Source: Prevotella sp.
GTDB taxonomy: Bacteria > Bacteroidota > Bacteroidia > Bacteroidales > Bacteroidaceae
Direction: 5' to 3'
DNA length: 45,783 nucleotides
Assembly (NCBI GenBank): GCA_016284895.1
Contig: JAEEPT010000003.1
Location: 1-45,783, forward strand
The notes beneath the pieces were generated by a model that did no database searches, had not been told where the DNA came from, and worked only from the letters and a program-made list of their open reading frames with translations. Position 1 is the first letter of the stretch; each line of letters starts with the position of its first letter. This document shows, piece after piece, positions 1-45,783 of this stretch. A program made the position numbers and the translations under genes.

Positions 1-266
1 CTAATCAAGGCTTTTATAGGGCGCAGGTGATGTTGGCTTTCTGATATGAGTATGGTCTTGGGACGGAAGTGGACTTGGATAAAGCAAGAGCCATGTTCAA
101 GCAGGCAGGAAAATCAGAGAAAGGGCATGGGAAGCCCGAGGAGCATCTGGCTATGCTGGAAGTGAACGAAGAGAATTACGATGAGGCTCTGCGATGTTTT
201 AAGGAGGCACAAAGGAAGGGTAATCGTACTGTCAAATCGTATATCTGGTATTTGGAAAGGAAGTAA
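1..266 (+). pseudogene. Sel1-repeat protein, 3' end, with in-frame stop
   Basis: The frame ending at 266 reads AQVMLAF-stop-YEYGLGTEVDLDKA, which lines up over its whole length with the Sel1-like repeat consensus (A..LG..Y..G.GV..D..KA). The TGA at 42-44 falls at a variable position of the repeat, so coding similarity continues upstream of it to the window edge. The downstream part (GTG at 69 in the ORF track) continues with helical TPR-like sequence (YDEALRCFKEAQRKG). Sel1/TPR proteins are protein-interaction scaffolds. The start lies outside the window. It is either a nonsense-inactivated gene or a short protein restarting downstream; I favour a broken gene. Confidence 0.55.
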
Positions 267-292
267 AGTCAAAATGTCCTTTTCTGTCTTAC

Positions 293-460
293 TGTTGCAG
301 TGTTGCAGTTGTTGCAGTTCCAAAATAGGTTCTACCAAAGTCAAAAATTAGCTCTATATTTATATATATATTATATATATAATATATATATAAATATAGA
401 AGTATTTTTAGGGTATGGGGAATACCTCTCGAGAACTGCAACAACTGCAACACTGCAACA
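293..460. repeat. Large nested palindrome (cruciform-like element)
   Basis: The outer arms 293-320 and 433-460 are perfect 28-base reverse complements built from GTTGCAGT-type repeats. The centre 354-399 is a perfect 46-base AT palindrome. Both pairs share the same centre (376.5), and the intervening 33-base segments are imperfectly complementary, so the whole 168 bases is one inverted repeat. Each arm also has internal direct repetition of a TTGCAG core. It carries no coding potential of its own. It could be a MITE-like element, an extruded cruciform, or a strong RNA hairpin. Confidence 0.8.
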
Positions 461-588
461 ACGAGCCCTCTTTTGGCTGCCTCATACGGATATGCTTTCT
501 CTTCATCTGTTTTGTTGCCCCCTTCTTCAAAAATCACGCAAAACAAAAAAATTCAGTAAAGAATTCGTGAACCGCAATCCCCCCTTCG

Positions 589-596
589 TACCTTTG
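589..596 (+). promoter_or_regulatory. -7 promoter motif TACCTTTG
   Basis: Perfect match to the Bacteroidetes TAnnTTTG -7 element, 25 bases upstream of an ATG at 621. No clear -33 TTTG was seen at the expected spacing. Confidence 0.5.
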
Positions 597-620
597 CATT
601 GTCAGAAAAAGGGAGAGCAG

Positions 621-722
621 ATGACCCCCGCGCGCACCTCGCCAGCGTTGATGATAAACGCACCCGGAGTTTCAGTCATACACGCTACGAGTTTAAGTCA
701 AACTTTTCGAAAGCTTATTTAG
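621..722 (+). CDS. Possible 33-aa small protein
   Basis: ATG at 621 follows a purine-rich GGGAGAG stretch and a consensus -7 motif, and runs 33 codons to a TAG at 720-722. The peptide (MTPARTSPALMINAPGV...) has no signal peptide or membrane segment and no family I can name. It ends about 200 bases before the tolC promoter, so it could be a leader peptide, a small protein, or a chance ORF in a conserved repeat. The promoter spacing is its main support. Confidence 0.3.
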   Translation: MTPARTSPALMINAPGVSVIHATSLSQTFRKLI

Positions 723-919
723 GATTTTGCCGTCTTTGCGGGGGTTGACGAACCGATCGCTCACCATAAGCGACTCTATTCATGGGAGTCGTTTCTATGC
801 AAATGCAATTTTGAAAATTATTGTTAACAGGAAGACGGAAACAACGATGATTGAACAAAAAAACATCAAATATATGGGATAAAAACGGAGAAGATTTTTC
901 GGATGTCACTACTTTTCCG

Positions 920-927
920 TATTTTTG
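920..927 (+). promoter_or_regulatory. -7 promoter motif for efflux operon
   Basis: TATTTTTG matches TAnnTTTG and lies 36 bases upstream of the tolC-family start at 963. It lies downstream of the ORF-track start at 903, so that upstream start is unlikely. Confidence 0.6.
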
Positions 928-962
928 CAGCACTAAATCAGGAACAAAAACTATCAACGTAT

Positions 963-2288
963 ATGAAGAAGACTACGATTTTGCTGGCCGCCATACTGAT
1001 GATGGTCACTGGCGCTAAGGCCCAGAAAGAGTGGACGCTGGAGGACTGCGTGAACTACGCACTGGAGCATAACATCACACTGAAGAAGGCCCGCGTGACA
1101 AGCGAGTCGGCAAAGGAGGACGTGAAGGAATCGCGCGCTGCGCTGCTGCCCTCGGTGTCGGGCTCAACCAACCAGAGCGTGGGCTACCGCCCCTGGCAGG
1201 ACAACAGCACGACAACGGTGACAAACGGCGTGGTGGATACAAACGTGAAGAAATCGTACTATAACGGATCCTACGGCATCAACGCACAGTGGAACGTGTG
1301 GGACGGCAACAGGCTGCGCAACGTGCTGAAACAGAACAAGGTGAAGGCGGAGCAGGCTGAACTGGAAACACAGGTGTCGGCCAACTCGATAGAGGAGAAG
1401 ATAGCTCAGCTGTACATTCAGATTCTGTATCTCTCGGAGGCAGTGAAGGTGAACGAGCAGACGCTGGAGACGAGCAAGAAGAACGAGGAACGCGGACAGC
1501 AGATGATGGAGGTGGGCAAGATGTCGAAGGCCGACGTGGCTCAGCTCACGGCTCAACGCGCCTCCGACGAATACAATATAGTACAGGCGCGCGCAAACAT
1601 CATAAAATATAAAACACAGCTCAAGCAGCTGTTGGAGCTGGACGGCACGACCGAGTTCGACGTGGCCACGACTCCCGTGAGCGACGAGACGGCACTGGTG
1701 AGCTTCCCCGGCACGCAGGAGGTGTATGAACAGGCGCTGCTCTCGCGACCCGAGATAGCCAGCAAGGAACTGGGACTGAAGTCGGGCGAACTGGCCATCA
1801 AGATAGCGAAGGCTGGCTACTCCCCCACCCTGAACATGACGGGCGGCGTGGGCACCAGCACCAACTCGCAGTCGAGAATCAACTGGGGCAATCAGATGAA
1901 GACAAACTTCAACGCCTCAGCCGGAGTGACTCTGAACATCCCCATCTACGACAAGCGACAGGCAAAGACTGCCGTGCGCAAAGCCCGACTGCAGATGGAG
2001 ACGGCAAAGCTGAACCTGCAGGACCAGCAGAAGCAGCTCTACCAGACCATAGAGAACTACTGGCTGGATGCTGAGACCAACCAGCAGAAGCTGCGCTCGG
2101 CCATCGCCACGGAGAAGAGCGAGCAGGAGAGCTATAACCTGCTGCAGGAGCAGTTCAACCTGGGACTGAAGAACATCGTGGAACTGATGACGGGCAAAGA
2201 CAAACTGCTCAAGGCACAACAGAACAAGCTGGAGAGCAAATACCAGACACTGCTGGCGCAGCAGATGCTGCAGTTCTATAAGAGATAA
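963..2288 (+). CDS. TolC-family outer membrane efflux protein
   Basis: 441-aa outer-membrane factor, the exit duct of a tripartite pump. The start at 963 gives a clean signal peptide (MKKTTILLAAILMM...AKAQ, residues 1-21); the ORF-track start at 903 precedes the promoter motif. The mature part begins with the family hallmark WTLEDCVNYALEHN and has the long coiled-coil helices of two OEP repeats (e.g. ARVTSESAKEDVKESRAALLPSVSG). Length is typical for Bacteroidetes TolC homologues. It is followed 43 bases later by a MacA-type adaptor, then an ABC ATPase and permease, so it most likely serves a MacAB-like pump. Substrate unknown; macrolides, peptides and lipids are all known for the family. Confidence 0.92.
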   Translation: MKKTTILLAAILMMVTGAKAQKEWTLEDCVNYALEHNITLKKARVTSESAKEDVKESRAALLPSVSGSTNQSVGYRPWQDNSTTTVTNGVVDTNVKKSYYNGSYGINAQWNVWDGNRLRNVLKQNKVKAEQAELETQVSANSIEEKIAQLYIQILYLSEAVKVNEQTLETSKKNEERGQQMMEVGKMSKADVAQLTAQRASDEYNIVQARANIIKYKTQLKQLLELDGTTEFDVATTPVSDETALVSFPGTQEVYEQALLSRPEIASKELGLKSGELAIKIAKAGYSPTLNMTGGVGTSTNSQSRINWGNQMKTNFNASAGVTLNIPIYDKRQAKTAVRKARLQMETAKLNLQDQQKQLYQTIENYWLDAETNQQKLRSAIATEKSEQESYNLLQEQFNLGLKNIVELMTGKDKLLKAQQNKLESKYQTLLAQQMLQFYKR

Positions 2289-2314
2289 TAAGCCCTATAA
2301 GCCTCATAAGCCTC
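2288..2314. repeat. 9-base tandem repeat ATAAGCCYC x3
   Basis: Three near-identical 9-base units begin on the last base of the tolC stop codon and fill most of the tolC-macA gap. Confidence 0.7.
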
Positions 2315-2331
2315 ATAAAAAAAACAATAAT

Positions 2332-3492
2332 ATGACAGGAATCATGAAAGCAGGGATAACAGCCCTGACCGCACTGGCTCTGCTGAGCAGCTGCGAGAAG
2401 AAACAAGAAACGGAATTTTCGACCTCGAAGGTTGTGACAGGCAACATTCAGACCTCAATCACAGCTACTGGCACAATCGAACCGGTGACAAGTGTCACCG
2501 TGGGTACGCAGGTGAGCGGCATCGTGGCCCACCTGTACGTAGATTACAACTCGGTGGTGAAGAAGGGACAGGTGATTGCCGAACTGGACAAGACGAACCT
2601 GACCAGCGAACTGAACACGGCTCGCGCCAATCTGTCGAGCGCACAGAGCACGCTGAACTACCAGCAGGCCAACTTCAACCGCTACCAGACACTCTACGAC
2701 AAGGGACTGGTGAGTGCCGACGACTTCGAGAACGCCCGACTGACCTACCTGAAGGCGAAGGACCAGGTGACCACCGCCACCCAGAGCTTGCAGAAAGCAC
2801 AGACCAATCTGGGCTATGCCACTATCACAAGCCCCATAGACGGCGTGGTGCTGTCGAAAAGCGTGGAGGAGGGACAGACGGTGGCAGCATCGTTCAACAC
2901 ACCGGAGCTGTTCACCATCGCACAGGACCTCACGGACATGCGCGTGATAGCCGACATTGACGAGGCCGACATAGGCGGCGTGAAGGAGGGACAGCGCGTG
3001 GCTTTCACCGTGGATGCCTTCCCCGACGACTCGTTTGAGGGAAAGGTGACGCAGGTGCGCCAACAGCCCACTACGGAGAGTAATGTGGTGACCTACGAGG
3101 TGGTGATCTCGGCTCCGAACAACGACCTGAAACTGAAGCCGGGGCTGACGGCTAATGTGACCATCTATACTTTAGAGAAGAACGACGTGCTGGTGGCACC
3201 CTCGAAGGCGCTGCGCTTCATGCCCAACGAGGCCCTGCTGAGTGAGGGACAGAAGATAGAGGACGTGGAGGCTCCACAGAAGGTGTGGACACTCGACGGC
3301 AACACGTTTAAGGCGCACAAGGTGGAGACAGGCACCACCAACGGCATGCTCACCGAGATTGTGAGCGGCATCAGCGAAGGCACAGAGGTACTCACCGACT
3401 TCAGCATCAGCGGAGGCGAAGAGGAAAATGAACAGCAGGCCAGCAACCCCTTCATGCCGAAGCCAAGAGGTAACAACAACAAGAAGAAGTAA
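2332..3492 (+). CDS. macA: Periplasmic adaptor lipoprotein, MacA-like
   Basis: 386-aa membrane-fusion protein linking the inner-membrane ABC transporter to TolC. The N-terminus has a lipoprotein signal with lipobox LLSSC (Cys21), so it is anchored by lipid. Next come the first half of a biotinyl-lipoyl fold (VGTQVSGIVAHLYVDYNSVVKKGQVIAELD), an alpha-helical hairpin (about 95-155), the second lipoyl half (YATITSPIDGVVLSKSVEEGQTV) and the beta-barrel region. An alternative start MKAGIT at 2344 gives an equally good lipoprotein signal. The C-terminus is basic (PRGNNNKKK). It sits between tolC and the ATPase gene. Confidence 0.9.
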   Translation: MTGIMKAGITALTALALLSSCEKKQETEFSTSKVVTGNIQTSITATGTIEPVTSVTVGTQVSGIVAHLYVDYNSVVKKGQVIAELDKTNLTSELNTARANLSSAQSTLNYQQANFNRYQTLYDKGLVSADDFENARLTYLKAKDQVTTATQSLQKAQTNLGYATITSPIDGVVLSKSVEEGQTVAASFNTPELFTIAQDLTDMRVIADIDEADIGGVKEGQRVAFTVDAFPDDSFEGKVTQVRQQPTTESNVVTYEVVISAPNNDLKLKPGLTANVTIYTLEKNDVLVAPSKALRFMPNEALLSEGQKIEDVEAPQKVWTLDGNTFKAHKVETGTTNGMLTEIVSGISEGTEVLTDFSISGGEEENEQQASNPFMPKPRGNNNKKK

Positions 3493-3530
3493 ACCCACCA
3501 CCTGCCCCTCCCAAGGGGAGGGGAGTTTAG
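3492..3530. repeat. C-rich palindromic repeat, copy 1
   Basis: Begins within the macA stop codon: ACCCACCACCTGCCCCTCCC followed by AAGGGGAGGGGAG, a hairpin of CCCCTCCC against GGGAGGGG. Same family as the copies at 4349-4418 and, in coding sequence, at 26851-26892 and 27184-27226. It occupies most of the macA-macB intergenic gap. Confidence 0.75.
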
Positions 3531-3550
3531 ACAGACAGAGAGATAGAAAA

Positions 3551-4351
3551 ATGAATAATAGCAATAATAATCAAAGCCCTTCAAAGCAGGAGGGGAATGG
3601 GGTGGGTTCCAAAGTCGTCATTGAACTACAGAACGTGAAGCGCTACTTCCAGGTGGGCTCAGAGACGGTGAAGGCACTGCGCGGCGTTTCGTTCAAGATA
3701 TACGAGGGGGAGTTCGTCACCATACAAGGCACATCGGGATCGGGCAAATCGACCCTGCTCAACCAACTGGGCTGTCTGGACACCCCCACCAGCGGCGAAT
3801 ACTTCCTCGACGGCATCAGCGTGCGCACAATGTCGAAAACACAACGTGCTCACCTCAGGAACCAGAAGATAGGCTTCGTGTTCCAGAACTATAACCTGCT
3901 GGCAAAGACCACTGCCGTGGAGAACGTGGAGCTGCCACTGATGTATAACTCGAAATACAACGCGGCCCAACGGCGCGAGGCAGCTATCAAGGCACTGCAG
4001 GCCGTGGGGCTGGGCGACCGACTGGACCACAAGAGCAATCAGATGTCGGGCGGACAGATGCAGCGCGTGGCCATAGCCCGCGCACTGGTGAACGACCCTG
4101 CCGTGCTGCTGGCAGACGAGGCAACGGGTAACCTGGACACGCGAACGAGCTTTGAGATGCTGGTGCTCTTCCAGGAGCTGCACCGTCAGGGACATACCAT
4201 CATCTTCGTGACCCACAACCCCGAGATTGCCGAATACTCCAGCCGTAACATCAACCTGAGAGACGGAAAGATCAGGGAGGACACCATCAATACAAACATC
4301 AAGTCGGCTGCAGAGGCACTTGCAGCACTGCCCAAACCAGTGGATGACTAA
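3551..4351 (+). CDS. ABC transporter ATP-binding protein (MacB-type)
   Basis: 266-aa ATPase of the LolD/MacB family. Motifs in order: Walker A GTSGSGKST (about 60-68), Q-loop FQN, signature SGGQMQRVAIARAL, Walker B VLLADEAT with catalytic Glu, and switch His in FVTHN. The ORF-track start at 3428 lies inside macA; the ATG at 3551 follows the repeat and gives the usual short N-terminus, although residues 1-19 are low-complexity (Asn/Ser/Gln-rich) and may be dispensable. E. coli MacB is one fused polypeptide; here ATPase and permease are separate genes, common in Bacteroidetes. It powers the pump through the permease encoded next. Confidence 0.93.
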   Translation: MNNSNNNQSPSKQEGNGVGSKVVIELQNVKRYFQVGSETVKALRGVSFKIYEGEFVTIQGTSGSGKSTLLNQLGCLDTPTSGEYFLDGISVRTMSKTQRAHLRNQKIGFVFQNYNLLAKTTAVENVELPLMYNSKYNAAQRREAAIKALQAVGLGDRLDHKSNQMSGGQMQRVAIARALVNDPAVLLADEATGNLDTRTSFEMLVLFQELHRQGHTIIFVTHNPEIAEYSSRNINLRDGKIREDTINTNIKSAAEALAALPKPVDD

Positions 4352-4418
4352 CCCACCCCCTACCCCTCCCGAGGGGAATAACCCACCCCCTACCCCTCCC
4401 GAGGGGAGGGGAGATTAG
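4349..4418. repeat. C-rich palindromic repeat, copies 2 and 3 in tandem
   Basis: Two direct copies (4349-4378, truncated after the first GAGGGGAA, and 4379-4418, full length) of TAACCCACCCCCTACCCCTC followed by a G-rich arm. The first overlaps the ATPase stop codon. Together they form most of the ATPase-permease junction and could act as a processing or attenuation hairpin within the operon transcript. Confidence 0.75.
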
Positions 4419-4439
4419 AAAGATTAATGTGTGAAGTAA

Positions 4440-5657
4440 ATGAATATTCTCAATCTTTTCAAAGTGAGCCTTCGGGCTGTAGCTAACAATAAAATGAGGT
4501 CGTTCCTGTCGATGCTCGGCATCATCATCGGCGTGGGTGCAGTGATTGTGATGATGTCCATCGGACAGGGTTCGAAAGAAAGCATTCGCAAGGAGCTCTC
4601 AACGATGGGCACGAACCTGCTCACCATACGTCCGGGAGCCGACATGAGGGGCGGTGTGAGGCAAGATCCCTCAGCGATGCAGACACTGAAGATGGCCGAC
4701 TATGAGCGCATCATGCACGAGAAGAAGTTTGTGACAAAGGTGTCGCCCGAGGTGACGGCCAGCGGACAAGTGATCTACGGCAACAACAACACGACAACCT
4801 CGCTCTACGGCGAGAGCCCCGAGTATCTGGACATCAAGCTCTGGAACATTGAGGAGGGCGAGTGCTTCACCGAAGAGGACATCAAGAAGGCCGCCAAGAA
4901 AGTGGTGGTGGGCAGAACCATCGTCAAGGAACTGTTCGGAGAGAACGTTGACCCCATCGGAAAGACCATCCGCTTCAAATCCATCCCAATGACCATCGTG
5001 GGTGTACTGAAGTCGAAGGGCTACAACTCGTGGGGCATGGACCAGGACAACGTGATGATAGCCCCCTACACCACCGTAATGAAACGTATTGCTGCACAGA
5101 CGTGGTTCTCGAGCATCGTGTGCTCTGCCGTCACAGAGGAACTGAGCGATGCTGCCATAGAAGAACTGACACAGATTCTGCGCGACAACCACAAACTGAA
5201 AGGCGAGGCTGCCGACGACTTCACCATCCGCTCACAGGCAGAGATGATGCAGACAATGTCGAGCACGATGGACACAGTGACCATCATTCTGGTGGTAGCC
5301 GCTGCCTTCTCGCTGCTTGTGGCAGGCATAGGCATCATGAACATCATGCTGGTGAGTGTGACGGAACGCACGAAGGAGATTGGACTGCGTATGGCCGTAG
5401 GCGCTACGGGAGCCGTCATCTCACTGCAGTTTCTCATAGAGTCGGTGCTCATCAGTATCACGGGCGGCATACTGGGCATTCTGTTCGGCTGCGGACTGAG
5501 TGCGCTGGCCCCAATGGTGGGCATGCCGTCGAGCGTACCTGCCTGGAGCATCATCGTGTCGTTCCTCGTGTGCGTGATCATCGGCGTGCTCTTCGGCTAT
5601 ATACCAGCACTGAAAGCCGCACGAATGGATCCCATCGAGGCAATCAGACACGAGTAG
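4440..5657 (+). CDS. ABC transporter permease, MacB/FtsX family
   Basis: 405-aa permease of a type VII (MacB-fold) ABC exporter. One N-terminal membrane helix after NNKMRSFLSMLGIIIGVGAVIVMMSI (about 15-42), a large periplasmic domain (about 45-270), then three membrane helices in the FtsX domain (about 275-300, 325-350, 370-395) ending PALKAARMDPIEAIRHE, the conserved tail of this family. MacB does not translocate through the membrane but drives periplasmic substrate into TolC (family knowledge). Last gene of the efflux operon; followed by a heptamer array and a terminator. Confidence 0.93.
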   Translation: MNILNLFKVSLRAVANNKMRSFLSMLGIIIGVGAVIVMMSIGQGSKESIRKELSTMGTNLLTIRPGADMRGGVRQDPSAMQTLKMADYERIMHEKKFVTKVSPEVTASGQVIYGNNNTTTSLYGESPEYLDIKLWNIEEGECFTEEDIKKAAKKVVVGRTIVKELFGENVDPIGKTIRFKSIPMTIVGVLKSKGYNSWGMDQDNVMIAPYTTVMKRIAAQTWFSSIVCSAVTEELSDAAIEELTQILRDNHKLKGEAADDFTIRSQAEMMQTMSSTMDTVTIILVVAAAFSLLVAGIGIMNIMLVSVTERTKEIGLRMAVGATGAVISLQFLIESVLISITGGILGILFGCGLSALAPMVGMPSSVPAWSIIVSFLVCVIIGVLFGYIPALKAARMDPIEAIRHE

Positions 5658-5704
5658 AGGTGAGAGGTGAGAGGTGAGAGGTGAGAGGTGAGAGGTGAGA
5701 GGTG
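5656..5704. repeat. Heptanucleotide tandem repeat AGAGGTG x7
   Basis: Seven perfect copies of a 7-base unit starting inside the permease stop codon and running up to the terminator hairpin. One of several period-7 arrays in this window. Confidence 0.9.
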
Positions 5705-5710
5705 AGAGAT

Positions 5711-5753
5711 AAAAAAAGAATCACACGAGAAAGTTCGTGTGATTCTTTTTTTT
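5711..5753. terminator. Bidirectional rho-independent terminator
   Basis: An 18-base stem (5711-5728 with 5735-5752) around loop GAAAGT, flanked by A- and T-runs on either side. It ends the efflux operon (plus) and the converging OmpA gene (minus). Confidence 0.9.
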
Positions 5754-5770
5754 ATAAGATGTGAATCGAA

Positions 5771-6925
5771 TTACTTCGTCAGGTCAGTGAACGTAGCAAC
5801 ACGGTTGAAGTCAATCTCATCGAACAACTCATCGGTAGCACCCATGCCCTTCACTACAAGACGATCGGCAGCTACGCCATAACGCTTAACGAGCACGTCC
5901 TTCACAGACTGAGCACGCTTCTCTGACAGCTTCTGGTTCAGCTCGGGTTTGCCCTCGGGTGAAGCATAACCCTTGATCTCCAGACGAGAATTGGGGTGAT
6001 TCTTCATGTACTTAGCAATCATAGCAACGCTGGCCATCTGAGCAGCATCGACATTGCTCTTACCAAGACCGAAGATAACGGTGGGCTGCAATACATTGTT
6101 GTTGACAACCTGCTTCACAACCTGCTGTACAGGCTTCACATTCTTGGCAGCCTCGAGGTCGGCTTTCAGCTGGTCGATGGTCTTGGCATCGTCGGAAATC
6201 TGACGGTCCTTGTTGGTGTTGGCATCGCGCAGCTCGTTGATGCGGGCATTGAGCTGATCAATCTCGTTCTGGTCGCGCAGCTGAGCAATAGCGAAGTTGT
6301 GAGTACCGTTAGAGTTGCCGAACTTATAGTTCAGACCAACCAGCAGCTGCAGAGCTGAGTTATTCACGTTGAAAGCAGTGCGATCGTAGCTGGTAAGGTT
6401 GTAGAGGATGGCGGGCTCAACAAAAAGCTGCCAAGCGCGAGAAGCACCCAGGTTGAAGTTCACATCGAGACCGGCCTTAGCAGTAAGGTCGTTCTTGTAA
6501 GCGCCCTCGCTCTGTCCGAATACGTGGTTCCAGCCCGGACCAGCCACTGCAACAACCTCGCAAACACGGGGCTTGCCATTGTATCCGCCAAACCAGCTGC
6601 TCAGATTGACAGTAGCCAACAGATTGGTGTTCAAGGCACGTACTACGGTCTTGTGGTCACGGAACTCGTTGAACTGCTTGTCACGGAAATAAACCTGTCC
6701 TTCAACAGCAAATCCAAATACAGGAGTGAAGTAGCGACCAATGCGCAGACCTGCAGTGGGATTGAGGTTCTTGAACACAGCAGACTGAGTAGTCTTAGAA
6801 CTAACACCTGCCTCGATACCGATATACCAGTTATCGGTAGTCTTCGACTCAACAAGAGTGTGTTGAGCTGAAACGAACTGAGCCGACATAGCAGCTACAG
6901 CCAAAGTAAGTAAAAACTTTTTCAT
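5771..6925 (-). CDS. OmpA-family outer membrane protein
   Basis: 384-aa outer-membrane/peptidoglycan anchor. Signal peptide MKKFLLTLAVAAMSAQFVSAQ (1-21), an N-terminal eight-stranded-barrel-like region (WYIGIEAGVSSKT... LQLLVGLNYKFG, to about residue 205), a short coiled coil (about 220-265) and a C-terminal OmpA/MotB domain with LEIKGYASPEGKPELNQKLSEKRAQSV, the peptidoglycan-binding signature. It is monocistronic, with a -7 motif at 6978-6985 and a terminator downstream. Similar proteins are abundant major outer-membrane proteins in Prevotella and Porphyromonas. Confidence 0.92.
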   Translation of the reverse strand: MKKFLLTLAVAAMSAQFVSAQHTLVESKTTDNWYIGIEAGVSSKTTQSAVFKNLNPTAGLRIGRYFTPVFGFAVEGQVYFRDKQFNEFRDHKTVVRALNTNLLATVNLSSWFGGYNGKPRVCEVVAVAGPGWNHVFGQSEGAYKNDLTAKAGLDVNFNLGASRAWQLFVEPAILYNLTSYDRTAFNVNNSALQLLVGLNYKFGNSNGTHNFAIAQLRDQNEIDQLNARINELRDANTNKDRQISDDAKTIDQLKADLEAAKNVKPVQQVVKQVVNNNVLQPTVIFGLGKSNVDAAQMASVAMIAKYMKNHPNSRLEIKGYASPEGKPELNQKLSEKRAQSVKDVLVKRYGVAADRLVVKGMGATDELFDEIDFNRVATFTDLTK

Positions 6926-6977
6926 AAAAAAATAATTAGAAAAACGATATGTTATCTCTACTTAAAAAAATGGACTG

Positions 6978-6985
6978 CAAAAGTA
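6978..6985 (-). promoter_or_regulatory. -7 promoter motif for OmpA gene
   Basis: Reads TACTTTTG on the minus strand, about 53 bases before the ATG; leaves a 5' leader of roughly 45 bases. Confidence 0.55.
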
Positions 6986-7062
6986 ACAAATTATCATGAA
7001 TCTTTAAAAAAATACAAGAGTATTCAACACCCATTGTGCAAATTTATAAACATAAATCAATA

Positions 7063-7098
7063 AAAAAAGGGATGCAGCGCTACTGCAACCCCTTTTTA
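7063..7098 (-). terminator. Terminator after RNase Y gene
   Basis: AAAAAGGG pairs with CCCTTTTT and TGCAG with CTGCA around a short loop; on the minus strand the stem is followed by a T-run. It lies 13 bases past the rny stop. Confidence 0.75.
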
Positions 7099-7110
7099 AG
7101 GTGTGATGAC

Positions 7111-8658
7111 TTACTTAGCATAGGCAACGGAACGAGTCTCACGAATGACGGTGATTTTCACCTGACCAGGATAAGTCATTTCATTCTGAATCTTCGTTGC
7201 AATCTCGCCGCTAAGTGCTTCAGTCTCAGCATCGTCCATCTTGTCGGCACCGACAATGACACGCAGTTCACGACCTGCCTGAATAGCATAGGTCTTGGTG
7301 ACACCAGGATAGCTCATGGCAATGGCCTCGAGATCATTCAGGCGCTTAATATAAGCCTCGACAATCTCACGACGGGCACCAGGACGGGCACCACTGATGG
7401 CATCGCACACCTGAACGATGGGAGCCAAAAGGGTCTGCATCTCCATTTCATCGTGGTGGGCACCAATAGCATTGCAGATGTCGGGCTTCTCCTTATATTT
7501 CTCAGCTATCTTAGCGCCATAGAGTGCGTGTGGCAGTTCGCTCTCCTCATCGGGCACTTTGCCGATGTCGTGCAACAGGCCGGCACGCTTAGCTTTCTTA
7601 GGATTCAGACCCAGCTCAGAGGCCATCACAGCACAGAGATTAGCAGTCTCGCGGGCATGCTGCAAAAGGTTCTGACCATAGCTGGAGCGATACTTCATTT
7701 TACCAATGATGCGAACGAGTTCGGGATGCAAGCCGTGAATGCCCAGGTCAATCGTAGTGCGCTTACCAGTCTCGATAATCTCGTTGTCAAGCTGTTTCTT
7801 CACCTTTGATACGACCTCCTCAATGCGAGCCGGATGGATACGACCGTCGCTCACCAACTGGTGGAGCGCCAGACGGCACACCTCACGACGCACAGGATCG
7901 AAAGCGGAAATGACGATAGCCTCAGGCGTATCATCGACCACGATCTCAACACCGCAGGCGGCTTCAAGAGCACGGATATTACGGCCCTCACGACCAATGA
8001 TGCGGCCTTTCACCTCATCGTTGTCGATATGGAACACGCTAACACTGTTCTCGACAGCCGTCTCAGTAGCAACACGCTGAATGGTCTGAATGACAATCTT
8101 CTTAGCTTGGGCATTGGCATTGAGCTTAGCCTCGTCCATAATCTCGTTGATGTAGCTGGCAGCCTGAGTCTTAGCCTCATCCTTGAGTGACTCAACTAAA
8201 CGATTGCGAGCCTCCTCAGCACTCAGGCCAGACAGTTCTTCCAGTTTCTCACGCTCTTTCTGCTGCATCTTGCCCAATTCTTCCTGCTTCAGGACAAGTG
8301 CCTTCTTCTCGTTGTCAATGCGAGTCTGCTGGTTGTCGAGCTCGTTCTTTCTACGACCCAGCTCTTCCTGGCGCTGATTGAGCGAAATCTCGCGCTGCTT
8401 CAGGCGGTTCTCGCTCTGCTGGATGTGCTGGTTGCGCTGCTGCACTTCCTTCTCCAGCTCGCTCTTTTTGTTCAGAAACTTTTCCTTCACTTCGAGCAGT
8501 TTCTTTTCCTTGATGACTTCGGCTTCCTTCTCAGCGGCAGCCATTCGTTCCTTGTATTTTCCCGTCAGCACATACTGGTATATAAGATACCCTGCCACAC
8601 CTCCCAAGACGAGGGCAGCAATAAGAATGCCGATAAACAATAAGACATTAATCTCCAT
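7111..8658 (-). CDS. rny: Ribonuclease Y
   Basis: 515-aa membrane-anchored endoribonuclease that initiates mRNA decay. N-terminal membrane helix ([21 protein letters not shown], about 5-25), long Glu/Lys/Gln-rich coiled coil (about 30-190), KH RNA-binding domain with [15 protein letters not shown] (about 215-280), then an HD metal-dependent phosphohydrolase domain with HARETANL and HDIGKV (about 330-430). Length matches the family. It is the last gene of a minus-strand cluster with zapA, separated from it by 98 bases. Confidence 0.96.
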
Positions 8659-8756
8659 AAAAATAATATATATAATAGTTAAATAATATTCTCTTTCTTA
8701 CTCATACAAAAAAACTTTTCACCTCACAAACGAATGGAGGCCAACGCTTTGGTAGC

Positions 8757-9062
8757 TTACTTCAAAGCATCCTCAATTTCAGAAGTCAGCTGAGAGAGAA
8801 TATTATCATAGGGAGCAGTATCGTTTTTAGCCCTTTCACGTTCATAGCGAGATGCAATCTCGATAAGCGTCATCAGTGCAATGCTATGGTCGCTCTTACG
8901 CCCCTTATAGACCTGGGCATAGGCACCATAGCGCTCTGAAATGAGCTTGGCTGCACTACGGAAATACTCCTCGTCATCACGATTGTGAAGCACAACCATG
9001 ATATCCTCGTCATAGACATGCAGCCTAATATTTAATTTCTCCTTACTCTTCAACTCTGCCAT
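8757..9062 (-). CDS. zapA: Cell division protein ZapA
   Basis: 101-aa ZapA-family protein, which bundles FtsZ protofilaments at the division ring. The N-terminal beta-hairpin region (KLNIRLHVYDEDIMVVLHNRDDEEYFRSAAKLI) and a C-terminal helix forming a dimer/tetramer coiled coil are visible. Starts 12 bases after the upstream coiled-coil gene and shares its promoter; the pairing suggests a joint role in division. Confidence 0.85.
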   Translation of the reverse strand: MAELKSKEKLNIRLHVYDEDIMVVLHNRDDEEYFRSAAKLISERYGAYAQVYKGRKSDHSIALMTLIEIASRYERERAKNDTAPYDNILSQLTSEIEDALK

Positions 9063-9074
9063 CGCTTATTCTCC

Positions 9075-9371
9075 TTACTTTTCATCACTGAGGATTGCAA
9101 TGCACTTATTTACGTCGCGAATCAGCTTTGCCAACCGGTCCTTGGCACCCTGTAGGTCTCCATCGGTAATTTCCAGCATCTTAGACATCTTCAGCGACTG
9201 ATAGTCACGATCCCGCTGTGCCAGTTGATCTTGAAGCTTCTTGACATTTTCTTCATTCGCTGCCACAACTGCTGCCAATGCTTCATTTTCCTTTTTCAGT
9301 TCTTGAAAACGGAGGAGCATCTGCCGTACGCGGGTCTGGAATGTTGCCAAGGCTTGCTGGCTTTCGGTCAT
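9075..9371 (-). CDS. Small coiled-coil protein upstream of zapA
   Basis: 98-aa protein; the ATG at 9371 is chosen because the ORF-track start at 9425 lies upstream of the promoter's -7 motif. Residues about 10-60 are heptad-rich (FQELKKENEALAAVVAANEE), so it is almost wholly coiled coil, followed by a conserved-looking tail GDLQGAKDRLAKLIRDVNKCI. Size, architecture and position directly before zapA make it a candidate functional analogue of ZapB, but I see no sequence proof. Confidence 0.8.
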   Translation of the reverse strand: MTESQQALATFQTRVRQMLLRFQELKKENEALAAVVAANEENVKKLQDQLAQRDRDYQSLKMSKMLEITDGDLQGAKDRLAKLIRDVNKCIAILSDEK

Positions 9372-9393
9372 GATTATTCTATTTTTTATGACA

Positions 9394-9426
9394 CAAAAGT
9401 AAATATTTTTAGCTAATAACAGCAAA
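9394..9426 (-). promoter_or_regulatory. Promoter for coiled-coil/zapA genes
   Basis: On the minus strand: -33 TTTG (9423-9426), 21-base spacer, -7 TACTTTTG (9394-9401), ATG 23 bases later. A complete Bacteroidetes-type promoter. Confidence 0.75.
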
Positions 9427-9554
9427 CTGAAGAATGAAACCTTCTGAAGCTTAACGGGTTTTAACCCTTTCGCCTAAGTAATTATTAAATCTTAACTATC
9501 AGATTTCATTCAACAATTACCATTTCACGTTATCCCCTTCGCCCTATCTATCAA

Positions 9555-10184
9555 CTATTTATCTTCTTGAGGCTGTTTTTCTTTCTTGCTCATCATGACT
9601 ACGCGATAGACAAAATCAGTAGTCCACTTTTGAGAGAAGCCCAGTCGCTTGTTGTACTCACGAACGGACAGCACAGTCTTCATCACACTGGCATCAGAGA
9701 AGTCGTTTTTGTTAAAGATGTCATTAACAGTCTTCTCGGTCATCTGATAAAGAGCCTTTTTCAAGAAACTGGGAAGACGAAGCTTGAACTTCATCAAATT
9801 GCCTGTAAGCATCATGACTCCCTGGACGTAGGCTTGGAACTGAGCCAGATAAGGCTGGGCATCTTGCAGTTTCTTGCAACGTCGACGAATGCTCTGATCA
9901 ATTTCCTTGAAGAATTGGTCGTCCATATCGTACATATCCTTCAGCATGTTCTTACAACGAGCACGCTCAGCCACACCAAGTTTTCCACCCTGGGTAGGCA
10001 CACGCAATTTGGTTTTGAAAACTCGCAGCTCAGGCAAAGCAGCCAGATTTGTGATGTTTAGCTCTGAAGCCATCACCGCCTGAAAGTAAACACTGATGAG
10101 GGTCATGAAATCCTTCGTGCCACCAACCTTCATCTCCTCGTCTTCGTTTTTGTTGCGACCGAACAGTCTTGATAAAAATCCCAT
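9555..10184 (-). CDS. Conserved hypothetical protein, helical
   Basis: 209-aa soluble protein I cannot assign. ATG at 10184 (MGFLSRLFGRNKNEDEE) is used because it follows the -7 motif; the track start lies closer to it. The N-terminal 'GFLSRLFGRNK' resembles amphipathic membrane-targeting starts; the rest is predominantly helical with many basic and aromatic residues and no obvious enzyme motif. Monocistronic, divergent from rfbA. Confidence 0.75.
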   Translation of the reverse strand: MGFLSRLFGRNKNEDEEMKVGGTKDFMTLISVYFQAVMASELNITNLAALPELRVFKTKLRVPTQGGKLGVAERARCKNMLKDMYDMDDQFFKEIDQSIRRRCKKLQDAQPYLAQFQAYVQGVMMLTGNLMKFKLRLPSFLKKALYQMTEKTVNDIFNKNDFSDASVMKTVLSVREYNKRLGFSQKWTTDFVYRVVMMSKKEKQPQEDK

Positions 10185-10202
10185 GTCTATAAAAAATTTG
10201 TG

Positions 10203-10210
10203 CAAAGGTA
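10203..10210 (-). promoter_or_regulatory. -7 promoter motif for hypothetical gene
   Basis: TACCTTTG on the minus strand, 18 bases before the ATG at 10184. Confidence 0.6.
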
Positions 10211-10327
10211 GATAAAAGTTAGGATATTAGAATTGAGTGTTAGTAGTTTTTAAAACAAATACGGTAAAAAAAAGTTAAATAAGACATTTAACAGCATATT
10301 CATATCAGCAAACTGCTAACTTTTCCT

Positions 10328-10335
10328 TAACTTTG
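10328..10335 (+). promoter_or_regulatory. -7 promoter motif for rfbA
   Basis: TAACTTTG, 24 bases before the ATG at 10360. It overlaps the TTG used as start in the ORF track, arguing for the downstream ATG. Confidence 0.65.
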
Positions 10336-10359
10336 CAGTCTAATATAGATATTAGAGTC

Positions 10360-11238
10360 ATGAAAGGAATAGTATTAGCAGGTGGGAGCGGCACTCGCCT
10401 TTACCCCATAACGAAAGGTATCAGCAAGCAGCTGATACCCATTTTCGATAAGCCTATGATATTTTACCCCATCTCTGTGCTCATGTTGGCTGGTATTCGC
10501 GAGATTCTTATTATCTCTACGCCACATGACTTACCCGGATTCAAGCGCTTGCTTGGTGACGGCAGCGAGATTGGAGTAAAATTTGAATACGCAGAGCAGC
10601 CATCGCCCGATGGACTTGCGCAAGCTTTTATTATTGGTGAAAAATTCATCGGAAAAGACAACGTTTGTTTGGTCTTAGGTGATAATATTTTCTATGGTTC
10701 GGGATTCAGCGCACTGCTTCGCCAAAGCGTGCAGAATGCTGAAAAAGACGGATTGGCCACAGTATTCGGCTATTACGTGAACGACCCGGAGCGTTACGGA
10801 GTAGCTGAATTCGACAAGGAAGGCAATTGTCTGAGTATTGAAGAGAAGCCCGAGCATCCAAAGTCAAACTATGCTGTAGTGGGACTGTACTTCTACCCCA
10901 ACAGCGTGGTTGAAATTGCAAAGAACATAAAGCCCAGCGCTCGTGGAGAGCTGGAAATCACTACCGTCAATCAGGAATATCTTCAGCAGCACTTACTGAA
11001 AGTGCAGACCTTACAGCGCGGCTTTGCCTGGCTGGACACCGGCACTCACGACTCACTGGCCGAAGCCAGCACCTTCATTGAGGTCATTGAGAAACGTCAG
11101 GGACAGAAGGTGGCCTGCTTGGAAGAGATTGCCTTCAAGAAAGGATGGATTGACAGTGAGCGATTGAAAGAACTGGCAAAGCCCATGATCAAGAATGGCT
11201 ACGGTCAATATCTCATGCAGTTGGCAGAAAGCGAATAA
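10360..11238 (+). CDS. rfbA: Glucose-1-phosphate thymidylyltransferase
   Basis: 292-aa enzyme making dTDP-glucose from dTTP and glucose-1-phosphate, first step to dTDP-rhamnose and other deoxysugars. The nucleotide-binding start [18 protein letters not shown] is diagnostic, followed by [44 protein letters not shown] and the substrate loop [10 protein letters not shown] and [10 protein letters not shown]. Length is that of RmlA. No rfbB/C/D follow it here; instead a tyrosine autokinase starts 67 bases downstream, so it is probably part of an exopolysaccharide-related transcript with the rest of the pathway elsewhere. Confidence 0.95.
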
Positions 11239-11305
11239 TCAAGACATATATTTTATAATAAGGTATAAACAAATAATCACTTCGAAATAGAAGACTTTAA
11301 AACTC

Positions 11306-13843
11306 ATGGAAGAAATTAAGAATGAAGAACTGACAGAAAGATTAGACAACGCAGCTATGTCAGAAGAGGAATCCTCGTTTGATATAAGAACCATTTTCAC
11401 GCTGATTGTCCTTAACTGGCAATGGTTCCTTTTGTCAATGTTTATTTTTGTTTGTGGAGCTCTCCTTTATCTCCGCTATGCCACACCTACCTATCAGGTA
11501 TCGGTGAAAATGCTCATTAAAGATGAGCAAAACAACCGAAGAGGTGGCAGCCAGTTGGCTAACATGCAGGACTTTGGTATAATGACCAATTCTGCAGGTA
11601 TTGACAATGAGATGGTGATTCTGAAATCAAAGCGACTGGCACTGGAAGCAGTAAAAGACCTGAAGCTCTACACAGAATATTATGTGAAAGGACGTTTGAA
11701 GGAGCAGCTTATATACAAGACTCAACCCGTCAACGTTGACTTAGACCCCATTAGTCTCGATTCGCTGAATTCCAGCAGAAAAGTCATTCGTTTCAAGTTA
11801 GAGAAAGAGGGGAAAAATTATCTTGTGACCAGCAAGGATGAGTTATGCCCCTTCGAAGCATCGTTTACAAGTTTTCCTGCCACTGTGAAAACGCCTCTTG
11901 GCAGCATCATATTCACGACAGGCACAGGATATGCACAAGGAATGCGAGACGGAGAATCGATGACCGTCGCCATCTACCCGCCTATGTCTAAGGCTGCTGC
12001 ATATACAGGTGCTCTAAAAGTAGAGCCTACCTCAAAGTTGACAACGATTGCCCAGATTACAATAACAGACATCAATGCTGAAAGGGCTATTGACTACCTG
12101 AAGCAGTTGGCACTCTGCTACAACCGTCAGGCTAATGCTGACAAGAACGAAATTGCTTACAAGACAGAGGAGTTCATCAATAGCCGTCTTGAGAAAATCA
12201 ACGCTGAGCTGGGAATCACTGAGGGCGAGTTGGAGAGCTATAAAAAGCGCAACAATATCACTCAGCTGCGCCTTGACGCTTCACAGTTGCTGACTCAGTC
12301 GAACAACTATACTTCTCAGTTGGCACAAGCCAACACCCAGATTCAGTTGTTAGACTACCTGAGAGAATACGTTGCTGAGCCCGAAAACCAATATCAGTTA
12401 ATTCCCTCGAACGTGGGACTCACTGACCCTGTTTCGTCATCGCTCATTGCTTCGTACAACAAGGAAGTGCAAGACCGCAACCGACTGCTCGAAGCTGCTT
12501 CTGAGAATTCACCACAAGTAATGACGCTGACCAACACGCTCGACCGGCTTCAGGTCAGTATCAATGAGGCTTTGGTTCAGGCTCGCAAAGCTGCCGACAT
12601 TCAGCGACAAGGTATTCAGCAGCAGTACGACCTGTATCAAAACAAGGTGGCCAACACTCCTGAGCAGGAGCGCATTCTGACACAGATTGGCCGTCAGCAG
12701 GAAGTCAAGTCTGGCCTCTACCTGATGCTGTTGCAGAAGCGTGAGGAGAACTCTATCTCATTAGCAGCCACAGCCGACAAGGGACGCTTGATTGACGATC
12801 CTTCATTCGGTGGAAAAGTAAGTCCCAAGAGCTCTATCATCTTGCTTGCATCTATCGTGCTCGGCTTCGCACTGCCTCTACTTATTACCTACCTGCTGCA
12901 GTTCCTGCGCTACAAGATTGAGGGACACGAGGATGTGATGCGTCTAACCAAGTTGCCCATTGTAGCCGATGTGGCTGTGGCAAGTGAGTCAGCCAAGTCG
13001 TCAGCAGGCATCGTGGTTCATGAGAACAAGAACAACCAGACTGATGAGATATTCCGCTCGATGCGTACGAATATTCAGTTCATGTTGACCGAACATCAGA
13101 AGGTGATTCTCTTCACGTCATCACAGTCTGGTGAAGGTAAGACGTTCAATGCTGCTAACCTGGCAGTCAGCTTTGCTCTGCTGGGCAAGAAGGTCATTCT
13201 GATGGGTCTTGACATACGTAAGCCTGCTCTCGGACGTCTGTTTAACATTACTGACCGCCAAAAGGGTATTACCACGCTGCTGGTGAAAGACCAAATCAGC
13301 AAGGAAGACCTTTATTCAGAGATTACGCCTTCAAATGTCAACGCCAACCTCGACTTGTTGCTGGCAGGACCTACTCCTCCCAACCCCACTGAGTTGTTGG
13401 CTCGCCACACCTTGAAAGATATAGTGGACATGCTCCGCAAGGAATACGACTATATCATCATGGATACGGCTCCTGTCGGTCTTGTGACCGACACGCTGCA
13501 GATTGGTCGTTGCGCTGATGTAACAGTCTTCATTTGCCGTGCCGACTACACGCCGAAGACCAGCTTCGGACTGATTAACACTCTCGATGCCGAGAAGAAG
13601 CTGCCTAACATGTGTATTGTGATTAATGGTATTGACATGTCGAAGAAGAAGTATGGCTACTACTACGGCTACGGCAAGTATGGCAAATACGGACGCTACG
13701 GATATGGCTATGGCTACGGACGCTACGGCTATGGTCGCTACGGAGGCTATGGCAGCTATGGAGGATACGGTAGCTACGGAGGCTACGGTAATTATTCAGA
13801 CAGTCACTACGGAAACAAAAATGATGATTCAATTAAGAAATAA
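11306..13843 (+). CDS. Polysaccharide co-polymerase / tyrosine autokinase (Wzc-like)
   Basis: 845-aa BY-kinase controlling capsule or exopolysaccharide length and export. Wzz domain with a membrane helix near residues 35-57 (WQWFLLSMFIFVCGALLYL), a long periplasmic coiled-coil/GNVR region, second membrane helix about 510-530, then the cytoplasmic kinase: Walker A SSQSGEGKT (about 605-613), A' VILMGLDIRKP, Walker B DYIIMDTAPV (about 715). The C-terminus (about 780-835) is an extreme Tyr/Gly/Arg repeat (YGYGYGRYGYGRYGG...), the autophosphorylation cluster, here with some 25 tyrosines. No wza-type exporter or glycosyltransferase is adjacent, which is unusual. Confidence 0.92.
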   Translation: MEEIKNEELTERLDNAAMSEEESSFDIRTIFTLIVLNWQWFLLSMFIFVCGALLYLRYATPTYQVSVKMLIKDEQNNRRGGSQLANMQDFGIMTNSAGIDNEMVILKSKRLALEAVKDLKLYTEYYVKGRLKEQLIYKTQPVNVDLDPISLDSLNSSRKVIRFKLEKEGKNYLVTSKDELCPFEASFTSFPATVKTPLGSIIFTTGTGYAQGMRDGESMTVAIYPPMSKAAAYTGALKVEPTSKLTTIAQITITDINAERAIDYLKQLALCYNRQANADKNEIAYKTEEFINSRLEKINAELGITEGELESYKKRNNITQLRLDASQLLTQSNNYTSQLAQANTQIQLLDYLREYVAEPENQYQLIPSNVGLTDPVSSSLIASYNKEVQDRNRLLEAASENSPQVMTLTNTLDRLQVSINEALVQARKAADIQRQGIQQQYDLYQNKVANTPEQERILTQIGRQQEVKSGLYLMLLQKREENSISLAATADKGRLIDDPSFGGKVSPKSSIILLASIVLGFALPLLITYLLQFLRYKIEGHEDVMRLTKLPIVADVAVASESAKSSAGIVVHENKNNQTDEIFRSMRTNIQFMLTEHQKVILFTSSQSGEGKTFNAANLAVSFALLGKKVILMGLDIRKPALGRLFNITDRQKGITTLLVKDQISKEDLYSEITPSNVNANLDLLLAGPTPPNPTELLARHTLKDIVDMLRKEYDYIIMDTAPVGLVTDTLQIGRCADVTVFICRADYTPKTSFGLINTLDAEKKLPNMCIVINGIDMSKKKYGYYYGYGKYGKYGRYGYGYGYGRYGYGRYGGYGSYGGYGSYGGYGNYSDSHYGNKNDDSIKK

Positions 13844-14286
13844 TGATTATTGGAGTTGATTTTGACGGAACTATCGTTGAAGACAAATACCCTGAAATTG
13901 GCAAAGAGTTGCCATTTGCAATAGACACACTAAAGATGCTGATCAAATCTCATCACAGATTGATACTTTGGACTGTGCGTGAGGGCAAGTATCTTGAGGA
14001 TGCAGTGAACTGGTGTCGTGAGAGAGGCGTAGAGTTCTATGCTGTAAATCGTGATTATCCAGAAGAGACGACTGAGAACAATGATCATTTCAGTCGGAAG
14101 ATAAAAGCCGATGTATGGATAGATGACCGCAATCTGGGAGGCCTTCCTGACTGGGGAACCATCTATCGGATGATTACACGACACAAGTCTTGGCACGACT
14201 TGATCATTGAAGAGGTGCAGAGCGCCACGCTCACGCCCTACGAGGAGATGCATCCGAAGAAAAAACCTTGGTGGAAGTTCTTCTAA
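13843..14286 (+). CDS. HAD-fold hydrolase (BT0820-like)
   Basis: 147-aa protein starting with the HAD nucleophile motif VDFDGTIV (Asp6, Asp8), with later LWTVREGKY (motif II Thr) and ADVWIDDRNLGG (motif III/IV acidic pair). It therefore is expected to be a Mg-dependent phosphotransferase or phosphatase without a large cap domain. The ATG overlaps the kinase stop codon by one base (TAATG), indicating translational coupling. The natural substrate is unknown; context suggests a sugar phosphate or the phosphotyrosines of the upstream kinase. Followed by a strong terminator. Confidence 0.85.
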   Translation: MIIGVDFDGTIVEDKYPEIGKELPFAIDTLKMLIKSHHRLILWTVREGKYLEDAVNWCRERGVEFYAVNRDYPEETTENNDHFSRKIKADVWIDDRNLGGLPDWGTIYRMITRHKSWHDLIIEEVQSATLTPYEEMHPKKKPWWKFF

Positions 14287-14310
14287 CTGAAAGTCAGATT
14301 TCTATCATCA

Positions 14311-14355
14311 AAAAAATAAGGTGGAGCAAATCATTTGTTTGCTCCACCTTATTAT
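14311..14355. terminator. Bidirectional terminator
   Basis: Sixteen-base stem AATAAGGTGGAGCAAA (14315-14330) with its complement (14338-14353) around TCATTTG, A-run before and T-rich tail after. Ends the rfbA-kinase-HAD transcript and can serve thrS from the other side. Confidence 0.88.
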
Positions 14356-14365
14356 ATATAAGAGA

Positions 14366-14457
14366 GGGTTAGAAGTCTTTTCTATTCCTTTATGACAAAG
14401 AGTTCTATTCCTTTATGACAAAGAGTTCTATTCCTTTATGACAAAGGGGTTAGAAGT
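14366..14457. repeat. 23-base tandem repeat x3, flanked by an 11-base direct repeat
   Basis: Three 23-base units (TTCTATTCCTTTATGACAAA + GAG) at 14380-14448, the last differing at its end, flanked by GGGTTAGAAGT at 14366-14376 and 14447-14457. The right flank overlaps the thrS stop codon, so the array looks like a local duplication of the gene's 3' end. Confidence 0.85.
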
Positions 14458-16393
14458 TCTTCGTCTGCTCCTTTACCTCAGCGTTCACTTTGTCAATGAA
14501 CTCTTGGATTGTCATCATAGCCTGTTCGCCACCACCCTGCTGACGCATGGAGACGAGTCCCTCGGCTTCCTCCTTCTCACCTACGATAACCATATAGGGG
14601 ATTCGTTTCAGCTCGTTGTCACGAATCTTACGTCCCAGTTTCTCGTTGCGCAGGTCGATAGAGCCGCGAACTCCTTGGAGGTCGAACTCTTTCAGCACTT
14701 TCTTGGCATAGTCGTTGTACTTCTCCGACAGCGGCAGGATGGCCACCTGATCGGGAGTGAGCCACAAGGGGAAGTGTCCGCTGGTATGCTCAATGAGCAC
14801 AGCTGTGAAACGCTCCATTGATCCGAAGGGAGCTCGGTGAATCATCACAGGCGTCTTCTTTGTATTGTCCTCGTCGGTGTACTCCAACTGGAAGCGCTTC
14901 GGCAGGTTATAGTCCACCTGTATGGTGCCCAACTGCCAGCGACGTCCGATGGCATCCTTGATCATGAAGTCGAGCTTCGGACCATAGAAGGCAGCCTCAC
15001 CATATTCTACCTTGGCGGGCAGTCCCTTCTCCTGACAAGCCTCAACAATAGCCTTCTCTGCCAGAGCCCAGTCTTCATCGGTACCCACATATTTATCGTG
15101 GTCGTTGGGGTCGCGGAGTGAGATTTGTGCTTCGAAGTTGAATCCAAAAGCAGACAGTACGATATTGATGATGTCCATGACGTTCAGGAACTCCTGCTTC
15201 ACCTGATCGGCACGGCAGAATATGTGTGCATCGTCTTGAGTAAATGAACGCACGCGGGTAAAGCCGTGCAACTCACCACTCTGCTCATAGCGATAAACGG
15301 TGCCGAACTCTGCGATACGCAGGGGCAGGTCGCGATACGAACGGGGCTTCCATGCAAAGATCTCACAGTGGTGAGGGCAGTTCATGGGCTTCAGCATGTA
15401 AACCTCTCCTTCCTCAGGAGTGGTGATGGGCTGGAACGAGTCCTTTCCGTAGTGATCCCAGTGACCAGAGGTGATATAGAGGTTCTTCGAACCGATGTGC
15501 GGGGTGATGACCTCCTGATAGCCGAAACGCTTCTGCACTTTGCGCAGGTGATCCTGCAAGCGCAGGCGCAGCTCGGTACCCTTCGGCAGCCAGATGGGCA
15601 ATCCCTTGCCTACCTTATCAGAGAACATGAAGAGCTCCATCTCCTTACCTATCTTGCGGTGGTCGCGTTTCTTTGCCTCTTCCAGCATCACGAGATACTC
15701 GTCGAGCATTTTCTTCTTCGGGAAAGTGATACCATACAGACGCTGCATTTGTTCGCGCGTTGCATCACCACGCCAGAAGGCTCCTGCTACAGAAGTCAGC
15801 TTTACTGCCTTGATCTCGCCCGTATCCACGAGGTGCGGACCGCGGCACAGGTCGGTAAAGTTGCCCTGAGTATAGGTGGTGATAGAACCGTCCTCCAAAT
15901 CCTGGTCAATGTGTTCGCACTTATAGGTCTGACCATCGGCAGCAAACTCTTTCAGTGCATCTGCCTTCGCCACCTCTTTGCGAACGACGGGCTCTTTCTT
16001 CGAAGCCAGTTCCTTCATTTTCTGTTCAATCTTGGGGAAGTCGCTCTCCTTGATGCTCTCACCGTTAGGCAGCAGCACATCATAGAAGAAGCCGCTCTCA
16101 ACAGCAGGACCGAATCCGAACTGTATGCCAGGATAGAGTTCCTTTAGCGCCTCTGCCAGCAGGTGAGCGCTGGTGTGCCAGAAGGTGTGCTTTCCTTCCT
16201 CGTCATCCCACTTGTAAAGTTCGATTTTTGCGTCCTCCGTGATAGGGCGGTTCAACTCCACGGTCTCACCGTTCACTCCGCAAGCCAGAACGCTGCGTGC
16301 CAGAGCCGGTGAGATGCTCTCGGCAATTTCAAGTCCCGTCACGCCCTGTTCATACGAGCGAACAGATCCGTCGGGAAAGGTAATTTTGATCAT
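14450..16393 (-). CDS. thrS: Threonine--tRNA ligase
   Basis: 647-aa class II synthetase charging tRNA-Thr. N-terminal TGS domain ([25 protein letters not shown]), the editing domain with [15 protein letters not shown] and the metal-binding C/H of TDLCRGPHL, catalytic core motif 2 [30 protein letters not shown], zinc ligand in [10 protein letters not shown], and C-terminal anticodon domain ([16 protein letters not shown]). Full family length. In many bacteria infC-rpmI-rplT follow thrS; here they do not. Divergent from the sigma-factor gene. Confidence 0.97.
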
Positions 16394-16426
16394 ATCTACA
16401 ATATATGTTTAAGTTTAAAACGAGTG

Positions 16427-16434
16427 CAAAATTA
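16427..16434 (-). promoter_or_regulatory. -7 promoter motif for thrS
   Basis: TAATTTTG on the minus strand, 33 bases before the ATG. The leader is too short for a T-box or a ThrS-autoregulatory operator. Confidence 0.55.
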
Positions 16435-16474
16435 CCATATTTGATTGACAAAATAACATTTTTTTAGCGAAAAG

Positions 16475-16506
16475 TTTGGCAGTTATCCATTTTTTACATA
16501 CTTTTG
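16475..16506 (+). promoter_or_regulatory. Promoter for ECF sigma-factor gene
   Basis: -33 TTTG (16475-16478), 20-base spacer, -7 TACTTTTG (16499-16506): a full match to the housekeeping Bacteroidetes promoter. Leader of roughly 80 bases to ATG 16594. Confidence 0.75.
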
Positions 16507-16593
16507 CCAACGATAAAACAATTAATAACTCAAAACTTTAAACTTTATTGCCTATCGACAGAAATTTACTTCATAACAAAACATTCTTATAAT

Positions 16594-17193
16594 ATGAAGA
16601 AATTTGAAGGAGTGACCGACGAGCAGTTGGCATTACTTTACGTAGGAGGAGACAATAAAGCGTTCGACGAGTTACTTTCCCGTACGCAAGAGAAACTGTT
16701 TACCTATATCATGTTCGTGGTGCGCGATCATGACCTTGCCGACGACATCTTTCAGGAGACATTCGTCAAAGCAATCAGCAAGCTTCAGCAGGGTCAGTAC
16801 ACTGACAGCGGCAAGTTCCAGTTCTGGATTACGCGCATAGCCCACAACGTGATTATGGACTACTACCGCGCCCAGCGCAACGAGCATATCATAGAGCCTA
16901 CTGCAGACAACGACCTGAGCAACATTAAGGGTGCATCGATTCTTGACTCCTATCGCGAGACTGAGCTTGTGAACGAACAGATTCTGTGCGATGTGAAAAA
17001 GATGATGAACGCCCTCCCCGCTCCTCAGCGCGAAGTGGTCTATATGCGTTTCTTCCAGCAACTGTCGTTCAAGGAGATTGCCGATGTGACAGGTGTAAGC
17101 ATCAATACCTCACTGGGTCGCATGCGCTATGCGCTCATCAATCTGCGCCGCATGGCAAAGGAGCACAAGATTGAACTGGCGCTGCAATTCTAA
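16594..17193 (+). CDS. RNA polymerase sigma factor, ECF-type
   Basis: 199-aa sigma-70 family member. Region 2 spans about 20-90 (LFTYIMFVVRDHDLADDIFQETFVKAI ... FQFWITRIAHNVIMDYYRAQR) and region 4 about 135-185 (LPAPQREVVYMRFFQQLSFKEIADVTGVSINTSLGRMRYALINLRR); regions 1 and 3 are absent, as in ECF factors. Start moved from 16504 to 16594, the first ATG beyond the promoter. No anti-sigma gene (FecR-like or zinc-binding) follows, which is atypical for Bacteroidetes ECF factors coupled to SusC/D; the close relation to housekeeping genes suggests a stand-alone regulator. Confidence 0.92.
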   Translation: MKKFEGVTDEQLALLYVGGDNKAFDELLSRTQEKLFTYIMFVVRDHDLADDIFQETFVKAISKLQQGQYTDSGKFQFWITRIAHNVIMDYYRAQRNEHIIEPTADNDLSNIKGASILDSYRETELVNEQILCDVKKMMNALPAPQREVVYMRFFQQLSFKEIADVTGVSINTSLGRMRYALINLRRMAKEHKIELALQF

Positions 17194-17212
17194 TTCGCCA
17201 CCAATCTTTTCC

Positions 17213-17240
17213 GTCGGCTGATTAGTCAGCTCACACCGAC
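17213..17240. terminator. Hairpin between converging genes, possible terminator
   Basis: GTCGG/CCGAC outer and GCTGA/TCAGC inner pairs between the sigma gene stop and rpe stop. No clear T-run, so termination is uncertain. Confidence 0.3.
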
Positions 17241-17888
17241 TTAGAGCATTCGCAATTGACGGATGGTCTCTTCGGGTGTGGGGCTTTTGAAGACATAGCT
17301 GCCACTGACGAGCACATCGACTCCCGCCTGCACTATACGTGGGGCTGTTTCGCCCTGAACGCCGCCATCGACCTCAATCAGAGCCTTACTGCCGCTCTCA
17401 AGAATGAGCTGTCGCAACTGTTGGGCCTTTTTGAGCGTGTTTTCAATGAACTTTTGACCTCCAAACCCCGGGTTGACACTCATGAGCAGCACCATATCCA
17501 CATCGCAGATGATATCTTCAAGCATTGCTACGGGTGTTGAGGGATTGAGCGTCACGCCAGCTTTCATTCCGGCATCATGAATCTCCTGTATGGTACGGTG
17601 CAGATGGTCGCATGCCTCAAAGTGCACGTTCATCATCATCGCCCCCAGGCGGGCCGTCTGCTGAATGTAGCGCTCAGGCTTCACAATCATGTAGTGCACA
17701 TCCAGTGGCTTGCGGCACTTTTCGGCTACAGCCTCCAGCACAGGGAATCCGAAAGATATATTAGGTACAAACACCCCATCCATCACATCAAGATGCAGCC
17801 AGTCGGCCTCACTACGATTGATCATTTCAATCTCGGAGTCGAGATGCAGGAAGTCGGCAGCGAGCAACGAAGGAGAAACCTTTGCCAT
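17241..17888 (-). CDS. rpe: Ribulose-phosphate 3-epimerase
   Basis: 215-aa TIM-barrel enzyme interconverting ribulose-5-phosphate and xylulose-5-phosphate in the pentose phosphate pathway. Visible landmarks: SPSLLAADFLHLDSEI, WLHLDVMDGVFVPNISFG (metal-binding His/Asp), DVHYMIVKPERY, VNPGFGGQKFI and the phosphate loop EVDGGVQGETAP. Length is standard. A 39-codon ORF sits 18 bases upstream in the same direction and may be cotranscribed. Confidence 0.96.
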   Translation of the reverse strand: MAKVSPSLLAADFLHLDSEIEMINRSEADWLHLDVMDGVFVPNISFGFPVLEAVAEKCRKPLDVHYMIVKPERYIQQTARLGAMMMNVHFEACDHLHRTIQEIHDAGMKAGVTLNPSTPVAMLEDIICDVDMVLLMSVNPGFGGQKFIENTLKKAQQLRQLILESGSKALIEVDGGVQGETAPRIVQAGVDVLVSGSYVFKSPTPEETIRQLRML

Positions 17889-17906
17889 AGTTGCTTTAAT
17901 TGGGAT

Positions 17907-18026
17907 TTAGTTGAGACAGTAAGACTGATTGTTCACTACACGATAGGTATAAGCGAGTTCCTTAATAAACTTAATTACTCTTTCGCTCGGTGTAGTTTCT
18001 TCTTGTGTAAAAATCTGCATAGGCAT
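17907..18026 (-). CDS. Small 39-aa protein upstream of rpe
   Basis: Too short for the ORF track. Reads MPMQIFTQEETTPSERV...YCLN; a second ATG two codons in (18020) would give 37 aa. The TTPSERVIKFIKELAYTYRVV core is amphipathic and helical, resembling in layout the very short Bacteroidales proteins with a '(S)..(T/V)L.FI(R/K)...YR/HV' core ending in LN that I remember from Bacteroides and Prevotella genomes. Codon choice looks normal. No function can be given. Confidence 0.55.
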   Translation of the reverse strand: MPMQIFTQEETTPSERVIKFIKELAYTYRVVNNQSYCLN

Positions 18027-18157
18027 TTTTTTTGATTAGAATTGTTCACTTTTCTGTACCTCTATGAAGAGGCTTCATTTTTAGAAACGCAGCAACCTTC
18101 AAAATATTATTACGACACACGATTATTTTTTTCATTTCCTCACTTCATCAAAAAACT

Positions 18158-18220
18158 CCGATGCATCTAACGAGCCGTCCGATGCGTTTAACGAGCCGTC
18201 CGATGCGTTTAACGATTCGC
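18158..18220. repeat. 21-base tandem repeat x3
   Basis: Three units of CCGATGCGTTTAACGAGCCG + T with small differences (CATC in unit 1, ATTCGC in unit 3). One frame is open through the array for about 60 codons (reads SDAFNEP per unit) but has no ATG, so it is not called as a gene. Confidence 0.8.
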
Positions 18221-18299
18221 TGAATGTAACAAGCGTCACGTTTTCGGCCCGTTTTGTGTTAATCTTCTAAAAAAGCAGACCATTTTTCTACATTTTTAG

Positions 18300-18307
18300 T
18301 ATATTTG
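18300..18307 (+). promoter_or_regulatory. -7 promoter motif for XRE-cupin operon
   Basis: TATATTTG, 49 bases before ATG 18357. AT-rich leader; a self-binding site for the XRE protein could lie here but no clear dyad was identified. Confidence 0.55.
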
Positions 18308-18356
18308 CGACCAAATTTAAACAGATTTGTATTTTTGATATAATATTTATAACACA

Positions 18357-18938
18357 ATGTCCAATCACACCATTGTCGGATTCAAAATCAAAGGGATTAG
18401 AGAATCCAAAAAGCTCTCCATCGAAGAGATTGCCGAACGTAGTGGTCTGTCAGCAGACCAAATTGCATCCATTGAAAACGACCAGTACCTACCATCACTG
18501 GGTCCACTCATCAAGATTGCCAGAGCACTGGGCGTAAGATTGGGCACATTCCTTGACGATAACGACGAGCTGGGTCCCGTCATCTGCCGCGCACAGGACC
18601 GCGAGCGCAATAGCAGCATCAGTTTCTCCAACGGTGCCACAGAGGCTCGCAAGAACATGGTCTATCACTCATTGGCCCGCCAGAAGGCAGGTCGGAGCAT
18701 GGAACCGTTCATCATCGACATACAGCCCTCTGAGGAAAAGGACTTCAAGCTGTCGGCCCACGAAGGTGAGGAGTTCATCTACGTGATGGAAGGCGAGATC
18801 GAGATTGCCTACGGTCTGGAGAAATACGTGCTGAAGCAGGGCGACTCTATCTTCTACGACTCAATAGTTGAGCACCACGTGCATGGTTTGGCAGGAAAGT
18901 CTGCAAAGATTCTTGCCGTAGTGTATATCCCAGTTTAA
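18357..18938 (+). CDS. XRE-family regulator with C-terminal cupin domain
   Basis: 193-aa transcription factor. Residues about 8-65 form a Cro/C1-type helix-turn-helix ([45 protein letters not shown]); residues about 110-190 are a double-stranded beta-helix cupin ([19 protein letters not shown] ... [20 protein letters not shown]), expected to sense a small ligand. Start at 18357 gives the usual length. The acyl-CoA synthetase gene follows after 10 bases, so the two form an operon; the regulator likely senses an acid or acyl-CoA handled by the enzyme. Confidence 0.93.
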
Positions 18939-18948
18939 GCGAAAAGAT

Positions 18949-20640
18949 ATGGAGAAGAGAACCTATCCTGCACAAACTGGCAGTGCCGGCTACACGTTGT
19001 CTGAGCGAACGCTGGGCGACTGGCTGGAACATTGGGCAACGACAACGCCCGACAAGGAATACATCGTCTATTCCGACCGTGACTTGCGATTCACCTGGAG
19101 TGAGTTCAACCAACGTGTTGACAACCTTGCCAAGGGTCTGATTTCGATTGGCGTAGAGAAAGGCTCCAACGTGGGCATCTGGGCAACCAACGTACCCGAC
19201 TGGCTGACGTTCCTCTATGCCACGGCAAAGATTGGTGCCGTGCTCGTGACGGTGAACACCAACTACAAGCAGGCAGAGCTGGAGTACCTTTGCAAAGACT
19301 CCGACATGCACACGCTGTGCATCACCGATGGCACATGGGAGTGCGACTATGTCGATATGACCTACAAGATGCTGCCCGAGCTTCGCAACTGCGAACGAGG
19401 CCATCTGAACAGTGAGCGCTTCCCCTATATGAAGAATGTAGTATATATAGGTATGGAGAAGTATCGCGGCATGTATAACACTGCCGAGCTGCTGCTCTTA
19501 GGCAAGAACATTGCCGACGACAAGCTGAACGAGATGAAGAGCCAGGTGACCTGCCACGATGTGTGCAACATGCAGTACACCAGCGGCACCACCGGATTCC
19601 CCAAGGGCGTGATGCTGACCCACTACAACATTGCCAACGACGGCTACTTCACCGGTGAGAACATGGGCTTCACACAAGACGACAAGCTCTGCGTCTGCGT
19701 GCCGTTGTTCCACTGTTTCGGCGTGGTGCTGGCAACGATGAACTGCCTGACCCACGGCTGTACGGAGGTGATGGTCGAGAAGTTCGACCCCCTCGTGGTA
19801 CTGGCTTCTGTCCATAAGGAGCGCTGCACCGCCCTGTATGGTGTGCCGACGATGTTCATCGCTGAGCTCAACCACCCCATGTTCTCCATGTTCGACATGT
19901 CAAGCCTCCGCACGGGCATTATGGCAGGAAGCCTTTGTCCCGTAGAGCTGATGAAACAAGTATCGGAGAAGATGTTTATGACCATCACCTCAGTATATGG
20001 ACTGACCGAGTCGTCGCCCGGCATGACGCAGACCTGTCTGGCCGACACGTTCGAACAGCGCTGCACCACCGTAGGTCGCGACTATCCCTTCGTAGAAGTG
20101 AAGGTGCTCGACCCCGAGACCAACGAGGAGTGTCCAGTTGGCGTGCAGGGCGAGATGTGCTGCCGCGGCTTCAACGTGATGAAGGGTTACTACAAGAATC
20201 CGAAGGCTACGGCTGAGGTCATCGACGAGAACGGGTTCCTGCACTCTGGCGACTTAGGCATCAAGGACGAGAACGGCTTCTATCGCATCACTGGCCGCAT
20301 CAAGGACATGATCATCCGAGGCGGTGAGAACGTCTATCCACGCGAAATCGAGGAGTTCCTCTACCAGATGCCTGGCATACGCGACGTGCAGGTAGCTGCC
20401 GTGCCATCAAAGAAGTACGGCGAGGAGGTAGGAGCCTTCATCATTCTGGAAGAAGGTGCGAAAATGGAGCCCGAAGACGTGCGCGACTTCTGCAAAGGCA
20501 AGATAGCCCGCTATAAGACACCTAAATACGTGTTCTTCATCGACCAGTTCCCCCTCACGGGCTCAGGAAAGATTCAGAAGTTCAAGCTGAAAGAGATGAG
20601 CCTGGAGTTGTGCAAGAAACAAGGAATCGAGGTCATATAA
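18949..20640 (+). CDS. AMP-dependent acyl-CoA synthetase
   Basis: 563-aa ANL-superfamily ligase activating a carboxylic acid via acyl-AMP to the CoA thioester. P-loop [16 protein letters not shown] (about 209-224), A5-type motif [11 protein letters not shown]7 [38 protein letters not shown], and the C-terminal catalytic Lys in [15 protein letters not shown]. Sequence is closest in feel to medium/long-chain fatty acyl-CoA synthetases (FadD-like), but the acid is not deducible. Cotranscribed with the XRE-cupin regulator; terminated by the hairpin at 20644. Confidence 0.93.
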
Positions 20641-20643
20641 AAC

Positions 20644-20674
20644 AAAAAAGTCTCACCCGCAGGTGAGACTTTTT
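20644..20674. terminator. Bidirectional terminator overlapping fmt stop
   Basis: Stem AAAAGTCTCACC (20646-20657) with GGTGAGACTTTT (20662-20673), loop CGCA. It ends the acyl-CoA synthetase gene and, from the other strand, fmt; the last fmt codons (SLTCG-stop) lie within the stem. Confidence 0.88.
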
Positions 20675-21684
20675 ATATCTTTGATACCATTCAGAAACGA
20701 TGGTGCATCCATTCGTTTCTTTCCTGCCAGTTGCAACTCGTCAATCTGGAGCCAACAGTCGCTGCATGCCACATACAGTTTCCTGTTCCTGACTTCCAAC
20801 TGCCCTGCCCTACCCTCAACGGCTTCCGTTGTCTTCGTGGTCTTGAATATTTTCAATAACGTCTCTTTTCCGTCGGCATCCTTCAGAGTGGTCCATGCTC
20901 CAGGATAGGGACTGAGTCCGCGCACGAAGTCATACACCTGCTTGGCAGTCTGGTTCCAGTTCACCTCACAAGTTTCCTTGAATATCTTGGGAGCTGGCTT
21001 CAGTGGAGAGTGGAGAGTGGAGAGTGGAGAGTTTGCTACCGCTGCAAGAGCATCGCTAAGGCCAGATGGAGCGATATAGTCTTTTTGTTCTATGCTCTCA
21101 GGATGCCCGTCAGCTTCTATGATCTTGTCGAGTGTCTTCAGGCAAATCTCAGCACCGAGGTGCATCAGTCCGTCATAGACGTACTCCACGTCGGCATCAT
21201 CGGGAATGTCGAAAGGCAACTGCATGATGATACGGCCCGTGTCAATGTCGTGGTCCAAGAAGAACGTAGTGACACCCGTCGTTGTCTCACCATTGATCAC
21301 GGCCCAGTTGATGGGAGCAGCGCCACGATACTGTGGCAACAAGGCAGCATGCACGTTGAACGTACCGTATTCAGGCATCGCCCACACCACCTCGGGCAGC
21401 ATGCGGAAAGCCACCACCACCTGAAGGTTAGCATTGTAGCTGCGCAACTGTTCCACGAACTCAGGGTCTTTCATCTTCTCCGGCTGCAACACGGGCAGTC
21501 CCTTCTCCAGTGCATACTGCTTCACAGCACTTGGCTGGAGCACACTTCCGTGCCGTCCCACGGGTTTGTCAGGTTGTGTCACCACCGCTACCACATGATA
21601 GCCATTGTCTATCAATGCCTTGAGGGTCTCCACCGCAAACTCGGGTGTACCCATGAAAACGATTCTTAAATCTTGTTTCTCCAT
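20653..21684 (-). CDS. fmt: Methionyl-tRNA formyltransferase
   Basis: 343-aa enzyme formylating initiator Met-tRNA. N-terminal Rossmann domain starts RIVFMGTPEFAVETLKALI; catalytic Asn-His-Asp set is visible in FNVHAALLPQYRGAAPINWAVI and LDHDIDTG; the C-terminal tRNA-binding barrel starts near FKETCEVNWNQTAKQVYDFVRGLSPYPGAW. Slightly longer than the usual ~315-325 aa because of a linker around residues 217-231 (NSPLSTLHSPLK) encoded by a heptanucleotide array. Located 38 bases after the ClC gene, same operon. Confidence 0.95.
   Translation of the reverse strand: MEKQDLRIVFMGTPEFAVETLKALIDNGYHVVAVVTQPDKPVGRHGSVLQPSAVKQYALEKGLPVLQPEKMKDPEFVEQLRSYNANLQVVVAFRMLPEVVWAMPEYGTFNVHAALLPQYRGAAPINWAVINGETTTGVTTFFLDHDIDTGRIIMQLPFDIPDDADVEYVYDGLMHLGAEICLKTLDKIIEADGHPESIEQKDYIAPSGLSDALAAVANSPLSTLHSPLKPAPKIFKETCEVNWNQTAKQVYDFVRGLSPYPGAWTTLKDADGKETLLKIFKTTKTTEAVEGRAGQLEVRNRKLYVACSDCWLQIDELQLAGKKRMDAPSFLNGIKDIKSLTCG
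21002..21032. repeat. Heptanucleotide tandem repeat AGTGGAG x4 inside fmt
   Basis: Four perfect 7-base units plus a partial unit within the fmt reading frame, encoding NSPLSTLHSPL between the two domains. Gain or loss of one unit would shift the frame. Confidence 0.9.
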
Positions 21685-21722
21685 CTTTTGTCCTTCTTTT
21701 TCTCTTATCTCCCCTCAAGAAA

Positions 21723-23531
21723 TTAATCCTCACTCATGTCAGCCACCATCTTACGATATTGCGTAAAGAGGCGCTGACGAGAGATATAGCCTTCGAAACG
21801 GTTGTCTGCATCTACCACCGGCAACCAGTCGCTATGTGTGCGGTCAAAGGTGCGCATCACCTGTGCCATCGTAGCCTGACTGCTCAGAATGGCAGCAGGC
21901 TCCTGCATCAGTTGCGATGCCTTGAAATGATGATACAGTTCGATACGGAACACCACATGACGAATCTTCGTGATGTCAATCTCGCCCAACAGCGTTCCTG
22001 CGGCATCGAGCACGGGCAGCACACTGCTTTTCGAAGTGCTGATCTTATGCACGATCTGTCCCAGTTCCAGGTCAGGAGCCACCGCCATATAGTTGTGCTC
22101 CACCACCGAGTCGAGTTGCATCAGCGTCAGCACGGCCTGGTCGGTGTGGTGTGTAATCAGTTTACCCTCCTTGGCCAGACGTGCGCTGTAGATGCTGTGA
22201 GGCTCGAAGATTGAAATGGTGAGATAGCTGCTCACCGAAACAATCATCAACGGCAGGAACAAGCTGTAGCCTCCTGTGAGCTCAGCTATCAGGAAGATAC
22301 CCGTGAGCGGAGCGTGCATAACGCCCGACATCACGCCTGCCATACCCATCAGGGCGAAGTTCTTCTCCGGCACATACACCCACGAAGTGTGGAGGTTCCA
22401 CATGCGCGAAAAGAAGAATCCTGCGAAACAGCCCACAAAGAGCGACGGAGCGAACGTTCCGCCACAGCCGCCACCACCATTCGTAGCCGATGTGGCAAAC
22501 ACCTTCGTGAGCAGCACCAGCGCTATGTAGGGTATGAGCATGTAGGCTTCGCCTGAGAAGCGCGAGTTGTTCAATATCTGCTCCCAGTCAGCATCGCTGG
22601 TACCATTCAGTAGCAGGTTAATACTGTTGTAGCCCTCACCGAACAGTGCCGGGAAGAGGTAGATGAGCAGACTCAGCACGCTGCCGCCCAGCAGCAGTCT
22701 GACGTAGGGTTTGTCCTGAAAACGGGCAAAGATGCTCTCGGCAAAGCTCATGGAACGTATGAAGTAGAGGCTCACCAGTCCGCAGAACACGCCCAGCAAT
22801 ATGCAGGCAGGCACACGTTCCACCGTCCAGTCGTTGTCCAGATGGAAAGTAAACAGCGCCGCATCGCCACTAAATATATAGGTGAAGCACGTAGCCGTCA
22901 CGCACGACACGAGGATGGGCAGCAGCGAGGTCATCGTCATGTCAATCATGAGCACCTCCAGCGTGAACACCAGTCCGGCTATCGGAGCCTTGAAGATGCC
23001 TGCTATGGCGCCTGCCGCACCGCATCCCACCAGTAGCATCAGCGTCTTACTGTCCATGCGGAACAGCTGCCCCAGGTTCGAGCCGATGGCCGAACCCGTG
23101 AGCACGATAGGAGCCTCAGCACCCACCGAACCGCCAAAGCCAATCGTGATGGCCGAAGCAATCACGCTCGACCACGTGTTGTGCGACTTCAGTCTCGACT
23201 TGTTCGATGAGATGGCATACAGAATGCGAGTGATGCCGTGCGATATGTTGTCCTTCACCACATAGCGCACGAAGAGCGATGTGAGATAGATGCCCACCAC
23301 CGGATAGACCAGGTAGAGCCAGTTGCTGGAGTCGGCATTGAACTGGCTGGTGAGCACGAACACAATCTGATTGATAATCCAGTGCAGCAGGAAAGCAGCC
23401 ACGGCAGCGAACAAGCCGACGAAGAAAGCCAGTATCAGCACGAACATCTTCTCGCTGATATTCTTTTTTCGCCACTCGTTCAGTCTCACGAACCACGAGC
23501 TGTGTTCTGTTTCAATCGTTGCTTCCGTCAT
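21723..23531 (-). CDS. ClC-family chloride channel/antiporter with CBS domains
   Basis: 602-aa membrane protein. About ten to twelve hydrophobic helices in residues 25-440, with the ClC selectivity motifs GGSVGAEAPIVLTGSAIGS (containing the gating Glu) and NGGGGCGGTFAPSLFVGC. C-terminal residues about 450-600 are a tandem CBS pair (APDLELGQIVHKISTSKSSVLPVLDAAGTLLGEIDI ... DWLPVVDADNRFEGYISRQRLF), which usually bind adenosine nucleotides. ATG 23531 is used; the track start at 23543 is a TTG inside the promoter motif. First gene of the clc-fmt operon. Confidence 0.94.
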   Translation of the reverse strand: MTEATIETEHSSWFVRLNEWRKKNISEKMFVLILAFFVGLFAAVAAFLLHWIINQIVFVLTSQFNADSSNWLYLVYPVVGIYLTSLFVRYVVKDNISHGITRILYAISSNKSRLKSHNTWSSVIASAITIGFGGSVGAEAPIVLTGSAIGSNLGQLFRMDSKTLMLLVGCGAAGAIAGIFKAPIAGLVFTLEVLMIDMTMTSLLPILVSCVTATCFTYIFSGDAALFTFHLDNDWTVERVPACILLGVFCGLVSLYFIRSMSFAESIFARFQDKPYVRLLLGGSVLSLLIYLFPALFGEGYNSINLLLNGTSDADWEQILNNSRFSGEAYMLIPYIALVLLTKVFATSATNGGGGCGGTFAPSLFVGCFAGFFFSRMWNLHTSWVYVPEKNFALMGMAGVMSGVMHAPLTGIFLIAELTGGYSLFLPLMIVSVSSYLTISIFEPHSIYSARLAKEGKLITHHTDQAVLTLMQLDSVVEHNYMAVAPDLELGQIVHKISTSKSSVLPVLDAAGTLLGEIDITKIRHVVFRIELYHHFKASQLMQEPAAILSSQATMAQVMRTFDRTHSDWLPVVDADNRFEGYISRQRLFTQYRKMVADMSED

Positions 23532-23540
23532 GAATGGTCG

Positions 23541-23548
23541 CAAAGGTA
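23541..23548 (-). promoter_or_regulatory. -7 promoter motif for clc-fmt
   Basis: TACCTTTG on the minus strand, ending only 9 bases before ATG 23531, predicting a nearly leaderless mRNA. The region where the -33 element should be lies in the AAAATTG array. Confidence 0.6.
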
Positions 23549-23554
23549 CACAAT

Positions 23555-23589
23555 AAAATTGAAAATTGAAAATTGAAAATTGAAAATTT
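23555..23589. repeat. Heptanucleotide tandem repeat AAAATTG x4
   Basis: Four perfect units (23555-23582) and a degenerate fifth, starting 7 bases upstream of the clc -7 motif. Confidence 0.88.
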
Positions 23590-23678
23590 ATTCAGCCTAC
23601 ATGAAACTTCAATCTTAAATCAAGGTGTAAGATGGATGCAGACTATTCTCTTACAGCTTTTTTCAAAACATCTGTTTC

Positions 23679-23742
23679 ATCTGTTTCCATCTGCACCCAC
23701 CAGATAATCAAGTGATTACGAGGGGAGCAGATGGAAGCAGAT
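23679..23742. repeat. Inverted repeat / hairpin downstream of PIN gene
   Basis: ATCTGTTTCCATCTGC (23679-23694) and GCAGATGGAAGCAGAT (23727-23742) are complementary with one G-T wobble; an inner dyad AATCA/TGATT lies in the loop. It could terminate or stabilise the toxin mRNA, though no T-run follows it on the minus strand. Confidence 0.6.
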
Positions 23743-23799
23743 ATTGTTTAGTTCAGGCTTTCGACTTTGGCACCAAACTCTGCCTTCAATTCAAATAGA

Positions 23800-24213
23800 C
23801 TACTTGATTCCTTTACCCTCCAATATCTCCAGCATTTCTGCTGGTGTCACGACAATCGGCTTCTTGGGGAAATGTTTTGTATTGCCTGTCACGAGATAAG
23901 CACCATCCTTCGACAAAGCCACCTCATAGAAAACAACATCCTTGGGATCAGGAAAGGACTCATCACTTAACACGCGAACACCATGTATGCCATTGGTGAG
24001 TACTCTATCCAAAGCATCCTTAATCAATTCATCTGGAATGTTGAATTTATTGCGATGCAAGACATCAGAATATTCATCAATAATATCCTCACTATAGATA
24101 GGGATAATGTGACCTTTGAGGACCGCTTCCCAAACCTTTAGCGTCGGTGCTTTAAGATTTTTCGTGATATAAGCAGAAACCAGAACATTTGTGTCAATTA
24201 CTGCATAAATCAT
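23800..24213 (-). CDS. PIN-domain toxin, type II TA
   Basis: 137-aa PIN-fold RNase of the COG1569 type (putative toxin, PIN family). The four acidic active-site positions appear in YAVIDTNVLVSA (Asp7), YSEDIIDEYSDVL (Glu), DESFPDPKDVVFYEVAL (Asp) and VTGNTKHF region. The ATG overlaps the antitoxin stop by 4 bases (ATGA), typical of translational coupling. PIN toxins cleave RNA, often tRNA or rRNA; target here is unknown. Confidence 0.88.
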   Translation of the reverse strand: MIYAVIDTNVLVSAYITKNLKAPTLKVWEAVLKGHIIPIYSEDIIDEYSDVLHRNKFNIPDELIKDALDRVLTNGIHGVRVLSDESFPDPKDVVFYEVALSKDGAYLVTGNTKHFPKKPIVVTPAEMLEILEGKGIK

Positions 24214-24536
24214 TTTGCTGTTTGATCCTTTGATGCTCTTTCCTCACGAGCCAATCTTATTTCTTCATTAATTTCCTCTAACGTCAGTTCGGGACACTCC
24301 TCAGCTGCCATCTTTGCTTTGTACTGATGAAACCTGCTTAGAGTGTCATCTTCAAATTCGAACTTGGAAATCCCAATTCTGAAGGGAATACTTTGTGTTC
24401 GCACTACAGCGTTGGCAAACACATTCATCGCAGTGTTAGCACTCATGCCTATACGTGCGCAGAATGCATCGAAGTTCTGTTTCAGCTGCGAGTCCATCCT
24501 TACGGTCATCGATACTTGTGCCATAGTCTTTGTCAT
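24210..24536 (-). CDS. RelB/DinJ-family antitoxin
   Basis: 108-aa protein (104 if it starts at MAQVSM, 24524). The N-terminal ribbon-helix-helix VSMTVRMDSQLKQNFDAFCARIGMSANTAMNVFANAVV is the DinJ DNA-binding/dimerisation domain; the charged C-terminal tail (LTLEEINEEIRLAREERAS) would wrap the toxin. The -7 motif TATATTTG lies at 24555-24562. DinJ antitoxins usually pair with RelE/YafQ-type toxins; here the partner is a PIN nuclease. Probably autorepresses the operon. Confidence 0.88.
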   Translation of the reverse strand: MTKTMAQVSMTVRMDSQLKQNFDAFCARIGMSANTAMNVFANAVVRTQSIPFRIGISKFEFEDDTLSRFHQYKAKMAAEECPELTLEEINEEIRLAREERASKDQTAK

Positions 24537-24554
24537 TTAAATCATTTCACGCTG

Positions 24555-24562
24555 CAAATATA
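24555..24562 (-). promoter_or_regulatory. -7 promoter motif for TA operon
   Basis: TATATTTG on the minus strand, 18 bases before the antitoxin ATG. Confidence 0.55.
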
Positions 24563-24688
24563 AACAATTTATTTCATTCTGCCATCAGATTGACGTAAAA
24601 TATCATCTTTATGATATAAAAGCTTCTTTGACTCCGAGTTTCTATTCTTGAAAGGCGAATCTGTTTAATGCCCATCGCCCTTGTCAGA

Positions 24689-27637
24689 TTAAATAAACAA
24701 TTCTCCCATCGCTACCGAAAGAGAAACTTTGCACCTGTCACATATATCTGTAATAGTTGCTCCATTAGCTGACAATCCATAGAAGTTGTCTTCACTTATC
24801 AGAATATATTCCCACTCCCTGTCCATACGCTCTTCAGGTTTCAACTCATTGATTTTACGTGTCCACTCTACTGCTGCAGTTTGTTTCTGACGTACATTTT
24901 TGTCAAACAGCTTGTCATTCCCCTTTGTCTCAATCAAAAATATCTTCTTATCGGTACCAACGATAAAGTCTGGGTGATAGGTTGCCATCAAGCCATCGCT
25001 TCTCATATAGTAGATGACTGCAAAGGAGTGCATGTTCTCACTTATTTTCAAGAAGCGTTCCACTTCGCCGTCTCTGTCAAGAAATTCGATGAATGCCTTT
25101 TCAAAGCCACCACGACTTGTCGGATAGCCTAACCTTTCATAGATACACTTACTAACCTCCACAGAGAATGATTCACGCATCTTGATCTCCATAACAGATG
25201 AGAACTTGGTATGCACCACCTGTGCATCCGTTGTCATGATACTATTTTGTATATTGAAGATAGCTCGTGCCATTTCCTCAATGATGTGTTTGGTAACAAC
25301 AGCATCCTTTGACAAAAGGATTTTCCAGTCGTTGCCATTAAATGGATTAAACGGCTGTCCGAACAGTCTGGTTCGGATATATCGGTCAACAACGGCCATG
25401 GTCTTTGCTTCGTTAATCTGCAGATTTGGAACCGGTATCTCCTTATGCGCCGACACGCGGTCGAAGCGTAATGTGATAGTACGTAGCAATTTCTGCAAAT
25501 ACTCATTGTAGCTGGTGGCTGTAAACAGATTTGCCGTCACCTTATATCGCCCGAACTGTGTCTTCGAAATAGCCTCCTGAGAGATAAAGGTTTCTCCTTC
25601 CTGCGCCAGGAACTTACGCAGTTTTTCCAATGTAAATGCCTTAAAGGGTTGCAGGTCACGAATATCAATTTCCACATCCTCCAATTCCTCTTCTGCTTCC
25701 CTCACGATGATAGGCCATTCAAAGTCGAACTGTTCATAGTTCTCTCTCAATCCCACCTTGATCATGTCACCTACTGCCCCCGACGCGCCTGTCTCGCCTG
25801 TTTCCTCTGCAGCCAAGCCTTCGGCAAATAATTCTTCATAGAATTGCAGGAAAGCCGGATGCTCAATGATGCTCAGCATGTCGATATATGTCGTGGGATG
25901 GGTATGAAGCTGAAGCACACGTTTTCTGTCAAGTTCCTTGATGCTCTGGTATTCTGGCTCTCGCCACATCAACCGCAATCCTCGGCCAATGATTTGCTCC
26001 AACAGGATAGGCGCTTCCGACGAGCGTAGCGGTACGATGACACAAATATTGTTTACATCGAAGCCTTCTCTCAGCATCAATACAGAGATGATGACCCTAG
26101 GCTTCTGATATTTGTCTATGTCGAAGAGCTTCTTCTTTGTTTCTTTCCATTCCTCTTCGCTCACTTCACCCTTGGCATTACTGTCTATGGTGACAACATC
26201 TTCTTGAGCCAATCCGTCTTCCAACAAAAGCTGATTGACGAAAGGCGCTACCGACGTATCTTCACAGATGACCAGCATCTTCGGGTTCTTCTTCTCATCA
26301 ACGGCGGTGAATTCCGTTTCCAGTCTTTTCAGTTTGGCAAGTCCTGCACGCAGCATCAGTCGCTGACCGTCGCTCAGATTGCAAACCTTGTTTCGCTCAT
26401 CGCGCACAGCCTTATAATCTAAGTCCTTCAGCTCTGTCAACTCTTGCCTTCTGTCCAAAAGAAGTGTCTTCACCAGTCCCTTGCGCATAGCCGTTGCCAA
26501 GTCGAAGTCAACGATGATATGGGGGAAGTAGCATTTCTGCACTTTCTTGCCTGAGCCACACTGATCATAGGGTGTGGCTGAGAAGTCCACTTGAAAGAAT
26601 CGTTCGCCCTTTTTCTCGGCTATGGCATTCAGTCCTTTCTGCCATTCTACTTCCTCTATCTCACCGTTTCGCTTCAGTTCATGGATGTGGTGAGCCTCAT
26701 CGTTGATGACCATGATGTCATCCAACTCTGCCAGATACTCCAGTTCCGAGCCACGCAGATAGCGGCGGTCAAGCATTCCCAAGTCATTGCCAGCCGCCTT
26801 GCCGGGACGGATGGGCAACAGCTTTTCAATTATTTCTGGTACACTCAACTGACCACTCCCCTCCGCAATCGGAGATGGGTCGGAGGTAAGGCTTTGGTTC
26901 TCAAACAGATGCCAGTTGGTCAGCGCAATCAGTCCGTCACCCGTTGTCTTTCGTCCGATGCCCTCTTCCTTTGTCACCACATTGTTCTGTATGAACGAAA
27001 AGACTTCCTGCCGATAATGCACAGGGATGAACACCTCTTGATTCAGATAGAAATCGTTCGTCTCTATGTTGCGCTCTGTCTTGCCACGTTCCATTCGTCC
27101 ACAGAAAGCATCCAACAGTCGGTCATAAACTATCAGACCAGGAGCTACGATCAAGAAGTTTTTTGTGAATCGGTTGGCAGAGTGACCACTCCCCTCTCCA
27201 ATCGGAGAGGGGTTGGGGGTGAGGCTGTGTCTGGCATTCAGCATCTGCCATATCAGCAGGGCATGCATCACCCACGTCTTGCCCGTGCCAGTAGCCATCT
27301 TCACAGCATACTTAGGCATCTGGTATTTCTTCTGTCCTAAGGTGCCTAAGTCCACGATGGGCATCAGGTCGGGTGTCAGTTGTTCGTAATATTCCATCAC
27401 ATTCTTTACGCCCATCACCTCATGCAGATAGATGATGTTCATGATGGCCTGTCGCTGACCAGCATGGAAGTTTCGATTTCTCAACGAACAGTATTCCTCT
27501 GAGAACCAGAACTTCAGCAGTTCCTGTGTGGTGGGTGTCACTTGCTCCATCAGTTCTCCACTCTCCCATGCAGCGTTTACCGTCTCACTGAGTCGCTTCG
27601 CCAACTCTAAAGAGACATTCATACTGTTATTTTTCAT
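24689..27637 (-). CDS. Type III restriction enzyme, Res subunit
   Basis: 982-aa helicase-nuclease cutting DNA after head-to-head recognition of unmethylated sites by Res-Mod. SF2 motif I ATGTGKT (about 115-121), motif II DEAH (about 313-316), [10 protein letters not shown] (motif III-like), QIIGRGLRL (motif VI), and C-terminal PD-(D/E)XK nuclease in [22 protein letters not shown]. The ATG overlaps the Mod stop (ATGA), so the pair is translationally coupled. Two short peptide inserts, [13 protein letters not shown] (about 139-151) and [13 protein letters not shown] (about 250-262), are encoded by a palindromic repeat family. All motifs are intact, so it may be functional. Confidence 0.93.
26851..26892. 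repeat. C-rich palindromic repeat in frame in res, copy 5
   Basis: GACCACTCCCCTCCGCAATC followed by a GGAGATGGG arm; encodes [13 protein letters not shown]. More diverged than the copy at 27184, suggesting an older insertion. Confidence 0.75.
27184..27226. repeat. C-rich palindromic repeat in frame in res, copy 4
   Basis: CCCCTCTCC pairs with GGAGAGGGG around AATC; flanked by CACT and GGGGGTGAGGCT. Encodes [13 protein letters not shown] in frame without a stop. Its reverse complement matches the C-rich elements at 3492-3530 and 4379-4418 in layout. Confidence 0.8.
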
Positions 27638-29691
27638 ACGCTCTCTACTACCTGACTTTCAAATCCAAATACATCCACAGCCTTAATGCACACCTGACGA
27701 TGCGCCTTCTTTGGTACACGCAAACGAGTCTTATAGACACAGTGCAACGGGTCGTTGTCGTTCTCAGTGTTCTCCCGATAGTCCTGCCAAGTAGAGCGGA
27801 AAGTTACTCCATCGTAGTCGGGGTCTATGCTCCAGTATTCTATCAGCGAGAGCGGGTCGCGCTCCAATACCTGTTGCAGTTTCTCCTTGTCTTTATCATC
27901 CAGCGGGATATTGTCTGGCGACAGCAGCACGTAGTTCTCCAACTCCACGTCTATCTCGTCCTGATCGCCATTCTGCTTCACCACCAAGGGCTTTGCCACC
28001 AGGTATTGCAGCGACGAGAAACGAACCGACTTATCGTCTATCAGTTTCTTGAAACCTTTCTTAGCCAGCTTATCCAACAGGTCGGGTGGAATCACCAGCA
28101 CCTCCACGTTCGAGTTCTCGTACTTCTGAATAGCTTGCGAAATATCGAAGGCGAAGTTCCAACCCAGCACAACCACTTTTTCCCAATCGCCACCAAGCAG
28201 CGATGCTTTAGCTTCTACAGCCTTGCGGATAGTGGCAGCAGTTGTCAGCCGATTAGGCGAATCTACCATTACTAGTGTTCGCGTACCTTTTATATATCCG
28301 AAGTTCCTGTCGTTTGTCTGCTCAGGTGTAAAGGGCAGAGCACCATACAATCCCAGTACCACTTGGCTCAAATCACCTACATGCTTATACCGTTTGTTGT
28401 TCCTAAACGCCTCCTTCTGATAGTCGCCTATGCTCTGATACAGGAATGGTTTCACTTCCTGGTCTATAAATCGCTTGCGCATCACCAGCGAAGCAGGCTT
28501 TCCAATATCACAGGTAATCCAGCGTCTGCCTAATCGTTCAGCCACAGCTGCCGTAGTTCCGCTTCCTCCAAAAAAGTCGCAGACGAGGTCGCCATCGTTG
28601 GAAGAAGCTTTGATGATGCGCTCGAGAAGGGCTTCAGGCTTTTGAGTAGTGTATCCAACATCTTCTTTGGCTTGTGAATTAACTGGATAAATATCGTTCC
28701 AGAGATCAGAAACAATATCCCCTTCCATTTCGTCAAGATATTGTACTTTCCTTGGAGTTCCTTTTGAGTTAAACATTATTCGTCCATCTCTAAAAGCTTT
28801 ATCAATATTTTCCTGTGACCAAATCCAATGCATACCACTAGGAGGAGCGATGATTTTTCCTTGGAAATTTCTTGGTTCTCCCTGTCCCTTCTGAACAAGA
28901 GAAACATCGGTATACATCCTTCCATTTTTATCTGGCTTATAATGACTTTTTATGTATTCTTCGCTATATGGAACATAAATGTTTTTGAAATTAGTATTAA
29001 CTGTTTTGGAATAACAAAAGATTGTGTCGTGAACATTTCCAAAAGAATTACTTTGAGCTTTTGTTGTTCTTATCTTCTGCCATATAACTTCATTTCTAAA
29101 ATTATCTTTCCCAAATATTTCATCAAGTATAGTTTTGACATAAGCTCCAATATGCCAGTCAATATGGACATAAATGCAACTCTCATTTGACATTAATTCT
29201 CTCATCAACGCAAGTCTTGGGTAAATCATCTTCAAATAAGAAATCGTACCTTCTTCCCACGTATCAGCATAAGCAAATTGTTCAATGACCGTTGGCTTCT
29301 GCTGAATATCCGTACCTGGCAAAGAAATCTTCGTCCGATAGTCTGCTTTGGAATCAAACGGCGGGTCAATATAGATAAGGTCAACTTTTCCGCGAAGCGA
29401 GGGAAGCCCAGTTTGAGCATCACCTGCAAGTAGGGCTTGCATCGCCAACAGATTATCACCATAGATGAGGCGATTCATCCACTCCCCATTACCTCCAGCC
29501 ATATTGAAAGCATTGGGTATCTGTGGAGCACTGCCCTTGAACAGTCCGTTTACATCCTTACTCGGCAATACAAGTTCATTGGTCTGCAACCCTATCTGCG
29601 TACCACTGCTCAGCCGCTCCAGTATCTGTGCAGCCTCGCGCCTGCCCTCACTCACGATACGGGGCAGTTCTTCGATTAATGATTTAGCCAT
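27634..29691 (-). CDS. Type III DNA methyltransferase, Mod subunit
   Basis: 685-aa (from [22 protein letters not shown], the usual Mod start; the track adds 25 upstream codons) adenine-specific methylase giving sequence recognition. Beta-class order: catalytic DPPF (about 109-112) precedes the AdoMet motif [10 protein letters not shown] (about 372-381). The variable target-recognition region lies between. The C-terminal part (about 400-685) follows. It can methylate alone, and with Res forms the restriction complex. An unusually long leader (from the -7 motif at 29988) precedes it. No simple tandem repeat tract for phase variation was seen inside mod. Confidence 0.93.
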
Positions 29692-29745
29692 TATAGCATT
29701 AGTTTTAGATTTTATACTAATGCGTCGCGCCATCAAACAAAACAA

Positions 29746-29895
29746 TTCCTGCAAGTACAGACACAAAACGTGGACGAATCCCCGTTCAGTGCTCCAGGTA
29801 CTTGCAGGAAACCTATACTATCAAAACAGGAAAACGCCCACTATACAAGTGAGCGCCACCACTATTCTGATAATATGTTCTTTCTACCTGCAAGT
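29746..29895 (-). promoter_or_regulatory. Three-motif inverted repeat in mod leader
   Basis: In the sense of mod: ACTTGCAGG (29895-29887), then TTCCTGCAAGTAC (29810-29798), then GTACTTGCAGGAA (29758-29746). The middle copy can pair with either neighbour (9 or 13 base pairs), which would give two exclusive hairpins. Alternatively these are protein-binding iterons. Confidence 0.5.
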
Positions 29896-29987
29896 TTCGG
29901 AACACTTTGAATAATAGCCAACGCTAATGATTTTTCCACAAAAGTCATACCAGCACCCCCACTGAGGCCTATGCCGATACTTGATTG

Positions 29988-29995
29988 CAAAAGTA
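29988..29995 (-). promoter_or_regulatory. -7 promoter motif upstream of mod
   Basis: TACTTTTG on the minus strand, about 300 bases before the chosen mod ATG. It is the closest full motif I found, giving a long leader. Confidence 0.45.
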
Positions 29996-30169
29996 CAAAA
30001 AGAAATAGAAAACGAAAATAAAACTTCGAACTTTTTATTTCTCATGGAACGAATAAATATAAATCGCTGGGATATCTGGGCTAATTTCGTCAAAATATGT
30101 TTATGCATTTAACAGTTACTCGCGTGAAAAAATGCGCGAAAGACAGGAAACGTTCAGTGGATTGGATAG

Positions 30170-30285
30170 TTTAGGCTATTTCACGATGGGATTTAGGTTA
30201 GATGGTCACGCGATTTAGGCTATATCATCAAACGATATAGCCTAAATCGTGACGTGAAATAGCCAAGAACATTTTATGATTTAGG
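30170..30285. repeat. ATTTAGGC-type nested inverted repeats
   Basis: Inner stem CGATTTAGGCTATATC (30211-30226) with perfect complement 30234-30249; outer stem GGCTATTTCACG (30174-30185) with complement 30253-30264; further single motifs GATTTAGG at 30190 and 30275. Related motifs recur at 45170-45295. Confidence 0.75.
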
Positions 30286-30319
30286 GTAAAACATGGCACT
30301 AATCCCTAACTGCCATTTT

Positions 30320-30892
30320 TTACTTCCTGATAATCTCCACCTGTCCGTCGGGGCGAAGTCTGATGATGCTGGAGGGTTGATGGGGCTTGTGCTCCTGTCG
30401 GCGAGTGAAACACACGTAATCTACAGCCTCAACGATGCGCGGGTCAATGTCGCAGTAGTTCTGTGCAGCAGGCTCGCCGCTGATGTTGGCCGAGGTAGAG
30501 ACGATGGCTTTCTGAAAACGATAGCACAGTTCCTTCGAGAAAGACTCGTTGGTGATGCGAATGCCGATGCTGCCATCGTCGGCTATGAGGTTGGGAGCCA
30601 GGTTGATGGCTCCATCGAGAATGAGTGTAGTGGGACGTTCGCTGGCGCAATCAATGAGCTGCCATGCCACGTCGGGCACGTTGCGCACATAGCGCTGCAT
30701 GCGGGCATCGCTGTCAACGAGGCAGATGAGTGCCTTCGAGTCATCGCGCTGCTTGATTTCATAGACCCGCTTCACAGCTTCTGCATTTGTGGCATCACAG
30801 CCGATGCCCCACACTGTGTCGGTGGGATAGAGTATGATGCCGCCCTTGCGCATCGTCTCTACCGCATTCTTGATATCCTGTTCCTGTGTCAT
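30320..30892 (-). CDS. tsaC: L-threonylcarbamoyladenylate synthase
   Basis: 190-aa YrdC/Sua5 enzyme making threonylcarbamoyl-AMP, precursor of tRNA t6A37. Signature GGIILYPTDTVWGIGCDATN (N-terminal), KQRDDSKALICLV, ERPTTLILDGA, GSIGIRI and STSANISGEPA are visible. The size is that of the short, Sua5-domain-lacking type. Minus strand, upstream of the accessory block; CotH-family gene ends 57 bases before it on the same strand. Confidence 0.94.
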   Translation of the reverse strand: MTQEQDIKNAVETMRKGGIILYPTDTVWGIGCDATNAEAVKRVYEIKQRDDSKALICLVDSDARMQRYVRNVPDVAWQLIDCASERPTTLILDGAINLAPNLIADDGSIGIRITNESFSKELCYRFQKAIVSTSANISGEPAAQNYCDIDPRIVEAVDYVCFTRRQEHKPHQPSSIIRLRPDGQVEIIRK

Positions 30893-30949
30893 TGATTGAA
30901 TGAAAAAAAATTTCTTCGTATTTTGTGTGAATGATGGTTCGTTCTTACG

Positions 30950-32956
30950 TTACTTCCTGAACTTCACCGAGCGCACATTGCGGCCAGTCTTCCACGTGAC
31001 CACATAGATGCCATTGGGCAGTCCGCTCATGGAGCAACCCTCGCTGGCAGTAAACGTTGCCACGCGCGTGCCGTTGAGTGCCGTCACGCTGACGGGGAAC
31101 GAGAGGGCTTCGGGTGAGGCCGAACCGAAGTGGAGCCACTGTCGCTGTGAGTCGTAGGCCAGTGCGTACTCATCAGGCTCAGGCGCCTCGATACCCAGCA
31201 CTGTGTCGGGAAGTGGTTGGTTGGCTACGATGCGCCACAGCCGGTTGGTGCTCGACCCGTTGCGCGAGTCGCTGGTATAGCTCAGGATGGCGGTATTGTC
31301 GTCGCTACGACCGCCTTCCAGATTGGCTACATGCTGCGAATAAACGTTCTCTAAGTTGTAATAGCCATCGGTACCCTGCGGCAGGAGGTTCCACAGCTGT
31401 CGGCTGTCAGACTCATCGGGAGTCGCTACGTTCAGGTGGGTTCCCACATTCACCTCAGGGCCTACGCTGCCCATAGTGGGATCGTTGAGGGCCAGCTCAT
31501 TGGAGCGGTTCACTATCTGGAAATAATCGCCCACGGGCTTGATTATCCAGTCCTCACTCTCACGGGTCTTGTTGTCTGTAAACTGTACCACAGCCGTGCC
31601 ACTGACTTCCATGGCCTTCGAGGTCTTCACGTTCACGATGTGATAGTAGTAGTCGCCCGGCACGAAGGGCGGTGTGGGCTCCAGCGGTTTCTTATTGTAG
31701 AAAGCCTGTTCCAGAAAAGCGCAGTGCTCAGTGATGAAGTCTTTGAGGTCGGTCACATACTGTTCGTAGGAGGAGTAGAGCACCGTCTCATGATACATGC
31801 GGGTGTTGATGCCCCAGCGCTGATAGTTCAACTGCTGCGACTGACTGAGCAAGTTCTGCATGCTGTCAACTTTCTGATGCATGTAGCTGACCAGCCCAGC
31901 ATCGAGCAATTCCTTGAAGCGATGATAGACGCGCTTCTGGAACCATGGGTCATCCCACATGCGGCGAACCCACTCACGCGAACCCGAGTAGGCGATATCT
32001 ACCATAAGTGAATTGACCGAACTGCTCAGTCCCTGCTCACGACTCACGCGGTAGTCGTTGTTGTATGCAATGTCGTAGTCCCAAAGTGGTCCCCAGTAGA
32101 ATCGGGAGTTGTTCTGATCCTTGTAGAAGTAAGTACTGTAGAAGCCGTCAATATTGGCACTCACCTCAGTGCAAAGATACCAGTCGATGAGCGAGAGGGT
32201 GTCAACGTAGGCCCGATAGCCCTTGAGCGAGTCGGTGAAAGAGGTGCCTAAAAGTGCACGTTCAAAGGCATCGACTTGGTTCTTGATAAAGATGGTTTGG
32301 CGCTCCACAATCTCCTCTTCTTCAGGGTAATGTATTCGGACGGGAGCACTGTAGTTTGAAGTGATGAAATAGTTTCCGTCACGAAAGCCATCCACCTCAA
32401 GCAGGTAGCCGCCCGTGATGTTATCGTCGGTTCCCAGAGGATAGTTCTGCTCAGTGATGTCCACTCGGTGAGCACGCACATCAATCTGGTCGCTAATCTG
32501 ATAAGTCCCGATGTAACTGTTGTTCAACACCATATCAACAAACTTGTAAGCAGGATTGAACTTGAGCGATGTGAACTCGCCCATGGCAAAGGTCACGGCA
32601 TTGCGCATCATGGTCTTGTCGCCGGCATTGGCCAACAAGGTCCACTTCTTGGCTTTCGCATAGCCTTTACCTAAAAACTTTTCCTTATTGAGAAACTTGA
32701 TCTTGTAGGGCTTCTTCGCCATGTTCCAAGTGGAATTGCCACGTCCGCGAATGCTCACCGAGTCGTAGCTGGTGACCAGTCCGGCCTCATCCACATAATG
32801 CAATCTACAGTATTTATAGACATCCTTACTGGTAATACCATAGCCGTCGAACGTCTCGATGTAGATGGTTGGCAGATCGGTCTTCTGCACATACTGTGCT
32901 TCAGCGACAGATGCCATCATCAATCCTACAAGCAGCAAAAAAACAAGCTTCTTCAT
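30950..32956 (-). CDS. Secreted CotH-kinase family protein with lectin-like domain
   Basis: 668-aa protein with signal peptide MKKLVFLLLVGLMMASVAEAQ. The CotH domain (about 50-420) shows SIRGRGNSTWNMAKKPYKIKF and WYLCTEVSANIDGFYSTYFY ... FYWGPLWDYDIAYNND, the hallmark of this atypical secreted kinase fold. Residues about 440-590 resemble a ricin-type beta-trefoil (YYYHIVNVKTSKAMEVSG ... WIIKPVGDYFQIVN). The last ~80 residues end GLPNGIYVVTWKTGRNVRSVKF, like a type IX secretion C-terminal signal. Likely exported or cell-surface; substrate unknown. -7 motif TAATTTTG at 32979-32986. Confidence 0.88.
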   Translation of the reverse strand: MKKLVFLLLVGLMMASVAEAQYVQKTDLPTIYIETFDGYGITSKDVYKYCRLHYVDEAGLVTSYDSVSIRGRGNSTWNMAKKPYKIKFLNKEKFLGKGYAKAKKWTLLANAGDKTMMRNAVTFAMGEFTSLKFNPAYKFVDMVLNNSYIGTYQISDQIDVRAHRVDITEQNYPLGTDDNITGGYLLEVDGFRDGNYFITSNYSAPVRIHYPEEEEIVERQTIFIKNQVDAFERALLGTSFTDSLKGYRAYVDTLSLIDWYLCTEVSANIDGFYSTYFYKDQNNSRFYWGPLWDYDIAYNNDYRVSREQGLSSSVNSLMVDIAYSGSREWVRRMWDDPWFQKRVYHRFKELLDAGLVSYMHQKVDSMQNLLSQSQQLNYQRWGINTRMYHETVLYSSYEQYVTDLKDFITEHCAFLEQAFYNKKPLEPTPPFVPGDYYYHIVNVKTSKAMEVSGTAVVQFTDNKTRESEDWIIKPVGDYFQIVNRSNELALNDPTMGSVGPEVNVGTHLNVATPDESDSRQLWNLLPQGTDGYYNLENVYSQHVANLEGGRSDDNTAILSYTSDSRNGSSTNRLWRIVANQPLPDTVLGIEAPEPDEYALAYDSQRQWLHFGSASPEALSFPVSVTALNGTRVATFTASEGCSMSGLPNGIYVVTWKTGRNVRSVKFRK

Positions 32957-32978
32957 GACAAAATAGTATTTATGGGGG

Positions 32979-32986
32979 CAAAATTA
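32979..32986 (-). promoter_or_regulatory. -7 promoter motif for CotH gene
   Basis: TAATTTTG on the minus strand, 22 bases before the ATG. Confidence 0.55.
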
Positions 32987-33158
32987 CGAAAAAAAGTTTT
33001 GTTTTGTTGTCATTCCACTCACATTTTTATAACTTTTCGCATAGTTTTTAACTATAAATCAACACTTTACAAAATTCAGAACGGGAAAGTTACAAAAGTG
33101 CCTTCACGCTTTCACTGACCAATAATAACCTTATATGAAAGAATGTTATTGCTGGCAG

Positions 33159-34637
33159 CTACATATTTCTGTATTCGCCTATGCTCTGCTGATAGTCGAG
33201 GAGGCGGTTGTGATAGTTGGCTTGGGCATCGGCGTGCTTGTCGAGGGCCTGACTGTAGAGGAGCTGAGCCTGAAGAAGATCGCCCACCGTGCAGGTGCCA
33301 GCCTTGTAGAAGTTACGGTGGAGGCGCAGATTCTCTTGAGCCTGTTCTATCCCCTGAAGAGCCAACTGCATCTGCTGCCACGCCTCCTGCACACCGTTCC
33401 ATGCGTTCTGCATGCGGATGTGGAGAAGCTGGGAGGTGTCGTCGAGCTGTTCCTCAGCCTTGCGCTGTTCTATCTTGCGGTGCTTGATGGCATGCGCCCC
33501 ACCCCACCAGTCGCTCAGCGGCACGCTGACGGTAGCGAAGAGCATGCCGAAGCTGTGGTTCTGCTTGCCTCGGGATGCATCGAAGAGCGACTTGTCGAGC
33601 ATGTTGTGGAAGTGATAGCCAGCCCCCACAGCCAAGGAGGGAAGGTTCTTGCCCACCTCCATCTTGCGCTGAAGGCGCATGGCCTCTACCTGTTTTTCGA
33701 GCAACTTGTATTCGGGCAGCGAACTGAGCGAGCCCTCAGCAGGCGCAGGCATGAGCACAGGGTCGGAAGGAGGTGACGCAAGGGTGAAGAGCGTATCGCG
33801 CAGACCGCAATGATGAGCCAGCGTGAGCTTCACGACAGAGATGGCGTTCAGGAGCGTCAGTTTATTACTCTGTACATCATTTTGCCGCAACTGCACCTGC
33901 AACAGGTCGTTGCGCAGGGCAACACCAGCCTTCACAGCCACACTCGCATCCTTGCTGAACTCAGCCAGCATCTGTTCGACGGTGTTGACGGTGCGTAGCT
34001 TCGCGTAGAGTGTGACGAGCTGCCAGTAATAGTAGGTGGTGGTGCGGTCAACCTCGTTCTCAGAGAGTTGCAGTTTCAGTCGGCTCACGTCCTCGCCCAC
34101 CCGAGCCAGACGGTTGCCATTGATGATCTGTCCGCCTGCAAAGACGGGCTGCACAGCCGTGACACCAGCCATAGCGCCATTCTTCATCAGCGTGAAGCTC
34201 AGCGGATTGCCAATGGCACTGAGTGAGGTCATCACCTCGGCGGGCAGCACAGCCTGAGCCACGTTCTGCACACCAGTGACGAACTTTTCCGGAATCATCT
34301 TCAGGATGGAAGCATTCTCAGTGGAAAGGAGGTCCTTGGGATCGACCTCCATCTTCGCCATACCGTTATTGGTAGTGAACCACAATCCTGTGGCACTGAT
34401 GTTGGGGAAATACTTGGTGAAGGCCTCACGCCTCTGCTGGCGAGCAGCATCGATGTCGTGACGGGCAGCACGCAACTTGTTGTTGTGAGTGCGGGCAGAG
34501 TCGTTCAGCTGCTGCAACGTGTATGTTTGCGCCCAAGCGGGACTAAATGACAAATGACAAATGACAAACGATAAAATCATCAGCATCATCCGTCTTTTTC
34601 TCATGCTAAGCATTTTCATAATCATGTTCTTACCCAT
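33159..34637 (-). CDS. TolC-family outer membrane efflux protein (RND operon)
   Basis: 492 aa from ATG 34637; the track start at 34652 is a GTG and several ATGs follow, so the exact start is uncertain. Signal peptide includes MMLMILSFVICHLSFSPAWAQ, part of which is encoded by a heptamer array. The mature part shows OEP helices (LQQLNDSARTHNNKLRAARHDIDAARQQR, FTKYFPNISATGLW). It ends the minus-strand operon adaptor-pump-TolC and starts about 19 bases after the RND stop. It is only distantly similar to the tolC at 963. Confidence 0.9.
   Translation of the reverse strand: MGKNMIMKMLSMRKRRMMLMILSFVICHLSFSPAWAQTYTLQQLNDSARTHNNKLRAARHDIDAARQQRREAFTKYFPNISATGLWFTTNNGMAKMEVDPKDLLSTENASILKMIPEKFVTGVQNVAQAVLPAEVMTSLSAIGNPLSFTLMKNGAMAGVTAVQPVFAGGQIINGNRLARVGEDVSRLKLQLSENEVDRTTTYYYWQLVTLYAKLRTVNTVEQMLAEFSKDASVAVKAGVALRNDLLQVQLRQNDVQSNKLTLLNAISVVKLTLAHHCGLRDTLFTLASPPSDPVLMPAPAEGSLSSLPEYKLLEKQVEAMRLQRKMEVGKNLPSLAVGAGYHFHNMLDKSLFDASRGKQNHSFGMLFATVSVPLSDWWGGAHAIKHRKIEQRKAEEQLDDTSQLLHIRMQNAWNGVQEAWQQMQLALQGIEQAQENLRLHRNFYKAGTCTVGDLLQAQLLYSQALDKHADAQANYHNRLLDYQQSIGEYRNM
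34545..34565. repeat. Heptanucleotide tandem repeat AAATGAC x3 in signal peptide
   Basis: Three perfect 7-base units (GTCATTT in the coding sense) giving FVICHLSF within the signal peptide. Twenty-one bases keep the frame; one unit more or less would not. Confidence 0.85.
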
Positions 34638-34655
34638 TTTATCATTTTTCACTTA

Positions 34656-37600
34656 TCATTTCTTATTCAGGCTCGAAGAGCCGCCATTGACTTTCCAATA
34701 CACCACAGGCAGCATGGTGACCACCATGATGAGTGAACCTATGCCGCCGGCAAAGATGGTGACACCTACTGGCATCCAGAAACTGGACTGCGCGATAATC
34801 ATGGGCACCACACCCACAGCGGTCGTGGCAGTGGTGAGGAAGATGGGCACCATGCGGCGACGACCGGCCTCGTAAGCCGCGTTTCGGATGATTTCATCTT
34901 TCCTCTCTCCACTCTCTTCTACTCTCTCTGCTCTAACAACATCATTCGCATGTTCGAAGATAAGAATCTCGTTGCGCATGATCATGCCCATGAGCGTAAT
35001 GACACCCATGATAGAGGTGAGTCCGAGTGTGCGTCCCATAAGTCCCAGTCCGATGAGCGCACCAGGAATTAGCAGAGCGAGGGCTACGATGCATACGGTG
35101 GTGATGCCAAACTTCTTGAAGTTGAACAGCAGGAAGAAGAAGATGATGACGATGGCAATGGCCACGCCACTGAAGATTTGCGGCATGGAACGTGAGTTGT
35201 ACTCTATCTCGCCACCCACCTCGGCACGCACGCCCTCAGGCAGCTGAATGTCGTGCTTCATGATGTCGGCAATGCGGTTCTCCACAGGCGCTGCATAGAC
35301 CCCCTGTGCAAACTGTGCGGTAACGGTGATGCACCGCTCGCCTCCACGATGCATGATGCGGCACTCGCTCCAGCGGGGTGCGACGGTGGCTATCTGGCGC
35401 AGCGGCACAGCGGTGCCGGAGCGTTGGGAGGTCGCAGCTGACAGCATGGTGACGGGCGACGAAATGCCCAGATTGGCAATGGAGGAGAAGGTCATGTCGG
35501 CTGTGTCTTTCACAACGATAGGCACTTCGTAGTCGCCCAGTCCCAGACGATTGTCGCTGAGCTGCTGGCTCTCCCACACCTGTCCTACGCGCAGTGTGCT
35601 GACGGCACCGCCAAGGGCCAGGGCAGCCGACGAGCGCGTGATGCCCAGACGGGCCGAAGCCACTGGGTCGAGCTGCACGCTGACGAGGGGCGATGGCTGC
35701 AGGAAATCGGTGTGCACCCACTCCAGCTCAGGCATCTCGCGCATGCGCTCCATGAGCCGTTCGGCCACCACATGCAGCGAGTCGAGGTTGTCGCCATAGA
35801 ACCGATACTCCAACTCAGGCACTTCCAGATAGTCGAGCCGTTTGAACCGGACGTATGCCTCAGGAAACGCCTCGCTCCACTGTGGCTGATACTTGGCCAG
35901 AAGCTGGAGCGTTGCCTGGTCAGAACTGGTGTTGACAATGAACTGCGCAAAGTTCTTGCCTGCCATCTGCGGCGCATAGCACGTCATGAACCGAGGCGAA
36001 GAGCAACCAATGAAACTGGTGACACACTCCACCTGGTCATCGGCCTGAAGCACACGTCGCAGCGAGTCGGCTATCAGACGGGTGTTGCTGAGGCCCTTGC
36101 CTTCAGGCAGGAATATCTCGATGGCAAACTGGCTGCGGTCGGCGAATGGGAACTGACGTATCTTGAGCGTGGGCAAGATGAGACACGACAACAGCACCAC
36201 ACCGATGCCTCCCACGATGGTGGCCCAAGGATGACGGAAGGTGGCATTCAGCACACGGTCGTAGGTGGTCTGCACCCAGCGCGTGATGACATTCTTGCCA
36301 GTAGGCATCTTATCGGGCTTGATGATCAGCACCTCCAGCAGCGGAATGACCGTCACAGCCAGGAAGAGCGACACCATGAGATTGATGGTGATGGTGACGG
36401 GGAAGTCTTGAAGCGCATCGCGGAAAGCGCCCGTCATGGTGAACAGCAGCGGATAGAAGATGACGCTGATGCAAAGGGTGGCGAGCATCATGGGCATGAA
36501 ATACTGACGAGACGACTCGATGGCAGCGCGGTAGGGCTCGTAGCCCTTGCCCAGATACTCCAGATAGCCGTCGATGACCACAATGGAGTTATCGACCACC
36601 ATGCCGAGCACTACAATGAGAGCAGCCAGCGTAACAATATTGAGCTCAATGCCCATCAGATACATGAAGCCCACGGAGATGAACGTGCTGAGCGGAATGG
36701 TGATAGCAGCCACTATAGCAGAACGGATGGGGAACAGCACCATCATGACAAGAATGATGATGAGCATGGAGAGAGCCAGGTCGCGCAGAAAGTCGGACAC
36801 GCTCTTGCTCACCACCTTCGGCTGATCGGCTATGCGGGTGATGGTCACATCGTCGGGCAACTGGCTGGTACGAAACTCCTGGAGCACGGCATCGACTTCC
36901 TTGCCATACTGCACGATGTTGTTGCCAGGTGTCATTTCCAATGACAGCAGCACACAGGGATGACCATCCTGCTCGATGTAGCTGTCGGAGCTGTCGTACT
37001 CGCGCACCACACGGGCCACATCCTTCACTCGCACCACCTTGCCACTGGCAGCATCGCTGAAGATAATCTGATGGGCTATCTGTTCCTCGCTGTTGTTGGT
37101 GGCTTCTACATGGATAGGCACCTGCTGGTCTTCGTCGCTGATACTGCCGCTCATAGTGGTGAGCCCCTGCATCTGCAGCTGGCTGAGGAGCGAGGTCTGC
37201 CCAATGCCGTAGGCCTGCATGCGCTCTCGGTCAATGTAGAGTGCTATCTGCTCCTTGCGATTACCATAGACACGGACATTGGCTACCGAGGGAATGCGAC
37301 GCAGACGGTCACTCAAACGGTCGGTATAATACTGTAGCTCGCGATAGCTGCGCTCAGGACTCTCGATGGCGATAAGCAGTGCCGAGGTGTTGCCAAAGTC
37401 GTCGTTGGCCACCAATGCCAGCACGCCGCCCGGCAGCGACTGCTTGAACAGCGTCAGACCGTGCTTGATCTTGCTCCACACCTCATCCTTATTGTCAACA
37501 TCGTCGTTCAGCCGGAGCATCACCAAGCAAAGCCCATTCTGCGAAGTGGTGGTGGTCCTGGCACGATCAACTTCGGAAAAGGTGAACAGATAGCGCTCCA

Positions 37601-37811
37601 ACGGGCGAGCCACCTGCTGCTCTACCTCCTCACTCGTAGCGCCGGGATAGACAGCCACCACCACCCCCTGACGGATGGTGAAAGCGGGAAACTCGTCCTT
37701 CGGCATGACATACATTCCGAAGATGCCCAGCAAGAACAGCAACGCTACGAGTAGCAGCGTGATGGGATAATGATCGAGGGGCCACTTCAGCCAGTTCATT
37801 GATTTCTCCAT
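34656..37811 (-). CDS. RND efflux pump, inner-membrane transporter
   Basis: 1051-aa HAE1/AcrB-like proton-driven pump. N-terminal helix DHYPITLLLVALLFLLGIFGMYVMP, two large periplasmic loops and twelve membrane helices, with ALIVVLGMVVDNSIVVIDGYLEYL (TM4, Asp residues of the proton relay) and GVITLMGMIMRNEILIFEHANDVV (TM10). Length is typical. Just after TM10 the sequence RAERVEESGERKDE looks like a short extra insert. Starts 3 bases after the adaptor stop. Substrates cannot be told from sequence. Confidence 0.95.
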   Translation of the reverse strand: MEKSMNWLKWPLDHYPITLLLVALLFLLGIFGMYVMPKDEFPAFTIRQGVVVAVYPGATSEEVEQQVARPLERYLFTFSEVDRARTTTTSQNGLCLVMLRLNDDVDNKDEVWSKIKHGLTLFKQSLPGGVLALVANDDFGNTSALLIAIESPERSYRELQYYTDRLSDRLRRIPSVANVRVYGNRKEQIALYIDRERMQAYGIGQTSLLSQLQMQGLTTMSGSISDEDQQVPIHVEATNNSEEQIAHQIIFSDAASGKVVRVKDVARVVREYDSSDSYIEQDGHPCVLLSLEMTPGNNIVQYGKEVDAVLQEFRTSQLPDDVTITRIADQPKVVSKSVSDFLRDLALSMLIIILVMMVLFPIRSAIVAAITIPLSTFISVGFMYLMGIELNIVTLAALIVVLGMVVDNSIVVIDGYLEYLGKGYEPYRAAIESSRQYFMPMMLATLCISVIFYPLLFTMTGAFRDALQDFPVTITINLMVSLFLAVTVIPLLEVLIIKPDKMPTGKNVITRWVQTTYDRVLNATFRHPWATIVGGIGVVLLSCLILPTLKIRQFPFADRSQFAIEIFLPEGKGLSNTRLIADSLRRVLQADDQVECVTSFIGCSSPRFMTCYAPQMAGKNFAQFIVNTSSDQATLQLLAKYQPQWSEAFPEAYVRFKRLDYLEVPELEYRFYGDNLDSLHVVAERLMERMREMPELEWVHTDFLQPSPLVSVQLDPVASARLGITRSSAALALGGAVSTLRVGQVWESQQLSDNRLGLGDYEVPIVVKDTADMTFSSIANLGISSPVTMLSAATSQRSGTAVPLRQIATVAPRWSECRIMHRGGERCITVTAQFAQGVYAAPVENRIADIMKHDIQLPEGVRAEVGGEIEYNSRSMPQIFSGVAIAIVIIFFFLLFNFKKFGITTVCIVALALLIPGALIGLGLMGRTLGLTSIMGVITLMGMIMRNEILIFEHANDVVRAERVEESGERKDEIIRNAAYEAGRRRMVPIFLTTATTAVGVVPMIIAQSSFWMPVGVTIFAGGIGSLIMVVTMLPVVYWKVNGGSSSLNKK

Positions 37812-37814
37812 AGC

Positions 37815-38846
37815 TTAGTAAACGACTTTGGTACCTTCACTCAATTTCTGATAGCCCTCGGTGACAATGCGGCATCCCGACTGGGGGCCACTCACCAGCA
37901 GGACACGGTTGCCAACAGTACTACCGATGGTCACTGCGGTACGATGGGCAGTGCTGTCATCGGTTACTGTCCACACGAAAAGCGAACCGTCGGCCCTGCG
38001 CTGCACTGCTGTGACAGGCACGGTGAAATGGGCGTCAGTTGCCGACGATGCTGACGAGAAGCTGACACTGGCCACCATGCCAGGCAACAGCTTGCGGTCG
38101 GCATTAGGCACATGGATGCGCACATCATAGGTATGGGTGAGCGCATCGGCTACCACCCCTTTCTCTATCAAGCCGCCGCTCACCTGCTTCTGCACGGCAT
38201 CGACACGCACCGTGGTGGGTGTGTTGGCAGAGATGGAAGCCAACTCAACCTCGGGCATCGACACCTTGACCTTCACCGAACTGATGTCGAGAATCGTGAC
38301 AACAGCTTGGGTGGGACGAGCCGTTTCGCCCACCCCCATGGCCTTACGCCCAATGATGCCGCTGACAGGAGCCTTCAGCCGGCAGTCGTCCAGGTTCTTC
38401 TGAGCCACTGCCAACTGCGAACGAGCCTGCGCCACCTTGCTCTCTATCTCAACCCACTGGGCCTCGGTGAGCGAACCACTCTCATGCAGCTGTGAATAGC
38501 GCTCCAGGGCATCGTTGGCCTGTTTCATAGCTGCCTCAGAGCCCGACAGGAGATTGCGGGCTTGGGTGTCATCCATCTCAGCCAACAGCTGACCAGCGCT
38601 CACGGCCTGGCCCTCGCTCACCAGCATACGGCGTATCACACCCATGCTGGTGAAGCTGACTGCCGTAGCCTCGCGCTCCTCAACGATGCCCACATAAGAT
38701 GAAGAACCAGCCTGCCCACCGGAAGTGAGCACCTCAGTCTTCACCCGAATAGGCGACTTTACCTGCCCAGACTTTCTCTCACCACACGAACTGCACAACA
38801 ATATCATCACGAGGATCAGACCCGTCATCAACTTCATTTTGTCCAT
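37815..38846 (-). CDS. RND efflux periplasmic adaptor lipoprotein
   Basis: 343-aa membrane-fusion protein. Lipoprotein signal MKLMTGLILVMILLCSSCGE (lipobox LCSSC), lipoyl domain halves (VIRRMLVSEGQAVSAGQLLAEMD and CRLKAPVSGIIGRKAMGVGETARP) around a helical hairpin (about 90-150), then beta-barrel and membrane-proximal domains. It bridges the RND pump and TolC. First gene of the operon; a second possible start is at MKLM, 38837. No regulator (TetR/AraC) is adjacent. Confidence 0.92.
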   Translation of the reverse strand: MDKMKLMTGLILVMILLCSSCGERKSGQVKSPIRVKTEVLTSGGQAGSSSYVGIVEEREATAVSFTSMGVIRRMLVSEGQAVSAGQLLAEMDDTQARNLLSGSEAAMKQANDALERYSQLHESGSLTEAQWVEIESKVAQARSQLAVAQKNLDDCRLKAPVSGIIGRKAMGVGETARPTQAVVTILDISSVKVKVSMPEVELASISANTPTTVRVDAVQKQVSGGLIEKGVVADALTHTYDVRIHVPNADRKLLPGMVASVSFSSASSATDAHFTVPVTAVQRRADGSLFVWTVTDDSTAHRTAVTIGSTVGNRVLLVSGPQSGCRIVTEGYQKLSEGTKVVY

Positions 38847-38927
38847 ATTTTCAAGCTAAACTAATCAAAACGACTGCAAAGATGGCATTTTTTTTTCAAA
38901 AACAATACTATTTCACAAAAAAACTGC

Positions 38928-38935
38928 TATCTTTG
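38928..38935 (+). promoter_or_regulatory. -7 promoter motif for paaK-ACT operon
   Basis: TATCTTTG on the plus strand, 74 bases before ATG 39010. Divergent from the RND operon. Confidence 0.55.
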
Positions 38936-39009
38936 CACACAAGCTAATGTACAAACGGGGGGCAGCAATCCCTGTTCCCTCCGGATAATAACCACAACTA
39001 CTAAGCTTT

Positions 39010-40314
39010 ATGATTTGGAATCCCAGCATTGAATGCATGGACCGCGAACAACTTCGCGAGATTCAGAGTCGCCGTCTGGTCAAGATGGCGGAGTACGTGT
39101 ACCACAACACCCCTTTCTATCGAAAGAAGTTTCAGGAGATGGGCCTCGAGCCAGGCGACATCAAGAGTATCGATGACATCGTGAAACTTCCGTTCACCAA
39201 CAAACTTGACTTGCGCGACAACTATCCCTTCGGACTGGCAGCAGTACCGATGAGCCAGATAGTGCGCATACACGCTTCGAGCGGAACGACAGGAAAGCCA
39301 GTCGTGGTGCTTTATACGCGCAAAGACCTCGCCATGTGGGCAGAGGCCATCTCACGAGCCTTTACTGCCTACGGCGCTACGAAGGACGACATCTTCCAGG
39401 TGGCCTACGGCTACGGACTGTTTACCGGTGGACTCGGCGCTCACGACGGTGCCACCAACATCGGGGCAAGCGTCATTCCCATCTCTTCAGGCAACACGCA
39501 GAAGCAGATTACACTCATGCACGACTTCGGCTCAACCATCCTCTGCTGCACGCCCAGCTACGGACTGTTCCTCGGCGAAGCCCTGAACGAATGTGAATGG
39601 AAACGCGACGAGTTCAAGCTGCGCGTTGGTGCCTTCGGTGCCGAGCCTTGGACGGAGGAGATGCGCGTGAAACTGGAGCAGAGCCTCGGCATCAAGGCCT
39701 ACGACATCTATGGTCTCTCTGAGATTGCCGGTCCTGGCGTTGGCTATGAGTGCGAATGTCAGCACGGTACCCACCTTAACGAGGACTATTTCTATCCCGA
39801 GATACTTGACCCCAACACGGGCGAGCCGCTGCCTGAGGGCACTTTGGGCGAGCTGACCTTCACCCACCTCACGAAGGAGGGCATGCCCCTGTTGCGCTAT
39901 CGCACACACGACCTCACCGCCCTGCACTATGATAAATGTTCGTGCGGACGCACACTTGTGCGCATGGACCGCATCCTGGGCCGCTGCGACGACATGCTCA
40001 TCATTCGCGGCGTGAACGTGTTCCCATCGCAGATAGAGGCCGTCATCCTCTCGCTACCCGAGTTCGAGCCCCACTTCATGCTCACCGTTGACCGCGTGAA
40101 CAACACCGACACATCGGAGCTGCGCGTGGAGGTGAAAGAGGAATACTTTACCGACGAGATGGCTCAGATGATAGGTCTGCAGAAGAAACTGGAAGCCGAG
40201 TTGCGCAGCGTCATCGGACTGGGCTTCAAGGTGAAGCTGGCTGAACCGAAGAGCATTGAGCGCTCAGAGGGCAAGGCAAAACGCGTGATTGACAAGAGAA
40301 CCTTTAAAAAATAA
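39010..40314 (+). CDS. Phenylacetate--CoA ligase family protein
   Basis: 434-aa ANL-type ligase forming an aryl- or arylacetyl-CoA. The PaaK signature start (REQLREIQSRRLVKMAEYVYHNTPFYRKKF), the phosphate loop HASSGTTGKPVVVLYT, and YGLSEIAGPGVGYEC are visible. In gut Bacteroidetes this gene commonly accompanies an ACT-domain protein and indolepyruvate oxidoreductase genes, fitting aromatic amino-acid metabolism; the oxidoreductase is not in this window. The ACT gene follows after 4 bases. A true paa ring-cleavage pathway is not seen. Confidence 0.92.
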   Translation: MIWNPSIECMDREQLREIQSRRLVKMAEYVYHNTPFYRKKFQEMGLEPGDIKSIDDIVKLPFTNKLDLRDNYPFGLAAVPMSQIVRIHASSGTTGKPVVVLYTRKDLAMWAEAISRAFTAYGATKDDIFQVAYGYGLFTGGLGAHDGATNIGASVIPISSGNTQKQITLMHDFGSTILCCTPSYGLFLGEALNECEWKRDEFKLRVGAFGAEPWTEEMRVKLEQSLGIKAYDIYGLSEIAGPGVGYECECQHGTHLNEDYFYPEILDPNTGEPLPEGTLGELTFTHLTKEGMPLLRYRTHDLTALHYDKCSCGRTLVRMDRILGRCDDMLIIRGVNVFPSQIEAVILSLPEFEPHFMLTVDRVNNTDTSELRVEVKEEYFTDEMAQMIGLQKKLEAELRSVIGLGFKVKLAEPKSIERSEGKAKRVIDKRTFKK

Positions 40315-40318
40315 TATT

Positions 40319-40744
40319 ATGTTAGCTAAACAACTTTCCATTTTCCTTGAGAACAAGTCAGGTCGTCTGAACGAAGTGACCGACATTTTAGGTCGTGCAA
40401 ACATCAACCTCTCGGCCATGTGTATTGCGGAGAACAGCGACTTTGGCATCCTGCGCTGCATCGTGAGTGAGCCAGACCGCGCCTATCAAGTGCTGAAGGA
40501 GAACCACTTCGCCGTGAAGATTACCGACGTGATTGGCTTCGTGTGTCCCAACGTCAGCGGTTCACTGGCAGTGGTGCTGAAGCAACTGAGCGAGAAGGGC
40601 GTGTTCATTGAGTACATGTACTCGTTTGCCAACGGCGATGTGGCTCACGTGGTTATCCGTCCCACCAACCTTGAGCAATGCGAGCGCATTCTCTCCGACA
40701 TGAAGGTGGAGCTCATGGCAGCCAACGACCTTTATAAGCTTTAG
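40319..40744 (+). CDS. ACT-domain protein
   Basis: 141-aa protein made of two ACT repeats (about 1-65: AKQLSIFLENKSGRLNEVTDILGRANINLSAMCIAE; about 70-140: GSLAVVLKQLSEKGVFIEYMYSF). ACT domains bind amino acids, so this is likely a regulatory or binding subunit for the ligase encoded 4 bases upstream. The track start at 40289 overlaps the ligase; the ATG at 40319 is preferred. Terminated downstream by a strong hairpin. Confidence 0.9.
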   Translation: MLAKQLSIFLENKSGRLNEVTDILGRANINLSAMCIAENSDFGILRCIVSEPDRAYQVLKENHFAVKITDVIGFVCPNVSGSLAVVLKQLSEKGVFIEYMYSFANGDVAHVVIRPTNLEQCERILSDMKVELMAANDLYKL

Positions 40745-40791
40745 TCAGTTTTCTCTCTAACCAAGTGTTTTAGAGAGCAGTCAAAAAAAAA

Positions 40792-40842
40792 GAAAATCCC
40801 CACCTTCAAGTCGTGTTTCAGACTGTGAAGGTGGGGATTTTC
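40792..40842. terminator. Bidirectional terminator
   Basis: Seventeen-base stem GAAAATCCCCACCTTCA (40792-40808) with its complement (40826-40842), A-run on one side and T-rich tail on the other. It overlaps neither stop. A smaller hairpin, CTCTCTAA/TTAGAGAG, precedes it at 40753-40777. Ends ACT (plus) and the beta-galactosidase gene (minus). Confidence 0.88.
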
Positions 40843-40843
40843 C

Positions 40844-43273
40844 TTATTTCGTTTCCATCTTCAGCTTCACTTCTTTCAGCCCTGGTGCAGTAGCAGTGAG
40901 TGTCACGGGGCCTGCTTCGCGAGTAGAGCGCAGGATTACGGAGCACACGCCATTGTAGAATGAGCGCTTGTTGCCTACCGTCATTTCGTTCGAAGTGATG
41001 TCACCATTGATTACGCCCACTATCTCAGCCGGCCCTTCCACAGCGAAGTTCACCTCCTGATTGGCATTCAACACACGACGACCCTTGCTGTCAACTGCCG
41101 TGATGGTCACGTGCTGCAAATCCATTCCGTCGGCACTCCATTGAGGCACATTCTGATTCTTTTTCGTTGCCATCGGCTTGTCGGCCTCAGCAGTGAGCTT
41201 CTTGGCTTCGCCTGTGGTCTCCACCTTGTGACGTGCCACTATTTTTCCGTCCTTGCGGGCTACGGCCTCCAGCGTGCCGGGCTTATAGTCTATCTCGCCC
41301 CAGCGAATCTGATTGCGCAGCTTGGCATTCTTCACGTCGTTCTGCTTCTTGCCCAGGCTCTTGCCGTTGAGCAGCAGTTCCACCTCGTCGGCATTCGTGT
41401 AGATATAGACGTTAGCCTTCGAGCCTGCCTGTCGGTTCCACAGCTCCGACATGCGGTCGTTGCCCATCTTCACGCCGTTCCACATCTCAGCATTCTCGCT
41501 TTCCAGGAAGGCAATGTGCACCACTGGCTCATCGGGCATGAAGAACGACTTCATGTAGTATGCCTTGGGCTTCGGTGTCAGGTCGATGTTGAACACGCCC
41601 TGCGACCATCCCTTGGCAGGCCATCCCATGCTCTCACCCAAATAGTCGAGCACTCCCCAGTAAGCCAGTCCGATGACCTTGTCGAGGTCCATCTCGAAGA
41701 AGTTCTGACCCATAGCCTGTGTCGATGCCTCACTCTGATAGAACTTCATCCACGGGAAGCGACGGCCATCGCCGGGGAAGTACATATAGCGATAGTTATA
41801 TGCCTGAACGTCGGTGATCATGGCCAGATTGCAAGGCAGCGAGTCAGTCTCCCAGTTACGGTAGCGCGGATGCATGGCCACTGTCACCTGTCTTGTGCTG
41901 TCATAACGGCTCACGAGCGGGCGCATCAACTTATACATCGTCACACCGAAGTCGTTGAACGGCTGGTTCGGGTCCTGCTGCAGCTCATTGCCTAAGCTCC
42001 ACATCACCACTGAGGGAGAGTTGCGGTCGCGCTTGATCCACTCGGGAATATCGCTCTGCCACAACTGAGTGAAGTCCACGCGGCCTCCCGTGTGCTGCTT
42101 AGTCCACTTGTCGTAGAGTTCATCTACTACCAGAAGACCGTATTTGTCACACAGCTCAATAAACTCACGGCTATAGGGATTGTGCGAAGTGCGCACATGA
42201 TTGATGCCGAACTGCTTCATGAGCTGCAGGCGCTTCTCGATGGCACGCGGATAGGCTGCAGCACCCAGTGCGCCCAGTGTGTGGTGGTTGGCCATACCCT
42301 TCAGCAGCACCTTCTTGCCATTGAGCAACAGACCTTTGTTGGCCACGATTTCCACCGTGCGAATGCCGAACGTGGTGCACACCTGATCGGCCACGCTGCC
42401 GTCTTCGCGCAACAGCTGAGCCACAGCACGATAGAGGTTCGGGGTCTCAGTGTCCCACAGCTGCGGATTCTCCACCTTCACCTCATCGCACAGCGCCACT
42501 TCCACGGTGCGTGCCATACGGTGACGGTTCACCGTCTTGCCACCCTCAAAGATGAGTTTTCCATCGGGTGCATAGATCATCACCTTGGTGTGCGCAGGCT
42601 TACGTGTACGGTTGGTAAACTCGCCCGACACGTTCACATATTTATTATCGCGCGTAGTGACATAGAGTGCGTGACGCCCGAAGAAGAGCTCCTTGCCCGT
42701 AGCCACCAGCCTGACGTTACGGAACAGTCCGCCACCCGTGTACCAACGGGAGTTGCCCGGTTCGCGTGTGTCAGCCATCACAGCAATCACGTTTTCCTGG
42801 CCCAGCCGCAGCTTATCGGTCACATCGATTTCAAAGCCTACATATCCATAGTTGGTGCCACCTATGTGCTCCCCGTTCAGATAGACATCGCCTGTATAGA
42901 TGATGCCATCGAACTGCAAAAGCAGTCGGCGTCCCTTCAGCGAGTCGGCAGGAGTGAAGTGCAGTCGGTACCAGCCTTTTCCCATCTCCTTGAATCCTCG
43001 GCTACTCAGTCGGCTCTTGATGTTAGCCGCAGCATCGCTGTTGTCGGCTTTCTCATCGGCGGCAGGAGCCACCCACGGCTGTTCTATCTGGAAGTCGTGC
43101 GGCACGTTGACTGTTCGCCAGTCGGCATCAGCAAAGTCCTTTTGCTCGGCATTTTTCACGTCACCGGCATAGAACCGCCAGCCAAAGTTCAGATTCTCCA
43201 CCACACGCAACTGTGCGTTGATGCCAACGCTACTCGTCAGCATCATCAAGAATACAAGAAGATGTTTTTTCAT
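40844..43273 (-). CDS. Beta-galactosidase, GH2 family
   Basis: 809-aa secreted or periplasmic glycosidase. Signal peptide MKKHLLVFLMMLTSSVGINAQ. GH2 sugar-binding domain with NVPHDFQIEQPW and GWYRLHF; immunoglobulin-like domain; TIM barrel with the acid/base Glu in WSLGNELQQD (about residue 426) and the nucleophile Glu in FYQSEASTQ (about 512); C-terminal DUF4982-like and Ig-like regions. Start chosen at 43273 because the -7 motif (43308-43315) lies just upstream. No SusC/D genes are beside it, so it may be stand-alone. Exact linkage specificity unknown. Confidence 0.94.
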   Translation of the reverse strand: MKKHLLVFLMMLTSSVGINAQLRVVENLNFGWRFYAGDVKNAEQKDFADADWRTVNVPHDFQIEQPWVAPAADEKADNSDAAANIKSRLSSRGFKEMGKGWYRLHFTPADSLKGRRLLLQFDGIIYTGDVYLNGEHIGGTNYGYVGFEIDVTDKLRLGQENVIAVMADTREPGNSRWYTGGGLFRNVRLVATGKELFFGRHALYVTTRDNKYVNVSGEFTNRTRKPAHTKVMIYAPDGKLIFEGGKTVNRHRMARTVEVALCDEVKVENPQLWDTETPNLYRAVAQLLREDGSVADQVCTTFGIRTVEIVANKGLLLNGKKVLLKGMANHHTLGALGAAAYPRAIEKRLQLMKQFGINHVRTSHNPYSREFIELCDKYGLLVVDELYDKWTKQHTGGRVDFTQLWQSDIPEWIKRDRNSPSVVMWSLGNELQQDPNQPFNDFGVTMYKLMRPLVSRYDSTRQVTVAMHPRYRNWETDSLPCNLAMITDVQAYNYRYMYFPGDGRRFPWMKFYQSEASTQAMGQNFFEMDLDKVIGLAYWGVLDYLGESMGWPAKGWSQGVFNIDLTPKPKAYYMKSFFMPDEPVVHIAFLESENAEMWNGVKMGNDRMSELWNRQAGSKANVYIYTNADEVELLLNGKSLGKKQNDVKNAKLRNQIRWGEIDYKPGTLEAVARKDGKIVARHKVETTGEAKKLTAEADKPMATKKNQNVPQWSADGMDLQHVTITAVDSKGRRVLNANQEVNFAVEGPAEIVGVINGDITSNEMTVGNKRSFYNGVCSVILRSTREAGPVTLTATAPGLKEVKLKMETK

Positions 43274-43307
43274 TGTCTTAGTTGTTTTATTTTTTAGTTT
43301 GTGCCTA

Positions 43308-43315
43308 CAAAGGTA
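43308..43315 (-). promoter_or_regulatory. -7 promoter motif for beta-galactosidase
   Basis: TACCTTTG on the minus strand, 34 bases before the ATG and just past the stop of the upstream AAA-ATPase gene, so the -33 region overlaps that gene's 3' end. Confidence 0.6.
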
Positions 43316-43325
43316 CAATTAAGCG

Positions 43326-44927
43326 TCACCCCTCCTCTATCATCCAATCGCCCACGGTGCGAGTCTCAAGATTGAAGCTGATGCCGGCTTTCACCACCCG
43401 TCGGCCTTCGGTCTGGAAGGCCAAGGCATAGTTCTTGGAATTAATCTGACTGAGAGCCTCCTGCGCCGTACCGTTGATTTTCAGTTCCAGCACGTAGGTG
43501 GTGTCGGGCATTAGGACTACCATATCTACTCGTCCTCCAGCCACTTTCACCTGTGTTCTGACATAGACGTTCAGCATGGAGAAAATGAGATAGAGCGTGT
43601 ACTCGTAGAAGCCCTCTTTGCTTGCCGCCTCCTCCAACTTCTTCTTGAACCCTTCCACGTAGGGTATGCCAGCCAGATAGGACTGCATCTCCCGAAGCGC
43701 CGAGTCGAGGTCGCGTTGCCGCAGTGCAAGCCAGAACTTGGCAGCGAATCCCAACTGTATATTGCTATTATCCAAGCCCGTCACTGTAGGTGAAAGTCCT
43801 TGCGTCAGACCGATGCGCACCTCGCGATTGGGAATGGAGAGACGGTAGGAGTCTGTGTAGCGGTCGTAGCCCTTAATGGTGAGGTAGCCACTCTGGTAAA
43901 GTAGTGGCAAGGCACTGGTCATAGCCTCAGTAGGCACATCGAACGAGGTGGCCAGTTCCATTCTGTCATCGAGCATGGTTATATCGGTGCGGAAATGCTG
44001 CATCTGCCGGATGAGATAGGTCGGCGTGCCAGTGGCAAACCAACTGGGACTCAGTTTCTTATCATCCAGCGCGTTGAGCAGGCTGAAGGGATTATAGATA
44101 TCGGGCGAATCCCCAGAGAAGTGGTAGCCGTCGTACATCGACTTAATCTTGAGGAACATCTCCTCGGGCGAGCACTCGTACTCCACGGCCATGCAGGCAA
44201 TATCCTCGCTGAGCTGCGTCTTCACCTCCTCCTCGGTAATGCCGCAGATGGCGGCAAAGGCTGGGTGCATCGTCACGTTCTTCAGGTTATTGATGGTCGA
44301 GAAGATGCTCAGTTGTGAGAACTTGGTGATGCCCGTAATGAAGCAGAAACGTATGTAGGGATCGGCGGCTTTCAAGGGTACGTAGAATTCCTGCATCACG
44401 CGGCGGAACTCTGGCAGGTTCTGCTCTTCGTGGAGCACCTCGAGCAGCGGTGCGTCGTACTCGTCGATGATGACCGCCACCTGGCGGCCCGTCTGTTCGA
44501 AAGCACGGCGGATGATGCCCGTCAGCATCTTTCCGGGTGTGTTTTCCTCCATCACGCGCCCATACTTCTCGGCATATTCACTCAGTATCCACATCAGTGT
44601 CTCTTTCAAGGCTTGCGCGTCGGGCTGCGCCTTGGCAAAACTGATGTCCAGATGCAGCACGGGATACTGTAGCCATTCCTGTTCGAGCGACATGATTTTC
44701 AGTCCTTCGAACAGGTCGCGTCGCCCTTCGAAGTAGCTGTGCAGTGTCGATGACAGCAGCGACTTACCGAAACGGCGCGGACGGCTCAGGAACACATAGT
44801 TGCTCTGTCGGGCCAGTCGCCACACCAGATCGGTCTTGTCAATATAGACATAGCCACCTTTGACAATCTTCTCAAAGGTCTGTATCCCAATGGGGTATCT
44901 GCGCTCGTTCATCATCATGGCTCTCAT
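43326..44927 (-). CDS. AAA-ATPase / PD-(D/E)XK nuclease fusion (DUF1703 family)
   Basis: 533-aa protein. N-terminal ATPase (YPIGIQTFEKIVKGGYVYIDKTDLVWRL, Walker A FLSRPRRFGKS about 46-56, Walker B VAVIIDEYDAPLLE) and a C-terminal nuclease-like domain (VDMVVLMPDTTYVLELKINGTAQEALSQI, with D and ELK of the PD-(D/E)XK core). This family is abundant and often multicopy in Bacteroidales; function unknown, with a suspected role linked to DNA or mobile elements. ATG 44927 is used; the track start is TTG. A -7 motif TATTTTTG at 44937-44944 predicts a nearly leaderless message. Confidence 0.88.
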   Translation of the reverse strand: MRAMMMNERRYPIGIQTFEKIVKGGYVYIDKTDLVWRLARQSNYVFLSRPRRFGKSLLSSTLHSYFEGRRDLFEGLKIMSLEQEWLQYPVLHLDISFAKAQPDAQALKETLMWILSEYAEKYGRVMEENTPGKMLTGIIRRAFEQTGRQVAVIIDEYDAPLLEVLHEEQNLPEFRRVMQEFYVPLKAADPYIRFCFITGITKFSQLSIFSTINNLKNVTMHPAFAAICGITEEEVKTQLSEDIACMAVEYECSPEEMFLKIKSMYDGYHFSGDSPDIYNPFSLLNALDDKKLSPSWFATGTPTYLIRQMQHFRTDITMLDDRMELATSFDVPTEAMTSALPLLYQSGYLTIKGYDRYTDSYRLSIPNREVRIGLTQGLSPTVTGLDNSNIQLGFAAKFWLALRQRDLDSALREMQSYLAGIPYVEGFKKKLEEAASKEGFYEYTLYLIFSMLNVYVRTQVKVAGGRVDMVVLMPDTTYVLELKINGTAQEALSQINSKNYALAFQTEGRRVVKAGISFNLETRTVGDWMIEEG

Positions 44928-44936
44928 ATTTTTCGG

Positions 44937-44944
44937 CAAAAATA
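44937..44944 (-). promoter_or_regulatory. -7 promoter motif for AAA-ATPase gene
   Basis: TATTTTTG on the minus strand, only 9 bases before ATG 44927. Confidence 0.5.
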
Positions 44945-45169
44945 ACTATTTTTGATGAAAACAGCAAGGAAATGGCTCATATTTTCGCAAGCACGGCAAG
45001 AAATGGAAGAGGAATTTAGCCAATTATGTGCCACCAAAACTCGCAAAAAATTCAGCAAGCTGTAAATTGCTCTGAAATTCGCGAGTTTTGAGCATTTTAC
45101 AACCAACTGATAATCAATGGATTGCAAAACACACTTTCTGAAAAGCCTTTTGCAGCAAGGGTTTTCAGC

Positions 45170-45295
45170 GATTTAGGCTGTTTCACAGTGTCTCGGCGAA
45201 TGAATCATCACACCATTTAGGCAAGATCATGAAGCGATATAGCCTAAATCATCGTGTGATATTTCCTGAATCGCATCGTGATTTCGCCTAAAACC
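45170..45295. repeat. ATTTAGGC-type repeat array, second locus
   Basis: Motifs GATTTAGGCTGTTTCAC (45170 on), CATTTAGGCAAGATCATG (45214 on), GATATAGCCTAAATC (45236 on) and a degenerate TTCGCCTAAA (about 45283) alternate in direction at roughly 20-45-base spacing. GATATAGCCTAAATC is identical to the corresponding stretch at 30234-30248. Confidence 0.65.
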
Positions 45296-45548
45296 TGGCC
45301 ATATATTGCCGAAAATGGGCTCTCATCTGTGTGCAAAAATGAGAAAAACAGACGAAATAGATGCCGAAAAAAGCGCAAAATTAGCCTTTTTGAACATCTC
45401 AAAAGAGAAAAGGAACAGTACGGTTTGCCTCACGGACAGCAAAAATGGCCTCATTTTTCGCTAGAATGAGATTTCCATTTGTCTTGAAAATCGAAAAAAT
45501 CTGACATTCCCACAATTTTTAATTACTCAACTTTCCCACCTTTTTTAA

Positions 45549-45740
45549 AAACCACGAATTTCACGAATATGACGAATAACCATACGGCTGATAATAAATT
45601 TCACAAATGGTCGTAACGACCAACGTATTTAACGAATTTTGGCAGCACAGCCAATTTGTACAATTCGCTACATCTTCAGATGTAATCGAGAAATGCTGTT
45701 TTATGATAGAATATTCGTGTCATTCGAGCAATTCGTGGTT
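45549..45740. repeat. MITE-like inverted-repeat unit
   Basis: AACCACGAATT (45549-45559) and AATTCGTGGTT (45730-45740) are perfect complements, with further CACGAAT / ATTCGTG similarity inside (about 45562-45568 and 45713-45719). The interior has a palindrome TGGTCGTAACGACCA. About 190 bases, no ORF. Confidence 0.5.
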
Positions 45741-45783
45741 AAAAAGAAAAGGGGGAAAATTTTAATTAATTACAAATTTGGTT

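Follow-up and report, generated by a model that had tools for sequence, protein, structure and literature searches.

The window, by which we mean the whole 45,783-nt stretch analysed here, carries on its minus strand an RND efflux operon in which the gene for the TolC/OEP-family outer-membrane factor contains a heptamer array (Table 1). On the plus strand the array reads AAATGAC ×3.43, and on the coding strand TTTGTCATTTGTCATTTGTCATTT; it is 24 bp long and perfect. The first-pass annotation had given its span as 34545–34565, which corresponds to the three full units, and the whole array reaches 34568. The same annotation held that the simple repeat encodes FVICHLSF and in this way provides the signal peptide with its hydrophobic core. 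Both points are borne out: codons 29–36 of the ORF match 34545–34568 exactly, and FVICHLSF falls at the h-region of an n/h/c layout.

Table 1. Coordinates of the efflux genes and of the parts of the repeat module at the tolC locus
Feature	Position	Strand	Remarks
RND periplasmic adaptor (membrane-fusion protein) gene	37815..38846	minus	upstream in same operon
RND (AcrB-type) permease gene	34656..37811	minus	upstream in operon; 3′ end overlaps the module's 5′ hairpin
5′ hairpin GGCTC-TTC-GAGCC	34670..34682	minus	within last codons of upstream RND permease
5′ region TGAATAAGAAATGATAAGTGAAAAATGATAAAATGGG, decayed inverse heptamer array (AAATGAT type)	34633..34669	minus	predicted mRNA pairing with signal-peptide array
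TolC/OEP-family outer-membrane factor gene, carrier of the module	33159..34652	minus	Pfam OEP, E 4.5e-45
Signal peptide MRKRRMMLMILSFVICHLSFSPAWA, from nearest good start, cut before QTY	34530..34604	minus	inferred from n/h/c layout and AxA↓Q
Heptamer array TTTGTCA ×3.43	34545–34568	minus	codons 29–36, FVICHLSF, hydrophobic core of signal peptide
Short inverted repeat CCC-GCTT-GGG	34532..34541	minus	directly 3′ of array, c-region (S-P-A-W-A↓Q), where the module has its 3′ GC hairpin (AGCCCTGCAAGGGCGCAAA type)

Read from the nearest suitable ATG, the N-terminus is MRKRRMMLMI-LSFVICHLSF-SPAWA↓QTYTLQ, with the arrow at the predicted cleavage site. Alternative in-frame starts lie further upstream, namely a GTG at 34652 and ATGs at 34637, 34625, 34619 and 34613. 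By rule, the sequence has a positively charged n-region, a hydrophobic h-region and AxA before the mature protein, and on this layout it is plausibly a Sec signal peptide. The mature start of the protein aligns with that of TolC relatives bearing other signal peptides. An Rfam search of positions 34400–34800 gave no match.

The array in the window belongs to a DNA module that is dispersed and almost confined to the genus Prevotella. Each copy spans ~50 bp and consists of (TCATTTR)n, then A, then a small GC hairpin, the stem of which varies and tends to stay complementary. Of 398 genomes of the genus, 66 contain matches to the pattern TCATTTRTCATTTRTCATTTRTC, frequently in large numbers (maximum, 36 in one genome), whereas the reversed-pattern control gives about a dozen matches in total across same-genus genomes. 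Among 118 other genomes of the same order, a single one contains it, and named records with the module belong to Prevotella or Prevotellaceae, mostly rumen MAGs. One caveat here is that copies were found by DNA pattern, and hence array identity between them is partly built into the sampling. In open-licence papers, we found none with the peptide or with heptanucleotide repeats in Prevotella, and an earlier description elsewhere is possible.

Palindromes following the array include AGCCCTGCAAGGGCGCAAA, AGCGTAGCGCT and AGCAGCGTAGCTGCGCAG and, outside genes, GGGCGAAGCCC, GCAATGCTACGCATTGC and GACACGAAGTGTC. Triloop stems of at least 4 bp are seen in 28/55 signal-peptide copies and 19/36 other copies, in 37 distinct sequences, compared to 10% of shuffles; a perfect stem of this length is absent from about half of all module copies. 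The apex is C-GNA-G in about half, compared to 1.6% of shuffled hairpins. In a fixed register, all four Watson–Crick pairs occur at the inner positions, and pairing of the arms exceeds all 1000 shuffles in signal-peptide and other copies alike, with sequence relatedness uncontrolled. At the level of the family, the core is palindromic, with the hairpin enriched and covarying; the window copy, with its GCTT loop, is weak in this respect and not unusually stable by itself (DNA fold z −0.49). GNA triloops, d(GCGAAGC) among them, form unusually stable DNA hairpins.

On its 5′ side, the window copy has the hairpin GGCTC-TTC-GAGCC (34670–34682) followed by AAATGATAAGTGAAAAATGATAAAATG (34633–34669). 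With its C-TTC-G apex, the hairpin is of the kind seen ahead of 5′-UTR inverse arrays in relatives. Of 104 signal-peptide copies, 25 have inverse arrays of this sort, (AAATGAY)2 or more, within 250 bp upstream, as a rule in the gap that separates the start codon from the preceding gene; downstream of the same 104 there are none. Where enough flanking sequence is available, a triloop hairpin precedes 27 of 38 inverse arrays, and its apex is mostly C-TNC-G, the complement of C-GNA-G.

With the same codons and the same anatomy, the dispersed module is used in frame at the N-termini of many unrelated secreted-type proteins. Ninety-four copies were sampled without being chosen for coding: 55 lie in signal peptides (40 assigned by rule, 15 by eye), 36 do not and three are ambiguous. 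The 55 encode the h- and c-regions, LSF[IV]I[CY]HLSFS..AxA↓Q or a lipobox (LTSC), endings of both kinds being found, and most copies outside signal peptides have no apparent coding role. Of 83 genome-contig copies, 73 open in a single frame giving LSF[IV]ICHLSFS, a few of these representing intergenic read-through (for example, L112 and L131). Grouping by blastp sorted 117 signal-peptide copies into 65 protein groups without similarity, and the proteins that carry this cassette include SusD-like proteins, a TonB-dependent receptor, GH95, a phosphodiesterase, OmpH, TolC and propeller sensors. In related species, the window-type array also recurs in the signal peptides of genes that have no relation to tolC, and the window's own genome contains three further cassette signal peptides, at loci L001 (GTTTGTCATTTATCATTTGTC..., LSFIICHLSFSQAFAQ), L316 and L320.

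Two ideas on the make-up of the array were set aside. That the common A-G-A pattern stems from a selected preference for Cys rather than Tyr at the TRT codon is not supported, as signal-peptide and non-coding copies show no difference in A/G use (P = 0.27). Array length is a weak marker of coding constraint, with equal means (31.0 versus 31.3 nt) and a slightly smaller spread in coding (2.3) than in non-coding copies (3.6).

Coding use extends beyond signal peptides. Two P-type ATPases, from two species, contain the module in a loop that precedes WLYRAL. At this place, the sequences of relatives are unrelated or shorter, are decayed forms of the module or show period 7 of another kind. These copies indicate that the module and its kin also settle in variable protein segments, of which signal peptides may be the most accommodating. 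In the metal P-type ATPase loop, different period-7 sequences are seen from species to species (L247, L275, L341, L350, L351), which makes the loop well suited to studying the entry of such repeats into genes. Both this loop and tolC differ between relatives, and among those compared there is no clean empty site or target duplication.

The first-pass annotation had proposed a comparison with the signal-peptide DNA of related tolC genes. That DNA is non-repetitive in 28 of 29 other fetched TolC relatives, which have ordinary signal peptides such as MKKIIAIALCTVCCVNLTAQ; the encoded peptides, however, differ from that of the window, so that the comparison goes only halfway towards refuting the annotation, which had asked for relatives with the same peptide. 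The nearest relative, 81% identical over the mature part, is without the cassette, and LSFIICHLSFSVAQ is present in TolC relative L034 and in the isolate Prevotella sp. khp7 (L122). When presence of the cassette is mapped on a tree of TolC mature regions, four changes are required, each imposed by well-supported (starred) branches, and therefore the cassette was gained (or lost) several times in the tolC family. The simplest reading of the sequences is that the window tolC lineage acquired it after the split from L010. A protein search of the genome contigs yielded no relatives. In TolC relatives L029 and L038, PLTHREGAGEG and PLPHREGPGEG, respectively, immediately follow the signal peptide. 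Recombination at the cassette was considered as an explanation for several ortholog pairs that are 79–86% identical downstream and at the random baseline (about 60%) upstream, and was set aside, as fast-evolving upstream DNA and different synteny explain the pattern equally well.

The array is not the only one of its period in the window. Across periods 4 to 12, perfect arrays of at least three copies occur in the window for period 7 alone, four in number, and no period-7 array appeared in 20 first-order Markov shuffles, which argues that they are not due to chance. Across 605 kb of Prevotella loci (L099–L178), we counted 56 period-7 arrays of at least three copies compared to at most seven for any other period from 4 to 12; these loci were selected for the TCATTTR element, the source of 24 of the 56, and the remaining 32 lie outside the TCATTTR family. 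Prevotella thus emerges as a genus that prefers period-7 tandem repeats. At 5656–5708, a perfect AGAGGTG ×7.6 occupies the 3′ end of the gene for an FtsX-like permease, with a strong terminator hairpin after it; a change in the copy number of the array could alter the C-terminus of the permease. AGTGGAG ×4.4 (21002–21032) lies within fmt on the minus strand and reads in frame as SPLSTLHSPL, another coding heptamer family, and AAAATTG ×4.9 (23555–23588), a candidate promoter-spacing repeat, is directly upstream of a ClC-type channel gene.

Repeats of other kinds are scattered through the window. Just 3′ of an ABC transporter ATPase gene (4349–4407) is TAACCCACCCCCTACCCCTCCCGAGGGGAA, two 30-bp copies with CCCCTCCC-GAG-GGGAGGGG palindromes and a dispersed look. 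A 982-aa ORF (24689–27637) contains two in-frame 13-residue peptides that resemble a coding dispersed repeat. Intergenic repeats include a perfect 23-bp ×2.9 array (14380–14446) and a 21-bp ×2.8 array (18157–18215).

Probably, the h- and c-region of the window tolC signal peptide is a co-opted copy of a dispersed Prevotella repeat module, (TCATTTR)n plus A plus a small GC hairpin. The sequence of the module lends itself to such use. In the TCATTTR direction, the array meets no stop in any frame and, because 7 mod 3 = 1, each frame yields one and the same hydrophobic heptapeptide, F-[IV]-I-[CY]-H-L-S; the opposite strand has stop codons in every frame. The hairpin reads S-P-A-x-A↓Q, S-V-A-L-T-S-C and similar, and hence can provide a cleavage site or a lipobox. 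Copies would arise at the DNA level, and those would survive whose orientation and frame suit a secreted protein or which are harmless where they lie, be it in intergenic DNA or in a variable loop of a protein. Cassette peptides such as LSFVICHLSFSPAWA presumably work as signal peptides and are presumably kept by selection, and the module appears to have spread by copying rather than by local growth. Whether it does so as an agent in its own right is a bolder and rather doubtful proposition. A mobile or self-copying module would hand out export signals, such that Prevotella genes repeatedly become secreted or lipoprotein genes, or swap signal peptides, via the heptamer-plus-hairpin cassette, and the single-stranded C-GNA-G hairpin would be the recognition structure of a putative copying system.

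Two other accounts of the origin can be weighed against co-option of a dispersed module. The genus might make period-7 arrays everywhere by slippage, those in signal peptides being tolerated as h-regions accept any hydrophobic sequence. The strong period-7 excess, the many different unit sequences and the P-type ATPase loop with its different period-7 sequences across species are in line with such microsatellite growth, but arrays that grew locally and independently would not share one TCATTTR unit plus hairpin across intergenic DNA and 65 groups of unrelated proteins. We consider local growth decidedly unlikely for the module, and it survives only as a source of other heptamer families. Alternatively, LSFIICHLSFS, which recurs in many secreted proteins, might simply be a good signal-peptide core that evolved repeatedly. 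However, the synonymous codons are nearly always identical, and the same DNA occurs outside genes. When we searched with all synonymous codons for LSF[x]I[CY]HLSF, almost only TCATTTR codons were returned. These data argue for DNA ancestry and make peptide-level convergence hardly credible.

The function of the array raises two further possibilities, one at the level of the gene and one at that of its mRNA. The first-pass annotation expected slippage by one unit to frameshift the outer-membrane factor and switch the RND pump off. As an on/off switch, the array would be a phase-variable contingency locus in which slipped-strand gain or loss of one heptamer reversibly turns the efflux channel off. 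The arithmetic of the annotation is correct: the perfect tandem array of 3.43 units is part of the coding sequence, its unit length of 7 bp is not divisible by 3, and gain or loss of one unit shifts the downstream frame. Variation in copy number between relatives, with off-states, is not what we find. In 47 ortholog pairs of cassette genes, with identities of 55% or more, the two arrays never differ by a full unit, although arrays of fewer than about three units would escape the pattern and each species is represented by one genome; the differences in array length within pairs, 0–5 nt, are an edge effect. Among 91 classified copies that had not been chosen for coding, 55 follow a start codon in its own frame and open into a long ORF, and no clear frame-shifted off-state was recognised. 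Three to four units are present in 54 of the 55 signal-peptide arrays, and three units are short for a contingency repeat. Arrays are also often impure (A/G alternation), which lowers slippage. A switch is therefore very improbable. As for the mRNA, the inverse array in the 5′ UTR might pair with the signal-peptide array, enclose the start codon and regulate translation of exported proteins. In the predicted fold of the window mRNA, the 5′ region does pair with the array (z −2.25), and 195 of 200 shuffles fold less well. For 69 cassette genes, 5′ folds compared with shuffles give a mean z of −2.07 (median, −1.10), with more than half of the array predicted to be paired to the UTR in 46%. The restriction of inverse arrays to the upstream side of signal-peptide copies points the same way. 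Inverted copies, however, pair automatically, 4 of 35 non-coding copies also have upstream inverse arrays, many cassette genes are without a UTR partner, and Rfam offers no match; we regard regulation of this kind as unlikely.

The usual view is that a signal peptide evolves together with its gene. In Prevotella of the rumen and gut, dozens of unrelated proteins would owe their export signals to a dispersed DNA repeat. Here, the conversion of a repeat into a functional module of proteins can be followed in a concrete case and counted, and the case may offer a handle on secretome rewiring.

Several known systems resemble the module in part. Simple-sequence contingency loci, like the window array, have a tandem repeat within the gene of a surface protein and a unit length that is no multiple of 3; in the Prevotella module, unlike in such loci, neither copy-number variation nor an off-state is seen, and the number of units is tightly limited in coding copies. 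REP elements, associated with TnpA-REP/RAYT (Y1_Tnp) transposases, are likewise small dispersed hairpins in many copies, mostly near genes, but heptamer arrays, present in the Prevotella module, are outside their definition. Mobilisation by a RAYT/REP system was considered and rejected, since Y1_Tnp genes do not track copy number: genomes G032 and G290 have no Y1_Tnp match and six others have one or two, and G032 (97% complete) is nevertheless among those with the highest module copy numbers. Palindromic amphipathic repeat coding sequences (PARCELs, PMC2996958) are palindromic coding repeats too and have spread among surface-protein genes, yet they encode amphipathic repeats in the protein body, whereas the Prevotella module encodes a single hydrophobic export signal. 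The closest known kind, loosely comparable and by analogy only, would be protein-coding palindromic elements such as the Rickettsia palindromic elements (RPEs; Ogata et al. 2000, 2002, reviewed in PMC10969869), which are about 150 bp long and occupy assorted positions in metabolic and other genes. Both are short palindrome-bearing repeats found in frame in unrelated genes (65 groups with shared codons, in our case) and elsewhere, with the gene product keeping its likely function (PMC10969869). The Prevotella module differs in belonging to another phylum, in its length of about 50 bp, in its heptamer array and in its mostly N-terminal position, where it supplies the core and cleavage site of what is probably a signal peptide.
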